Assembly (NCBI RefSeq): GCF_040361275.1
Contig: NZ_APNH01000002.1
Location: forward strand, 186,001 to 250,000
From: Salinisphaera sp. T31B1
GTDB lineage: Bacteria > Pseudomonadota > Gammaproteobacteria > Nevskiales > Salinisphaeraceae
Length of the DNA stretch: 64,000 nucleotides
Reading direction: 5' to 3'
Shown: piece after piece, positions 1-64,000 of the stretch
Layout: each line of letters opens with the position of its first letter
Position numbering within the stretch: the first letter of the stretch is position 1
Made by a program: the position numbers and the translations under genes
The notes under the pieces: generated by a model
What the model was told of the DNA's origin: nothing
Databases searched by the model: none
Seen by the model: the letters and a program-made list of their open reading frames with translations, nothing else

Positions 1-2205
1 GCGGTTGAAGGTCTGTTCCATGCGCCCGGTCGCGCTCTTGTAGTCCTTGCCGATATGGATATTGGCTGACAGACGGTCGCGGAACGCCGACGGCTCCATG
101 ATCTCCTCGCCCAAGCGGTTGATCAGCGCGTCACTCGGCCCCTTGTGAGCCAGACCGGTCGGGAACACCAGAAAACGAAGTGCGCCGCCGACGAACGCAT
201 TGGGGAAATTACGGAAAAATCCGTCGAACGCCTGCTCGATCTTGGCCAGGCTATCCTGCATCACATAGTGCAGATGCGGGATATCTGCCTCGAGCTCGCC
301 TTCATCGTAGAAATATTTGAGCGTGGCCGTGCCGAAATACAGCTCCGACAGTACGTCACCCAGCCGCGCCGACAGCAACTCCTTGCGTTTGAGCTCGCCG
401 CCAAGCATGCCCATGGTCACATCCGAGCAAATAGCCAGCGCCGAGGAGAAACGCTCCATCTGACGATAGTAGGGGGCGGCGACCCCGGTCACCGGTGCCT
501 TGGCAGTTATCGCGCCCGACAGGCCGAAGGTCAGCGTCCGTGCGGCACGGTTGACCGAGTGCCCGACATGCGACCAGAGCAGAGTGTCGAATTCGTTCAG
601 ATCGTCGGCACGTGCGGCCTCCATTTCGGGAAAGACGTAGGGATGACAGCGAATGGCGCCCTGCCCGAAGATCATCAGGCTGCGCGTGAGAATATTCGCC
701 CCCTCGACCGTGATCGCTACGGGGATCTGCTGATAGGACGCCGCCAGGTAGTTCCTCGGGCCCTGCTGAATGCCGCGCCCGCCGTGGACGTCCATGGCGT
801 CGTTGAGAATGATCCGCATCCATTCGGTCATGTGATATTTCGCCATGGCCGTGACCACCGACGGGGTGCACTGGTCGACGCCGCTGGCGGTGAGGATGCG
901 TGCTGCCTCCATCTTGTAGTTCAGCCCGGAGATACGGGCGGTTGCCTCCTGTACGCCTTCGAACTTGCCCACGGGCAGTTTGAATTGCCGGCGGATACGC
1001 CCGAACGCGCCAGTCATGCGATAGGACACCTTGGAAGCGGCCGACGACAACGCCGGCAAGGAGATGCCACGGCCGGCCGACAGACATTCGACGAGCATGC
1101 GCCAGCCGCCGCCGGCCTTGTCCTGACCACCGATGATGGCGTCGAGAGGCACAAATACGTCCTTGCCGTAAATGGGGCCGTTCATGAATGCACCCGGGCA
1201 GTGTCGGCGGCCAATCTCAACGCCCGGCTCGTCGGCGCGGATCAGTGCACAGGTGATGCCGTAATCGGTCTTGTCCGCGTCGCCAAGCAGGCCTTCGGGA
1301 TCGTAGAGCTTGAAGGCCAGCCCGATGACTGTCGCCACCGGTGCGAGCGTGATCCAGCGTTTGGAGAAGGTCAGCTTCATGCCCAGCACGTCTTCGCCGT
1401 TGTAGGTACCGCGACAGACAACCCCAGTATCTGGCAGCGCGCCCGCGTCGGAACCGACCTCCGGCCCGGTCAGGCCGAAACACGGAATTTCAGTGCCCTG
1501 GGCCAGCCCCGGCAGCCACTGCTCCTGCTGGGCCTTGGTACCGTAGTGGGTGAGCAGTTCGCCCGGTCCGAGCGAGTTCGGCACCATGACGGTAACGGCA
1601 GCGGTCAGCGAACGTGAGGCGATTTTGGCCACGACCGTGGACTGTGCCACCGCAGAGAAACCGAGCCCGCCGTGCTCCTTGGGGATCAGCATGGCGAAAA
1701 AACGATGCTCGCGGATATGGTCCCATGCGGCCTGCGGCAGGTCCTTGAGTTCGTGAGTGATCTCCCACTCGTCAAGCAGATCGCACAGCTGCTCGGTTTC
1801 GTTATCCAGAAAGGACTGCTCTTCGTCGGTGAGCCGCGTACGCTTGAAATCGAGCAGATACTGCCAGTCCGGCTTGCCGCGGAACATTTCGGTTTCCCAC
1901 CAGGTGCTGCCTGCCTCAAGCGCTTCGCGTTCGGTTTCCGACATCGGCGGCAGCACGGCCTTGAAACCCGCGAAGATCGGCTTGCTCACCCACCGTCGCC
2001 GCAAGGCGGTGACGTTGAACAGCACAAGCAGCGGAACGAACACCACGGTCGCAAAGATCACGCCGGGCCATGCGATGGCTCCCACGAGAGCCAGCAACGC
2101 GAAATACACGATCACTGCCGCGCTCCACGTCATCAGGGATGCGCCTCTATAGGCGAGCGTCCATGCCGCGGCCAGGGCGACGAGAATGGCTATCAGAGCT
2201 GTCAT
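1..2205 (-). CDS. fadE: FadE-type acyl-CoA dehydrogenase (3' end missing)
   Basis: FAD-dependent acyl-CoA dehydrogenase, first step of fatty-acid beta-oxidation. The frame is open from an ATG at 2205 to the window edge, giving 735 codons with no stop; E. coli FadE has about 814 residues, so roughly the last 80 are outside. The N-terminus has two or three hydrophobic segments (residues 1-70), as in membrane-associated FadE. The flavin-binding signature region reads CFGLTGPEVGSDAG, and near the C-terminal side MDVHGGRGIQQGP matches the dehydrogenase C-terminal signature. A GGAGA ribosome site lies 5 nt before the ATG. The gene starts 12 bases after the stop of the TetR gene, so the two are probably one transcript. 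Symbol assigned by family resemblance. Confidence 0.93.
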   Translation of the reverse strand, partial: MTALIAILVALAAAWTLAYRGASLMTWSAAVIVYFALLALVGAIAWPGVIFATVVFVPLLVLFNVTALRRRWVSKPIFAGFKAVLPPMSETEREALEAGSTWWETEMFRGKPDWQYLLDFKRTRLTDEEQSFLDNETEQLCDLLDEWEITHELKDLPQAAWDHIREHRFFAMLIPKEHGGLGFSAVAQSTVVAKIASRSLTAAVTVMVPNSLGPGELLTHYGTKAQQEQWLPGLAQGTEIPCFGLTGPEVGSDAGALPDTGVVCRGTYNGEDVLGMKLTFSKRWITLAPVATVIGLAFKLYDPEGLLGDADKTDYGITCALIRADEPGVEIGRRHCPGAFMNGPIYGKDVFVPLDAIIGGQDKAGGGWRMLVECLSAGRGISLPALSSAASKVSYRMTGAFGRIRRQFKLPVGKFEGVQEATARISGLNYKMEAARILTASGVDQCTPSVVTAMAKYHMTEWMRIILNDAMDVHGGRGIQQGPRNYLAASYQQIPVAITVEGANILTRSLMIFGQGAIRCHPYVFPEMEAARADDLNEFDTLLWSHVGHSVNRAARTLTFGLSGAITAKAPVTGVAAPYYRQMERFSSALAICSDVTMGMLGGELKRKELLSARLGDVLSELYFGTATLKYFYDEGELEADIPHLHYVMQDSLAKIEQAFDGFFRNFPNAFVGGALRFLVFPTGLAHKGPSDALINRLGEEIMEPSAFRDRLSANIHIGKDYKSATGRMEQTFNR

Positions 2206-2217
2206 AACAATCTCCGG

Positions 2218-2883
2218 TTAAGAATTCTTGCCCGGCTCGAACATCTGTCCGGCCGAGGCCGGGTCTGGTCTGGCCGGGGAGGGCGCGTCGAGCTCCGGCG
2301 GCATCAGGCTGACCATGAGGAATCTGACGTAATCGCCGAACTCGGGCCCGTCGGCGGCCGGCCACTGATCGGGCAGGTCGCGTCGAATCTGGAGCGAGCC
2401 GAGGAACACCGAGAACGTCATCAGTGCCCACCGGCGCGCCACCTCGAGCGACAGGCCCAACGCGCTGTAGCAGTCGACGATGAATTCCAGGCGTCGTTTC
2501 GACACGCGTTCGACATAGTCGCGTACGAACGCCGGCTTGGTTGCACTCGACAGTGCGACATACACCCGACTGGCGCGACGCGAGGTGTTGACCTCGGTGA
2601 TCAGCCGCTTGATACGGGCACGCGGATCGACTTCCTGCTGAACGCGCTCGAGTACTTCGTCGGTCTCACGCGCTTCCCACCGGTTGAGAGCGGCAACCAG
2701 GAGCGCCTCGCGATTCGGAAAATGCCAGTAGAAGCTGCCCTTGGTCACGCCCAGCTCGCGGGCCAACGGCTCGACCGCTACGCCCTCGACGCCCCGGCGG
2801 CCAATGGCATCCAGGGCGGCTTCTGCCCAGTCGTGAGCGGTGAGCATAATTTTCTGTTGTCGAGCCATTCCGCTTCGCGCCAT
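2218..2883 (-). CDS. TetR-family transcriptional regulator
   Basis: 221-residue TetR-type repressor. The helix-turn-helix lies at residues 33-58 (VEPLARELGVTKGSFYWHF is a textbook recognition region); the remainder is the helical ligand-binding and dimerisation domain. I chose the ATG at 2883 because GGAAG sits 5 nt upstream and the helix-turn-helix then has the usual spacing from the N-terminus. An upstream in-frame start at 3006 would add 41 residues with no family resemblance. It precedes fadE in the same direction with a 12-base gap, and a hot-dog thioesterase diverges from it, so acyl-CoA or fatty-acid sensing is the likely input. That role is inferred from context only. Confidence 0.9.
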   Translation of the reverse strand: MARSGMARQQKIMLTAHDWAEAALDAIGRRGVEGVAVEPLARELGVTKGSFYWHFPNREALLVAALNRWEARETDEVLERVQQEVDPRARIKRLITEVNTSRRASRVYVALSSATKPAFVRDYVERVSKRRLEFIVDCYSALGLSLEVARRWALMTFSVFLGSLQIRRDLPDQWPAADGPEFGDYVRFLMVSLMPPELDAPSPARPDPASAGQMFEPGKNS

Positions 2884-2924
2884 AAGACTTCCGTATAATG
2901 TTGCTAAATTGCCGCGCCGTGTCA

Positions 2925-2938
2925 ATACGGCGCCGTAT
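2925..2938. promoter_or_regulatory. 14-bp perfect palindrome, candidate TetR operator
   Basis: ATACGGCGCCGTAT is a perfect palindrome in the gap between the divergent TetR and thioesterase genes. On the minus strand its last T is the first base of a TTGACA -35-like hexamer for the TetR-fadE promoter. A repressor bound here would block that promoter and could also affect the thioesterase gene 60 bases away. The match between site and regulator is inferred. Confidence 0.5.
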
Positions 2939-2997
2939 GGATTGGACAACGCGTCGCCGGCCCAGCGCGGCGCACCGATGACCGACAGGGGAGCCGT

Positions 2998-3438
2998 ATG
3001 CGCCAACCGACCCGTTCAGACTACGCCCACTATGTTTCGATCAAGGTCAAATGGGGCGAGATGGACAGCCTCGGCCACGTCAACAACACCGTGTTCTATC
3101 GTTACTCGGAGGACGGCCGGATCGATTACATCCACGGCATTGCCGACGGCGGCGATACCCAGACAAGCGACGGTCCCATCCTGGCCGATCTGCGTTGCAG
3201 TTTCCGCCAACAGCTGCGTTTCCCGGCCGATATCGAGATCGGCACGCGGGTCAGCCGCATGGGCCGCAGTTCGATCGATCTGGAGCAGTGTCTGTTCTTT
3301 GCCGACACTGACGACGTCATCGCGGTGTATCAAACCGTGATCGTATGGTTCGACTTCGGTGCGCAGACGAGCATGCGGGTGCCGGAAACCGTTCGGGAAC
3401 GTGTCCGGGACCGCGAAAACGTACCGCCCGAGGAATAG
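2998..3438 (+). CDS. Acyl-CoA thioesterase, 4HBT hot-dog family
   Basis: 146-residue hot-dog thioesterase of the 4-hydroxybenzoyl-CoA thioesterase/YbgC type, expected to hydrolyse acyl-CoA in the cytoplasm. The active-site loop WGEMDSLGHVNN (residues 19-30) carries the family's conserved aspartate (D23) and GHVNN turn, followed by the Y-x-R-Y-x-E-x-x-R segment typical of the long helix. The ATG has GGGGAG just upstream. It diverges from the TetR-fadE pair, which suggests a linked role in acyl-CoA metabolism. Substrate cannot be told from sequence. Confidence 0.88.
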   Translation: MRQPTRSDYAHYVSIKVKWGEMDSLGHVNNTVFYRYSEDGRIDYIHGIADGGDTQTSDGPILADLRCSFRQQLRFPADIEIGTRVSRMGRSSIDLEQCLFFADTDDVIAVYQTVIVWFDFGAQTSMRVPETVRERVRDRENVPPEE

Positions 3439-3440
3439 AT

Positions 3441-3474
3441 GCGCAGTGGCTGTCCGGTGGGGCAGCCACTGCGC
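3441..3474. terminator. Hairpin between convergent thioesterase and nitroreductase genes
   Basis: Perfect 12-bp stem (GCGCAGTGGCTG with its complement) around a 10-base loop, placed between the two stop codons. There is no clear T-run on either side, so it may act as a bidirectional terminator or as an mRNA 3'-end stabiliser. Confidence 0.6.
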
Positions 3475-3486
3475 GTCTGGCCGATA

Positions 3487-4103
3487 CTACTGCGCGCGTT
3501 CGCTGAAGCCGTCGCGCATGAACACATCCGCCAGCGGCAGCTGGCCGCTGCGCGGATGGGCGCCCTGAAGTGTCTTGCCGATACACAGCATCATGCAGAT
3601 GCGATGATCGGGCGGCAGGTTGATCAGATGCCCGACCCGCTTGAAGTCGAAGCCGTCCATCGGACAGGAATCGTAGCCCATGGCTCGCGCGGCGAGCATC
3701 GCGGTCTGGGCTGCCATCCCGCAGGAGCGCATGCCTTCGTCACGCTGTAGCGCTTCGTCGTCGCGGTAGAAATGCAGGATCTCGCGCACCATCGCCTCGG
3801 CGACCTCGGGCGGGGCGTTGCGCCAGTAACGTTCCGGCGATTTGGCCCAGCTCTTCAGGTCGAGACACAGCACCAGCAGCAAAGACGCTTCGGTGACCTG
3901 TGACTGATCCCAGGCCGCTTTGCGGATCTCCGCTCGCAGTGCGTCGTCCTGTACGGCAACAAAACGCCAGTTCTGAATATTGAATGCCGTGGGCGAGAGC
4001 AGCACGTGCTCCATGAGCTGTTCGATCTCGGCGTCGGACATCCGGTGCGCGGGGTCGAAGTGGCGTACGGATCGTCGACTGACGATCGCTTCGAAGACCT
4101 CCA

Positions 4104-4104
<1 letters not shown>
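3487..4104 (-). CDS. Nitroreductase-family FMN oxidoreductase
   Basis: 205-residue member of the FMN-dependent nitroreductase fold. The N-terminal SRRSVRHFDP (residues 9-18) is the phosphate/FMN-binding start of the family, followed by LLSPTAFNIQNWRF, the usual SPSxxNxQPW-like substrate and flavin loop. These NAD(P)H enzymes reduce nitroaromatics, quinones or flavins; the natural substrate is not predictable. The start codon overlaps the purB stop by one base (TGATG), so the gene is translationally coupled to purB and shares its transcript. Confidence 0.88.
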
Positions 4105-7043
<2,939 letters not shown>

Positions 7044-7066
7044 GCCGGTTGCTTTCGGCCGATTTT

Positions 7067-7094
7067 GCCAGGGCGCGCTTCGGCGCGCCCTGGC
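7067..7094 (+). terminator. UUCG-capped hairpin after fumC
   Basis: Perfect 12-bp, very GC-rich stem (GCCAGGGCGCGC) closed by a TTCG tetraloop 23 bases after the fumC stop. The T-run expected of an intrinsic terminator is missing, so it may end transcription poorly and instead protect the mRNA 3' end. Confidence 0.65.
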
Positions 7095-7514
7095 TGTCGA
7101 TGCGCCTGGGCAGTTTTGAATACACGCGGCGTGTCGGCGGGACGCATGGCATCACCCGTTTGTCGACCGAGCCGGTGAGCCAACGGGCCGGGTTGAGCCG
7201 GCCATTAGCGTGTTGTGGTCGCGCAGCGATCGCGCTTTGGAGCGCCGCTCCACTTTGCGACGAATATCGCCGCGGCATGTGATGAATCGAGCGGTCGAGC
7301 ACCACGGCACGCCGCGGGCGGGCGAATATTCAACGTTTTCAAGCCGTGCCAAGCGACCAGACAGTCGATTGTTGGCGACCGAAATACCGTGGACGCGGTG
7401 TGGCGCTGCAAGACAGTGGTCGTTCGAATAAAAAATTATCGTTCTGGCTGAATAACCGCTATAGTGCAGGGGCAGATCAATCTGCGTTTAATACGATTAA
7501 CCAAAGAGTACAGT
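7095..7514. other. Gene-free stretch between fumC and the cold-shock gene
   Basis: No reading frame here resembles a protein. The only structure I can support is the promoter of the downstream cold-shock gene at its right end. The preceding 340 bases show no clear hairpin, RNA gene or repeat. Confidence 0.4.
7436..7465 (+). promoter_or_regulatory. Candidate promoter of the cold-shock gene
   Basis: TATAGT at 7460-7465 is a good -10 hexamer. TTATCG at 7436-7441 lies 18 bases upstream as a weak -35, within an A/T-rich run. Transcription would start near 7472, leaving a leader of only about 43 bases before the ATG. Confidence 0.5.
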
Positions 7515-7721
7515 ATGGCCAAAGGCACCGTGAAGTGGTTCAGTTCCGAAAAAGGTTTTGGTTTCATCGCCCCTGAGGATGGAAGCAAGGACCTGTTCGT
7601 GCACCACTCCGAGATCAAGAACGGCGGCGGTTTCGCCACCCTGAACGACGGCCAGGCCGTCGAATTCGAAGTGGGTGAGGGCAAGAAAGGCCCGTGCGCC
7701 AACAACGTCGTCGCGGTCTAG
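7515..7721 (+). CDS. Cold-shock domain protein (CspA family)
   Basis: 68-residue single cold-shock domain (OB fold) that binds single-stranded RNA and DNA and melts mRNA structure. Both nucleic-acid motifs are present: RNP1 as KGFGFI (residues 15-20) and RNP2 as LFVHHSEI. The MAKGTVKWF start is the family norm, and AAAGAG sits at 7503-7508. In-frame codons upstream of 7515 are not conserved. The predicted leader is short, unlike the long thermosensing leader of E. coli cspA, so constitutive or growth-phase expression is as likely as cold induction. Confidence 0.95.
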
Positions 7722-7808
7722 CCACTCGAACGACTACGACCGCTGTTTCGCTGGCCTGAGTCGGTCAATCTGACGGCCCATTCGTAGCTAAGCAGCGTGT
7801 CGGCAAAC

Positions 7809-7840
7809 GCCGGATGCCCGCGGGTATCCGGCTTTTTTTT
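7809..7840 (+). terminator. Rho-independent terminator of the cold-shock gene
   Basis: GCCGGAT and ATCCGGC pair around a self-complementary CCCGCGGG core, followed directly by eight Ts (7833-7840). A standard intrinsic terminator. Confidence 0.9.
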
Positions 7841-7916
7841 GCCCGCTTGTTACGTCCGCGCACGTGTCCGTGGGTGCCCCGACCAGCTGGTTCTGCCCGG
7901 GTGTGCGAATACAGGC

Positions 7917-9017
7917 TCACTCACGCCAGGGCGCGGCGAACGGATCCGCGACGACGCCGGTCGACTCGTCAGGGTCGAACACATGCGCGCGTATCCGGGG
8001 CAGGTACTGCGGGTACTCACGCTGGATGAAGTCGAGCATGGCTTCGCGTACCCGGCAGCGGAAATGCCAGAGCGTGATCGAATCGGCGGCGCTGAGCAGA
8101 AAGCGCAGTTGCATCGCCGTTTCGCTGGCCTCCACCACCTGGGTATGGCCGACCCGGCCATCCCAGGCACCATCGGTGTCGAGCAGCCGTTGAAACTCTT
8201 GGCGTACGGGTTCGACCGGCAGACGGTAATCGACCCAGATCAACACCGGCGCGAAAAGATGCGTGCTGTCGCGTGTCCAATTCTCGAACGGGTTCTCGAT
8301 GAACCACTGCAATGGCACGATGATGCGACGCATGTCCCAGGCGCGCAGCACGACATAGGTAGTGGTGATGTCCTCGACCCAGCACCAGTTGCCCTCGACT
8401 TTCAGAACATCCTCGATACGGAACGGCTGTGACAGCGCGATCTGGAGGCCGGCGAACAGGTTGCCGATCACCGGGCGGGCCGCAAACCCGAGGATCAGCC
8501 CGCCAATGCCCGCCGAGGCCAGCAGGCTCGTGCCCAGCTGTCGGATCGACGGAAAGGTCATCAGGGCCGCGGCCACGCCGATGATCGCGATGAGTACACT
8601 GATACCACGGCTGATGAATCGTGCCTGAGTTTCGAGTTTTCGCGCAGACCGGTGTCGCCCTTCGACCGCGGGGTTGAGCCCGACGATGACGTCGCCGATC
8701 GCACCGCTACCGCGCATGGCGGCCCAGGTCAGTGCGAGGATGAGACAAAGGCTGGTGATATGGCGCACGGCCTCGATCCAGGGCAGGGCACCGCCGTGGG
8801 CTTGCCAGATCGTTTGCAATACCAGCAGAAACACGACGGCGCCGCCGGCGTAGGCACAGTCGTCGAGAGATTGGCGTGCCAGTTCACGACGCTCGGTCAG
8901 GTGGCGTGCGAGACGGATCATCAGGCAGTAGAGGCCCAGCACGGCCAGCGCGGCACCTAACCCGTAGAGCAACGTCAGCGCCCAGTCGGCCAGCCAAGAA
9001 TGCGTTGAATCCGTCAT
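7917..9017 (-). CDS. MscS-family mechanosensitive ion channel
   Basis: 366-residue inner-membrane channel of the small-conductance mechanosensitive type, which releases solutes on hypo-osmotic shock. About five membrane segments are visible (residues roughly 8-33, 50-70, 85-105, 137-158 and 165-195). The last is the glycine/alanine-rich pore helix LLASAGIGGLILGFAARP and leads into the beta domain (FRIEDVLKVEG). The cytoplasmic C-terminal domain follows. It resembles the longer YbiO/MSL-like variants more than E. coli MscS (286 residues). The role fits a salt-exposed organism with a BCCT transporter 1 kb away. Confidence 0.87.
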   Translation of the reverse strand: MTDSTHSWLADWALTLLYGLGAALAVLGLYCLMIRLARHLTERRELARQSLDDCAYAGGAVVFLLVLQTIWQAHGGALPWIEAVRHITSLCLILALTWAAMRGSGAIGDVIVGLNPAVEGRHRSARKLETQARFISRGISVLIAIIGVAAALMTFPSIRQLGTSLLASAGIGGLILGFAARPVIGNLFAGLQIALSQPFRIEDVLKVEGNWCWVEDITTTYVVLRAWDMRRIIVPLQWFIENPFENWTRDSTHLFAPVLIWVDYRLPVEPVRQEFQRLLDTDGAWDGRVGHTQVVEASETAMQLRFLLSAADSITLWHFRCRVREAMLDFIQREYPQYLPRIRAHVFDPDESTGVVADPFAAPWRE

Positions 9018-9181
9018 GAACCTCTCCTGGCATGGCCTCGGATGACCACACGCCTGAGCGCAGCATGCAAGTTTGGTGCGCTTTTGCGTAGCGGGTCATG
9101 TCCGGTCGATGTCGCCGCGGCTGATGCCGTACCGCGCAGGCGTCCTCGCACGGATCAGCGCATAAACCTCGGAGGCGGCCC

Positions 9182-10108
9182 GTGCACGGTGGGTCGGCCG
9201 ATGTACGATCACCCGAACTCATCGAATTCCACCTGCGTATGACCCTGACCAGCCGGATGATCGAGACCTCCCGAGGCACGTTCCACGTCAGACGGGCCGG
9301 TGTACCCGGCGCGCCCGTGCTGTTGTTGCTCCACGGCTGGCCGCAAAGCAGTTACTGCTGGCAGCCGGTCGCCAGAGCGCTGGCCGACCGGTTCGATCTG
9401 GTGATGCCGGACTTGCGCGGACTGGGCGATTCGCCGCGCACGCTCGAGCCACTCGCCTACACCAAGCAAGCACTGGCAGGCGACGTGCTGGCGGTCATGG
9501 AAACACTGGCCATCGAGCGCTGTACGCTGATCGGCCATGACTGGGGCGGGGCGGTGGCCCAGGAGCTTGCGTTCGCGGCGCCCGGCCGTATCCAGCGGCT
9601 AGTCCTGCTCAATATCCTGGTACTCGCCAATAGTCGCGGCAATCGCGCGGCACGGGCCGCGCTGGCAGCAGTGGGCAATCGGCCCATGTGGTACCAGTTC
9701 TTCCAGCACGCAAACGGATTGCCGGAGGCCATGATTCCCGGCAACGAGGCCGCATGGCTGGGCTATTTTCTCAAGACATGGAGCCGGTCCGGTTTCCCTG
9801 CGGCGGCTTTCGACGAGTACGTGCGCTGCTATGCGATCGAACATACGCCGGCGACAGGCGCAGCCTACTACCGTTGCCACAAAGCCGATTCGGCGCGCTG
9901 GCGCGAGCTGGCCGGTCGCAGGCTGACGATGCCGGCGCTGTATATCCACGGACGGCACGATCCGGTGATCGTGTCCGAATTCACGCATCATCTGGATGAC
10001 GTGTTCGAGGACATTCGTCTTGAGACACTCGACGCGGCCCACTTCGTCGCAGAAGAGTGTCCGGACGCAGTAGCGCGCCTGATCGGCTGTTTCGCCGAAG
10101 GTGGCTGA
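9182..10108 (+). CDS. Alpha/beta-hydrolase, epoxide hydrolase/haloalkane dehalogenase-like
   Basis: 308-residue alpha/beta-hydrolase. The oxyanion motif HGWP is at residues 51-54, and the nucleophile elbow GHDWGG (118-123) has aspartate D120 instead of serine, as in epoxide hydrolases and haloalkane dehalogenases. A cap-domain Tyr-Tyr pair (GAAYYRCHK) and a late histidine (DAAHFVAEE) fit an epoxide hydrolase. I chose the GTG at 9182 because GGAGG lies 6 nt upstream. ATGs at 9239 and 9257 would remove an N-terminus of uncertain value but have no ribosome site. Substrate unknown. Confidence 0.85.
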   Translation: MHGGSADVRSPELIEFHLRMTLTSRMIETSRGTFHVRRAGVPGAPVLLLLHGWPQSSYCWQPVARALADRFDLVMPDLRGLGDSPRTLEPLAYTKQALAGDVLAVMETLAIERCTLIGHDWGGAVAQELAFAAPGRIQRLVLLNILVLANSRGNRAARAALAAVGNRPMWYQFFQHANGLPEAMIPGNEAAWLGYFLKTWSRSGFPAAAFDEYVRCYAIEHTPATGAAYYRCHKADSARWRELAGRRLTMPALYIHGRHDPVIVSEFTHHLDDVFEDIRLETLDAAHFVAEECPDAVARLIGCFAEGG

Positions 10109-11668
10109 TCAGTATGGGTGAGCCGACGGCGCGACGCCTGTCGTGGCGGCCTCCCACTCGGCTCGCAGACTCTTCACGACGGCCACACATAGCGCGATCA
10201 TCACCACCGAGAAGGGCAGACCGCCCACCAGCGACGCTGTCTGCAGCGCCGACAACCCGCCGGCCACGGCCAGTGCCACGCTCACCGCACCCTGCAGGAC
10301 AACCCAGAGTGCGCGGGTAGCCAACGGTGGGTTCTCCATCCCGCCGGTCGACAGGGTGGCGACCACGAATGCGCCGGAATCGGCCGAGGTCACGAAGAAT
10401 GTGGTGATGAGGATCATCGCCAGTACGGAGCTTAGCGTGGCCAGAGGCAGGCCAGAGAGAAACGCGAACACGACCTGCTGCGTGGCCAGATCGCCCAGTC
10501 CGCCCGCGCCGAAAATCTCGCGGTGGAGGGCCGCCCAGCCCATCGTTCCGAACCAGATGAAAATACCCAGGCTCGGGATCACGAGCACGCCGAGGGCGAA
10601 CTCTCGTACCGTGCGACCACGCGATATGCGCGCCAGAAAGGTGCCCACGAACGGGCCCCAGGCGATCCACCACGCCCAGAAGAACGTCGTCCAGTACGAC
10701 TGCCATGCATCGCCACTGGCGAAGTCGGTTTCGAAACTGCTCTGGAGGATATGCTGGGCGTAGTAGCCGAACTGGGCCACGACCGCTTCGAGTAAAAAGA
10801 CGGTGGGCCCGAACACGAGTACGAACACGAGCAGCAGGACGGCGAGCGCAATATTCAGATTCGAAAGCCATTTGATACCGCGGGTCAGGCCGGTCAGTAC
10901 CGACACGCCGGCCGCCAGGGTGATGGCGATAATGATCGCCAGTCTCAAAGCCAGCGAACCCTCTGCCACCCCGAGATAGGTCAAGCCCGTGTTGATCTGG
11001 ATGACGCCCAGCCCGAGTGACGTCGCCAGCCCGAAAACCGTGCCCACGATGGCGGTGATATCGATGATATCGCCTACCCACCCCCGTACGATCCGCTCGC
11101 CCAGCAGCGGCTCGAGCCCCCAGCGAATGGTCAGCGGCCGGCCGCGGCGGTGCGTGGCGAACCCGAGCGCCAGGCCGACGACGATATAGATCGCGAATGC
11201 GCCCGCGCCCCATTCCATCCAGGCTATATGCACCGCGTAACGCGCGGCGGCGATCGTGTCGGAAACGCCCTGACGCGGGGCGGCGTGATAGTGCGCGATC
11301 GGTTCGGCGGTACTGTAGAAGATCACGCCAATGCCGATGCCGGCCGAGAACAGCATCGTGTACCACGACACACGGGAAAAATCGGGGCTCGAGTCGGCCG
11401 GGCCGAGCTTGAGCGTCCCGTAGCGGCTGCAGCCTACCCAGATCGAAAATCCGATGAACCCGGCGGTGATGAGGATGTAGTACCAGCCGAAGTAATGAAC
11501 GATCCAGGCCATGATTGCATCGAATGCGTTCGATAGCGGTTCCGGAGCGACGATCGTCGCCGCCACGAAACACACGATCAGCACGACGACCGGGTAACAG
11601 ACCCGGGGCGCGAGCATGAGCCGTGTCGAACGTGTGGGGGTGGCGGTCGGAGAAGTGGCGGAACGAGT
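10109..11668 (-). CDS. BCCT-family compatible-solute transporter
   Basis: Betaine/choline/carnitine transporter of about 519 residues with 12 predicted membrane helices; it imports osmoprotectants with Na+ or H+. The BCCT signature WTTFFWAWWIAWGPFVG is intact, and GIGIGVIFYSTAEP is the conserved TM3 glycine stretch with the flanking Y-S-x-x-E-P segment. Start uncertain: a TTG at 11668 has GAGGG 5 nt upstream, an ATG at 11617 lies directly before TM1 but lacks a ribosome site, and a TTG at 11704 is also in frame. It lacks the long C-terminal osmosensor tail of BetP. It converges on the alpha/beta-hydrolase with no gap. Confidence 0.9.
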   Translation of the reverse strand, partial: TRSATSPTATPTRSTRLMLAPRVCYPVVVLIVCFVAATIVAPEPLSNAFDAIMAWIVHYFGWYYILITAGFIGFSIWVGCSRYGTLKLGPADSSPDFSRVSWYTMLFSAGIGIGVIFYSTAEPIAHYHAAPRQGVSDTIAAARYAVHIAWMEWGAGAFAIYIVVGLALGFATHRRGRPLTIRWGLEPLLGERIVRGWVGDIIDITAIVGTVFGLATSLGLGVIQINTGLTYLGVAEGSLALRLAIIIAITLAAGVSVLTGLTRGIKWLSNLNIALAVLLLVFVLVFGPTVFLLEAVVAQFGYYAQHILQSSFETDFASGDAWQSYWTTFFWAWWIAWGPFVGTFLARISRGRTVREFALGVLVIPSLGIFIWFGTMGWAALHREIFGAGGLGDLATQQVVFAFLSGLPLATLSSVLAMILITTFFVTSADSGAFVVATLSTGGMENPPLATRALWVVLQGAVSVALAVAGGLSALQTASLVGGLPFSVVMIALCVAVVKSLRAEWEAATTGVAPSAHPY

Positions 11669-11780
11669 CAAATCGGGCCCTCGGCATGGCGGCTGGACAA
11701 GCAAGCTTCGGCGGTCGCGCGGCTCGATGCTCGGCTCGACGAATCCGGCAAAGCGCGAAGCCTACAGGATATCGGCCGGT

Positions 11781-11830
11781 ACGCCGTCACCGGCGTGGTC
11801 AGCACGAATGCGCAATCCACCGGATTGCGC
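11781..11830. other. Two adjacent inverted repeats in the BCCT/topoisomerase gap
   Basis: ACGCCG-tcac-CGGCGT (11781-11796) and GCGCAATCC-acc-GGATTGCGC (11810-11830) lie in tandem in the 254-base gap between divergent genes. Neither is followed by a T-run. They could be operators or RNA hairpins; no known regulator site is recognised. Confidence 0.4.
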
Positions 11831-11922
11831 GCTCGACATTCGCGGTCGAAGCTTTGTCCACGCATCGTCGCCGCTGCAGCCGGCGTAATGATCCGCATTC
11901 GACACGGCAAGGAACATGATCG

Positions 11923-12951
11923 ATGGCATCACAGGCCAAGACCGTCGCCCGCCTGCGCTGGGGCAAGGGATTTACCTATCGCTATACGCACGGGCGCAAT
12001 AAGGGGCGCACCCTAAAGGACGCCCGCTGGCGGGACTGGATCGCCGAACTGGTGATCCCGCCAGCCTGGCACGACGTCGAGATCACCCTCGATCCGAAGG
12101 CTCGGGTGCTGGCCAGCGGCCGCGACGATGCCGGCCGCAAGCAGTATATCTACAACAGCGAATTCACCGCAGCGCAGCAGCGTCGAAAGTTCGACCGCCT
12201 GACGCAGTTCGCCCAGCAGCTTTCAACCATGCGACGGGTCACCGGACAGCACCTGAGACAACCGGGATTCACGCGGGAAAAAGTGCTGGCCTGTATGGTG
12301 AGACTCATCGATATGGCCTATTTCCGTCCCGGCAGTGAACGCTACTTGCGCGAGAACGACTCCTATGGCCTGACCACCATGCGTTCGCGCCATCTACGGA
12401 TCGAGGGCGACGAGTTGATTTTCGACTACGACGGTAAAAGTGGCCAGCACCAGCACCGCGTAGTCGAGGATCGACGGCTGGCACGAGTGGTCGCCGAGCT
12501 CGATGCCGAACCCGGCTACGAGATATTCAAGTACTACGACGACGATGGCGACAAGGTCTATGTCGATAGCGCAGATCTCAACGAATACATCCGGGAAGTG
12601 ATGGGAGATGCGTACAGCGCCAAGGATTTTCGCACCTGGGCGGGGACGTCGCTGGCCGCGCTTGCATTGGACGAACTGGGCATCGGCGACGACGAGCAGG
12701 TCAGCCAGACGTACGTACGCCAGGCAGTCGAGCGCGTCGCCGAGCGGCTCGGCAATACGCCGGCGATCGCCCGCGACAGCTATATTGACCCACGCGTCAT
12801 CGACACCTATCTGGATGGGCGAACGCTCAGTCATTTTCTGACGCTGATTCAGAACGAGCTCGAAAAAGGCGACCTGACCGGCCCCGAGGAGCGTGCGATC
12901 ATGAAAATGCTGGAAAGCCGGGTCGATCGCGAGCGGGCGGCCAAAGTGTAG
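11923..12951 (+). CDS. DNA topoisomerase IB, poxvirus-like
   Basis: 342-residue type IB topoisomerase that relaxes supercoils of either sign through a 3'-phosphotyrosine intermediate without ATP. The catalytic region is intact: KDFRTWAGT (residues 234-242) carries the active-site arginine, and GNTPAIARDSYIDP ends with the nucleophile Y287. The N-terminal DNA-binding domain begins GKGFTYRY and includes the IPPAWHDVEI segment common to bacterial homologues. Bacterial TopIB is scattered and accessory; it stands alone here with no partner gene. Confidence 0.93.
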   Translation: MASQAKTVARLRWGKGFTYRYTHGRNKGRTLKDARWRDWIAELVIPPAWHDVEITLDPKARVLASGRDDAGRKQYIYNSEFTAAQQRRKFDRLTQFAQQLSTMRRVTGQHLRQPGFTREKVLACMVRLIDMAYFRPGSERYLRENDSYGLTTMRSRHLRIEGDELIFDYDGKSGQHQHRVVEDRRLARVVAELDAEPGYEIFKYYDDDGDKVYVDSADLNEYIREVMGDAYSAKDFRTWAGTSLAALALDELGIGDDEQVSQTYVRQAVERVAERLGNTPAIARDSYIDPRVIDTYLDGRTLSHFLTLIQNELEKGDLTGPEERAIMKMLESRVDRERAAKV

Positions 12952-12970
12952 AACCAGGCACCGATGAGTT

Positions 12971-12991
12971 AGGATGGAAAATCCATCTTTT
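12971..12991 (+). terminator. Short hairpin with T-run after topoisomerase IB
   Basis: GATGGA-aaa-TCCATC, extended outward by A-T and G-T pairs, then TTTT. It is a small but standard-looking intrinsic terminator ending 18 bases before the next gene's ATG, so it may also affect translation there. Confidence 0.5.
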
Positions 12992-13008
12992 CCTTATTGG
13001 TGCTGCTT

Positions 13009-14067
13009 ATGGCCAACGAACACAACGCGCCCGTACTGGTAACCGGCGGTAATGGTTATGTTGCGTCGTGGGTGGTCAAGTACCTTCTCGAGGACGGCCA
13101 GAATGTACACGCGACCGTGCGCGACGTTTCCAACAAGGACAAGGTCGGCCATCTGGAGGGGATTGCCGCCGAGGCGCCCGGCACCCTGACGCTTTTCGAA
13201 GCCGACCTACTGGATCCCGGCGCGTTCGATGAGGCGATGGCCGGCTGTCGGGTGGTCTTCCACACGGCCTCGCCGTTCGTGATCGCCGGCGTCGAGGATC
13301 CGGAGGCCGAACTGGTTCGTCCGGCGGTGGAAGGCACCGAGAACGTGCTTGCCAGCGTCGAGCACACGGCCAGCGTGGAGCGCGTGGTTCTCACCTCGAG
13401 CGTGGTCGCGGTCTATGGCGACGCCGCCGACATGGCCGATGCCGGCCTTTACGCCTTCGATGAACGCCATTGGAACACTACCTCCAGCGTCGACCACCAG
13501 CCCTACAACTATTCCAAGGTATGTGCAGAGCGGCGCGCTTGGGAGCTCAACGATGCACAGCAGCGCTGGCAGTTGGTCACGATCAATCCCGGCTTCGTCC
13601 TCGGCCCGTCGCTCACACGCGCCAGCGCGTCGACGAGTCTGTCGACGATGAAGCAGTTCGGCAACGGTACTCTAAGGTTGGGCGCGCCGGAACTGTATTT
13701 CGGCGTGGTCGACGTGCGTGATGTAGCCGAGGCCCACCGACGTGCCGGTTTCCTGCCCAAGGTTAGCGGGCGGCATATCGCTACCAGTGGGACGGTCAGC
13801 ATGCTTGAAATGGGGCGCATGCTGACCGAAGCGTTCGGTAAGCGCTATCCGTTCCCGTCTCGCACGCTACCCAAATGGTTGCTCTGGTTGGTTGGCCCGT
13901 TCCAGGGTTTGCCTCGACGGTTTGTCGAGCGCAACGTCGGTCACCGTCTGGATTTCGACAACGGCTATATCAAACGCGATCTGGACATGCGTTTTCGTAC
14001 AGTCCGCGAAACCGTACAGTCCCATTTTCAGCAGATGCTAGACGACGGGCTCGTTCGACGCCGATAG
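13009..14067 (+). CDS. NAD(P)-dependent epimerase/reductase, dihydroflavonol-reductase-like
   Basis: 352-residue extended short-chain dehydrogenase. The N-terminal dinucleotide motif is VTGGNGYVASWV (residues 11-22). The catalytic serine is at about 130-131 (LTSSVVAVYG), and Y166 with K170 form the YxxxK pair. The DERHWNT..YNYSKVCAE layout is that of the dihydroflavonol 4-reductase/cinnamoyl-CoA reductase branch, which in bacteria reduces varied aldehydes or ketones. The ATG at 13009 is preferred over an upstream GTG (13000) or TTG (12997), although no clear ribosome site precedes any of them. Substrate unknown. Confidence 0.88.
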   Translation: MANEHNAPVLVTGGNGYVASWVVKYLLEDGQNVHATVRDVSNKDKVGHLEGIAAEAPGTLTLFEADLLDPGAFDEAMAGCRVVFHTASPFVIAGVEDPEAELVRPAVEGTENVLASVEHTASVERVVLTSSVVAVYGDAADMADAGLYAFDERHWNTTSSVDHQPYNYSKVCAERRAWELNDAQQRWQLVTINPGFVLGPSLTRASASTSLSTMKQFGNGTLRLGAPELYFGVVDVRDVAEAHRRAGFLPKVSGRHIATSGTVSMLEMGRMLTEAFGKRYPFPSRTLPKWLLWLVGPFQGLPRRFVERNVGHRLDFDNGYIKRDLDMRFRTVRETVQSHFQQMLDDGLVRRR

Positions 14068-14116
14068 TCAGGCTCGGTCAATTGTCGGTCCGCGACGGCT
14101 ATGGGATGATCGCGCC

Positions 14117-14617
14117 ATGAATACGCGGATGACCTTTCTGGCGGGCTTCATCGCCGCGGCCGGCGCACTGGCTTTTGCCTATTATCTGCAGTATGCGCAC
14201 GGTTTGGAGCCGTGTCCGCTGTGTATTTTCCAGCGCGTGGCCATGGCCGGCGTTGGGCTGTTCTGTCTCGCGGGCTTCATCCACGGGCCGGGCGCCACCG
14301 GCGGTCGCGTCTATCTGGCGCTTGCGCTGATCTGTGCGCTCACCGGCGCGGCGATAGCTGCACGGCATGTGTGGCTCATGCATCTGCCGCCGGACCAGGT
14401 GCCGGCCTGCGGTCCGGGCCTGGATTATCTGATCGATATCATGCCGTTGACCGAAGTCCTGACCACGGTCCTGCGCGGCGACGCCAGCTGTGCCACGGTC
14501 AAGGGTGCATTCGCGGGTCTCAGTCTGCCGGCCTGGACCTGTATCTATTTCATCGGTCTGTCGCTGGCCGGTATGTTGGGGCTGTTGGTGGCCCCGGCCC
14601 GTTCGCGCAGTCGTTGA
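14117..14617 (+). CDS. dsbB: Disulfide bond formation protein DsbB
   Basis: 166-residue inner-membrane quinone reductase that reoxidises DsbA. Four membrane helices are evident. The first periplasmic pair is C33/C36 (CPLC), and the second is C98 and C125 in the loop [20 protein letters not shown]. These are the four cysteines of a functional DsbB. No dsbA is adjacent. rraA follows 31 bases later on the same strand. Confidence 0.95.
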
Positions 14618-14648
14618 ATCCTCCATTTCTTCTCATCAAGGCAAGCTC

Positions 14649-15134
14649 ATGTATCCGGTCACCGATCTTTGCGACGAATTCTCCGACAAGATCCAGATAG
14701 CCGAGCCGATCTTCACCGACTTCGGTGCGGTCCTGGCTTTTGGCGGCCCGATCAGTACCGTCAAGTGCTTCGAGGACAACTCTCTGGTGCGCGCCGCGCT
14801 CGAGGAGCCCGGTGAGGGCCGTGTACTCGTGGTCGACGGGGGGGCCTCCGATCGCTGCGCGCTGCTTGGCGATAACCTCGCTCAACTCGCCATTGACAAC
14901 GACTGGGCGGGCATCGTGGTCTACGGCTGTATCCGCGATAGCGCCGAGATCTCGCAGATGGATGTGGCGGTGAAGGCGCTCAATACGCACCCCAAGAAGT
15001 CCAGCAAGAAGAATCAGGGCGAGCGCGATGCGCCGGTGCGCTTTGCCGGCGTGTCGTTCATGCCGGGTGACTGGTTATATGCCGATCTCGACGGCGTGAT
15101 CGTCTCGGAATCGGAATTGTCGCTGTCCGAATAG
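14649..15134 (+). CDS. rraA: RraA-like regulator of ribonuclease activity
   Basis: 161-residue RraA-family protein. In E. coli, trimeric RraA binds RNase E and inhibits mRNA decay; some relatives are aldolases. The start [11 protein letters not shown] and the motifs [22 protein letters not shown] and [11 protein letters not shown] match the RraA branch rather than the aldolase branch. The ATG has AAGGCAAG upstream. It sits between dsbB and a uracil-DNA glycosylase gene, not beside menA as in E. coli. Confidence 0.92.
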
Positions 15135-15200
15135 AAGCATCGGCCATCGCGCCCCGCAACACGCGTGCGGCCCCGTCCGGCGGGCAGGGCAGAAGCCGCC

Positions 15201-15878
15201 ATGCCTGAGCCGTCAGTATCGCAAATTCGTCAGCCCCCGCCGGACTGTACGCGCTGCCCACGTCTTGTAAGCCTGCGCAAGCACGTGCGTACCGAACGGC
15301 CGAACTATCACGCGGCGCCGGTGCAAGCCTTCGGACCGGCCGACGGCCGCCTGTTGGTTGTCGGCCTGGCGCCAGGCATGCACGGCGCCAATGCCACTGG
15401 CCGCCCGTTTACCGGCGACCGCTCGGGCCAGCTTCTTTTTGAAACCCTGTACAGACAGGGGCTTTGCTCGGCGCCGGTCTCCGTAGGGCCGGGAGACGGG
15501 CTGCAGCTCCACGATTGTCGGATCACCAATGCCGTCAAATGTCTGCCGCCCGGCAATCGGCCGGTCGCCGCCGAGATCAACGCCTGCAATGCGTTTCTGC
15601 GAGCCGAAATCGAGCCGGCAACGGTCGTGCTCGCATTGGGCGGGCTGGCGCACAATGCCGTGGTGCGCGCACTGGGGCTGCGTCGGGCCGACCACCGCTT
15701 CGGCCACGACATCGTCCATCGCCTGCCGGCGGGCCAGACGCTGATCGATTCGTATCACTGCAGCCGCTACAACATCAACACCGGCCGGCTGACGCCGGCC
15801 ATGCTCAATCGGGTGTTCGCACGCGCATGCCGAATGATTGCGGGCAACGGCTTGCCTGAGCCCTCGATGACGCCATAG
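15201..15878 (+). CDS. Uracil-DNA glycosylase, family 5 (UDGb-like)
   Basis: 225-residue Fe-S uracil-DNA glycosylase that removes uracil and other deaminated bases. Motif 1 is GLAPGMHGANATGRPF (residues 55-70), with Ala-Pro-Gly in place of the polar catalytic residue of other families, typical of family 5. Motif 2 is SYHCSRYN, where most relatives have SYHPS. Cysteines C16, C19, C114 and C129 have the 4Fe-4S spacing. The ATG at 15201 places the first cysteine pair correctly. The gene ends 7 bases before uvrC, forming a small DNA-repair operon. Confidence 0.87.
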   Translation: MPEPSVSQIRQPPPDCTRCPRLVSLRKHVRTERPNYHAAPVQAFGPADGRLLVVGLAPGMHGANATGRPFTGDRSGQLLFETLYRQGLCSAPVSVGPGDGLQLHDCRITNAVKCLPPGNRPVAAEINACNAFLRAEIEPATVVLALGGLAHNAVVRALGLRRADHRFGHDIVHRLPAGQTLIDSYHCSRYNINTGRLTPAMLNRVFARACRMIAGNGLPEPSMTP

Positions 15879-15885
15879 TGATGCC

Positions 15886-17709
15886 ATGACCGAGGCAGGC
15901 TTCGATTCCAAACGCTATCTGCGCCAGCTCACCCAGGCGCCGGGCGTCTATCGCATGTACGACGTCAAGGGTGACGTGTTGTATGTCGGCAAGGCGAAGA
16001 ATCTCAAGAAACGGGTTTCGAGTTATTTCCTGCGGGCGTCGGGCAATGCAAAGACCGAATCCATGCTTGATCAGGTGGCCGATATCGAGGTCACGATCAC
16101 GCATACCGAGGATGAGGCGCTGCTGCTGGAATCCACCCTCATCAAGCAGCACCGACCGCGCTACAACGTCTATCTGCGCGACGACAAGAGCTATCCTTAT
16201 CTGCTGATCACCGGCGACAACGCCTACCCCCGCGTCGTCTATCACCGCGGTGCCCAGAAACGCCAGGGCCATTACTTCGGCCCGTTCCCGAGTGCGAGTG
16301 CGGTCAAGAGCACTCAGGACACGCTGATGCGACTGTTTCAGTTGCGCAATTGCCGAGACAGCTTTTTCGAGAACCGCTCGCGACCCTGCCTGCAATATCA
16401 GATCAAGCGGTGCAGCGCCCCTTGCGTGGGCCATATCAGCGAGGCCGATTATGCACGCGACGTGCAGGATGCGGTCGAACTGCTGGAAGGCCGCAACGAA
16501 AAACTCATTGATCGGCTGGTCGGTGATATGGAATCCGCGGCCCGGGCGCTGGACTTCGAGACGGCCGCCCGGCTACGGGAGAAGATATCGGCACTGCGCC
16601 GGCTGCAGTCGCAAAGCCAGAAAGTCGGTGGGCAGGGTGATTTCGATCTGATTTGTGCGGCGGTGGACGGCGGCGTGGCTGCCGTGGTCGTGGTGACCGT
16701 GCGGGGCGGGATCAATCTCGGCCATCGCAGCTTTTTTCCGAGCGCACCGGCCGGCACCGAATCGGCGGACGTCATGGCGGCCTTTGTCAGCCAGTATTAT
16801 CTCGAGCGCAGGCCGCCACCGGAGCTGCTTGTCGACCCGATGCCGGCCGACGACGCCTGGTTGTCGGAAAGTCTGGCCGAGCGCGGTGGCCGGCGTGTCC
16901 ATCTGAAGACTAGCGTACGCGGCGAGCGCCGCCGCTGGCTGGACAATACCCGGGCGACGCTGACCCAGACGCTGTCAGCCCAGTTGGCAAGCCGTGCCGG
17001 GGTGGAAAAACGTCTGGCTTCACTGGCCGACGCGCTGGGCCTGTCGGCACCGCCGATGCAGATGGCCTGCTTCGATATCAGTCATACGCGCGGCGAGCGT
17101 GCGGTGGCTTCGTGTGTCGTGTTCGAGGCCGGGGCGCCCCAGAAGTCCGCCTATCGGCGCTTCAATATCGACGGCATCGAGCCCGGAGACGATTACGCGG
17201 CCATGCGTCAGGCGCTCACACGCCGGTTCAAGCGGGTCAAGGACGGCGAGGCAGCGATGCCGGACCTGTTGCTGATCGATGGCGGCAAGGGCCAGCTCGG
17301 TGTGGCCGTGGAAACCCTGGACACGCTGGAAATACGCGGCGTGCAGCTGCTCGGCGTGGCCAAGGGCTCGACCCGCAAGCCGGGCCTCGAGCAGCTGTTT
17401 TTGCCCGGCCAGTCGGCGCCGCTTATACTGCCCGCGGACTCGCCCGGGCTGCATCTGATCCAGCAGATACGGGACGAAGCCCACCGCTTCGCCATAGCCG
17501 CCCATCGCGGTCAGCGTGGCAAGGCGCGGCAAGGTTCGATGCTCGACGGGATAGACGGACTGGGCCCAAAACGCCGCAAGAAGCTGCTTCAGACCTTCGG
17601 CGGGCCGAAGCAGGTCGCCCGGGCCGGCATCTCCGAGCTTGCACGCGTGGAGGGCATCAGTGCGACCATGGCACAACGCATCTACGATTATTTCCATAAC
17701 ACGGCGTAA
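15886..17709 (+). CDS. uvrC: Excinuclease ABC subunit C
   Basis: 607-residue dual-incision nuclease of nucleotide excision repair. Domains in order: GIY-YIG nuclease at the N-terminus (GVYRMYDVKGDVLYVGKAKN), the cysteine-containing stretch RSRPCLQYQIKRCSAPCVG around residue 165-185, the UvrB-binding UVR helix pair around 200-235, the RNase H-like endonuclease domain (FDISHTRGE; LLIDGGKGQL), and a C-terminal double helix-hairpin-helix (DGIDGLGPKRRKKLLQTFGG). All parts are present at normal length. uvrC-pgsA order is the classical gammaproteobacterial one. Confidence 0.97.
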   Translation: MTEAGFDSKRYLRQLTQAPGVYRMYDVKGDVLYVGKAKNLKKRVSSYFLRASGNAKTESMLDQVADIEVTITHTEDEALLLESTLIKQHRPRYNVYLRDDKSYPYLLITGDNAYPRVVYHRGAQKRQGHYFGPFPSASAVKSTQDTLMRLFQLRNCRDSFFENRSRPCLQYQIKRCSAPCVGHISEADYARDVQDAVELLEGRNEKLIDRLVGDMESAARALDFETAARLREKISALRRLQSQSQKVGGQGDFDLICAAVDGGVAAVVVVTVRGGINLGHRSFFPSAPAGTESADVMAAFVSQYYLERRPPPELLVDPMPADDAWLSESLAERGGRRVHLKTSVRGERRRWLDNTRATLTQTLSAQLASRAGVEKRLASLADALGLSAPPMQMACFDISHTRGERAVASCVVFEAGAPQKSAYRRFNIDGIEPGDDYAAMRQALTRRFKRVKDGEAAMPDLLLIDGGKGQLGVAVETLDTLEIRGVQLLGVAKGSTRKPGLEQLFLPGQSAPLILPADSPGLHLIQQIRDEAHRFAIAAHRGQRGKARQGSMLDGIDGLGPKRRKKLLQTFGGPKQVARAGISELARVEGISATMAQRIYDYFHNTA

Positions 17710-17757
17710 GTCGGTAGCCGCAGGCCTGGCCGCGGTCGGCGCGTAGAGGAGACACGT

Positions 17758-18309
17758 TTGAACCTGCCCATCTGGCTGACCCTGTTTCGGCTCATTCTCA
17801 TTCCCTTCGTGGTGGGGCTGCTGTTCGTGCCGCTGGCGGAGGCGAATATCGCCGCAGCTGTACTGTTCGGCATTGCGCTGGCGACCGACTGGCTCGACGG
17901 TCATCTCGCACGGCGCTGGAACCAGACCTCCGCATTCGGCGCCTTTCTCGACCCGGTTGCCGACAAACTCATCGTGTGCGCCGTGCTGGTGATGCTCGTC
18001 TACCGCGATCCGCACTACTATATCGCGCTGTCGGCCACGATCGTCGTCGGACGCGAGCTCACCGTATCGGCATTGCGTGAATGGATGGCCGAGCTCGGCG
18101 AGCGCGGGGTGGTCGCTGTGGGGGCAATGGGCAAGTACAAGACCGCAATCCAGATGGGCGCGATCTTCTGCATGGTCTTCGATCTCGCTCAACGCAGTGG
18201 CATCTACACGGTTGGTGTGGTGCTGCTGGTGATCGCGGCAGCCCTGACGCTCTGGTCCATGATCGAATATCTGCGTCAGGCCTGGCCCCGGTTGAGCATG
18301 GAGCGCTGA
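17758..18309 (+). CDS. pgsA: CDP-diacylglycerol--glycerol-3-phosphate 3-phosphatidyltransferase
   Basis: 183-residue inner-membrane enzyme making phosphatidylglycerol phosphate. The CDP-alcohol phosphotransferase signature is complete: DWLDGHLARR followed by GAFLDPVADK supplies the metal-binding aspartates. About five membrane helices are visible. The start is a TTG with AGGAGA at the right distance, and the resulting N-terminus (NLPIWLTLFRLILIP) matches the family. It follows uvrC and precedes tRNA-Gly and tRNA-Cys as in E. coli. Confidence 0.96.
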   Translation: MNLPIWLTLFRLILIPFVVGLLFVPLAEANIAAAVLFGIALATDWLDGHLARRWNQTSAFGAFLDPVADKLIVCAVLVMLVYRDPHYYIALSATIVVGRELTVSALREWMAELGERGVVAVGAMGKYKTAIQMGAIFCMVFDLAQRSGIYTVGVVLLVIAAALTLWSMIEYLRQAWPRLSMER

Positions 18310-18394
18310 GCCAACGCCTCGCATCGGTTTCAATCGCTGCCTGAGCGAGGGTAGACGATTCATCGTTCCGATTCTCGTGGCGTGAGATCCTGGG

Positions 18395-18413
18395 GACAGC
18401 GCGAAGCGCTGTC
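18395..18413 (+). other. Hairpin downstream of pgsA
   Basis: GACAGCGC-gaa-GCGCTGTC is a perfect 8-bp stem with a three-base loop, 85 bases past the pgsA stop and without a T-run. It could mark the pgsA mRNA 3' end. Confidence 0.4.
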
Positions 18414-18557
18414 GTGGCCTGGGATGGCCAGACACCGAACGGTGCGATGGGCGTTGTCGACCGTCGGCACCCGGTGCCGCCCACGGGAATAGGCGGCCAT
18501 CGGAGCCCTCCGAGGCGGGCCGTTCTGCCAAACTCTGAAATCGTTCGGAAAAATGCC

Positions 18558-18585
18558 TTGACAGAAAAACAGTCTGGCCTAGAAT
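18558..18585 (+). promoter_or_regulatory. Promoter of the tRNA-Gly/tRNA-Cys transcript
   Basis: Consensus TTGACA (18558-18563), 16-base spacer, TAGAAT (18580-18585), then a G/C-rich discriminator (atgcgctc) of the kind linked to stringent control of stable RNA. The tRNA-Gly begins 15 bases after the -10. Confidence 0.88.
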
Positions 18586-18600
18586 ATGCGCTCTCGACGG

Positions 18601-18675
18601 GCGGGAATAGCTCAGTGGTAGAGCACAACCTTGCCAAGGTTGGGGTCGCGAGTTCGAATCTCGTTTCCCGCTCCA
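18601..18675 (+). tRNA. tRNA-Gly(GCC)
   Basis: 75-nt cloverleaf with acceptor stem GCGGGAA/TTCCCGC, anticodon loop TTGCCAA (GCC), T-loop TTCGAAT and encoded CCA. It differs from E. coli glyW by one base fewer in the D-loop and a few substitutions, and occupies the glyW position downstream of pgsA. Confidence 0.98.
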
Positions 18676-18689
18676 AATAACACCGCCGA

Positions 18690-18720
18690 AACCTCGGCCC
18701 GACCGGTCGGGGTTTTTGTT
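18690..18720 (+). terminator. Terminator-like hairpin between tRNA-Gly and tRNA-Cys
   Basis: AACCTCGGCC pairs with GGTCGGGGTT (two G-T pairs, 5-base loop), followed by TTTGTTT. It has all the marks of an intrinsic terminator, yet tRNA-Cys begins only 38 bases further on with no obvious promoter of its own. Confidence 0.65.
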
Positions 18721-18757
18721 TATCGGGCCCCGGCACGCTGTCGCCGGTCGCCCCACC

Positions 18758-18831
18758 GGCCAGGTGGCAGAGTGGTGATGCAGCGGCCTGCAAAGCCGCG
18801 TACCTCGGTTCGATTCCGGGCCTGGCCTCCA
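18758..18831 (+). tRNA. tRNA-Cys(GCA)
   Basis: 74-nt cloverleaf with acceptor GGCCAGG/CCTGGCC, anticodon loop CTGCAAA (GCA), T-loop TTCGATT and encoded TCCA end. Same length and position as E. coli cysT. Confidence 0.98.
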
Positions 18832-19407
18832 TTATTTCGTCGAGACGCAGCCTTTCGCGGTTGCAATCGTCGGTGATTGGTCTCGTGATGTCACTGCATG
18901 GCCTGTAGGTGACCGCGTCGGCGATACGACATCCGCAGTCTTCCGATCGGGCCGCGAGCACGCCAGTGGTACTGGCCGGCCTGTCGGTCAACGAACCAGT
19001 CGCCCCCGTGCGGGAATGCTCGCTTTGTGCCTCGACAGTCCCGCGGATTTTCTTGGCGTGGCCCCGGCCGCACCTCATAGCACACGCCCTCACAGCTCAC
19101 GCTGCAAGAACGCATTCGCGTCGCTTGTTCGCCCGTGGGGCTCGTCTTCTGCGGTCGTCGCCACCGGCCTAACCCTGCCTCGCTCCACGCAAGTCCCACC
19201 CCCATGGTCAAGCGGCCGGATCATGTCGTCCGGTACGATGCGTCATATGAGCAAGCCAGCCTCGCGAACGATCGACCACGCGGATACGGCGCTTGGCCGG
19301 CCGGGCGTTCTAGACGCGCGTGTCCCGGCAGACGGCGGACCGGCCATCGTGCGAGCGGGGCGGGCTCGATCGAAGAGGCGGTGGTTGGTGCGAGCGGGCG
19401 TCTGCGT
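18832..19407. other. Gene-free stretch between tRNA-Cys and phosphoglucomutase
   Basis: 576 bases with no protein-like frame. The phosphoglucomutase frame stays open upstream to 19135, but the extra codons are arginine- and proline-rich and unlike the family. A TACGAT -10-like hexamer occurs near 19236 and could serve the downstream gene. No RNA gene or repeat is evident. Confidence 0.4.
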
Positions 19408-21075
19408 ATGAGCGTCGATCCACGAGCGGGCGGGCCGTCGCCTGCATCGGCGCGTGTGGATGTGAGCGCGCTGTGTGCGGCCTATGTGAACCGGCGCCCG
19501 GACCCGTCGGTGGCTGCGCATCAAGTGGCCTTCGGTACCACCGGCCATCGGGGTGTGGCGTTCGACCATAGCTTCAACGAGTGGCACGTGCTGGCGATCA
19601 GCCAGGCAATCTGCGACTACCGCCGACATCGCGGAATCGGCGGGCCGGTGTTTGTCGGCATCGATACACATGCGCTCTCGCAGCCGGCGCTGGACACCAC
19701 GCTTGCGGTACTGGCTGCTAACGAGGTGCCCATGCGGGTGGCCGCGGCCGGCCAGTTCACGCCCACCCCGGCGGTCTCCCATGCCATTGTGGCCCACAAC
19801 CGCGGTCCTCGCCGAGGGGATGCCGATGGCATCGTGATCACCCCGTCACACAACCCGCCGGAGTACGGCGGTTACAAATACAACCCACCTCACGGGGGCG
19901 CTGCCGGCAAGGCAGTTACCGACTGGATCCAGGCACGCGCCAATACGTTGCTTGCCTCTGGTCTGCAAGGGGTCAGACACGTCCCGCTCGGACGTGCCCG
20001 TGCCATGGCGGCGGCCGATCCATACGATTTTCTCGGCCATTATGTCGAGCAGCTGGACGCCGTCATCGATTTCGACGTGATTCGCAGTGCCGGGCTTCGT
20101 ATCGGGGTCGATCCCATGGGCGGCGCCGGCGTGCATTACTGGCAGGCCATCGCCGAACGTTACGGCCTGCAGCTGACCGTGACCCACCCCGAGATCGATG
20201 CGCAGTTCGGTTTCATCCCGCTGGACTGGGACGGACGTATCCGCATGGATCCGTCGTCGAAATATGCGATGCGATCGTTGATCGCACGCAAGGACGAGTT
20301 CGATATCGCACTCGCCTGTGACACCGATCATGACCGGCACGGTATTGTGACTCCGGGCGATGGTCTGCTGGATTCCAACCATTACCTGTGTGTGATGATC
20401 GATTATCTGTTCCGTCATCGCTCGCGGTGGCCCGCTACCGCAGGAATCGGCAAAACGCTGGTCAGTACCGCGCTGATCGACCGGGTGGCGCGACAGCTTG
20501 GCCGTTCGGTGTTTGAGGTCCCGGCAGGTTTCAAATGGTTTGCGGATGGCCTGGCCGATGCCCGTCTCGGTTTCGCCGGCGAGGAAAGCGCCGGAGCAAG
20601 CTTTCTGCAACGTGACGGCTGCGCATCCGTGACCGACAAGGATGGGATCGCCCCCGGTCTCCTGGCCGCAGAGATCACGGCGCGCACTGGACGCGATCCG
20701 GGGGCACGGTATCGGCAACTCACCGACACCCTCGGCCAGCCGTTCGCCAAGCGACTCCAGGCACGAGCCAACACCGCCCAGAAAACCGCCCTGGCGAGAT
20801 TGAGTTCACGCGAGCTCGATTGCGCCCGGCTGGCGGGAGAGCCTGTGACAGCCATTGTGGATCGCGCGCCGGGCAACAACGAGTTGATTGGCGGCATCAA
20901 GATCAGCACGGCAAACGGCTGGTTTGCTGCACGCCCGTCAGGCACCGAAGATATCTACAAGCTCTACGCAGAAAGCCTGCGCAGCGCCGAACATCTCGAG
21001 GCGATTCTGACCGATGCTCGGCACATTCTCGACCGGACCCTCGCCATCGCTCCTCCGGGGCAGGCATCGACGTGA
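19408..21075 (+). CDS. pgm: Phosphoglucomutase (alpha-D-glucose-specific)
   Basis: 555-residue phosphohexomutase interconverting glucose-1-phosphate and glucose-6-phosphate, feeding UDP-glucose (galU is 8 kb away) and glycan synthesis. It aligns along its length with E. coli Pgm. The phosphoserine loop is ITPSHNPPEYGGYKYNPPHG, the Mg-binding loop ACDTDHDRHGIVTP, the sugar-binding loop GFGGEESAGASF-like (here FAGEESAGASF), and the phosphate-binding loop FAARPSGTED. Start chosen at the ATG giving the family's usual N-terminal length. It lies between tRNA-Cys and tRNA-Leu, which are adjacent in E. coli. Confidence 0.95.
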   Translation: MSVDPRAGGPSPASARVDVSALCAAYVNRRPDPSVAAHQVAFGTTGHRGVAFDHSFNEWHVLAISQAICDYRRHRGIGGPVFVGIDTHALSQPALDTTLAVLAANEVPMRVAAAGQFTPTPAVSHAIVAHNRGPRRGDADGIVITPSHNPPEYGGYKYNPPHGGAAGKAVTDWIQARANTLLASGLQGVRHVPLGRARAMAAADPYDFLGHYVEQLDAVIDFDVIRSAGLRIGVDPMGGAGVHYWQAIAERYGLQLTVTHPEIDAQFGFIPLDWDGRIRMDPSSKYAMRSLIARKDEFDIALACDTDHDRHGIVTPGDGLLDSNHYLCVMIDYLFRHRSRWPATAGIGKTLVSTALIDRVARQLGRSVFEVPAGFKWFADGLADARLGFAGEESAGASFLQRDGCASVTDKDGIAPGLLAAEITARTGRDPGARYRQLTDTLGQPFAKRLQARANTAQKTALARLSSRELDCARLAGEPVTAIVDRAPGNNELIGGIKISTANGWFAARPSGTEDIYKLYAESLRSAEHLEAILTDARHILDRTLAIAPPGQAST

Positions 21076-21508
21076 GCGATCCAGGCCCTTGGTTCTGATG
21101 CGTCGGTGGGCGCATTCGAAGAGCAAATACCCGCGGCGCGCACTTTTCGATTCGCGCAAGGAGTCTGAACGACACCGGTTCGACGTCCTCCGACGGTTCA
21201 TTTAACGAGCTCGCGGCGCGCAACGTTCACGGGCAGCATGCAGATCTACGGCGGCTGCGCCCGATGGCCCGGGGAGGGGCCTGTCGGTACACCGGGCGAC
21301 GGCGGTCCGGAAAGCGCGCAGCGCGCCGGTGGCCGTGGACTCGGGCGTCGGCCTGATAACGGCGCGGCCCGTTCCGGTTCATATGCCGAGTTTGCGACGC
21401 GCGTCGTACGTACGGGCGGCACAGCGTTGTCATGCGGCGGCATCGTTCGTGCCGGCGTCGGCGTCGTCGAGCGGTATGCCGACTGGAACTGCTAGACTTG
21501 CGCGCCGT
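21076..21508. other. Gene-free stretch between phosphoglucomutase and tRNA-Leu
   Basis: 433 bases without a credible frame, RNA or clear hairpin. TAGACT at 21493-21498 is a plausible -10 for tRNA-Leu, followed by a G/C-rich discriminator, but no convincing -35 precedes it. Confidence 0.4.
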
Positions 21509-21596
21509 GCCCGGGTGGCGAAATTGGTAGACGCATGGGACTTAAAATCCCTTGGATTATTAATCCGTGCCGGTTCGAGTCCGGCCCCGGGCACCA
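21509..21596 (+). tRNA. tRNA-Leu(UAA)
   Basis: 88-nt class II tRNA with acceptor GCCCGGG/CCCGGGC, anticodon loop CTTAAAA (TAA), a long variable arm (TTGGATTATTAATCC), T-loop TTCGAGT and encoded ACCA. Same isoacceptor as E. coli leuZ, the third member of the glyW-cysT-leuZ cluster. ccmA starts 34 bases downstream. Confidence 0.98.
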
Positions 21597-21630
21597 ATGA
21601 CATGCCGAACCCGGGAGCGCTCTGGCAGCC

Positions 21631-22263
21631 ATGGCGACGTCTCGTCTGATTATCGAAAATCTGGCCTGCGGACGGGGCGAAAAAGCGCTTTTCACCGGTC
21701 TGGATGCCGTGCTCAATCGCGGCATGGCGGCACGCGTGCTCGGTGACAACGGCATCGGCAAGACCACGTTGTTGCGCACGGTGGCCGGTCTGCACCGACC
21801 GATCGACGGCCGGGTGCGTTGGCAGGGTGTGGCGACCGGCGACGAGCCGGCCCCTTTGCGCGAGGACCTGTGTTTTATTGGCCATGAGAACGGGCTCAAC
21901 GGGGCGCTTACTCCGGTCGAGAATCTGGACGTGCTCATGCGGCTTGCCGGGCGCCGCGTGAGTACCGACACGATTCGTCGCACGCTTGCCGAACTCGGTC
22001 TCAAGCGGTTGGCGCATCGGCCCTGCGAGCGGCTGTCGGCCGGCCAGCGTCGGCGGGTGTCGCTGACGCGCTTGTGGCTCACACAGGCGCCACTCTGGCT
22101 GCTCGACGAACCCGCCTCGGCGCTCGACGCCGACGCCCGGACGACGCTGTGCGAGCGCATGGCCGACCATGTGCAGGCCGGCGGCATACTGCTGTTCACC
22201 ACTCACGAAGCGCTGGCCCTGCCGGGCGTGGATGTCGCCGCGATCGAGCTCGGTTCATGCTAG
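21631..22263 (+). CDS. ccmA: Heme exporter ATP-binding protein CcmA
   Basis: 210-residue ABC ATPase of the CcmABCD complex, which releases heme-loaded CcmE for cytochrome c maturation. Walker A is GDNGIGKTT, the ABC signature LSAGQRRRVSL, and Walker B LWLLDEPAS. The switch histidine is in FTTHEAL. First gene of the ccm operon, starting 34 bases after tRNA-Leu with no recognisable separate promoter. Its end overlaps ccmB by 7 bases. Confidence 0.94.
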   Translation: MATSRLIIENLACGRGEKALFTGLDAVLNRGMAARVLGDNGIGKTTLLRTVAGLHRPIDGRVRWQGVATGDEPAPLREDLCFIGHENGLNGALTPVENLDVLMRLAGRRVSTDTIRRTLAELGLKRLAHRPCERLSAGQRRRVSLTRLWLTQAPLWLLDEPASALDADARTTLCERMADHVQAGGILLFTTHEALALPGVDVAAIELGSC

Positions 22264-22925
22264 GCGTTTTCTGGGCCGTATTGCGCCGGGATCTGCAGTT
22301 GGCCTTCCGCCAGCGCGGCGTGCTCGTTCATCATCTGCTGTTTTTCATCCTGGTGGTCGCACTGTTTCCCCTGGGTACACAGGCGGACTCGACGGTGCTC
22401 GTTTCGGTTTCGCCGGCGCTTATCTGGATGTCGGTGCTCCTGGCCGCGCTGTTATCGCTCCAGCGTCTGTTTCGGCCGGACTTCGAGGACGGCACCCTCG
22501 AGCAGTATCTGCTTTCGCCGGAACCGTTGGCCGTGATTGCGCTGGCCAAGGTGGCGGCCTACTGGCTGGCCAGTGGATTGGTGTTCGTGATCGCCTCGCC
22601 GCTGCTTGTGCTGCTGCTGGGCGTGCCCGCGGCCGCGGTTCCCGTTATCATGGCCAGCCTGCTACTCGGCACGCCCACGCTGGGGCTGGTGGGCGCGATC
22701 GGCACGGCACTCACGCTGAGTCTGCCCAGGGCGGGGCTGCTGTTGAGCCTGCTGATCTTTCCGCTGTACGTGCCGGTGCTAATCTTCGGCGCCGGTGCGA
22801 TGCAGGCCGCGATCGCCGGGCTGCCGTATGCGGGCCCGCTGTATCTGTTGGGTGCATTGCTGGCATTGGGTATCAGCACCGCACCCTGGGCGATTGCGGC
22901 GGCGTTGCGAATAAGCCTGGAATAA
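22257..22925 (+). CDS. ccmB: Heme exporter membrane protein CcmB
   Basis: 222-residue inner-membrane permease subunit of CcmABCD with six hydrophobic segments. The N-terminus (WAVLRRDLQLAFRQRG) and the FxPDFEDGTLEQYLLSP region are CcmB hallmarks. The ATG overlaps the last 7 bases of ccmA, so translation is coupled. A gap of about 215 bases before ccmC, unusually large for this operon, shows no other gene. Confidence 0.94.
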   Translation: MLGVFWAVLRRDLQLAFRQRGVLVHHLLFFILVVALFPLGTQADSTVLVSVSPALIWMSVLLAALLSLQRLFRPDFEDGTLEQYLLSPEPLAVIALAKVAAYWLASGLVFVIASPLLVLLLGVPAAAVPVIMASLLLGTPTLGLVGAIGTALTLSLPRAGLLLSLLIFPLYVPVLIFGAGAMQAAIAGLPYAGPLYLLGALLALGISTAPWAIAAALRISLE

Positions 22926-23140
22926 TCGGGCGCTCGTACGGAGCAAAGTCCGGATTTTGTTGTCGAAAACCTCGATGCTGCGTGCAGGGCGCGTATCGGG
23001 ACCGAACGAACGAGAGGAGATGCGCCGCGGCGTGGGTTTGTATGAACGATGACAGCCGATCCATCAATCGAACGGCCTGGCGGTGGCCGGTTCGTACCGC
23101 CCACCGATAACGGGTTCGCGTTTTGGCGAAGAGTCGATTC

Positions 23141-23884
23141 ATGCGCTGGCTGCATACCTTCGGGTCCCTGCCGTACTTCTATCGGGTAAGTCGTCCGATC
23201 GCCTGGGCGCTGGCCGTGCCCGGTCTGCTGCTGGCCGGCTACGGGATCTATGCAGGGCTGGTGCTCGCCCCGACCGACTATCAGCAGGGTGATGCGTTTC
23301 GTATCCTGTATATCCACGTGCCCAGCGCGTGGCTGTCATTATTCGGTTACACGAGCATGGCCGTGGCGGGCTTCATCGCGCTGGTCTGGCGGCTCAAGCT
23401 GGCCGAGATCTATCTGATCGCCGCCGCGCCCGTGGGCGCGAGCTTCACGTTTCTGGCCCTGGTGACGGGCTCGATCTGGGGCAAGCCGATGTGGGGAACC
23501 TGGTGGGTGTGGGACGCCCGGCTCACCTCGGAGTTGATCCTGCTGTTCCTGTATCTGGGCGTGATCGCACTGCATAACGCGATCGAATCGCCGCGGACCG
23601 CTGCACGTGCATGTGCGCTGCTGGCGGTGGTGGGCGTGATCAACGTGCCGATTATTCATTACTCGGTAGAGTGGTGGAACACCCTGCATCAGGGTCCGAC
23701 GGTGACCCGTTTCGGCAAGCCGGCCATGGAGATGGACATGCTCGTGCCGCTGTTGTCGGCAGCCCTCGGTTTTACCCTGATGTTCGGCTGGCTGACGCTC
23801 TGGGGCATGCGCGTGCAACTGCTCTGGCGTGAGCGCCGTAGTCGCTGGGTCGGGCGCATGATCGGGAGCGCCTACGATGCATGA
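23141..23884 (+). CDS. ccmC: Heme-handling protein CcmC
   Basis: 247-residue inner-membrane protein that attaches heme to CcmE. It has six membrane helices and an intact WWD heme-binding domain (WGKPMWGTWWVWDARLTSEL) flanked by the histidines of ILYIHVPSAW and IIHYSVEWWNTLHQ. The ATG at 23141 has GAAGAG upstream; a TTG six codons earlier is less likely. It overlaps ccmD by 8 bases. Confidence 0.95.
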   Translation: MRWLHTFGSLPYFYRVSRPIAWALAVPGLLLAGYGIYAGLVLAPTDYQQGDAFRILYIHVPSAWLSLFGYTSMAVAGFIALVWRLKLAEIYLIAAAPVGASFTFLALVTGSIWGKPMWGTWWVWDARLTSELILLFLYLGVIALHNAIESPRTAARACALLAVVGVINVPIIHYSVEWWNTLHQGPTVTRFGKPAMEMDMLVPLLSAALGFTLMFGWLTLWGMRVQLLWRERRSRWVGRMIGSAYDA

Positions 23885-24041
23885 CAGCTGGCAGCAATTC
23901 TGGGCCATGGGCGGTTATGCAGCGTTCGTGTGGAGCAGCTACGGTATCGCCGCCGTGGTGTTGATAGGCAATATTCTGGCCCCCGTGATCGCGCATCGCC
24001 GCCTGGTGCGCCGTATTCGCAACGAGGAATTCGATGACTAG
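23877..24041 (+). CDS. ccmD: Heme exporter subunit CcmD
   Basis: 54-residue single-span membrane peptide that helps release holo-CcmE from CcmABC. WQQFWAMGGYAAFVW is the conserved CcmD start, followed by one hydrophobic helix and a basic cytoplasmic tail (HRRLVRRIRNEE). It overlaps ccmC by 8 bases and ccmE by 8 bases, which supports it despite its small size. Confidence 0.92.
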   Translation: MHDSWQQFWAMGGYAAFVWSSYGIAAVVLIGNILAPVIAHRRLVRRIRNEEFDD

Positions 24042-24510
24042 AACCCGACGTCGTCGTCTGATGCTGGTGGGAGGGCTGTTCGTCGGCCTGGCCGCCGCCG
24101 TGGCGCTGGCCCTGACGGCTTTCAGCCAGAACCTGCTGTATTTCTACCAGCCGAGCGAGATCGTTGCCGGCAAGGTGCCGCCGGACACGCGTTTTCGTAT
24201 CGGCGGTCTGGTGGAGAACGGTTCCGTACAGCGCAACCACAGCGACTTGATCGTGCGTTTCAAGCTGGCCGACTGCGAAGCCAGCGTGCCCGTACAGTTC
24301 AAGGGCACGCTCCCGGATCTGTTTCGCGAGGGGCAGGGCATCGTCGCCTACGGCAAGCTAGACGGTCGCGGGGCGTTCGTGGCTGACGAAGTGCTGGCCA
24401 AGCACGATGAGAACTACATGTCGCCGGATGTGGCCGAAGCCATGAAGGACAAGCAGGGGGTCAGTTGCATGCCGACCAATATGAAGCCGGATATGCAGGC
24501 CGCCCGATGA
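24034..24510 (+). CDS. ccmE: Cytochrome c-type biogenesis heme chaperone CcmE
   Basis: 158-residue periplasmic, membrane-anchored heme chaperone. A basic N-terminus and one membrane helix (residues 10-30) precede an OB-fold domain. The heme-attachment site AKHDENYMSP places the covalent histidine at H124 and the axial tyrosine at Y128. The stop overlaps the ccmF start (ATGA). Confidence 0.96.
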   Translation: MTRTRRRRLMLVGGLFVGLAAAVALALTAFSQNLLYFYQPSEIVAGKVPPDTRFRIGGLVENGSVQRNHSDLIVRFKLADCEASVPVQFKGTLPDLFREGQGIVAYGKLDGRGAFVADEVLAKHDENYMSPDVAEAMKDKQGVSCMPTNMKPDMQAAR

Positions 24511-26474
24511 TTCCCGAATTAGGACATTTCGCCCTGATTCTGGCGCTGGGGCTCGCACTGGTCCAGACCGTCGTGCCGATTTACGGAGTCGTCCGTTCGC
24601 GGGCTGACTGTCTGGCCGTCGCCGCCCCGGCGGCGATCGGGCAATTCGTGATGCTGAGTATTGCCTTCGCGGCGCTCGGTTTCGCTTTCTATGCCAATGA
24701 TTTCTCGGTGGCTTACGTAGCGGCGAATTCGAATACGCACCTGCCGTGGTTCTACCGGATCGCCGCGATCTGGGGGGCGCACGAAGGCTCGCTGCTGCTG
24801 TGGATGATGGAACTGGCCTGCTGGAGTCTGGCGGTGGCCGCGGCCAGCCGAAGTCTGCCGCGAGAGGTGGCCAGCTGCGTGCTGGCGGTGATGGGCGCGA
24901 TCAGCGTCGGCTTCCTGTTGTTCACCTTGTTTACCTCCAATCCGTTCGTTCGCGAATTTCCCATGCCTTCGGAGGGCCGGGATCTGAACCCGCTGTTGCA
25001 GGACCCGGGTCTCGTGTTCCATCCGCCCATGCTCTATATGGGCTATGTCGGCTTCTGCGTGGCGTTCGCGTTCGCCATTACCGCGTTGATCACCGGCCGT
25101 GTCGACAGCGCGTGGACGCGCTGGACCCGGCCCTGGACGACGGCCGCGTGGGTGTTCCTTACCATCGGCATTACGCTGGGTAGCTGGTGGGCCTACAACG
25201 AACTCGGCTGGGGCGGCTGGTGGTTCTGGGATCCGGTGGAAAACGCCTCTTTCATGCCTTGGCTGGTTGGTACGGCCCTCATCCACTCGCTGGCGGTGAC
25301 CGAAAAACGCGGCATCTTCAAGAGCTGGACGGTGTTGCTGGCAATCACCGCGTTTGCGCTGTCACTGCTGGGCACGTTCCTGGTGCGATCCGGCGTGCTC
25401 ATTTCGGTGCATGCGTTCGCCACCGATCCAGCGCGCGGGGTCTATATTCTGGCGTTCTTCGCCGTGGTCATTGGCGGGTCCCTGTTGCTGTACGCGGTTC
25501 GCGCGCCGCAGTTCGAAAGTGGCGGCGAGCCGGTGGCCGCACTCTCGCGCGAAGGCCTGTTGCTTCTTAACAATATCTTTCTGGTCGTTGCGGCCGCGGG
25601 CGTGCTGCTGGGTACGCTCTATCCGATCCTGGCCGACTCGCTCGGCATGGGCCGTATTTCCGTCGGTCCGCCGTATTTCAATAAGATATTCATTCCTCTG
25701 ACCGCGCCGCTGGTCGTCTTGGTCGGCTTTGCCGCGGTCATGGCATGGAAACGGACGCGGCTCGAGACGCTGCGTTCGCGCCTGTGGCTGCCGCTTGTCG
25801 CGGCCATCGTGGCTGGGGTCGTGCTGCCGCTGGTGACCCTGGGCACCACGGCACTGGCCGCGATTGCCGGCTGCGTGTTGGGCAGCTGGGCCATTCTGAC
25901 TGCGATCGAGGATGTGGTTCGGCGTACCAGCGGGCGACGCACGATGTTGCCCCGTAATGTGCTGGGCATGACCCTCGCACATGTCGGTGTCGGGGTGTTC
26001 GTGATCGGCGTGAGCCTGGTCAGCGGGTTCGGCGGCGAGCACGACGTACGCATGGCGCCGGGTGACCAGGCGTCGATCGCCGGCTACGACTTCCGGTTCC
26101 TGGGCACACGTCACGAAGACGGCCCGAACTATGTCGCGGAGATCGGCGACTTCGTCGTCTCGCGTGACGGCAAACAATTCAACGAGCTGTACCCGGCCAA
26201 GCGGCGCTACAACGCCAGCGGCCAGGTCATGACCGAATCCGGTATCGACGTCGGTGTATTCCGCGATTTGTATGTCTCGCTGGGCGAGCCGTTAGCTGGT
26301 GACGCTTGGAGCGTCCGTCTCTATTACAGGCCCTTCGTGCGGTGGATATGGGCGGGCGGATTTCTGGCGGCGATCGGCGGGTTGCTCGCGCTGTCCGACA
26401 AGCGCTACTGGCGGCGCGAACGCGCCGCAGAACGGGCGGCCCGGCAGGGCGGTCTGCAGCCGGCCGGCACGTAA
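24507..26474 (+). CDS. ccmF: Cytochrome c heme lyase subunit CcmF
   Basis: 655-residue polytopic inner-membrane protein that transfers heme from CcmE to apocytochrome c. The WWD domain (GGWWFWDPVENASFMPWL) is intact, and the PPMLYMGYVGF region carries family histidine and proline positions. Start at the ATG that overlaps the ccmE stop. Its TAA shares one base with the ccmG ATG. Confidence 0.96.
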   Translation: MIPELGHFALILALGLALVQTVVPIYGVVRSRADCLAVAAPAAIGQFVMLSIAFAALGFAFYANDFSVAYVAANSNTHLPWFYRIAAIWGAHEGSLLLWMMELACWSLAVAAASRSLPREVASCVLAVMGAISVGFLLFTLFTSNPFVREFPMPSEGRDLNPLLQDPGLVFHPPMLYMGYVGFCVAFAFAITALITGRVDSAWTRWTRPWTTAAWVFLTIGITLGSWWAYNELGWGGWWFWDPVENASFMPWLVGTALIHSLAVTEKRGIFKSWTVLLAITAFALSLLGTFLVRSGVLISVHAFATDPARGVYILAFFAVVIGGSLLLYAVRAPQFESGGEPVAALSREGLLLLNNIFLVVAAAGVLLGTLYPILADSLGMGRISVGPPYFNKIFIPLTAPLVVLVGFAAVMAWKRTRLETLRSRLWLPLVAAIVAGVVLPLVTLGTTALAAIAGCVLGSWAILTAIEDVVRRTSGRRTMLPRNVLGMTLAHVGVGVFVIGVSLVSGFGGEHDVRMAPGDQASIAGYDFRFLGTRHEDGPNYVAEIGDFVVSRDGKQFNELYPAKRRYNASGQVMTESGIDVGVFRDLYVSLGEPLAGDAWSVRLYYRPFVRWIWAGGFLAAIGGLLALSDKRYWRRERAAERAARQGGLQPAGT

Positions 26475-27007
26475 TGCGCTGGCGTACGCTCGCACCCATC
26501 ATCGTAGTGATGGGCCTGATCGTGCTGCTCGGCTACGGGTTGACGCGGCGTCCGGATATTCTGCCTTCGGCTCTGATTGGCAAAACTGCGCCCGCCTTCG
26601 ATCTGCCCACGCTCGCCTCCGATCGGCCGCGGATATCGGCCGCGGATCTGAAAGGCCGAGTCACGCTGGTCAACGTGTGGGCCAGCTGGTGTGTGGCCTG
26701 TCGAGCCGAGCACGCTTTGATCACAGAGATCTCGCAGCAAACCGGCGTCCCGGTGGTCGGTCTTAACTATAAAGACACCAAGCAGGCGGCGTTGCGCTGG
26801 CTGGGTCGCTACGGCAATCCGTTCGCAGTGGTCGCTTTCGACGAGAGCGGGCAGGTCGGCATCGACTGGGGCGTGGCGGCCGTGCCGGAGACATTCGTGC
26901 TCGATCGCAGTGGCACGATCGTCTACAAGGTGGTCGGGGCGATCACCCCCGAGGAAATGAAGCAGACGCTCATACCCAAGCTCAAACAGCTCAAGCAGGC
27001 CTCATGA
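26474..27007 (+). CDS. ccmG: Thiol:disulfide interchange protein CcmG/DsbE
   Basis: 177-residue periplasmic thioredoxin anchored by one N-terminal helix. It keeps apocytochrome CXXCH cysteines reduced. The active site reads WASWCVACRAEH, so the dipeptide between the cysteines is Val-Ala instead of the common Pro-Thr. The cis-proline loop (AAVPETFVLDRSG) is normal. It overlaps ccmF by 1 base and ccmH by 4. Confidence 0.94.
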   Translation: MRWRTLAPIIVVMGLIVLLGYGLTRRPDILPSALIGKTAPAFDLPTLASDRPRISAADLKGRVTLVNVWASWCVACRAEHALITEISQQTGVPVVGLNYKDTKQAALRWLGRYGNPFAVVAFDESGQVGIDWGVAAVPETFVLDRSGTIVYKVVGAITPEEMKQTLIPKLKQLKQAS

Positions 27008-27513
27008 TTCGGCGAATGGGCTGGCTATGGCTATGTCTGAGCCTCGCGCTGCTGGCGGGCGCGGCCGGTGCGGCGACCGTGGGCGATACCACCCTGACCG
27101 ACGCACAACTGGCGCGCTATCACTCGCTCAACGCGGAGTTGCGGTGTCTGATCTGCCAGAACCGGACCATCGCCGAATCGGACGCACCGCTGGCCAAGGA
27201 TCTGCGCGATATCGTTGCGCGCCAGCTGGCCGCCGGTCGCAGCGATGCCCAGATCAAGCAATATCTGGTGGACCGCTACGGTGAGTGGGTGCTCTATGAT
27301 CCGCCGCTACAGACCTCGACGCTCATACTATGGCTCGGGCCGTTCGCACTGCTGTTGTTCGGCCTGGCCGTGGTGATGCTGATCATGCGCGGTCGGCGCA
27401 GGTCGCCGGCAGCGCCGCCGGCGCTCGACCGGCAGCGCCTGGCCCGAGTGCTTGAGGGCCATTCTCCAAGCCCGGATCACCGCGCAGCGGATCCCGACAA
27501 GGATCGTTCATGA
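27004..27513 (+). CDS. ccmH: Cytochrome c maturation protein CcmH
   Basis: 169-residue protein with a cleavable signal peptide (about 23 residues), the redox motif LRCLICQN, a three-helix domain, and a C-terminal membrane helix (LILWLGPFALLLFGLAVVMLI). It corresponds to the short CcmH/CcmL form, with the CcmI part encoded separately downstream. ATGA overlaps join it to ccmG and ccmI. Confidence 0.95.
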   Translation: MIRRMGWLWLCLSLALLAGAAGAATVGDTTLTDAQLARYHSLNAELRCLICQNRTIAESDAPLAKDLRDIVARQLAAGRSDAQIKQYLVDRYGEWVLYDPPLQTSTLILWLGPFALLLFGLAVVMLIMRGRRRSPAAPPALDRQRLARVLEGHSPSPDHRAADPDKDRS

Positions 27514-28340
27514 TCGAATTTGTGCTGTTCGCGACCCTTCTGGTGGTCGCGAGTCTGGTATTCGTGCTCATTCCGCTGTGGCGGGCTCGGATTTCGAGTG
27601 CCGATCGCCGGCGTGAAGCGAACATCACGATCTATCATCAGCGTTATGCAGAGATCGAGCGCGAAGTCTCCGCGGGACGCATGACCCGGCGGGACGCCGA
27701 ATACGAAAAGGACGAACTCGGTGCCCGCCTGCTGGCTGATATCGATGAGACGCCGTCGCTCACCGGCGCACCGACCCGCGCGGGCCGGCCATGGTTCACA
27801 TCGCTGTTGATGATCGCGTTACTGGTCGTCGGCACAACCGGCACCTACTGGTATCTCGGTGATCCCGCGGCGTTCGAAAACGCCGACATGCCCGATATCG
27901 CGACCATGGTTCGCGAGCTGGAGCAGCGGGTTGAGGCAGCGCCGGACGACCTGCAGGCACGAGCGATGCTGGCCCGCGCTCAGGAGGCGACGGGCGACTA
28001 TGCCGGCGCTGCAGAAAACTATCGCGCGCTCAATGCCGCCATGCCCGAGCCGCAGGCACCCATCATTGCCGCCGAGGCCGAAGCCACGTTGCAGGCCAGC
28101 GACGACCTCCAGGGGCGCACACAGCAATTGTTCGCTCAGCTGCTGGAACTCGACCCGGCAAGCCGCGAGGCGCTCTGGTATCTGGGTCTGGCTGCTGCCG
28201 AACGAGGCGACGACCCGCAGGCGGTCGAGTACTGGACACGTCTGCTCGATCAAGACCTGCCGAGCGATTTTGCGGACATGGTTCGTAACCGTCGCAATGA
28301 GCTCACCGGACGCAAACCCGAACTGGGGGGCGCGGATTGA
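27510..28340 (+). CDS. ccmI: Cytochrome c maturation protein CcmI
   Basis: 276-residue apocytochrome c chaperone. It has two membrane helices (residues about 3-22 and 92-112) separated by a cytoplasmic coiled-coil loop, then a periplasmic TPR domain (EATGDYAGAAENYRALN; LWYLGLAAAERGDDPQAVEYW). Last gene of the ccm operon. Separate ccmH and ccmI genes are the Pseudomonas-like arrangement, whereas E. coli fuses them. Confidence 0.93.
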   Translation: MIEFVLFATLLVVASLVFVLIPLWRARISSADRRREANITIYHQRYAEIEREVSAGRMTRRDAEYEKDELGARLLADIDETPSLTGAPTRAGRPWFTSLLMIALLVVGTTGTYWYLGDPAAFENADMPDIATMVRELEQRVEAAPDDLQARAMLARAQEATGDYAGAAENYRALNAAMPEPQAPIIAAEAEATLQASDDLQGRTQQLFAQLLELDPASREALWYLGLAAAERGDDPQAVEYWTRLLDQDLPSDFADMVRNRRNELTGRKPELGGAD

Positions 28341-28404
28341 ACGTATTGTTTCGCCCTGATAAAGGGGTTACCTTCGCGGGCAGCGCTTTAACCCAAGGTT
28401 TTTG

Positions 28405-29292
28405 ATGGCGGCACATCAGACGCGGCTCGAGTATGAAAGTCTTCCGGCGGTGATGCCGTCGTATGTGCGGGCGGCAACGACGCTTTCCGGCAGCCTGTCC
28501 CGGGGCGAAACCATTCCGGACATCGTGGCCGAGCTGCCCGATCTGGCGGTTCGTGCCGACGCGCTGGCCCAATATCGCAAAGTGTGCGGATTCTCACACT
28601 CGCGGCACCTGCCGGTTACCTATCCGCATGTGCTGGCGTTTCCGATGCATATGGCCGTGCTCACCCACAAGCGGTTTCCGCTCAAGCTGCTCGGGCTGAT
28701 CCACGTGCGAAACGAGATCACCCAGCATCGCGCAATCGCCACTGATGAAAAGCTGCATATCGAAGTCCGCGTCGATGGCCACCGCGACGTCGCCAAGGGC
28801 GTCGAATTCGACCTGGTCACGCGCGTGCGCGACCGCGCCGGCGAGCTGGTATGGGAAGAAACCGGTGCGATGCTGTCTCGGCAGAAGTCGCATGACCGCG
28901 GCGGCCGGGACCAGCCCAGATCGAAGCCGCCCGAGCCGCCGGCATCGCCCGACGTGAGCGAGGATTGGGAGGTACCGGCCGATATCGGACGTCGTTACGC
29001 CCGAGCCGCCGGCGACTACAACCCGATTCATCTGAGCGCCTATTCGGCCAAACTGTTCGGCTTTCCGCGTGCGATCGCGACCGGCATGTGGACCAAGGCC
29101 CGAGCCGCCGCGACCCTGGAGCCCCGCCTGTCCGGTGAGGCCTTCACCTTGGGCGTTGCGTTCAAGAAGCCGGTGTTCCTGCCCAGTCGGGTACGTCTCG
29201 GTTATAACCTCACCGAGCAGGGCGCCGAGTTCGCGCTCACCGATTCGAAAGGCGATATCGTCCACCTGCTCGGTGATGTTCGCTACCGCTGA
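28405..29292 (+). CDS. MaoC-like hot-dog hydratase family protein
   Basis: 295-residue protein whose C-terminal half is a MaoC/R-hydratase domain. RRYARAAGDYNPIHLSAY (about residues 197-214) holds the hydratase Asp and His, and GFPRAIATGMWT the following helix. The N-terminal half is a second, diverged hot-dog-sized region. Such proteins hydrate enoyl-(acyl-)CoA or act on related thioesters; the substrate is not predictable. AAGG lies 7 nt before the ATG; a TTG one codon earlier is possible. It stands between ccmI and galU, apparently unrelated to both. Confidence 0.82.
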   Translation: MAAHQTRLEYESLPAVMPSYVRAATTLSGSLSRGETIPDIVAELPDLAVRADALAQYRKVCGFSHSRHLPVTYPHVLAFPMHMAVLTHKRFPLKLLGLIHVRNEITQHRAIATDEKLHIEVRVDGHRDVAKGVEFDLVTRVRDRAGELVWEETGAMLSRQKSHDRGGRDQPRSKPPEPPASPDVSEDWEVPADIGRRYARAAGDYNPIHLSAYSAKLFGFPRAIATGMWTKARAAATLEPRLSGEAFTLGVAFKKPVFLPSRVRLGYNLTEQGAEFALTDSKGDIVHLLGDVRYR

Positions 29293-29342
29293 GCCTATTC
29301 CGTTTTCCAGACCCTTTATCGTTTTAAGCCAAAGGATTGCAT

Positions 29343-30245
29343 ATGCGTATTCGCAAGGCCGTGTTTCCGGTCGCCGGGCTCGGCACCCGATTCCTGCCGG
29401 CCACCAAGGCCAGCGCGAAGGAGATTCTGCCGGTCGTCGACAAGCCGCTGATCCAGTACGCGGTCAAGGAAGCCATCGCGGCCGGCGCCGAGGAAATGGT
29501 CTTCATCACCAGTCATACCAAGAACTCGATCATGGATCACTTCGATCGGGACTATGAGCTGGAAGCCACGTTGGAGGCCAAGGGCAAGAAGGAACTGCTG
29601 GATGCGGTACGCGACGTGCTGCCGCCGGGCATCAGCTGCGTATATATCCGTCAGCCCGAGCAGATGGGGCTCGGTCATGCGATCAGCTGCGCACTGCCGG
29701 CCGTGGGCGATCAGGATTTCGCCGTGATTCTCGCGGACGATCTGATCGCCGGCTCGTTCCAGCCGTGCATGGCGCAGATGCAGCGGGTCTACCAGGAATA
29801 CGGTACGAGCGTGCTTGCGGTGCAGCGGGTGCCCTGGGAAGAAACCTACAAGTACGGCATCGTCGAGGTCGAACCGATCGGGCCCGGGTTGTCCGAGATT
29901 CGCGGTATCATCGAAAAGCCGGACCCGGACAAGGCGCCGTCCAATCTGGCAGTCGTCGGACGCTACATCCTCACGCCGCGGATATTCCGACTACTGGACA
30001 AGACCAAGCCCGGCGCGGGCGGCGAAATTCAGCTGACCGACGCGATCGAAGCGCTGATGGGCGAGCAGACCGTACTGGCCTATGAGTTCGAAGGCACCCG
30101 CTATGACTGTGGCAGCAAGTTCGGGTATCTGAAAGCCAATGTTGAAATGGGCCTGCAGCATAGCGAGATCGGGGACGAGTTCCGCGGCTATCTCAAGAGC
30201 CTCACGGCAGGGTGGGACGACGAGGACGATAAAGCGACAAGCTAA
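29343..30245 (+). CDS. galU: UTP--glucose-1-phosphate uridylyltransferase
   Basis: 300-residue GalU making UDP-glucose for glycans and osmoprotective sugars. The nucleotide-binding start VFPVAGLGTRFLPATKASAK is canonical, with the conserved catalytic-lysine region KEILPVVDKP and later IIEKPDPDKAPSNLAVVGRY. AAAGGA lies 6 nt before the ATG. It works downstream of the phosphoglucomutase at 19.4 kb in the same pathway. Its stop codon lies inside the terminator hairpin. Confidence 0.96.
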   Translation: MRIRKAVFPVAGLGTRFLPATKASAKEILPVVDKPLIQYAVKEAIAAGAEEMVFITSHTKNSIMDHFDRDYELEATLEAKGKKELLDAVRDVLPPGISCVYIRQPEQMGLGHAISCALPAVGDQDFAVILADDLIAGSFQPCMAQMQRVYQEYGTSVLAVQRVPWEETYKYGIVEVEPIGPGLSEIRGIIEKPDPDKAPSNLAVVGRYILTPRIFRLLDKTKPGAGGEIQLTDAIEALMGEQTVLAYEFEGTRYDCGSKFGYLKANVEMGLQHSEIGDEFRGYLKSLTAGWDDEDDKATS

Positions 30246-30256
30246 GTTGTCGCTTT
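30231..30256 (+). terminator. Hairpin overlapping the galU stop codon
   Basis: Perfect 10-bp arms AAAGCGACAA and TTGTCGCTTT around gctaag. The galU TAA lies in the loop, so a ribosome finishing galU would cover the left arm. The stem's own TTT end gives only a short T-run. Confidence 0.6.
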
Positions 30257-30379
30257 GCCCGCCCCGGCAAAGCCTCCGGTTTGTTATCATTCGGCTGCCC
30301 GGCGCCTACCGGAACGCGCCGGCGCGGCACGGTTTGAAAGAGACGTTTCCGGCGTCTCGACCCGGCTACGAGCCTATCT

Positions 30380-33295
<2,916 letters not shown>

Positions 33296-33339
33296 CGCGC
33301 CCCAATTCATCGATACGAATCAGTTTAGGAACGACAAGC

Positions 33340-34653
33340 ATGGCGACAGAAGTCAAAGTCCCGGAACTCCCCGAATCGGTCTCCGAGGCCACCGTTGGCG
33401 AATGGCAGAAAAGCAAGGGCGATCGCGTTGAACGCGACGAGAACCTGCTCGATCTGGAAACCGACAAGGTGGTGCTCGAAGTCCCGGCCGTAGCCGCGGG
33501 CGTACTCGCCGAGATCAAGGTCGAAGCGGGACAGACCGTGCAGGCCGGTGACGTGCTCGCGATCCTCGAAGAAGGTGAAGGCGGCGAAAGCTCGGAGGAC
33601 GAAGACGCCGATGACGGCGACGACAATGCCCCGGCGAAAGCCAGCGCGTCCGAAGACGATTCGAAGTCCAAGGCCGACGACAACGACGACGACCAGGCAG
33701 GGGACGAGGATGCAGTCGCCAGCCCGGCCGCCAAGAAGCTGATGGACGAAAACGACATCGCCGCGCGCAACGTCAAGGGCTCGGGCAAGGACGGCCGGAT
33801 CACCAAGGCGGACGTCCAGAAGGCCATCGAGACCAAGAGCAACGATCAATCGTCGGCGCGTTCCAAGCCGGCCGAAGATCGCGGCGATGCACGCGAAGAA
33901 CAGGCCGTCTCCGAGAAGGCCGACCGTCAGGCGCTTGCCGACATGCCTGACGAGCGGACCGAGCAGCGCGTGCCGATGACCCGCATCCGCCAGCGCATCG
34001 CCGAACGTCTGCTCGATGCGAGCCAGAACACGGCCATGTTGACCACCTTCAACGATGTCGACATGAAGTCGGTCATGGAACTGCGTTCGCAGTACAAGGA
34101 CAAGTTCGAAAAGGACCACGAAGTCCGGCTCGGTTTCATGTCGTTCTTCGTCAAGGCGGCGGTGGAGTCGCTCAAGCGTTTCCCGATCGTCAACGCCTCG
34201 ATCGACGAGGGCGATATCGTCTACCACGGCTACTACGATGTCGGCGTGGCCGTCTCTTCGCCGCGCGGCCTGCTCGTGCCGGTGCTGCGGGATGCCGATC
34301 AGATGTCCTATGCCCAGATCGAGTCGACCATCCGTGATCTGGGCAAACGTGCCCAGGAAGGCAAGGTCACGATGGACGAAATGACCGGTGGCACCTTCAC
34401 CATCACCAACGGTGGGGTGTTCGGTTCGCTGCTGTCGACGCCGATCATCAACCCGCCGCAGGCGGCGATCCTCGGCATGCATGCCACCAATGACAAGCCG
34501 GTCGTCGTCGACGGCGAAATCGTCATCCGGCCGATCATGCAGTTGGCGCTGTCGTACGATCACCGTCTGATCGACGGCCGCGACGCGGTGCTGTTCCTGC
34601 GCACGATCAAGGAGCTGCTCGAGGACCCGGCCCGCCTGCTGCTTCAGGTATAG
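33340..34653 (+). CDS. sucB: Dihydrolipoamide succinyltransferase (E2)
   Basis: 437-residue core of the 2-oxoglutarate dehydrogenase complex. The N-terminal lipoyl domain has the modified lysine K43 in [13 protein letters not shown] linker rich in Asp and Glu (about 83-125) follows, then the E3-binding domain ([19 protein letters not shown]), then the catalytic trimer domain ending [17 protein letters not shown] with the active-site histidine. The linker is far more acidic than the Ala/Pro linkers of most E2 proteins, consistent with salt adaptation. Confidence 0.97.
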
Positions 34654-34663
34654 ACCGTTTCAC

Positions 34664-34691
34664 GACGCCGGCGCGCGATCGCGCCGGCGTC
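34664..34691 (+). other. Strong intergenic hairpin between sucB and lpd
   Basis: Perfect 12-bp GC-rich stem GACGCCGGCGCG around a CGAT loop, 10 bases after the sucB stop and 37 bases before lpd, without a T-run. It may protect sucAB mRNA from 3' exonucleases or lower lpd read-through. Confidence 0.6.
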
Positions 34692-34728
34692 AGCAGCCTA
34701 GCTGCCCCACGTTATTTCAAGGAAAAGC

Positions 34729-36165
34729 ATGAGTAAGGAATTCGATGTCGTCGTGATCGGTGCCGGACCGGCGGGCTATGTCGCCGCGATCCGTGCCGCT
34801 CAGTTGGGCATGAACGTCGCGTGTATCGACAAGTGGCTCGACCTCAACGACAAGCCGTCGCTGGGCGGTACCTGTCTGAACGCCGGGTGTATTCCCTCGA
34901 AAGCGTTGCTGGAGTCCAGCGAGCTGTATCACCGTGCACAGCACGAGTTCGCCGATCACGGCCTGAACGTCGGCAGCGTGGAACTCGATCTGGCCACCAT
35001 GCAGAAACGCAAGGCCGGTGTGGTATCGCAACTGACCGGTGGCATTTCCAGCCTGTTCAAGGCCAACGGCGTGCAGTCGTTCTCCGGGCGCGGTCAGGTC
35101 GTCGATTCGGGCGAGGTGCTCTATACCTCGCACGACGACAAGGAAGAGACCTTCACAGCGAAGAACATCATCATCGCGGCGGGTTCGGAGCCGGTCGAAC
35201 TGGACATCGCCAAGTTCGACGGCGATCGCATCGTCGACTCCTGGGGCGCGCTCGAAATCGACGAAGTGCCGAAGAAGCTCGGCGTGATCGGCGCAGGCTA
35301 TATCGGCGTAGAACTCGGGAGCGTCTGGTCGCGCCTGGGTAGTCAGGTCACGTTGCTGGAGGCCGTCGACGAATTCATGCCGATCGCGGATCGCCAGGTC
35401 GCGGCAGAAGGCCTGAAGTCCTTCAAGAAGCAGGGCCTGGATATTCAGCTCGGGGCACGGGTGACTTCGACGAAGGTCAACAAGAAGTCCGTGCGCGTGG
35501 AATACACGCAGGGCGACGAGACCAAGTCGGCCACTTTCGACCGCCTCATCGTGGCCGTCGGCCGTCGGCCGCACACCAAGGATCTGTGTGCCAAGGGCGC
35601 ACGCGTCGAACTGGACGACAAGGGCTTCATCGACGTCAACGAGAATTTTCGCACCAGCCTGCCGGGCGTGTATGCCGTGGGCGATGTAGTGGGCAACCCG
35701 ATGCTGGCGCACAAGGGCATGGAAGAGGGCGTGGCCGTGGCCGAGATTCTGGCCGGTCAGAAGCCGCACCTGAACTATGACGTCATCCCGTCGGTCGTCT
35801 ATACCGCGCCGGAAATGGCCTGGGTGGGCAAGTCCGAGGCGCAGGTCAAGTCCGCGGGTACCGACTATCGGGTCGGCCAGATTCCGTTCGCTGCCAACGG
35901 TCGCGCCAAAGCGCTCGGTCAGCAGGGCGGTTTCATCAAGATGATCGCCGATGCACAGACCGACGAGATTCTCGGTGTGCACATGATCGGGCCGTACGTC
36001 TCCGAGCTGGTTCAGGAGATGGTCGTGGCGATGGAGTACAAGGCCTCGAGCGAGGATATCGCGCGGATCATTCATGGCCACCCGACGCTGGGCGAGACGG
36101 TGCACGAGGCCGCGCTCGCGGTCGACGGTCGCCCGATTCATTTTCCGCCCAAACGGAAGAAATGA
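34729..36165 (+). CDS. lpd: Dihydrolipoyl dehydrogenase (E3)
   Basis: 478-residue FAD flavoenzyme reoxidising dihydrolipoyl groups with NAD+. The FAD motif is VIGAGPAGYVAAIRAAQLG, the redox disulfide C49/C54 lies in GGTCLNAGCIPSKA, the NAD motif is GVIGAGYIGVELGSVW, and the C-terminal interface motif HGHPTLGETVHEA carries the catalytic histidine and glutamate. Third gene of the suc cluster, so probably dedicated to the 2-oxoglutarate complex. Confidence 0.97.
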   Translation: MSKEFDVVVIGAGPAGYVAAIRAAQLGMNVACIDKWLDLNDKPSLGGTCLNAGCIPSKALLESSELYHRAQHEFADHGLNVGSVELDLATMQKRKAGVVSQLTGGISSLFKANGVQSFSGRGQVVDSGEVLYTSHDDKEETFTAKNIIIAAGSEPVELDIAKFDGDRIVDSWGALEIDEVPKKLGVIGAGYIGVELGSVWSRLGSQVTLLEAVDEFMPIADRQVAAEGLKSFKKQGLDIQLGARVTSTKVNKKSVRVEYTQGDETKSATFDRLIVAVGRRPHTKDLCAKGARVELDDKGFIDVNENFRTSLPGVYAVGDVVGNPMLAHKGMEEGVAVAEILAGQKPHLNYDVIPSVVYTAPEMAWVGKSEAQVKSAGTDYRVGQIPFAANGRAKALGQQGGFIKMIADAQTDEILGVHMIGPYVSELVQEMVVAMEYKASSEDIARIIHGHPTLGETVHEAALAVDGRPIHFPPKRKK

Positions 36166-36206
36166 CGGGCCCGTGCCCTGAGTTTCGTAGTCGTTGAGAC
36201 GCCATG

Positions 36207-36235
36207 CAGGCCCGCCCAATCCGGCGGGCCTGTTT
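36207..36235 (+). terminator. Terminator after lpd
   Basis: CAGGCCCGCC pairs perfectly with GGCGGGCCTG around a 6-base loop, then TTT. It ends the sucA-sucB-lpd transcript. Confidence 0.75.
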
Positions 36236-36382
36236 CGTCGGGGACTTGAGTCGGCTCGACTCGTGCGCGCCCATCGCCGGCCCACCCGGTCGTGTAGCAT
36301 CCAAGACCGGAAACTTGCGTAGTCTGAAGATGCCCGCCGGCCCGTAGCCGGCTGTTTTTGCAACCCAGGACACCCACTGTCG

Positions 36383-38395
36383 ATGAGCACGGAAGAAGAA
36401 GACCGATCGCTGGCCAAGGGCCGGAAGAACGGCATCAAGACCGACGATTCGGAGGCCGAGGAGAAAAAGAACACCACGGGCCAGGCTGCCGCCGATGACG
36501 ATCAGAACGGCGGGGGTGCATCCGAAGACGACCAGAAGCACGGCCAGTCGCTGCCGTTTCTGTGTCTGGCCGCACTGGGGATCGTGTACGGCGATATCGG
36601 CACGAGTCCGATTTATGCGCTCAGAGAAGCGTTTTATTCGCACGGCGGTATCGATGTACTGCCAGCGAATATCTACGGGGTTCTGTCGCTGATCTTCTGG
36701 TCGCTGATCATCGTGATCTCGATCAAGTACCTCACGGTGGTGATGCGCGCCTCCAACAACGGAGAGGGCGGCATCATCGCGCTGGTTGCGCTGCTCAACC
36801 CATGGAAGACCGAAAAGACCAGTCGGCGCTACGTGCTCATGCTCTGCGGCCTGTTCGGTGCGGCGCTACTCTACGGCGACGGCACCATCACGCCTGCGAT
36901 TTCCGTGCTCAGTGCGATCGAGGGTCTGGAAGTGGCCACACCGGCGTTCAAGCCGTACGTCATCCCGATCACCATCGCGATCCTGATCGGTCTTTTCATG
37001 ATCCAGAAGCGCGGGACCGCGGCCGTCGGCACGCTGTTCGGCCCTGTGATGATGCTCTGGTTCGCGGTCCTCGCACTCCTGGGAATTTACGGCATCGCCC
37101 AGCATCCCAGCGTATTCGCCGCGCTCAATCCGATCTATGCCGTCCACTTCTTCCAGGCCAACGGCCTCGCCGGTTTCCTGGTGCTGGGAACGGTCTTTCT
37201 GGTTGTCACGGGCGGCGAGGCGCTCTATGCGGACATGGGCCATTTCGGTCTGGCGCCGATTCGGCTGGCCTGGTTCTTCCTTGTCCTGCCGGCTCTGCTG
37301 CTCAATTATTTCGGCCAGGGGGCGTTACTGCTGGAAAATCCCGGCGTCAAACAGCCGTTTTATGAGATGGCACCGAGCTGGGCTTTGTATCCAGTGGTCG
37401 CGCTTGCCACGGCCGCGACCATCATCGCCTCGCAGGCCGTCATCTCCGGCGTGTTCTCGTTGACCCGTCAGGCGGTCCAATTGGGCCAGCTGCCGCGGCT
37501 CAACATTATCCAGACATCGCACGAATCATACGGCCAGATTTATATCCCGTTCATGAACTGGATCCTCATGGTCGCGACCATCGGATTGGTCATCGGGTTC
37601 CAGACATCGAGCAACCTGGCCGCCGCTTACGGCGTGGCGGTCTCGATGGACATGGTGATCACCACGATCCTTGCATTCTTCGTAGCTTATCGCTGGGGCT
37701 GGTTCCCGCGCGTGGCAGGCGTAATCGCTGTGCTTTTGATGATCGTGGATCTATCGTTTTTCGGCGCCAACCTGTTCAAGATCCCGGAGGGCGGCTGGTA
37801 TCCGCTGGTGATCGCCGGGCTCGTGTTCTTCGTAATGGGAACCTGGCGGCGTGGGCGCGAACTGGTAGCTCAGCGGCTGAAGGACGATACCGAGCCGCTC
37901 GACGAATTCATCGCCTCGCGTGACGCCGATGCACGCCGGATCGACGGCACTGCCGTGTTCATGACCGACGAGGGCAGCAAGACGCCGCCGATGTTGCTGC
38001 ACCATCTGCGGCACAATCGGGTGCTGCACGAGCAGGTCATTTTCCTGACCGTACACACAGAAGACGTGCCACGCGTGCCGGCGGCCGACCGCCTGCGAAT
38101 CGAGGATCTCGGCCACGGTTTCCATCACGTCAAGGTCTACTATGGTTTCATGCAGCCGATCAACGTACCGGTGGCGCTGCGCTTCGCGGGCGAGTTCGGG
38201 CTTGACGTGGATATCGAACAAACCACGTTCTACGTGGGTCGGGAAACACTGATTCCAACCCAGGATGTGGCCGGCATGTTTGTCTGGCGCGAGCGGCTGT
38301 TCGCCTTCATGGCACTCAACGCCACGCGTTCGACCGCCTACTACCGGATTCCGCCCGAACGTGTAGTGGAACTGGGCATTCAAGTAGAGATCTGA
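36383..38395 (+). CDS. kup: Kup-family low-affinity potassium transporter
   Basis: 670-residue K+ uptake permease. The motif GDIGTSPIYALREAF begins TM1, and twelve hydrophobic helices follow to about residue 490, with NNGEGGIIALVAL as another family motif. A cytoplasmic C-terminal domain completes it. A hydrophilic, strongly charged N-terminal extension of about 55 residues (many Glu, Asp and Lys) precedes TM1 and is longer than in E. coli Kup. Potassium uptake is a first response to osmotic stress. Confidence 0.95.
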   Translation: MSTEEEDRSLAKGRKNGIKTDDSEAEEKKNTTGQAAADDDQNGGGASEDDQKHGQSLPFLCLAALGIVYGDIGTSPIYALREAFYSHGGIDVLPANIYGVLSLIFWSLIIVISIKYLTVVMRASNNGEGGIIALVALLNPWKTEKTSRRYVLMLCGLFGAALLYGDGTITPAISVLSAIEGLEVATPAFKPYVIPITIAILIGLFMIQKRGTAAVGTLFGPVMMLWFAVLALLGIYGIAQHPSVFAALNPIYAVHFFQANGLAGFLVLGTVFLVVTGGEALYADMGHFGLAPIRLAWFFLVLPALLLNYFGQGALLLENPGVKQPFYEMAPSWALYPVVALATAATIIASQAVISGVFSLTRQAVQLGQLPRLNIIQTSHESYGQIYIPFMNWILMVATIGLVIGFQTSSNLAAAYGVAVSMDMVITTILAFFVAYRWGWFPRVAGVIAVLLMIVDLSFFGANLFKIPEGGWYPLVIAGLVFFVMGTWRRGRELVAQRLKDDTEPLDEFIASRDADARRIDGTAVFMTDEGSKTPPMLLHHLRHNRVLHEQVIFLTVHTEDVPRVPAADRLRIEDLGHGFHHVKVYYGFMQPINVPVALRFAGEFGLDVDIEQTTFYVGRETLIPTQDVAGMFVWRERLFAFMALNATRSTAYYRIPPERVVELGIQVEI

Positions 38396-38447
38396 CCGGG
38401 GCACGTCCGTGCGCGCATGGAGTGCGCCGAGTCCGGCGCCGGGCTGG

Positions 38448-38453
38448 TAGAAT
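38448..38453 (+). promoter_or_regulatory. Candidate -10 element upstream of yebC
   Basis: TAGAAT inside GGTAGAATCCGCG, a 13-mer shared with the purB upstream region. No good -35 is visible. It lies 33 bases before the yebC ATG. Confidence 0.45.
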
Positions 38454-38486
38454 CCGCGCAGGACATGCAGTGCAGAACGAGGCGAT

Positions 38487-39236
38487 ATGGCAGGTCATAG
38501 CAAATGGGCGAATATCCAGCACCGCAAGAATGCGCAGGACAAGAAACGCGGCAAGATATTCACCAAGCTGATTCGTGAAATCACCGTGGCGGCCCGCATG
38601 GGCGGCGGCGATCCGAACGATAATCCGCGGCTGCGGCTGGCCTGGGACAAGGCGCTGGCCGCCAATATGCCCAAGGACAATATCGAGCGTGCGATCAAGC
38701 GCGGTACGGGCGACGGCAACGCCGACAGCTATGAAGAGATCCGCTATGAAGGCTACGGGCCGAACGGCGTGGCGATCATGGTGGATTGCATGACCGACAA
38801 CAAAAACCGTACCGTCTCGGAAATCCGCTATACGTTCAATCGCAACGGCGGCAATCTCGGTGCGGACGGCTCGGTCGCCTATCTCTTCGAACGCAAGGGT
38901 GTGTTGACCTATGGGCCCGACAGCGATGACGAGGCCGTGCTCGCACCCGCCCTCGAGGCCGGCGCCGAGGATCTGGTCGAGTATGACGATGGCTCTTTTG
39001 ACGTGCTCACCGCGCCTGACGACTATGCCACCGTACGCCAGGCCGTCGAACAGGCCGGCTTCGAGCCCGCCGCCGCCGACGTGACCATGCGGCCTGCGAC
39101 CACCGTCGATCTGGCCGGCGAAGAAGCGGCCAGCTGTCTGAAACTGATCGAAGCGCTGGAGGACCTCGACGACGTACAGAGCGTCTACAGCAACGCCGAA
39201 CTCGACGAAGCCACGCTGTCCGGCGCGGCGGCCTAG
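38487..39236 (+). CDS. yebC: YebC/PmpR-family regulatory protein
   Basis: 249-residue three-domain protein of the YebC/TACO1 family. Members have been described as DNA-binding regulators and, more recently, as translation factors that relieve ribosome stalling. The start MAGHSKWANIQHRKNAQDKK and motifs such as AARMGGGDPNDNPRL and IERAIKRGTG are diagnostic. It lies 15 bases upstream of ruvC in the usual yebC-ruvCAB order. Confidence 0.96.
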   Translation: MAGHSKWANIQHRKNAQDKKRGKIFTKLIREITVAARMGGGDPNDNPRLRLAWDKALAANMPKDNIERAIKRGTGDGNADSYEEIRYEGYGPNGVAIMVDCMTDNKNRTVSEIRYTFNRNGGNLGADGSVAYLFERKGVLTYGPDSDDEAVLAPALEAGAEDLVEYDDGSFDVLTAPDDYATVRQAVEQAGFEPAAADVTMRPATTVDLAGEEAASCLKLIEALEDLDDVQSVYSNAELDEATLSGAAA

Positions 39237-39251
39237 GCCGGCCGGGTCGCC

Positions 39252-39761
39252 GTGGCGCGCATTCTGGGCATCGATCCCGGTTCGACGATCACCGGCTTTG
39301 CCGTGATCGAGGGGGGCGCTACGCCGACGATGTGCGTGATCGACTGTATCCGTCTGCCACGCGTGGATTTCCCCGCGCGGCTCGGGCTCATATTCGAAGG
39401 CCTGACCCGTGTCATTCAGCAATACCGTCCGGAGGAGATGGCCATCGAGAACGTGTTCGTATCCAAAAACGCCGCGAGTGCGCTCAAGCTCGGTCAGGCG
39501 CGCGGTGCGGCGATCTGCGCGGCCGCGGCACGCGGACTCCCGGTGAGTGAATACACCGCAACCCAGGTCAAGCAGGCGATCGTCGGGCGAGGCCATGCGG
39601 ACAAACGCCAGATTCAGCACATGGTTGGTATGTTGCTTGGCGTAGCGGGCCCGATACAGGCCGATGCGGCCGATGCCGCGGGCGTGGCGATCTGTCACGC
39701 CCACCACGCACGGACGGCCTCGCGCATGCGTGTGGCGGTGTCGACGACGGGACGACGATGA
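39252..39761 (+). CDS. ruvC: Crossover junction endodeoxyribonuclease RuvC
   Basis: 169-residue Holliday-junction resolvase. All four catalytic acidic residues are visible: D8 (LGIDPGS), E66 (MAIENVF), and D138 and D141 (QADAADAAGVA). Start is GTG, giving the normal N-terminus ARILGIDPG. Its stop overlaps the ruvA start by ATGA. Confidence 0.97.
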   Translation: MARILGIDPGSTITGFAVIEGGATPTMCVIDCIRLPRVDFPARLGLIFEGLTRVIQQYRPEEMAIENVFVSKNAASALKLGQARGAAICAAAARGLPVSEYTATQVKQAIVGRGHADKRQIQHMVGMLLGVAGPIQADAADAAGVAICHAHHARTASRMRVAVSTTGRR

Positions 39762-40366
39762 TCGGCCGTCTACGCGGGCGTATTGTCGAAAAGCAGCCGC
39801 CGCGGCTGGTGATTGATGTTGCCGGCGTCGGCTATGAGCTCGAGGCGCCCATGTCGACGTTCTTCGCCCTGGGACAGGCCACGAATGGCGACCATGAAAC
39901 CACGTTGCTCACCCAGATGGTGGTGCGTGACGACGCACTGCTGCTCTACGGCTTTGCCAGCGCCGACGAACGGCGCCTGTTTCGCGAGTTGATCAAGGTC
40001 TCCGGCGTCGGCGCGAAACTCGCCCTGACCGTACTGTCGGGTATGAGCGTGGCCGACTTCGTGGCCACGATCGAGGCCGACGATGCTGCGCGCCTGACCG
40101 GGCTGCCCGGTGTGGGCAAGAAAACGGCTGCGCGCCTTCTGGTGGAGATGCGCGACAAGCTGTCGGGCAGTTCGCTGGCACCGGCACTTGCCGCATCGGC
40201 CGATCAAGTCGGTAGCAACGGCAGCACGCGTCGGGACGCGCGCGAAGCGCTGGTTGCTCTCGGCTACAAGCCGGCCGAGGCCGAAAAGCTCATGCAAGGG
40301 CTCGATACCGACGCACTGGACAGTGAAGCACTGATCCGCGAAGCGCTGCGCCGGGCCGTGCGCTGA
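39758..40366 (+). CDS. ruvA: Holliday junction branch migration protein RuvA
   Basis: 202-residue junction-binding subunit. An N-terminal OB fold starts [15 protein letters not shown]. Two helix-hairpin-helix motifs follow ([36 protein letters not shown]), and the C-terminal RuvB-interacting three-helix domain ([20 protein letters not shown]) is present. Joined to ruvC by ATGA; ruvB begins 2 bases after the stop. Confidence 0.97.
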
Positions 40367-40367
40367 T

Positions 40368-41414
40368 ATGCCGGACGAACACCGCGTGATCGACGCTGTC
40401 CCGCAGGGCGACGATGCACGGATCGATCGTGCGCTGCGGCCGACCGGGCTGGCCGAATATATCGGCCAGCCCGGTGTTCGCGAGCAGATGGCGATCTTCG
40501 TTGAAGCCGCCCGCGGCCGCGGGGAAGCGCTGGACCACGTGCTGATCTTCGGCCCGCCCGGTCTGGGCAAGACGACGCTGGCCCACGTGATCGCCAACGA
40601 GATGCAGGTCGGTTTTCGCCAGACCTCGGGGCCCGTTCTGGAGCGGCCAGGCGACCTCGCCGCCTTGCTCACCAACCTCGAGCGCGACGACGTTCTGTTC
40701 ATCGACGAGATCCATCGGTTATCGCCGGTGGTCGAAGAGGTGCTCTATCCGGCACTCGAGGACTATCAGATCGATATCGTGATCGGCGAGGGTCCGGCCG
40801 CCCGCTCGATCAAGCTCGATCTGCCGCCGTTCACACTGGTCGGCGCCACCACGCGCGCCGGCGCGCTCACCTCGCCGCTACGGGACCGCTTCGGCATCGT
40901 CCAGCGGCTGGAGTTCTACAGCCGGACAGAATTGACCGAAATCGTCACCCGTTCGGCACGAATCCTCGACGTCGAGATCGAGGCGGCAGGCGCCGGCGAG
41001 ATCGCACGACGCGCTCGTGGCACGCCGCGGGTGGCCAATCGTCTGCTCAGGCGCGTGCGGGATTTCGCCGAGGTACGGGCCGATGGCCGTATCAGCGAAT
41101 CCGTGGCCGCAGGCGCCATGGACATGCTCAAGGTCGACGACAACGGGTTCGATATCATGGACCGCAAGCTGCTGGGCGCGCTGATCGAGAAATTCGAAGG
41201 CGGCCCGGTCGGCGTGGAGAGCCTGGCGGCCGCCATCGGCGAGGCACGCGAGACGATCGAGGATGTGATCGAGCCGTACCTGATCCAGCAGGGTTTCATG
41301 ATGCGCACCCCACGCGGTCGTATGGCCACCCAGGCCACCTATCGGCATTTCGGCCTGGCCTTGCCAGCGAATCGCGCATCGGTTGCAACCGACCTGTTCG
41401 CTCCCGATGAGTGA
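40368..41414 (+). CDS. ruvB: Holliday junction helicase motor RuvB
   Basis: 348-residue AAA+ branch-migration motor. Walker A is [10 protein letters not shown], Walker [10 protein letters not shown], and sensor 1 with arginine finger [20 protein letters not shown]. The C-terminal winged-helix DNA-binding domain ends [19 protein letters not shown]. Its stop overlaps the ybgC start by 8 bases, linking recombination and Tol-Pal genes in one transcription unit. Confidence 0.97.
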
Positions 41415-41823
41415 CAGCGCTCCAGTGAACGACGATGTGTTCCGTACGGTCGTCCGCGTGTTCTACGAGGATACCGATGCCACGGGCGTCGTCTATCACG
41501 CGAACTATTTGAAGTATCTCGAGCGCGCTCGAACGCTATGGATGGAAGCCCAGGGTGCGACCCACCGCGCGCTCGCCGCGGATCGCGGCGTGGGTTTTAC
41601 GCTGGCCGATGCAAACCTCGTTTTCCGTTCCCCGGCGCGGCTGGATGATCGGTTGACCGTCAGCGTGATGGTTGAACAACGGCGCCGGGCACGGATCGTG
41701 CTGGCACAACAGATCGATTGTGAAAATCGTGTCCTGATTAAGGCACGATTCACGGTGGCGTGTGTCAGACTTTCCGACTTTAAACCCTGCGCGCTGCCTG
41801 CCTTTCTCACCAAGGAGACGTAA
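41407..41823 (+). CDS. ybgC: Tol-Pal-associated acyl-CoA thioesterase YbgC
   Basis: 138-residue hot-dog thioesterase. The active-site segment [20 protein letters not shown] with its conserved aspartate and the [14 protein letters not shown] helix define YbgC. It hydrolyses acyl-CoA or acyl-ACP and is linked to phospholipid metabolism at the membrane. First gene of the tol-pal operon; its TAA shares one base with tolQ. Confidence 0.95.
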
Positions 41824-42575
41824 TGAACGTCGCAACGGATATGTCTTTATGGGGCCTGGTCATGCAGGCAAGCCTGCTGGTCAAGCTCGTCATGCTTGCG
41901 CTGCTGCTGGCCTCCGTTGCCTCGTGGGTGGTGATCTTTTCCAAGCGTCGGTTGCTGCGTGCCACCGAGCGCGAAATGGAATGGTTCGAAGATCGGTTCT
42001 GGTCTGGCGGCAACTTGAAGGATATCTACAGCGAGACCCAACAGTTCACCGACAGCCCGCAGGGCATGCCGGCATTGTTCAAGGCCGGTTACGAAGAGCT
42101 CAAACGTCAGCGCAACCAGGGGCAGGCGCATCCGCAGGAGATCGTGCCGTCGGTTCAACGCGCCATGCGGGTCGTGCTGTCGCGTGAGCTCGAGCGCCTG
42201 GAACGCGGTTTGGCGTTTCTGGCCACGGTCGGCTCGATCAGCCCATATGTTGGCCTGTTCGGCACCGTCTGGGGCATCATGAGCGCGTTCATTGCGCTGG
42301 GCAACGTCAAGCAGGCCAGCCTGTCGATGGTGGCGCCTGGCATTGCCGAAGCACTGATCGCAACCGCCATGGGCCTGTTCGCGGCCATTCCAGCCGTTGT
42401 TGCCTACAACTTCTTCAGCAACCGCGTGGATTTCATCGAGAACCGTTTCCATACCTTCATGGAGGAGATGGCAGGCATCGTCGAACGCGGCATGAGTGCC
42501 GCCAACCCCGCGCCGAGGCAGCCGGCGCGACCGCGGCCCGCGCCGGAGCCGGTTCGCACCCCGCCCGAACTATAA
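41823..42575 (+). CDS. tolQ: Tol-Pal system proton-channel protein TolQ
   Basis: 250-residue inner-membrane protein with three helices (about 12-40, 138-162 and 172-197). With TolR it forms the proton-driven motor that energises TolA. LFGTVWGIMSAFIALG and GIAEALIATAMGLFAAIPAVVAYN are the TM2/TM3 motifs shared with ExbB and MotA. The C-terminal tail of about 25 residues is proline- and arginine-rich, a little longer than usual. Confidence 0.95.
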   Translation: MNVATDMSLWGLVMQASLLVKLVMLALLLASVASWVVIFSKRRLLRATEREMEWFEDRFWSGGNLKDIYSETQQFTDSPQGMPALFKAGYEELKRQRNQGQAHPQEIVPSVQRAMRVVLSRELERLERGLAFLATVGSISPYVGLFGTVWGIMSAFIALGNVKQASLSMVAPGIAEALIATAMGLFAAIPAVVAYNFFSNRVDFIENRFHTFMEEMAGIVERGMSAANPAPRQPARPRPAPEPVRTPPEL

Positions 42576-42587
42576 GAGGGCGTTCAC

Positions 42588-43034
42588 ATGGCAATGAACA
42601 TGCGACGAGGCAAGCGTCGATTGGCCAACGAGATCAACGTTGTGCCCTATATCGACGTTATGCTCGTATTGTTGATCATCTTCATGGTCACGGCTCCGTT
42701 GCTGACCACGGGCGTCGAGGTCGATCTGCCCGAGGCGCCCGCGGAGACGATCGATTTCGGCGCGGAGAACCAGCCAATCGTGCTGACGGTGACCGGCGAC
42801 GGTAGCCTGTATCTGAACGTGGGCGAAAATCCCGACCAGTCACTGGACCCGGCTCAGGTCACCTCGATCGCCTCGCGCGTTATTCAGGCACGGCCGGATG
42901 CGCCGGTTGCCGTGCGCGGCGATGGTGCGGGCTCCTACGGCAACGTGGTTCGCGGCATGGTGATGCTCCAGCGCGCTGGCGCCAAACAGGTCGGCCTGCT
43001 CACCGACGACATCAGCGACGAGGCCAATCCCTGA
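42588..43034 (+). CDS. tolR: Tol-Pal system protein TolR
   Basis: 148-residue ExbD-type protein with one N-terminal helix containing the proton-conducting aspartate (VVPYIDVMLVLLIIFMVTAP) and a periplasmic dimer domain. It couples proton flow through TolQ to TolA movement. Ribosome site AAGAGGG precedes the ATG. Confidence 0.95.
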   Translation: MAMNMRRGKRRLANEINVVPYIDVMLVLLIIFMVTAPLLTTGVEVDLPEAPAETIDFGAENQPIVLTVTGDGSLYLNVGENPDQSLDPAQVTSIASRVIQARPDAPVAVRGDGAGSYGNVVRGMVMLQRAGAKQVGLLTDDISDEANP

Positions 43035-43035
43035 C

Positions 43036-44160
43036 GTGTTTGCAAAGCTAGTCGACAACTGGCGCGCGATATTGCTGGCCGTGGGTCTGCATGCGCTGAT
43101 CGCGGCCTTGCTGATCCTGGGCGTTCAGTGGGCCAGCGATTCGGCCGCATCGAAAGGTAATCACGGTGAGCGGATCGTGAGCGCATCGGTGGTCAACCCG
43201 GCAAGCGTCGACACCCAGATGCCCGAGGCCGTTTCCCCGGCGGCCGAGCCTTCCGAGCAGGCGACGCCCGAACCGGAAAAACCGGTCGAGGATGACAGCA
43301 CGCAGCAGGCTGCCGAAGCCGCTGCAGCGAAGGCGGCCGCCGAGGCGAAAGAACGCGAACAGCAAGAGAAAGCCAACGCTCGGGCGAAGGCCGCGCAAGA
43401 CGCGGCCGAGCGTGAAAAAGCGCAGGCCGCGGCGAAGGCCAAGTCACAGGCTGAGGCCGCCGCCAAAGCCAAGGCCGAAGAACAAGCCAAGGCAGAAGCC
43501 GAGGCCAAGGCCAAGGCACAAGCTAAACGCAAGGCTGAGGCAGAAGCCAAAGCCAAGGCTGAACAGCAAGCCCGGGAAAAGGCACAGGCAGAAGCCGCGC
43601 AAGAAAAAGCGGCGGCCGAGGAAAAAGCGCGCAAGGCCGCTGCTGCCCAAGCAGCACGAGAAAAGGCCGAGGCCGAGCGTAAGGCGAAAGCCGAAGCTGC
43701 GCAAAAAGCCAAGGAAGCGGCCGAACGTGAGGCCAAGGCCAAGGCGGCCGCCGCACAGAAAGCCAAGGAAGAGGCAGCGCGAAAGGCCGCCGCTGAACGA
43801 GCCGCGGCCGCCCAGCGAGCCCGCGAGGCCGAGCTGCGCGAAGCGATGGCCGCAGAGTCGGCCGGGCGGCAGAATGCGGCTGATTCGCGCGCGCGGGGGG
43901 CCTATATTCAGGCGATCAAGGATCGTGTCGAATCGAACTGGAATCGGCCACCGGGCGCGCGCAATATTTCCTGTAAAGTGAGCGTCAAGCAGCTGCCAGG
44001 CGGTCAGATCTCCAGTTTCCGGCTGTTGGGCTCCTGCGGCGGCGCGGCCGTCGACCGCTCCGTCGAGCAGGCGATCCGCAAGTCGGATCCGCTGCCCAAG
44101 GCGCCGTCCGACAGCGTGTTCTCATCGGAAATCGTGTTCAATTTCGAGCCGGATCAATGA
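43036..44160 (+). CDS. tolA: Cell envelope integrity protein TolA
   Basis: 374-residue protein spanning the periplasm. An N-terminal membrane helix (about 10-33) anchors it. A central helical stalk of Ala-, Lys- and Glu-rich repeats (about 85-280) follows, then a C-terminal globular domain (IKDRVESNWNRPPGARNISC) that touches Pal, TolB and OmpX-like partners. The start is GTG, 1 base after the tolR stop. Low complexity in the stalk is normal for TolA. ATGA overlap with tolB. Confidence 0.94.
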   Translation: MFAKLVDNWRAILLAVGLHALIAALLILGVQWASDSAASKGNHGERIVSASVVNPASVDTQMPEAVSPAAEPSEQATPEPEKPVEDDSTQQAAEAAAAKAAAEAKEREQQEKANARAKAAQDAAEREKAQAAAKAKSQAEAAAKAKAEEQAKAEAEAKAKAQAKRKAEAEAKAKAEQQAREKAQAEAAQEKAAAEEKARKAAAAQAAREKAEAERKAKAEAAQKAKEAAEREAKAKAAAAQKAKEEAARKAAAERAAAAQRAREAELREAMAAESAGRQNAADSRARGAYIQAIKDRVESNWNRPPGARNISCKVSVKQLPGGQISSFRLLGSCGGAAVDRSVEQAIRKSDPLPKAPSDSVFSSEIVFNFEPDQ

Positions 44161-45455
44161 AAAAACAGTACTCGCGAAAACTCTTCGCCCTGACCGCCAT
44201 GCTCTGGCTGGCCCTGGCCGGTATACCGGCACAGGCCGCACTTCAGGTGGATATCACCGACAGTTCCCAGAGCGCCATTCCGATCGCCATCTCGCCATTT
44301 GGCGGTTCGCTACCCGTCGACGTCGCCCAGGTGGCAAGCAACGATCTGGAGTCGACCGGTCTGTTCAAGGTGTTCTCGCGCAACAATATGGTGGCCACAC
44401 CGAGCTCGCCGGATCAGGTCAACTATGACAACTGGCGCACGTCATCGGTCGATAATCTGGTGGTTGGCTCGGCCCAGCCGAACGGTCAGGGCGGATACCG
44501 GATCACCTTCGATCTGCTGGATGTCTATCAGGGCCGCTCGGTCGCGAGCTTCCAGATCAACGCGGCCGGCAACGAGCTGCGCGACGCGGCCCATACGGTC
44601 GCCAATCTCGTTTACGAGAAATTCGTCGGCAAGAAAGGCTACTTCCTGTCGCGGATCGCCTATATCACCATGGCCAAGGAAGGCGGTGGCCTGCGTTACC
44701 GGTTGATCGTGTCCGACTACGATGGCAACAATCCGGCCACGGTTTATTCCTCGCGCGATCCGATCATGTCGCCGGCCTGGTCGCCGGACGGCAGCAAGCT
44801 CGCCTATGTGGCCTTCGACGTCAATCGTGGCCGCTCCAGCCTGCGCGTGCAGGATCTGGCGAGCGGTAATATCCGCGAAATCTCGTCGCGCTCGGGGATC
44901 AACGGTGCGCCGGCCTGGTCTCCGGATGGCCGTCGTCTGGCGATGACGCTGTCGTTCCGCGGCAATCCCGATATCTATACATACGACCTGAATACCAACC
45001 AGCTCACCCAGCTGACCAACAATGGCGCGATCGATACCGAGGCCAGCTGGTCGCCGGACGGCAGTCGGATCGTATTCACCTCCGACCGAGGCGGGAAACC
45101 GCAGGTCTATCGGATGCGCAGCGACGGCAGCAGCGTCGAACGGCTGAGCTACGACGGCGAAAGCAATCAACGGGCCAGCTATTCGCCCGACGGCAAACAG
45201 CTGACGTTGGTTCAGAAGAGCGGAAACGGCTTCCGTATTGCGGTTATGGACCTGGACAATAATAATATCCGTATCGTAAGCGACGGCCCGCTCGACGACA
45301 GCCCGAATTTTGCACCCAACGGGCAGGCGATCATCTACGCCAAACAGGGCCGGAACAACGAGCTGGCAACAGTATCCACCGACGGTCAGACGCGTTCGCG
45401 GCTCTCGCAGAGTGGCGAAGTGCGCGAGCCTGCCTGGGGCCCGCTCGGCTATTGA
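44157..45455 (+). CDS. tolB: Tol-Pal system beta-propeller protein TolB
   Basis: 432-residue periplasmic protein. A signal peptide (cleavage after AQA, about residue 27) is followed by the TolA-box and alpha/beta domain, then a six-bladed propeller with repeated WSPDGSK-type blade motifs (AWSPDGSKLAYVAF; ASWSPDGSRIVFTSDRGG). It relays between Pal and TolA during constriction of the outer membrane. Confidence 0.96.
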   Translation: MKKQYSRKLFALTAMLWLALAGIPAQAALQVDITDSSQSAIPIAISPFGGSLPVDVAQVASNDLESTGLFKVFSRNNMVATPSSPDQVNYDNWRTSSVDNLVVGSAQPNGQGGYRITFDLLDVYQGRSVASFQINAAGNELRDAAHTVANLVYEKFVGKKGYFLSRIAYITMAKEGGGLRYRLIVSDYDGNNPATVYSSRDPIMSPAWSPDGSKLAYVAFDVNRGRSSLRVQDLASGNIREISSRSGINGAPAWSPDGRRLAMTLSFRGNPDIYTYDLNTNQLTQLTNNGAIDTEASWSPDGSRIVFTSDRGGKPQVYRMRSDGSSVERLSYDGESNQRASYSPDGKQLTLVQKSGNGFRIAVMDLDNNNIRIVSDGPLDDSPNFAPNGQAIIYAKQGRNNELATVSTDGQTRSRLSQSGEVREPAWGPLGY

Positions 45456-45521
45456 TGGTTGACCGACAATTCACAACAAACGGCCGCAAGGCCTGCCTGG
45501 TTTTACAAGGAGTCTGAAGGG

Positions 45522-46100
45522 ATGAGTGTTATCAAGAACGTTTTGGGGCAGCGCGCTGCGCTGGTTGCATTGCTGGTCTGCGCCATGCTCGCGCTGTCGG
45601 CGTGCGGCAAGAAGAACCTGCGCGATGGCGACGACATGCCGATGGCTGGCATGGGCGATAATTCCGATCAGGGCATGGGCATGCAGTCCGGTCGTGACAT
45701 CGATGTCCGCGGGCTCGAGGGTATCGATCCGGCCGATCGTGCGATGTTCACGGATCCGAACAACCCGCTGTCGACGCGTATCGTATATTTCGATCTCGAC
45801 AGCAGCGCCATTCCGTCGCGCTTCTCCGATGCGATTCAGGCACACGCGCGTTACCTGAGCCAGCATCCGAACGTGAAGCTTCGTCTAGAAGGTCATACCG
45901 ACGAGCGTGGCACGCGTGAATACAACGTCGCTCTGGGCGAGCGTCGTGCCGAGTCGGTCCAGCAGGCCCTGGTGCTCTCCGGCGCCAGCGCAAGCCAGCT
46001 GTCGACCCTGTCGTTCGGTGAGGAACGGCCTGCCGAACTGGGTTCGAGCGAGTCGGCCTACTCGAAGAATCGTCGCGTCGAGTTCATTTACACCAAGTAA
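45522..46100 (+). CDS. pal: Peptidoglycan-associated lipoprotein Pal
   Basis: 192-residue outer-membrane lipoprotein. The lipobox LSAC places the lipidated cysteine at C28. A Met- and Gly-rich linker (about 38-58) leads to the OmpA-type peptidoglycan-binding domain, with LRLEGHTDERGTREYNVALG carrying the diaminopimelate-binding residues. The ATG at 45522 is chosen for the signal peptide; an in-frame codon at 45459 gives no signal sequence. GGAG and GAAGG lie upstream. Confidence 0.96.
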   Translation: MSVIKNVLGQRAALVALLVCAMLALSACGKKNLRDGDDMPMAGMGDNSDQGMGMQSGRDIDVRGLEGIDPADRAMFTDPNNPLSTRIVYFDLDSSAIPSRFSDAIQAHARYLSQHPNVKLRLEGHTDERGTREYNVALGERRAESVQQALVLSGASASQLSTLSFGEERPAELGSSESAYSKNRRVEFIYTK

Positions 46101-46109
46101 GTAATCCCC

Positions 46110-46856
46110 ATGCGTCACGTACTTCCGATCGCGGTCGTCACGTTTGCCATGGCCACGGCGGCCGGGACTCTGTCCCGGCCGGCGCTGGCAGCGAGCAGTG
46201 ATCAGACGAACCAGCCGGTGCTGCTCGCACAGAACAGCGGCGGGCCCAACATGTTTTCGCTGCTGCAGGATATCCAGCGGCTTCAGGAGCAGGTCCGCGA
46301 TCTGCGAGGCCAGATCGATACGCTCAAGTATCAGTTGCGCCAGAATGAGCAGGGCCAGCGAGATCTATACGAAAATCTGGATAAGCGGCTCAGCGCGCTC
46401 GAAAATGGCAGTGCCGGCGGTACGGGTCAGTCGAGCACTGGCAGCGACGATTACGGATCGGCCGGTGGCGGTGAAGACGGCGAGATCCAGGCGCAGTACA
46501 CCGACGCATTCAACAAACTCAAGAATGGCCAGTACGACGGTGCCATTACCGGCTTCAAGAACTTTCTGCAGCAGCATCCGGAATCCGCGTACAGCGATAA
46601 TGCCTGGTACTGGTTGGGCGAAGCCAACTATGTCCAGCGCAACTACGACGAGTCGCTCAAGGCATTCCAGACGGTCGTCAACCGTTTCAAGGCCAGTAAC
46701 AAGGTCGCCGGATCGTTGTACAAGATCGGCGTGATTCAGGCCGAGCAGGGCGAAACCGATAACGCGCGGGCGACACTCGAGCGGGTCGTTTCCCAGTATC
46801 CGGACGACAGCGCCGCGGACATGGCGCGCAAGCGTTTGCAGTCCATGGGCGGCTAG
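46110..46856 (+). CDS. cpoB: Cell division coordinator CpoB (YbgF)
   Basis: 248-residue periplasmic protein. A signal peptide (about 27 residues) precedes a trimerising coiled coil (LLQDIQRLQEQVRDLRGQID..), then a Gly/Ser linker and TPR repeats (AFNKLKNGQYDGAITGFKNF and following). It links Tol-Pal activity to peptidoglycan synthesis at the septum. Its TAG shares one base with the queE GTG. Confidence 0.94.
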   Translation: MRHVLPIAVVTFAMATAAGTLSRPALAASSDQTNQPVLLAQNSGGPNMFSLLQDIQRLQEQVRDLRGQIDTLKYQLRQNEQGQRDLYENLDKRLSALENGSAGGTGQSSTGSDDYGSAGGGEDGEIQAQYTDAFNKLKNGQYDGAITGFKNFLQQHPESAYSDNAWYWLGEANYVQRNYDESLKAFQTVVNRFKASNKVAGSLYKIGVIQAEQGETDNARATLERVVSQYPDDSAADMARKRLQSMGG

Positions 46857-47572
46857 TGCCGATCGAAGTCGATCGCTCTATTATCCGGACGAAGTCGGCG
46901 CCGGTCACGGCAAGCCGATGGCCCGGACGTGTCGATGCCCTGCGTATCACCGAAATATTCTGCTCACTCCAGGGCGAAGCCCGCGAAGCGGGTGCAGTCA
47001 CGACATTCATCCGTCTCACCGGCTGCCCTTTGCGGTGCCGGTACTGCGATACCTCGTATGCATTCACCGGCGGGCAATGGTGGCCGTTGGCCGAGATTCT
47101 CGCCGAAGTCGAAACGCTGGCCGCTGAATATGTCTGCGTGACGGGCGGCGAACCGCTGGCCCAGCCGAACGCTATTCCGCTGATCCGGCAACTCTGTGAT
47201 GCCGGTTATCGGGTGAGCGTTGAAACGGCAGGTGCGCTGGACATCCGGCCGGTGGATACGCGCGCATCCCGCGTGGTGGATATCAAGACGCCGGAATCCG
47301 GCGAATCCGCACGCAACCGCTGGGACAACATGCCGGCACTCACCGGGCACGACCAACTCAAATTCGTACTATGTTCGCGGTCGGATTATGACTGGGCAGT
47401 CGAGCAACTCGCCGCGCTGAGACTGCCGCCAGGCTGTACGGTCTGGTTCTCGCCAAGCCATGGCGAGATCGACCCGACCCAACTCGCGGATTGGATCGTG
47501 GCCGATCGTCTGCCGGTGCGCATGCAACTGCAACTCCATAAACAACTCTGGGCCGACGCGCCGGGGCGCTGA
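46856..47572 (+). CDS. queE: 7-carboxy-7-deazaguanine synthase QueE
   Basis: 238-residue radical SAM enzyme of the preQ0/queuosine pathway. The 4Fe-4S motif CPLRCRYC (C-x3-C-x2-C) sits in [29 protein letters not shown] supplies the SAM-binding GGEP motif. Start is GTG, overlapping the cpoB stop. The first 20 or so residues are poorly conserved. queC follows directly. Confidence 0.94.
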
Positions 47573-47573
47573 T

Positions 47574-48287
47574 ATGAACCATTCCGATGGCAGGCCCGCC
47601 GACAATGCCACCCGTCGGCGCGCCGTCGTACTTTTTTCCGGCGGTCTGGATTCGACTACCTGTCTGGCCCAGGCGGCTGCCGACGGCTACGATTGCTATG
47701 CGTTGAGCTTCGACTACGGGCAGCGTCATACCGCCGAGCTAGCAGCGGCCCGGCGTATTGCCGCGAATGACCCAGCGGTCGTGGAACATAAATGTGTCAC
47801 CCTGGACTTCGACGGCATGGGAGGCTCGGCGCTCACGGACGCGACGATCGCGGTGCCTGAAACGCCGACCGACGGTATTCCCAGCACGTATGTCCCGGCA
47901 CGCAATACCGTTTTTCTATCCGTCGCGCTGGGTTGGGCCGAGGTACTCGGCGCCGAGTCGATCTATATCGGCGTCAACGCGGTCGACTACTCCGGCTATC
48001 CTGACTGCCGTCCGGCTTTTATCCGGGCCTTCGAGCAGTTGGCCAGCCTGGCCACGCGCGCGGCCGTCGAGCAGGGCGTTAGGGTGCGTATCCGAACCCC
48101 GCTCATCGATGACAGTAAAGCCGAGATCGTAACGCGAGGCACTGCACTGGGCGTCGATTACGCACAGACGGTGACCTGCTATCAAGCCGACGACGACGGC
48201 CGCGCCTGCGGTCGATGCGAGGCCTGCCGATTGCGCCGCAATGGCTTTGAGCAGGCCGGGCTCGCGGATCCGACACGCTACCGGTAA
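47574..48287 (+). CDS. queC: 7-cyano-7-deazaguanine (preQ0) synthase QueC
   Basis: 237-residue ATP-dependent synthase converting carboxydeazaguanine to preQ0. The PP-loop is [14 protein letters not shown], and the C-terminal zinc site is [32 protein letters not shown] is a family motif. It begins 1 base after the queE stop, so the two act in consecutive steps from one mRNA. Confidence 0.96.
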
Positions 48288-48330
48288 GCAGAATTGCGGG
48301 TTGGCCTATCATCGCGGCCGGTACGTGAAT

Positions 48331-48390
48331 GGCGGCCAGCCCGTGCTGGCTGCTGTCATCACCTGAATCAACCGACCGGATGACAGCCAG
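48331..48390 (+). other. Two mutually exclusive hairpins between queC and tRNA-Lys
   Basis: Hairpin A pairs 48331-48340 with 48345-48354 (10 bp with two G-T pairs, CCGT loop). Hairpin B pairs 48346-48360 (with a 3-base bulge) with 48379-48390 and reuses the right arm of A. No T-run follows either. The layout resembles a switch, or may simply be an mRNA 3' end. Confidence 0.35.
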
Positions 48391-48424
48391 CCAGTCGAGG
48401 ATTGATAACGGATGACAAAAATCG

Positions 48425-48453
48425 CTGATTTTCGTCCGTAGATCGGGTATCAT
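48425..48453 (+). promoter_or_regulatory. Promoter of tRNA-Lys
   Basis: CTGATT (48425-48430) as -35, 17-base spacer, TATCAT (48448-48453) as -10, then a G/C-rich discriminator (gcgccgcg) before the tRNA. Confidence 0.65.
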
Positions 48454-48469
48454 GCGCCGCGGTCGGACG

Positions 48470-48545
48470 GGGTCGTTAGCTCAGTTGGTAGAGCAGTTGA
48501 CTTTTAATCAATTGGTCGCAGGTTCGAATCCTGCACGACCCACCA
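48470..48545 (+). tRNA. tRNA-Lys(UUU)
   Basis: 76-nt cloverleaf with acceptor GGGTCGT/ACGACCC, anticodon loop CTTTTAA (TTT), T-loop TTCGAAT and encoded ACCA. E. coli also has a tRNA-Lys gene (lysT) shortly after pal-cpoB, so the location is conserved. Confidence 0.98.
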
Positions 48546-49666
48546 TCTTTCCGCCCTGGCGCAGGTGCATCATGCAGGCGCATCGCGGTTTCGTTTAATG
48601 ATTCCGATATCGCTCGCCATCCGGCTTTTTATCACCGCGGCTTCGTTGACCGTTTGACTGCCCGGTCGCCTCGCTCGTATGTCTTTCCAGGCACCGACGC
48701 CGTACGCGGTGTCGCCCATGGCCAACGTGCCGCGACAATGGCTCCGGCCCAGGTGACTGTCTGCCTTCATCTGTGCCGGCGGTCAAGTACTCAAAGCTAT
48801 TATGGCGGCGCCCCGGGTGGCTCAGGTTGTTGGTTGAGTCACCTGTCCCAAACATGTCACCGAGTGACTTCTTCGCGTATCGAAAAAGCGGTTGCCGTGG
48901 CGGTGCAGTACCGATCGTTTCCGCTTGTAGCGTATCGTTGGACGACAGAGCGCATTACATCCCTCCGCCGCCATCCAGCCCTCGTAATCGGCGCCGGGTC
49001 TGCGTCAATATGCTTGCATCGCCTGCCATGGGCATACGCGTTCTAATCAGCGGAATCGCGCGCCTTGTTCTTAGCCCTGTCCATACGTCGACAGGCTCGG
49101 CCCACTGCTACGATCCCTGGCCCCCCGTACCGGGACAGCCGCGCGCAACCATCCCCTCATTCCCGCGTCCGATGGCCAGGCTGACGGCGGGCACTGCCTT
49201 GGCCCGCGTAGACGCCTTTGCGAGAAGAATCTGACGAATTCTTCGTAATTGTGCGGAATAGCGATGAGTCTGCACGGCAGCGTTGAGTTCGATCTATCAT
49301 AGACATCACAGGGGCTGAACGGGGCAGCATCGGGGGAATTCAACTAGATCGTTCGGGTCGACCTCAGCGGTTTCAATCACGAGAGTAAGTGAGCGAGCAT
49401 CGTGTGGTGATACAAGCTACGCGCGCTATCGCCACGATCCGCTAAGGGCGCGAGCCTAGGCCGTCGTCGCAAGCAAACGCGGACACATTCCAGTGTGTGC
49501 TGCTTCGAGACGACGTCAAACAGGCCGCCGCATAACGCCGACGCACGAATTTCTATATATCCGATGAACCGCCGCGCCGCGGCATGGCCACGCGTGGGTC
49601 CAGCATGCGCGCCGTCGCGCAGGCTATATGGGGTCGATACGATAGTTATCTCCGGCGTTGTTAATT
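48546..49666. other. Gene-free leader of about 1.1 kb before the autotransporter gene
   Basis: No frame here resembles a protein; the short ones are rich in Arg, Ser and Pro as expected of noncoding GC-rich DNA. I see no second copy of the tRNA-Lys 3' end that would mark an integrated element. Its right end has -10-like TATATG and TACGAT hexamers near 49625-49643, the best place for the autotransporter promoter. The rest may hold regulatory sites, a small RNA or decayed sequence, none of which I can identify. Confidence 0.4.
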
Positions 49667-52600
49667 ATGAAATTTTTCCAGTTGCCTCGGTTTTTCGTCT
49701 CACTCCCAGGCAGCATTTCCCGCCGTCCGATGCTCAGCGTCGTCTTGAGTGTCACAAGCCTTTCTTTCTGGCACGCGCCAGCGTTCGCACAAAGCATCTC
49801 GAGTTGTCCGGCGCCACTACAGAACGGCAAATGCACGATCTCGGAGAACGTGCAGAGCTCGCTGATTCTGCTGCGCTCCTATGGCGCCGACTACGCGGGC
49901 ACCAAGGATCGCCAGGGCGGCAATGGCGGCACGCTAGACATCGAGAATCACGCGAATGTGAGTTACTCCGGTAGCCAGAGCCAGGATTTTCTGGCCGCGG
50001 CGCTGTCTATTGGCGGACGATCCGATAAAGGCAATGGCAAGCACCCGGGCGGTAACGGCGGTACGGTCACATTCGTCAACTACGGCAATCTGACGTTCAC
50101 CGGCAGCACGACGAGCTATTCGCCGATCGGCAACTACGGTTACCAGGGCGTGTGGGACGATGCCGGCATCGTGTTCGGACTGTACGCCGCCAGCGAAGGC
50201 GCGGTCGGGCAGAAGGGTTCGAGCAGCATCTTCGATGACAACGACGAGCAGAACGGCGCCGACGGCGGCAACGGCGGCTCGATCGAACTGTTGCAGAACG
50301 ACGGCCACATACGCATCGAAACCGCGATGCCGAAGGGCGCGGTCGGCGTGTTCGCCAGCAGCGAAGGCGGTTCTGGCGGCGAGCAGGGTTGCAGCGGTTT
50401 CGATCCGTGCGGCGTGAGCGGCGACCAGAACGGCGGGCTCGGCGGTTCGACCGGGCCGATCAACATCGTCAACAACGGCAAGGTGGAACTCACCGGCACG
50501 GTGTCCAATATCTTCTGGGGCATCGGTGCCGAGAGCTATGGCGGCCATGGCGGCACCGAAGCCGCCGACGGCGGCACCGCCGGCGCGATCCAGATCGAGC
50601 ATCACGGCGACGGCGGGATTATTCTGCGATCGCAGAATCTCAACGAGGCGTCGTTCGACCACGGCGTCGCCGGCATCAAGGCCGTGGCGCGCGGCGGCCA
50701 CGGCTCCCAGTCGGACGACAACAGCGATCGCGGCGGCCGCGGCGGTGATCTGACCAGCGTCAAGGTCGTGGGCGCTCCCGAGGGCACACCGGAAGAGATC
50801 ATCGGCATACGCGCCGACAGCGATATCACCGTCTATGCCGAGGGCATCCGGCCTAAAGAGGCATCCGCCGTGCCGGGCAACAACTCGGACAAGAGCCTGC
50901 CCATCATCGATATCCTGGCCCAGTCCGGCGGTATCGTGGCGGTGGCGCGCGGTGGCGACGGCGGCAATTCCCCGGACAATCAGCAGGGCAAGACCTATGC
51001 CGGCGGCGCTGGCGATGAAGCGGTCGACGGCGCGCGCGTACATGTGACGACCGATTCCAACACGATTCTCACGAGCGGCGATTATCTGCACGGCATTTTT
51101 GCCGGCGCCCGCGGCGGCGACGGCGGTACCGGACGCGGCCAATCGGATGCCGGGGGTGGCTCCAACGCCGCCGCCGTACGCGTGGATGCACTGGCGAATT
51201 CGCGGATTCGCACTGATGGCCGAGAAGCGATCGGCATCGCCGCACTGAGCGTCGGTGGGCGCGGCGGCTATGTCGACCGCGACAGCGACGGCGCGATCGA
51301 TATCTTCTCGACGTCGGCTGGTTCGAGCGGTCGCGGCGGTACGGTGGGTGTGCGGGTCGAGGCCACCGACGGCGACGATTTCACGATCGCTACACGCGGG
51401 CGTAATTCCCACGCCATTCGTGCTCAGTCACTGGGCGGCACCGGCGGCGATGCCAACGGCAGTTTCCTGCTCGTCGGCGTGCCGGTCGAAGGCGGCGGCG
51501 GCGGTGACGGCGGACTGGTCGACGTCACCAACTACGGCGATCTGATGACCGACGGCAAATACGCCATGGGCGTCGTCGCCCAGTCGATCGGCGGCGGCGG
51601 CGGGGACGTGGGCGACTCCGAAGGCCTGATTTCAGTCGCCGGCAGCGCCGGCCAGGGTGGTTCGGCCAGCGCAGTCAACGTGCATCACGCGGGTCGTATC
51701 GTCACGCGCGGCGGCCTGGACCCGGACAAGATCGCCAACGATCCGGATGCCGACACCGCGAGCGGTGCGATCGGTATTCTGGCGCAGTCGATCGGCGGCG
51801 GTGGCGGCATCGGCGGCGGCCAGGATTCGGGGATCGTGAGCGTCGGCGGCGACGGCGGCGGGGGCGGAATCGGCGACGACGTGCTCATCGATTTCATCGG
51901 CGATTCGTCGATCGATACCTACGGCGACTTCGCCTTCGGCGTGGTCGCGCAGTCGATCGGCGGCGGTGGCGGCATCGGCGGCGACGCGTTCGCGACGGAC
52001 GTTCTGTTTCCGGCGCTCGCTGTCGGCGGCGGTGGTGCGGACGGCGGCTTTGGCCAGACCGCAACGATCCGCAACTACGACACATCAGGACAGGCGCATC
52101 ATCTGTCGGTGGCCACCAACGGCCAGAACGCACACGGCCTGATCGCGCAATCGCTGGGCGGCGGCGGCGGCAGCGGCGGTAACGCCTACGCGTTCGATCT
52201 GGGACTGGGCGCTTTTTCCCTGGCGACGGGCACCGGCGGCGCCGGCGGCGGTTCGCCGACGACCATCGCACTCGACGATTTTGCGATCACCACCGAGCGC
52301 GGCCATTCCAACGGCGTGCTCGCCCAGTCGATCGGCGGCAGTGGCGGAATTGGCGGTACGGCCGGCGGCTTCGATGCCAGCATTTATATCGCAACGGCAA
52401 TCAACGTCGGCGGTAGCGGCGGCGGGGGCGGTTCGGCCAGTACCGTATCCGTGGATCTGGCCAACGGCATGATCGAAACCGCACGCGGCGTCGCGACCGG
52501 CGGTCTGAACCCGAAAATCGTCACCGACAGCCACGGCATCGTCGCCCAATCGATTGGCGGTGGCGGCGGCGTGGGCGGTTCGGGCGCCGGTAAGTCGATC

Positions 52601-55600
52601 GTCAAGACGCTGACCATACCGTCTACGGGCGGCCTCAGCGCCGGTTTCGATGCCTCGTTCGATGTAGGCGGCGACGGCGCCAGCGGTGGCGACGGCAGCG
52701 CCGTCAAGGTCGATCTCGACCGTGTGGCGATCGCCACCCACGGTCAGGGCAGCCACGGCATCGTCGCCCAGTCGATCGGCGGCGGCGGCGGTCTGGGCGG
52801 CACGGCCTCGGCCAAGGGCGGGGCGATCGGCAGCGTCGTCCAGGCGGTCGAAGAGTTCGCCAAGAGCGTGACCACGCCGGGTAAGCTGGTATTCAATAAG
52901 GTCAAGGAGAACATCAGCCCCGAAGAGCTGGAGGCGATCCCTCACGACGAGGGCGACCCAGAAGACCATATGCTGGCCTTCGACGAAAACGGCGAGCCCG
53001 AGCTCGAGTTCGACGGCAACGGGCACGACGACTACGACGACTACCCGGAAATCATCGTCGAGCCGGATGATCCCATCGAGCCGTCGGAACCGGATGTGCC
53101 GCGCGAGCCGCCGGCGCCCGATACCCCGCAGGCCCAGCATTTTCTCACGCTCAACTTCAACGTCGCCATCGGCGGTGATGGTGGCGGCGGTGGCGGCGCT
53201 GGCCACGTTGGCGTAAATCTCGCCAATGGTTCGTCCATCGAAACCTTCGACGCAGTCAGCCACGGCTTGCTCATGCAATCGATCGCCCAGCGCGGCGGCT
53301 CGGCCGGTACAGGCAACGCCGGTGCGCTGAATATCGGTTCGGAATACGGCTATAACGCCACGTTATCGATCGGCGGCAAGGGCGGCCGTGCCGAAAAGCC
53401 GGCCGGTCAGTTGTTCCTGGACCTCGATGAGTCCAGCCGCATCACCACCCACGGCGACAAGTCCAACGGCGTGCTGGCTCAATCCATCGGCGGCGGGGGC
53501 GGCGAATCCCAGGGCACGGCACTCGGCGTCTACGGCACCATTCCGTTCATCGATATCACGCCGAGCGTGGATCTACAGATCGGTCGTACCGGCGCCACCG
53601 GCTCCGACGGCGGCACGATCGCACAGCTCAATCTCGACGGCGCGATCGATACCTACGGCGCAGACGCCGATGGCGTGTTCATTCAGAGCATCGGCGGCAG
53701 CGGCGGTGCCGGTGGTTCGTTCGGCGCAGAATCCGGTGAAGGTGGCCTCGTTCGGGAGCTGTTCGAACTGATCGAAGACTACGAAAGCTGGCTCGACTTC
53801 AGCGATACCGTCGGCGGTCGCGGCGGGGCCGGCGGCAACGGCGGCACGATCGGTGCTCAGCCCGATGCCGACGGCAAGTACACGGACAACAACGGCGACG
53901 GTATCGACGATGCCATGCGTTTTTCCGGCACTATCCACACCCGACGTGAATTCGCCGACGGCATGGTGTTGCAATCCATCGGCGGTGGCGGCGGTGTGGG
54001 TGGGGCCGGCGTGGCCCAGGGCTCGATCTCGATCATTCCGGCGTTCGCCTTTGGCGGCAACGGCGGTGCCTCCGGCGACGGCCATTCGATCAACTACGGT
54101 TTCGACGACGGCGCGATCCTGACCGAAGGCGCCTCCGCGTTCGGCGTGATCATGCAGAGCATCGGCGGCGGCGGCGGCTTCGGCGGCACGGCCTCGCGCA
54201 CCCGCTGCGGGCGTTTTTCGCTCGGCGGCGGCCTGGAATACAAGAATTTCGTCGCCGAGGCGAAAAAACGCCAGGCCGACATCGAAAACCGGCGCAAGGA
54301 CAATCCCTATGCGCTGCCCAGCGTCCTGTTCGACGACGATGCGTCCGACGATGAGCCGGAAACCGAAAGCGAACGCTGCTTTTTCGATCTCGACGGCCCG
54401 GGCGCGTTCGACGGCAACACCGGCTCTGCGGGCAACGGCGGTGCCATCCAGCCGCGCCGCGAAGGCGTGAGCGGCGGCATCGCGATTCAGACGAAAGGCG
54501 AGTTCAGTACGGCACTGCTGGCGCAATCCATCGGCGCCGGTGGTGGTGCCGCGATCACCACCGACAACAAGACTCTGGTGTACCCCGATTCAGTGCTCGT
54601 CGATACCGAGGCCGTGGACGACGAATCGCAGGATGTCGAGATCCCGGAGAATATCACCAAGCTCGACGTGGTGCTGGGCGGCGATCACGGATCGCACGGC
54701 GATGGCAACACGGTCACGCTGGACAACCAGTTTTCGATCGCCACCGCCGGCCGCGGCGCGGCCGGTATCGTCGCCCAGTCGATCGGCGGCGGCGGCGGGC
54801 TGGTGCAGACCGTGGGCGCGGCCGAGCTCGCCCTCGGTGCAGCCGATGCCTCCGGCCAAGGCGATACCGTGACGATCCGTGCGACAGACTCCATGCTTTT
54901 CACCGCCCAGGAGACCGGCTACGGCATCATCGGCCAGTCGATCGGCGGCGGTGGCGGCCTTTATATTGGCGAACTGGCCGCCCAGGGTCCGGATGGTGCC
55001 GATCTGAACCTGGCGACCGGCGGCAGCGCCGATGCGGCAGGCAACGGCGGCGCCGTGAGCTTCGAGTCGTATCGCTCCGCGAACGCACAAACGCCTGACT
55101 TTCGCACCGGCGGCGATCATGCCCGAGCGATCACGCTGCAGTCGATCGGCGGCGGTGGCGGCGTCATCGGCACCGTCAACGCATACGGTTTGGGGCCGGG
55201 CGTGCCGATCGGCCTGCAGATGGGCGGCGCCGGTAGTACCGGCAGCGGTGGCGCGGTATCGCTCTCGCCTGCGGGCCGGTACACGACGTTTGGCGACGGC
55301 GCCGATGCCATCGTGGCTCAGTCGATCGGCGGCGGCGGCGGTATTATCGATCTCGATCTACGCCAAGGCAGTGCCGGTGGCGCAGTCAAGCCGCTCAGGC
55401 TCGGCAATATCGCCTCCGGGAGCGAGAGCGCCAGCCTGGCCGGCGGGACGATCGATGCCACGTTCACCGGCAATTACGGCCTGAACACCGATATCACCAC
55501 CTACAGCGACCAGGCCTATGGCGTGCTGTTGCAATCGATCGGCGGAGGCGGCGGACTGTTCGACTATCTGGACGATCGTCGACTGGACCACGCGCGTCTG

Positions 55601-58306
55601 GGCGGCGCCTTGAACGGCGACCACAGCACGAGTGCTTCGAGCAAAATCCAGGTCAAGAACTTTCTGCACACCCTGACCACAGGCGGCGCCGACGCGCACG
55701 GTTTCGTGGCCCAGTCGATCAGCGGCGGGGGCGGTGTGCTCCGAAGCAATGCGGGCGCAGCGGGGCTTTCGCTCGGCCAGGATCGCGGTCTCGGGGCAGA
55801 TGCCGGCAGCGTCGACTTGACGCTGGGTGCGACCGGCACCGGGTTTCGCACGCTCGGCTTGCGCGCATTCGGCATCGTGGCGCAGTCGATTGGCGGCGGC
55901 GGCGGCATCGCCAGCGCGGGCGACGGCGATAATATCGACGCGCTGGCCCTGGGCAGCGCCGGTGGCTCGGTGGCGAACGCCAGCGAGGTGGATGTCACCT
56001 GGACGCAGGGTCTATTGCAGACCGTGGGCGCCGGTTCGCACGGCATCATCGCACAGTCGATCGGCGGCGGTGGCGGTATCGCCGGCAACGTGGCGTTCAC
56101 GTCCGGGCTTGATGCCAACGCGCTCAACGACACCTTTGGGCAGCCAGTGACCACGAGTGCGACCGGGGCTGGCGGTCCGGTGAACGTGAATGTGCGCGGC
56201 GGTGTCCAGGTGAGCGGCGATGGCGCGTTCGGCGTGATCGCCCAGTCGATTGGAGGCGGAGGTGGCCTGGCCGGTGTCAAGGACGGCGTATTTGCAGGCC
56301 GTACCTCGACCAGCAATGATGCATCGGCGCCAGTCACGGTGAGCGTTGCCGAAGGCGGCTATGTCAACGCGCTCGGTGCCAACGGATTCGGTGTGCTCGC
56401 CCAGAGTCTCGGTGGCCAGTCGGGATCGATCGACATCGATATCGACGGCTCGGTTTCCGGCGGTTTTTCGGCGGATGCCAGCGGCGCTCCGACGCGTTCT
56501 TCCGCCGCCCAGCTCGCCTTCGCGACGCCGGGCGCCGCATCACAATTGTCGCGCGCGGCCAGCGGCGGTGGCGTGCTGGTATCCGGTGGTAACCGCGACA
56601 ACCGCGTATCGGTAGCGACAACCGGCCGGCTGTCGTCTTTTGCCGGCAGTGCGGTCCGCTATATCGCCCAATCCGGTGACGGGACGGCGCGACTCAATGT
56701 TGCCAACCAAGGCGTGATCTCGGGCGATATCGAAGGCTATTTCGATGACGGCCGCTCGATAATAAACAGTGTGGACAGCGCGGACGGAGACCGCGTTGCC
56801 GCGGTGACGATCGACAACGGCCGGGACGGACGCCTGATCGGCGCGCGCCGCTATCTGGCTGACGTCGTCAATCGGGGCGAACTGGTCGTGGGCTCGCGAG
56901 ACGAGTTTCAAACGCTCGAAATCGCCGGCAATTTTTCGCAAGACGCGTCTGGTACGCTCAATCAGCGCGTGGATTTCGCCAATCGAGGCACCCAGCGGAT
57001 CACCGTGGCCGGCGATGCCACGTTGGACGGCACGCTGCGCATCAGCCCGATATCGGTGGTCAAGAACCGCGCGGTGGAACTACTCACGGTCGGCGGCACG
57101 CTCGGCGGCCGCTTCCAGCGCGTCCATTCCACCCTGTTCGATTTCGATCAGAGCATCGAGGGCGATGCCCTGAGTGTAGCCGCAGTGCGTTCCGATATCG
57201 CACAGCAGCGTTTCGGCTTGAGTGAGCACCAGGCAGAGGTGGCCGGCTATCTCGAACGTATTTTCGATAACGGCGATACGAGCTTTGCATCGGTTCTGGC
57301 AGCCGCCGATACGCTGGCCGACTTGTCGGCCGACGAGTTCGGAGAGCGGCTGCTGGAGCTTTCCCCCGGCGCGATCACGGCCGACGCTGCGGCCAACTTC
57401 GAGCTGTCGCGGCGCCGTCTGGACGATCTGTTCGGCTGTCGTGACACGATGACTCAGCGGCTTGCCGACGGTGGCTGCCTGGCCGCACGAGTCAGCGTGC
57501 AGGATCTTGATCAGGATTCGGATGCGCACGGTGTGGGCTACGACGCTCGGCTATACGGCGTATCGCTGGCGGTCAAGGACGTGCCCATCGCAGACAATGT
57601 CACGGCTGCAGCCGCCATTGGCTATGACAACAGCGATTTCGACGGCAATCGGGGCTATTCGCACTCCGAAGGCGACATCTTTCACGCGGCGGCCGCGCTG
57701 ACGCAGTATTGGCAGGGCTTTAGCCTGACAGGCGCGATCGGCACCAGCTACGGTTGGCATGACACCGAGCGCAGGATCGATTTTCTCGGTGAACGCCGCA
57801 CGGCCCGAGCCGACCACGAAACGTTCAGCCTCGGCGGGCGCGTGCGCGTTGCCTATGAACAACCGCTCGGCCAGAACTATGTCAAGCCTTTCGTGGACGT
57901 GGACGTCGTGCACAGCCAGGCGGATGGGTTTCGTGAACATGGCGCCGGCGAGCTCGATCTGCGGATTGCCGACAGTGATGAGACGGGTATCGGCATCACA
58001 CCATCGCTTGAACTCGGCACCCATCGTCGAATCGGTGAGACGATTGCGCTTACGGGTTATGTCTCCGGCGGCATCAGTTTGTCGTCGGTCGATGCCTACC
58101 GTACCGAAGCGACGTTTGCGCGGGCCAGCAACGCCAACGATGCGTTTGTTACTGCCGTGCCCATCGCCAATACGCTCGGCCGGGTGAGCGCCGGTCTCGA
58201 CGTGCGCAAACAAGACCGCGTGGGACTGGGACTCCGCTACGACGGTGCCTATGGAAGCGGGTTCGAAAGCCATGGCGGATCGGTACAGTTTTCGCTGTCT
58301 TTCTAA
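49667..58306 (+). CDS. Giant autotransporter (type V secretion) with AQSIGGGGG-repeat passenger
   Basis: 2,879-residue surface protein. A long signal sequence (basic and hydrophobic, cleavage probably after APAFA at about residue 41) targets the Sec pathway. The passenger (about 42-2480) has diverged Gly-rich units first, then about 24 copies of (A/L)QS(I/L)GGGGG spaced roughly 50-120 residues apart, each preceded by a G-(I/V)-(I/V/L) strand, as in a long beta-helix. An acidic, proline-rich insert interrupts it at about 1060-1160. A helical linker (about 2510-2605) leads to the C-terminal barrel domain (about 2625-2879), which ends in Phe (SVQFSLSF) as the BAM signal requires. The ATG at 49667 lacks a clear ribosome site; a TTG three codons upstream is in frame. 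It may be an adhesin or biofilm factor; function is not shown by sequence. Confidence 0.9.
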   Translation: MKFFQLPRFFVSLPGSISRRPMLSVVLSVTSLSFWHAPAFAQSISSCPAPLQNGKCTISENVQSSLILLRSYGADYAGTKDRQGGNGGTLDIENHANVSYSGSQSQDFLAAALSIGGRSDKGNGKHPGGNGGTVTFVNYGNLTFTGSTTSYSPIGNYGYQGVWDDAGIVFGLYAASEGAVGQKGSSSIFDDNDEQNGADGGNGGSIELLQNDGHIRIETAMPKGAVGVFASSEGGSGGEQGCSGFDPCGVSGDQNGGLGGSTGPINIVNNGKVELTGTVSNIFWGIGAESYGGHGGTEAADGGTAGAIQIEHHGDGGIILRSQNLNEASFDHGVAGIKAVARGGHGSQSDDNSDRGGRGGDLTSVKVVGAPEGTPEEIIGIRADSDITVYAEGIRPKEASAVPGNNSDKSLPIIDILAQSGGIVAVARGGDGGNSPDNQQGKTYAGGAGDEAVDGARVHVTTDSNTILTSGDYLHGIFAGARGGDGGTGRGQSDAGGGSNAAAVRVDALANSRIRTDGREAIGIAALSVGGRGGYVDRDSDGAIDIFSTSAGSSGRGGTVGVRVEATDGDDFTIATRGRNSHAIRAQSLGGTGGDANGSFLLVGVPVEGGGGGDGGLVDVTNYGDLMTDGKYAMGVVAQSIGGGGGDVGDSEGLISVAGSAGQGGSASAVNVHHAGRIVTRGGLDPDKIANDPDADTASGAIGILAQSIGGGGGIGGGQDSGIVSVGGDGGGGGIGDDVLIDFIGDSSIDTYGDFAFGVVAQSIGGGGGIGGDAFATDVLFPALAVGGGGADGGFGQTATIRNYDTSGQAHHLSVATNGQNAHGLIAQSLGGGGGSGGNAYAFDLGLGAFSLATGTGGAGGGSPTTIALDDFAITTERGHSNGVLAQSIGGSGGIGGTAGGFDASIYIATAINVGGSGGGGGSASTVSVDLANGMIETARGVATGGLNPKIVTDSHGIVAQSIGGGGGVGGSGAGKSIVKTLTIPSTGGLSAGFDASFDVGGDGASGGDGSAVKVDLDRVAIATHGQGSHGIVAQSIGGGGGLGGTASAKGGAIGSVVQAVEEFAKSVTTPGKLVFNKVKENISPEELEAIPHDEGDPEDHMLAFDENGEPELEFDGNGHDDYDDYPEIIVEPDDPIEPSEPDVPREPPAPDTPQAQHFLTLNFNVAIGGDGGGGGGAGHVGVNLANGSSIETFDAVSHGLLMQSIAQRGGSAGTGNAGALNIGSEYGYNATLSIGGKGGRAEKPAGQLFLDLDESSRITTHGDKSNGVLAQSIGGGGGESQGTALGVYGTIPFIDITPSVDLQIGRTGATGSDGGTIAQLNLDGAIDTYGADADGVFIQSIGGSGGAGGSFGAESGEGGLVRELFELIEDYESWLDFSDTVGGRGGAGGNGGTIGAQPDADGKYTDNNGDGIDDAMRFSGTIHTRREFADGMVLQSIGGGGGVGGAGVAQGSISIIPAFAFGGNGGASGDGHSINYGFDDGAILTEGASAFGVIMQSIGGGGGFGGTASRTRCGRFSLGGGLEYKNFVAEAKKRQADIENRRKDNPYALPSVLFDDDASDDEPETESERCFFDLDGPGAFDGNTGSAGNGGAIQPRREGVSGGIAIQTKGEFSTALLAQSIGAGGGAAITTDNKTLVYPDSVLVDTEAVDDESQDVEIPENITKLDVVLGGDHGSHGDGNTVTLDNQFSIATAGRGAAGIVAQSIGGGGGLVQTVGAAELALGAADASGQGDTVTIRATDSMLFTAQETGYGIIGQSIGGGGGLYIGELAAQGPDGADLNLATGGSADAAGNGGAVSFESYRSANAQTPDFRTGGDHARAITLQSIGGGGGVIGTVNAYGLGPGVPIGLQMGGAGSTGSGGAVSLSPAGRYTTFGDGADAIVAQSIGGGGGIIDLDLRQGSAGGAVKPLRLGNIASGSESASLAGGTIDATFTGNYGLNTDITTYSDQAYGVLLQSIGGGGGLFDYLDDRRLDHARLGGALNGDHSTSASSKIQVKNFLHTLTTGGADAHGFVAQSISGGGGVLRSNAGAAGLSLGQDRGLGADAGSVDLTLGATGTGFRTLGLRAFGIVAQSIGGGGGIASAGDGDNIDALALGSAGGSVANASEVDVTWTQGLLQTVGAGSHGIIAQSIGGGGGIAGNVAFTSGLDANALNDTFGQPVTTSATGAGGPVNVNVRGGVQVSGDGAFGVIAQSIGGGGGLAGVKDGVFAGRTSTSNDASAPVTVSVAEGGYVNALGANGFGVLAQSLGGQSGSIDIDIDGSVSGGFSADASGAPTRSSAAQLAFATPGAASQLSRAASGGGVLVSGGNRDNRVSVATTGRLSSFAGSAVRYIAQSGDGTARLNVANQGVISGDIEGYFDDGRSIINSVDSADGDRVAAVTIDNGRDGRLIGARRYLADVVNRGELVVGSRDEFQTLEIAGNFSQDASGTLNQRVDFANRGTQRITVAGDATLDGTLRISPISVVKNRAVELLTVGGTLGGRFQRVHSTLFDFDQSIEGDALSVAAVRSDIAQQRFGLSEHQAEVAGYLERIFDNGDTSFASVLAAADTLADLSADEFGERLLELSPGAITADAAANFELSRRRLDDLFGCRDTMTQRLADGGCLAARVSVQDLDQDSDAHGVGYDARLYGVSLAVKDVPIADNVTAAAAIGYDNSDFDGNRGYSHSEGDIFHAAAALTQYWQGFSLTGAIGTSYGWHDTERRIDFLGERRTARADHETFSLGGRVRVAYEQPLGQNYVKPFVDVDVVHSQADGFREHGAGELDLRIADSDETGIGITPSLELGTHRRIGETIALTGYVSGGISLSSVDAYRTEATFARASNANDAFVTAVPIANTLGRVSAGLDVRKQDRVGLGLRYDGAYGSGFESHGGSVQFSLSF
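51410..56417 (+). repeat. Array of AQSIGGGGG-coding repeats in the passenger
   Basis: About 24 in-frame copies of a short unit whose DNA reads close to CAGTCGATCGGCGGCGGCGG. Spacing is irregular at about 150-360 bases, with one larger gap around the acidic insert. Clear copies include AQSIGGGGGIGG, AQSIGGGGGVGG, AQSIGGGGGLGG and QSIGGGGGLFD; diverged ones read AQSLGGTGGD, QSIAQRGGS and AQSLGGQSGS. The near-identical bases could recombine and change copy number. Confidence 0.88.
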
Positions 58307-58385
58307 CGGCCGATCCGATCTCAGCGACAAATCGAGTCAAACCCGTCAATCAGCAATAACGATCTTATGCCACGACCCTTGCGCC

Positions 58386-59465
58386 TCAGATACCCTGAGC
58401 GCCGCGCCTGAGCCAGTTGTGAACGAACGCCAGCTTGCGGTGCGTGGCTCCGGCGAGCAGGAACGGATAGAGATCCGGCAGGCCCATGGCACGATTGATG
58501 TGGTTGATGCCGATGGCGATCGACGCGCCGACATAGATCAAGCGTTCCGAATCGGTTTCCGCATAGGCGTTCCAGCTGGGCGAAGGCAATTCAGGCGACG
58601 ACAGACCGGTGGCGATAAAGCTATCGGTAATGTCGGTCAAATGGAGTAGGTGGGCAGTCGTTTCGGCCCAGTCTTCATGCGGATGGGCTGAGGCGTAGCT
58701 CGACAGATAGCGTTGCTGCCAGTCCTGGGGCGGCCCGTCGTGATAATGACGTTTGAGCGCATCGCCGTAGTTGTCTCTTTCGTCTCCGAACATCGCCCGA
58801 AACGCGTCCAGAAAATCCGAGCGGATGCTCAAACGCCACCAGAGCATATGGGCGATCTCGTGACGCATATGTCCGATCATCGTGCGATACGGCTCGCCCA
58901 ACGCCTTACGACGCTGGTTGCGAAGCACCGGGTCGGCCTCGGCAACGCTGATCGTGACGACGCCGTTGGCATGTCCCATCGGAGCCGGTGCGTCATACTC
59001 GGCGAGCAGGTGGAATACCGGGCGGGTGCCCGGGTCTTCCGGCCTAAACCAGTGCCAGCGCCCCAGGTTATCGAGAACCCAGCGTTTGGCGGTTTCCGTC
59101 TGTGCCCAATGCGTCAAAGCATCTGCGACAGATAGATCGGGCGTTATGGCAGTCATCGCGCAAGCGCGACACAGCTCGCCTTCTGCAGGCGCAATCCAGT
59201 TGCAGCCAATGCGCTCTCGGTTGGCACAAAAAGGCGGCATCGCGAGGAATGCTCTGGCCTGTGGGTCATACGCCACGGGGATGCCGGCGGCGGTGGTCAG
59301 GTTATCGAACCAGAGGGATCCGTCACCTACAGGATTACTGAATACTTGCATGAAGGTTTGGAACCGCCGTAGTGCAGCTGGAAGACGTCCACTGTCGAGG
59401 GCAATGTCTTCCTGCCGCGCACACGAATCAATCCGTAGAAATACATCGTCTGCGTATTGGTCCAT
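58386..59465 (-). CDS. Putative zinc-binding metallopeptidase (Peptidase_Mx-like)
   Basis: 359-residue protein. The C-terminal part holds HEIAH (in MRHEIAHMLWW) and a downstream glutamate in EDWAETTAH, within the family's YASAHPxEDWAETxAHxLH block, so a metzincin- or gluzincin-like zinc site is likely. Family members begin with a CxxCG..CxxCG zinc ribbon. Here the equivalent stretch VFSNPVGDGSLWFDN (about residues 39-53) has none of those cysteines, while the second cysteine set (PPFCAN, GCNW, CRAC) is kept. The ATG at 59465 has no clear ribosome site; the frame is open further to 59615. Physiological role unknown. Confidence 0.82.
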   Translation of the reverse strand: MDQYADDVFLRIDSCARQEDIALDSGRLPAALRRFQTFMQVFSNPVGDGSLWFDNLTTAAGIPVAYDPQARAFLAMPPFCANRERIGCNWIAPAEGELCRACAMTAITPDLSVADALTHWAQTETAKRWVLDNLGRWHWFRPEDPGTRPVFHLLAEYDAPAPMGHANGVVTISVAEADPVLRNQRRKALGEPYRTMIGHMRHEIAHMLWWRLSIRSDFLDAFRAMFGDERDNYGDALKRHYHDGPPQDWQQRYLSSYASAHPHEDWAETTAHLLHLTDITDSFIATGLSSPELPSPSWNAYAETDSERLIYVGASIAIGINHINRAMGLPDLYPFLLAGATHRKLAFVHNWLRRGAQGI

Positions 59466-59861
59466 CACGCGGTCGCGACGAAAAAACGCCGAGTGTCGGC
59501 TCAGGCAGAATGCTGCGGCGACTTGGCGCCGTCCGGGCCGACGATGCCGGAAACCAGCTCGGCCATAGGCCCGCGTGCCCGGGGGCTGACTATCGCTGCC
59601 CGCTCGGCCCGGCAACGAAAAGACAGACCCGCCGTTGTCTCATGCTGCGGATTGTGGCCGAAACCTACCGTATGGACGCATGCGCAAGCGACCGCTGGGA
59701 CGTGCCGGGTGTGCTTGCGCTGATCAACGCAAACCTAACGGATAAGCAACGAATGTCGGACCGCCCGGCTTTTACGCTGCGATCCGTGAATTGACCGGTC
59801 GCCGTGCGTGGTTTTCGAGTAAGACCGGCACGGGCACACGGAGGGCGATCCAGGAGACGAC
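59466..59861. other. Divergent gap between peptidase and glycosyltransferase genes
   Basis: 396 bases. A 50-codon frame from an ATG at 59642 has no recognised relative or ribosome site and is not called. The stretch must hold the promoters of both flanking genes, but I see no consensus pair of hexamers. Confidence 0.35.
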
Positions 59862-60596
59862 ATGGACAACCGGCCCGAGGTTTCGGTGGTGATTCCCTTC
59901 TGTAACGAACAGGACAACGTCGCACCGGTGTGCGCGGCGGTCGACCATGCGCTGGGCGGTGTTGCGCGCTACGAGCTCGTCGCGATCGACGACGGTTCCA
60001 CCGACGACACCGCCGGTGCGTTGGCGAGCGTCGCTCTTGAGTTCGGCGTGCTTCGAATACTCAAACTCGCGCAGAACCGCGGCCAGAGCACGGCCCTTGC
60101 CAACGGCATCCATGCGGCACGCGCACCGCTGATCGTGACACTCGACGGCGACGGGCAGAATCCGCCGGCAGACATGGTCCGATTACTCGATCACTATCGC
60201 AGTGAAGCCCTCGACGGACGCGCGGCGGTCGTCGGATGGCGCCGGCAGCGCGACGACAGTTGGCTTCGACGGCTGTCGTCACGCTGCGCCAATAGCGTAC
60301 GGGCCCGGGTGCTTGGCGATCGGTGTCCGGACACCGGCTGCGGTCTCAAGGTCTTCCGGCGCGAGGATTTCCTTGCGCTGCCGCGATTTCAGCATATGCA
60401 CCGTTTTTTGCCGGCACTTTTCGTGCGCGAGGGGGTACGTGTGATCAGCGTACCGGTCGCCCACCTACCGCGCCGATCCGGCCAGTCCAAATATGGGGTC
60501 CACAACCGGCTCTGGGTTGGTCTCGTGGATATGCTGTGCGTGTACTGGTTGATGCAGCGCCGCTGTCCTGTCGCATACGAGGCGATCGATGTTTAA
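59862..60596 (+). CDS. Family 2 glycosyltransferase, DPM1/ArnC-like
   Basis: 244-residue GT2 enzyme. The GT-A fold start VSVVIPFCNEQDNV is followed by the nucleotide-binding AIDDGSTDDT (about 41-50), the metal-binding region LDGDGQNPP, and DTGCGLKVFRR. These enzymes move a sugar from a nucleotide donor to polyprenyl phosphate; ArnC and FlmF-type relatives do so for lipid A modification. It lacks the two C-terminal membrane helices of ArnC. AGGAG lies 5 nt before the ATG. Its stop overlaps the next gene by 8 bases. Confidence 0.9.
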   Translation: MDNRPEVSVVIPFCNEQDNVAPVCAAVDHALGGVARYELVAIDDGSTDDTAGALASVALEFGVLRILKLAQNRGQSTALANGIHAARAPLIVTLDGDGQNPPADMVRLLDHYRSEALDGRAAVVGWRRQRDDSWLRRLSSRCANSVRARVLGDRCPDTGCGLKVFRREDFLALPRFQHMHRFLPALFVREGVRVISVPVAHLPRRSGQSKYGVHNRLWVGLVDMLCVYWLMQRRCPVAYEAIDV

Positions 60597-60888
60597 CGGT
60601 ACCCAAGGCACTCAAATGGCCTGGCTCGCTCTGGGACTGCTCGGCCAGGGGCTTTTTTCGGCACGCTTTCTCGTGCAGTGGGTGGCCAGCGAGCGGGCCC
60701 GACGCAGCCATATCCCGGTGGCGTTCTGGTATTTAAGTATCGTGGGCGGTCTGACTCTGCTGGCCTATGCGATCTATCGAGCGGACCCGGTGTTCATCCT
60801 GGGACAGAGTAGCGGGGTGTTCATCTATGCCCGCAATCTCTATCTGATTCGAAGGCGCGAACGCGAATCGTGGCAAGCGCGCTCGTGA
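60589..60888 (+). CDS. LAB_N-domain small membrane protein (lipid A biosynthesis N-terminal-like)
   Basis: 99-residue protein with three membrane helices and the LAB_N features LGLLGQGLFSARFLVQWVAS and SSGVFIYARNLYLI. Such proteins occur between DPM1-like and PMT-like glycosyltransferase genes and are thought to assist transfer or flipping of the lipid-linked sugar. Overlaps of 8 bases upstream and 4 bases downstream show tight coupling. Confidence 0.88.
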   Translation: MFNGTQGTQMAWLALGLLGQGLFSARFLVQWVASERARRSHIPVAFWYLSIVGGLTLLAYAIYRADPVFILGQSSGVFIYARNLYLIRRRERESWQARS

Positions 60889-62477
60889 GCGATACCGCGG
60901 GCTCCGGGCTGACTCCGCGCGTGGTATGGGCGTTCGCGTTGCTGGTGGTGTTGCTGGCTGCCGGCGCTGCGGGCCGGGGCATGAACGACATACCGCTGGA
61001 CAGTCATGAAATCTATGTCGCCCAGACCGCCGAGAACATGCTCGTTAGCGGCGACTGGCTGGTACCGCGTCTGAACGGCGAATATCGACTGACCAAGCCA
61101 CCCTTGAGTTACTGGCTGGTTGCGGGTACCGCGAGGCTGACCGGCCACACGCAGGTGGGCCCGGGCGTCGCCCGATTGCCTTCCCTGGCTGCCATGATCG
61201 GGATCGCGCTGCTCGTATTCTGGTTGGGACTGCGCTTGTTCGACGGACCGACGGCGGTTGTGGCAACACTGATGTGTGTCGGATCGCTGGCGAGCTTCAA
61301 ATACGGGCACAGTGCACGGCCCGATACCCTGTATGCGTTCTGGTCCACGGCGATACTGGCCGCCTGGGTGGGCGGACAACAGGCGAGGGTATCGCGCCAG
61401 GCCGCCTGGGCGTGGAGTCTCTGGGGGCTGTTCGCGCTGGCGAGCTTGACCAAGGGCCCGCAGGCGCCGGCGATTCTGCTCCTCGGCGTGCTGGTGCACG
61501 CCCTGGCCGCCGGCCAACGACCCCGACTGTTGCTGCGTCAACTGCGACCACTGCGGGGTATTGCGCTCGTTTTGCTGGTGACGCTGCCATGGTATCTGTT
61601 GCTTCGCCATGCCATCGGCAGCCAGACGCTGGCCGATTCGCAATTATCCGGTCAGCTCCTGACAATCGATCCGTGGCGTATTGTCACGCCGTTCTATCTG
61701 CTGCATGCGCCGATTCTCTGGCTGCCCTGGTCGTTGTTGTTACCGGCGGCGGTCATCGCCGCATGGCGTGACGCACGGGGCCCGGCCGGTCTATTGGCAG
61801 TCACTCTGATAGTGGCCATGCTGGCCTTCGCGCTCGGGCCTCAATATCGCGAGATCTACATGTTGCCCTGGCTCGCGCCGGCGATGCTGATGCTGGCCAA
61901 TGCGGTGATGCGAACGTCACGGACGTGGCTGGCGCTGGCAGTGATCGTCGTGGCGGCAGCGGCGGCGTTGGCCTGGCTTGCCTATCAATCCGGTGCCGCA
62001 GCGACAATCGCGATCCTGCCGGCTTCGCTGTTGCTCTTGGCGGCCATCGATGGCCTGCGACGCCGTCAGGCGCCGCGAGCCGCCGCGCTGGCGGCCGCCG
62101 CTATCGCGCTTGGACTGTATCAGGGCGGCGCAGTGCCTGCCTTGTGGAGCCCGAGACGGTATGCCGAGCGTGCATTCGTGCACACGCTGGCCAGACGTAT
62201 AGACTCGACCACGCCAATAATCGTCTGGGATTTCGATCCTGCCGTGTATTCCTACTATCTCGACCGGCCGGTGACCGGCAGCGAAGCATTGGCCAGGGTG
62301 TGTGACTGGATCGACCGTCGTTCCCGGGATCTTGTACTCGTGTATCCGTACAAGCGGCGTCAGGAACTGGCGCGCCGACTCGACGTCGTGCCGATGTGGC
62401 CCGATGCCCGATCGGAGTTCCAGGCCGCACACTTACCGCGCGGCACCACCTGTCACGAGACCCGTTCGCTCGACTGA
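60885..62477 (+). CDS. ArnT-like family 39 glycosyltransferase
   Basis: 530-residue polytopic membrane enzyme of the PMT/ArnT type, which moves a sugar from polyprenyl phosphate to a periplasmic acceptor such as lipid A. The first periplasmic loop has LDSHEIYVAQTAENML and YRLTKPPLSYWL, the acidic and KPP motifs of ArnT. About 12 helices follow and then a short periplasmic C-terminal domain. Start taken as the GTG whose TGA overlap (GTGA) couples it to the LAB_N gene; a GTG 15 bases earlier is also in frame. Acceptor and sugar unknown. Confidence 0.88.
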   Translation: MSDTAGSGLTPRVVWAFALLVVLLAAGAAGRGMNDIPLDSHEIYVAQTAENMLVSGDWLVPRLNGEYRLTKPPLSYWLVAGTARLTGHTQVGPGVARLPSLAAMIGIALLVFWLGLRLFDGPTAVVATLMCVGSLASFKYGHSARPDTLYAFWSTAILAAWVGGQQARVSRQAAWAWSLWGLFALASLTKGPQAPAILLLGVLVHALAAGQRPRLLLRQLRPLRGIALVLLVTLPWYLLLRHAIGSQTLADSQLSGQLLTIDPWRIVTPFYLLHAPILWLPWSLLLPAAVIAAWRDARGPAGLLAVTLIVAMLAFALGPQYREIYMLPWLAPAMLMLANAVMRTSRTWLALAVIVVAAAAALAWLAYQSGAAATIAILPASLLLLAAIDGLRRRQAPRAAALAAAAIALGLYQGGAVPALWSPRRYAERAFVHTLARRIDSTTPIIVWDFDPAVYSYYLDRPVTGSEALARVCDWIDRRSRDLVLVYPYKRRQELARRLDVVPMWPDARSEFQAAHLPRGTTCHETRSLD

Positions 62478-62490
62478 GGGATTTCTGTCC

Positions 62491-63171
62491 ATGCATATCC
62501 TCATCGTGGAAGACAATGACGATCTGGCCGCGAATGTCGGCGAGTACTGCGAAGAGGCCGGCGACGTCGTGGACTACGCCGGCGACGGGCTCACCGGCCT
62601 GCACCTGGCTACCGTCAATGAATACGATGCAATCGTGCTCGATCTGAGTCTGCCGGGACTCGACGGACTGTCGCTATGCGAGCGCTTGCGCGTCGATGCG
62701 GACAACAACGTCCCCATACTCATGCTCACTGCACGTGATACGTTGCGCGATCGCGTGAGCGGCTTCGAAATCGGAGCGGACGATTATCTGACCAAGCCGT
62801 TCTCACTCGAAGAACTGCATGTCCGGCTCCGTGCGCTGGTGCGCCGGGCCAGCGGCAGCCGACAGCGGCTCGCGGTCGCCGATCTGGTCTTCGATACGAG
62901 CACGCTGGTGGTACGGCGAGACGGACAGCGTCTGGAACTGCCCCGGATCGGCCTCAGGGTGCTTGAACTGCTGATGCGGGCGTCGCCGGCCGTCGTGCGT
63001 ACGACCACGGTGGAACGCGTCATATGGGGTGACAATCCGCCGGAGAGCGATGCCGCTCTGCGTGGGCACATTCACCAGCTGCGATCGGTGATCGACAAAC
63101 CGTTCGACAGCAAGCTGCTCAAGACGGTGCACGGAATCGGCTACCGTCTGGCCGACGATGAAACGCTCTAG
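62491..63171 (+). CDS. OmpR-family response regulator
   Basis: 226-residue two-component regulator. The receiver domain has the acidic pocket (VEDND), the phosphorylation site D51 (IVLDLSLPG), T80 and K102 (YLTKPF). The C-terminal winged-helix DNA-binding domain (about 128-220) ends TVHGIGYRL. It starts 13 bases after the glycosyltransferase gene and overlaps the kinase gene by 14 bases, so it probably controls this glycosylation operon, as PhoP and PmrA do elsewhere. Confidence 0.94.
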   Translation: MHILIVEDNDDLAANVGEYCEEAGDVVDYAGDGLTGLHLATVNEYDAIVLDLSLPGLDGLSLCERLRVDADNNVPILMLTARDTLRDRVSGFEIGADDYLTKPFSLEELHVRLRALVRRASGSRQRLAVADLVFDTSTLVVRRDGQRLELPRIGLRVLELLMRASPAVVRTTTVERVIWGDNPPESDAALRGHIHQLRSVIDKPFDSKLLKTVHGIGYRLADDETL

Positions 63172-64000
63172 AGCTGCGCTGGCCTGGCGGCCACGCCTGG
63201 GCCTGCGGGCCCGGTTTCTACTGTCGATCCTGGCACTCGTTATGGTGCTGCTGGGTGGCTTTATCTATGCGGTATCCGAGTTCCTGGACGTACTTGAAGA
63301 CGACATGATCCACGGTGGGCTGGCACGCGACGTGGCGCACGTATCTGCGCTGTATCACCGCGATCCAAGCCTGCTGAACGTCCCCGAGCCTGGTCTACGG
63401 GTATTCGTGGTCGAGCGAGGCGAGACCGCCGAGCTGCCCGCGTCGCTGGCCCATCTCAAGGCGGGGCACTTCCGGGAAGTTCGCCTGCCCGATGCGCAGT
63501 ACGAATACGGTGCGACACGCCGGGATATCGGCGATACCAGCCTCTATATCCTGCGCGATCTGAGCCCCGAGGAACGGCTGGAAAAAGAGCTGATCGCGCT
63601 GGCCTGGATCGTCGGACTGGGATCGTTGTTCCTGGCCGTGCTGCTCGCGCTATGGCTGTCGCATCTGGTGGTGCGCCCCGTACGCGAGTTTGCCGCGCGT
63701 GTGGCCGAGATCGTGCCCGGCCAGGCGCGGCCGGCCTTGCGCAGCGGCACCGGGGACCGCCAGCTCGACGTCATCGTGGAGGCGTTCGTCGGGGTCCTGG
63801 ATCGTTTCGATACGTTCGTTGCGCGCGAGCAGGCGTTCACCGAAGACGCCAGCCACGAACTCAGGACACCCCTGGCGACGATCACCAGCTCGATCGATCT
63901 GATCGCCAAGGATCCGGCGCTCGGTGTCAAGACACGCACCCGTCTCGTGCGGGCGCAACAGGCAGCCGCCCGCATGCAGGAGCTGATCGATTCGCTGCTG
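63158..64000 (+). CDS. Sensor histidine kinase (3' end missing)
   Basis: 281 codons are visible before the window ends. Order: cytoplasmic start, TM1 (about 20-42), a periplasmic sensor loop of about 100 residues, TM2 (about 146-169), a HAMP linker starting VVRPVREFAARV, and the HisKA dimerisation helix with phospho-acceptor H233 (DASHELRTPLATI). The ATPase domain is outside. It pairs with the overlapping OmpR-type regulator. The loop is neither clearly PhoQ-like nor PmrB-like, so the signal cannot be named. Confidence 0.93.
   Translation, partial: MKRSRAALAWRPRLGLRARFLLSILALVMVLLGGFIYAVSEFLDVLEDDMIHGGLARDVAHVSALYHRDPSLLNVPEPGLRVFVVERGETAELPASLAHLKAGHFREVRLPDAQYEYGATRRDIGDTSLYILRDLSPEERLEKELIALAWIVGLGSLFLAVLLALWLSHLVVRPVREFAARVAEIVPGQARPALRSGTGDRQLDVIVEAFVGVLDRFDTFVAREQAFTEDASHELRTPLATITSSIDLIAKDPALGVKTRTRLVRAQQAAARMQELIDSLL

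Follow-up and report, generated by a model that had tools for sequence, protein, structure and literature searches.

The 64,000-nucleotide stretch of Salinisphaera sp. T31B1 DNA analyzed here (the window) carries on its forward strand a single very large autotransporter gene, the features of which are collected in Table 1. The reading frame is intact and, counted from the ATG, encodes 2,879 residues followed by a stop codon, in agreement with a preliminary description of one 8.6-kb gene for a product of that length; use of an alternative upstream TTG start would give 2,882 residues. Glycine accounts for 20.3% of the residues of the product (the window protein). Long minus-strand open reading frames within the gene were taken to be by-products of high GC. 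Ahead of the gene lies a 1.1-kb segment (48546-49666) of lower GC content (0.595) with no convincing gene. The right flank (58386-62477) holds a minus-strand Peptidase_Mx gene with a zinc ribbon, then plus-strand GT2 and PMT-type glycosyltransferase genes that resemble a pair for modifying lipid A or glycans.

A paralog, absent from the preliminary description, is located at G000:C1:175494-184088 (minus strand). It encodes 2,885 residues from its ATG, shares about 50% identity with the window protein, is colinear with it from end to end and carries the same two inserts. The codon differences between the two genes (0.386/0.303/0.542 by codon position) indicate that the protein is under constraint. 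The low-GC segment ahead of the window gene contains a 38-bp block shared with the upstream region of the paralog, at a similar distance of about 400-470 bp from the start in both copies; it may be regulatory, and a promoter scan found no sigma-70-like promoter.

Table 1. Features of the autotransporter locus (positions are those of the window).
Feature	Position	Strand	Basis or remark
tRNA-Lys(ttt)	48470..48545	+	last feature common with congeners ahead of the autotransporter gene
Upstream block common to the window gene and paralog, possible promoter or regulator site	49226..49303	+	blastn 38 bp, 82%, E 2e-4; alignment
Autotransporter gene	49667..58306	+	intact ORF, colinear homologues and paralog, constrained codon differences
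Sec-type signal peptide, residues 1-41 (..SISRRPMLSVVLSVTSLSFWHAPAFA/QS), putative cleavage site	49667..49789	+	sequence reading
N-terminal passenger, residues 42-570, about seven degenerate units (AxSxGGxGG class)	49790..51376	+	alignment of 22 homologues
Core repeat array, residues 571-2260, 23-24 units, mostly 52-75 aa	51377..56446	+	motif counts, AF2
Acidic, Pro-rich insert after the eighth motif copy, residues about 1060-1160	52844..53146	+	sequence alignment
Insert with Cys pair C1514/C1571, residues about 1511-1580	54197..54406	+	also in paralog
Passenger C-terminal region and probably helical linker ahead of the barrel, residues 2261-2604	56447..57478	+	alignment
PF03797 autotransporter β-domain	57485..58243	+	123 bits, E 2.2e-35

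The window protein has the hallmarks of a type Va autotransporter, consistent with the type V secretion first proposed for it: a Sec signal recognized by reading the sequence (RR, a hydrophobic core and AFA ahead of QS), a PF03797 barrel above the cut-off, and a single open reading frame that holds both passenger and barrel and ends in ..VQFSLSF, with the terminal aromatic Phe encoded at 58303. Residues A41-Q42-S43 and the cysteine pair C47/C56 are conserved between the window protein and its paralog, and C2591/C2604 are kept, by alignment, in both the paralog and the Sinorhizobium meliloti homologue. Whole-protein Pfam and NCBIfam scans gave no match and missed the barrel; this emptiness is an artefact of glycine composition, because the barrel region scanned alone scores 123 bits against a cut-off of 26. 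A profile search of the genome likewise returned the PF03797 barrel at 124 bits, plus one further autotransporter.

Most of the passenger is built from repeats. Units of the core array are laid out as β/GGGGGxGG/β-hairpin/(GGX)n/β or, in terms of GGX triplets, as β/(GGX)3/β-hairpin/(GGX)2-4/β. The relaxed pattern Q[ST][ILVA][GAS][GA]x[GAS]G occurs 23 times between residues 587 and 2246, and MQSIAQRGG at about residue 1203 is an extra degenerate copy, bringing the count to the 24 or so originally reported. Stricter forms are also abundant, with 15 copies of exact (A/L)QS(I/L)GGGGG, 16 of QSIGGGGG and 20 of QS[IL]GGxGG; for the last pattern, 2,000 shuffled versions of the protein gave 0.0035 copies on average and never more than 1. 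The G-(I/V)-(V/I/L) strand said to precede each copy is borne out, position -4 being G and position -3 being I or V in 19 of 23 copies each. Two elements were missing from the preliminary description, namely the seven or so degenerate units spanning residues 170-535 and a second glycine segment present in most units. The acidic Pro-rich insert is found in the paralog and is mostly missing from relatives. RTX nonapeptides (GGxGxDxUx) are limited to two scattered matches in 2,879 residues. Scans of passenger pieces (eight for Pfam, six for NCBIfam, E up to 10) gave no relevant match to passenger repeats such as PATR, although a composition-bias filter may hide some, and no Pfam or NCBIfam profile revealed an enzyme domain in any passenger piece.

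The family to which the protein belongs is broad. A contig search with the single window protein returned no relative; a search with a three-sequence alignment located 47 loci with relatives in the species-genome collection, among rhizobia, Albimonas, Marinibacterium, Roseomonas, Xanthobacter, Methylobacterium, Achromobacter, Luteibacter and Methylobacter. Family members reach 5,133 residues and include an S. meliloti pSymB protein; with the S. meliloti, Albimonas and Achromobacter proteins the window protein is colinear through both passenger units and barrel, which places it in the QSIGGGGG family. The AQSIGGGGG string itself occurs in only 3 of 369 sampled genomes of the window's class, no phage homologue was found, and no paper in the literature searched names the motif. 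The window protein is a member of a widespread autotransporter family without a domain model, and its novelty lies in the repeat architecture. Several relatives deserve mention in their own right. The 5,133-residue protein (L018:3637-19038, G308:C57) has 57 motif copies, nearly all about 65 residues apart and homogenised. A single rhizobial genome, that of Mesorhizobium sp. L-8-3, encodes at least three family members (L100, L093 and L032) of 1,760-2,395 residues. At L017:3311-16027 (G093:C1), two motif-bearing open frames of 969 and 3,235 residues follow one another with 99 bases between them, resembling one giant gene interrupted by stop codons, through either gene breakage or assembly error.

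A unit blueprint was built from 1,059 units in 53 proteins. The unit strand reads A-(H)-G-(I/V)-h-A-Q-S-(I/V), with Q in 100% and S in 98% of units; since Q was a fixed element of the search pattern, and pattern matching also located the second glycine segment, evidence comes only from positions that the patterns leave free. Downstream follow GG(G)-GGx-GGx, a variable strand or hairpin, h-G-G-x triplets, V-x-V and x-I-x-T-x-G. Triplet phasing is apparent from a variable position 5, G at positions 6-7, a non-G residue at 8 and G in 65-71% at 9-10, and from a lag-3 peak of glycine in family units. Within a unit, the GGX triplet count of one glycine segment correlates with that of the other (rho 0.28, a value reached by none of 1,000 within-protein permutations, with ancestry shared between proteins not removed), as would be expected if the two segments ran alongside each other.

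AF2 modeling of residues 572-1062 (491 residues, 23 homologues) gave a pLDDT of 86 and a pTM of 0.81, with three of five models above 84; a model of four units reached a pLDDT of 88 and was confident in only one of five models. In all eight units of the larger model x-G-I-x-A-Q-S-I forms strand (positions -5 to +2) and GGGGG coil (positions +3 to +7); the predicted fold is regular and holds the motif in equivalent places, as had been anticipated. Foldseek found no PDB match at E≤0.001 for either model and no match at this threshold among viral models, and a sequence search of solved structures gave chance matches only for the repeats and EstA for the barrel region. Taken together, the DSSP strings, the sequence and the weak Foldseek matches favor a composite rod of stacked units with a polyglycine web between two β edges. 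We tentatively put forward an architecture absent from the PDB, a solenoid-like rod in which β-strands may alternate, in each turn, with a pair of polyglycine-II strands, so that a thin glycine web would connect two β edges; a single barrel would export such chains, which reach about 5,000 residues.

Other solutions to the fold have to be weighed against this. The repeats could instead form an ordinary right-handed parallel β-helix, as in pertactin, UpaB and Fap2, with two to three rungs per unit and the glycine runs serving as long loops between rungs. Parallel β-helices make up most of the weak Foldseek matches, including the autotransporters Fap2, Vag8, pertactin and EspP, and characterized adhesin autotransporters are mostly predicted to be β-helices (PMC9289746). 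These matches, however, show TM scores of 0.05-0.16 and an rmsd of about 30 Å despite a confident model, none reaches E≤0.001, and the glycine runs are the most conserved, GGX-phased part of the unit, unlike loops. Such a helix is therefore rather unlikely, though it retains appreciable weight, and the standard β-helix or β-roll of the preliminary description is not upheld by TM scores of about 0.1, the empty PDB search and a mere two RTX nonapeptides. GGX repeats are a known signature of glycine-rich polyproline-II (PPII) bundles (PMC13243192), and the springtail antifreeze protein 7jjv, composed of nine PPII helices, ranks first for the four-unit model and has the highest probability among the matches listed for the larger one. 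On that basis one might suspect a surface protein with a PPII-bundle scaffold that binds ice or protects against cold; the match is weak (E 0.13 and 0.007, probability 0.25, TM at most 0.34, by target), glycine composition together with PPII geometry accounts for the likeness, and the relatives include rhizobia and Achromobacter, which are not cold specialists, making such a role very improbable.

With respect to origin, a loose first look across 13 congeners found the window protein absent, and no full-length PF03797 autotransporter occurs in these genomes. A YbgF-QueE-QueC-tRNA-Lys block is common to the two congeners examined (G007 and G011), synteny stops at the tRNA-Lys, and the right-flank Peptidase_Mx gene sits elsewhere in both; the autotransporter gene therefore occupies a genome-specific junction. 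The tRNA-Lys may mark a rearrangement or insertion hotspot, and no second tRNA-Lys 3' end, as a trace of an integrated element, was found within the window. In a tree of the last 470 residues, both Salinisphaera copies group together (SH-aLRT 100) and with Albimonas and Marinibacterium (100), adjoining a rhizobial clade (96). The host's TolB, by comparison, is 45-48% identical to those of Gammaproteobacteria vs 31-33% to those of Alphaproteobacteria. The GC content and glycine codons of the gene match the host, and a transfer would therefore be old. We infer an old horizontal transfer from Alphaproteobacteria, followed by duplication, and the window protein is probably one of two giant cell-surface proteins that the host has acquired horizontally. 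No partner or regulator gene is common to the family loci. A histidine kinase/LytTR pair, a candidate regulator, is found in divergent orientation ahead of two homologues only, those of S. meliloti and Bosea (L019:2987-4908, L037:3546-5317).

As a whole, a type Va, surface-anchored, adhesin-like rod with a glycine web, of alphaproteobacterial origin and since duplicated, is probably the best explanation of the locus. The Sec signal would direct the protein to the periplasm and the C-terminal barrel would insert in the outer membrane, from which the passenger of over 2,200 residues would emerge and presumably remain as a long surface rod. Some 30 homologous units would be stacked in this rod, each with two β parts, one bearing G-I-x-A-Q-S-I and the other being the variable β-hairpin, joined by two extended GGX segments that would run next to each other, probably in the form of polyglycine/polyproline-II strands. 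Ladders of the invariant Gln, Ser and Thr residues could run along the rod axis, and the variable hairpins, fixed in their order, would be the exposed faces. The gene would have come from Alphaproteobacteria and then been duplicated. Adhesion, aggregation or cell-cell/biofilm contact is the likeliest job, because most large type Va autotransporters that are anchored at the surface and lack an enzyme domain are adhesins (PMC9289746); by this analogy we would give it about an even chance.

Two other roles need to be considered. The repeats might expand and contract to vary the surface, through phase or antigenic variation. Repeat number does differ among family members, and the 57 units of the G308 protein are homogenised (median within-protein best score 145). 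The window protein is the opposite. Each of its 23 motif units matches a unit of the paralog better than any other unit of the same protein (medians 120 vs 61), 19 of the 22 steps between successive best paralog matches ascend, and there is no sign of recent duplication. The units therefore diverged long ago and have kept their individuality, which, as far as the alignments can tell, argues against recent amplification or surface diversification. Variation of this kind is accordingly very improbable, and the proposal that the array displays varied surfaces, in the sense of diversification, is not supported. Alternatively, the passenger could be a released signal or effector acting on a eukaryotic partner, like rhizobial DCA1. 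Mesorhizobium and Sinorhizobium proteins are among the nearest relatives of the window protein, but its clade also includes Albimonas and Marinibacterium, neither of which is known as a symbiont, and no host association is known for the genome. We regard a released effector as unlikely, and prefer the surface-anchored adhesin-like rod.

The wider interest is that this broad family of giant surface proteins, spread across rhizobia, marine Rhodobacterales and Achromobacter, has a passenger without a domain model and a fold that is confidently predicted yet without a solved counterpart. If the paired polyglycine-II strands are real, β-solenoids and PPII bundles would be united in one repeat, and its strict sequence rule would be explained. 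Among known systems, GGX triplets are shared with the PPII-bundle antifreeze proteins (7jjv, the best weak fold match), PE_PGRS proteins and the phage S16 tail adhesin (PMC13243192); these, however, are glycine bundles without alternating β units, are not autotransporters and reach a TM of at most 0.34. The group 13 autotransporter adhesins (BmaC, XatA, AoaA and others; PMC9289746) are similar by description, being large, mostly surface-anchored type Va proteins, some of them alphaproteobacterial, and differ from the window protein in being mostly predicted β-helical. The S. meliloti pSymB autotransporter (WQP25485.1, 2,288 aa, annotated as "autotransporter outer membrane beta-barrel domain-containing protein") has the same repeat and barrel and is colinear over its full length, the last 1,000 residues being 35% identical. 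It is shorter, with 17 motif copies, lacks the two inserts and has a histidine kinase/LytTR pair upstream that is absent at the window locus. DCA1 of Mesorhizobium loti TONO, as described in PMC9037385, has a signal peptide, an autotransporter domain and 43 divergent glycine-rich repeats of 44-53 residues (Shimoda et al., 2020), and its passenger is reported to change how nodules function and to be a cleavage substrate of the plant peptidase APN1 (PMC9037385; PMC12237847). By these descriptions the window protein shares the signal peptide, autotransporter domain and long divergent glycine-rich array, and differs in having about 24-31 repeats of mostly 52-75 residues. By analogy, the DCA1-type rhizobial autotransporters would be the functional lead nearest by taxonomy, and the family described here may in turn provide these symbiosis proteins with a structural frame.
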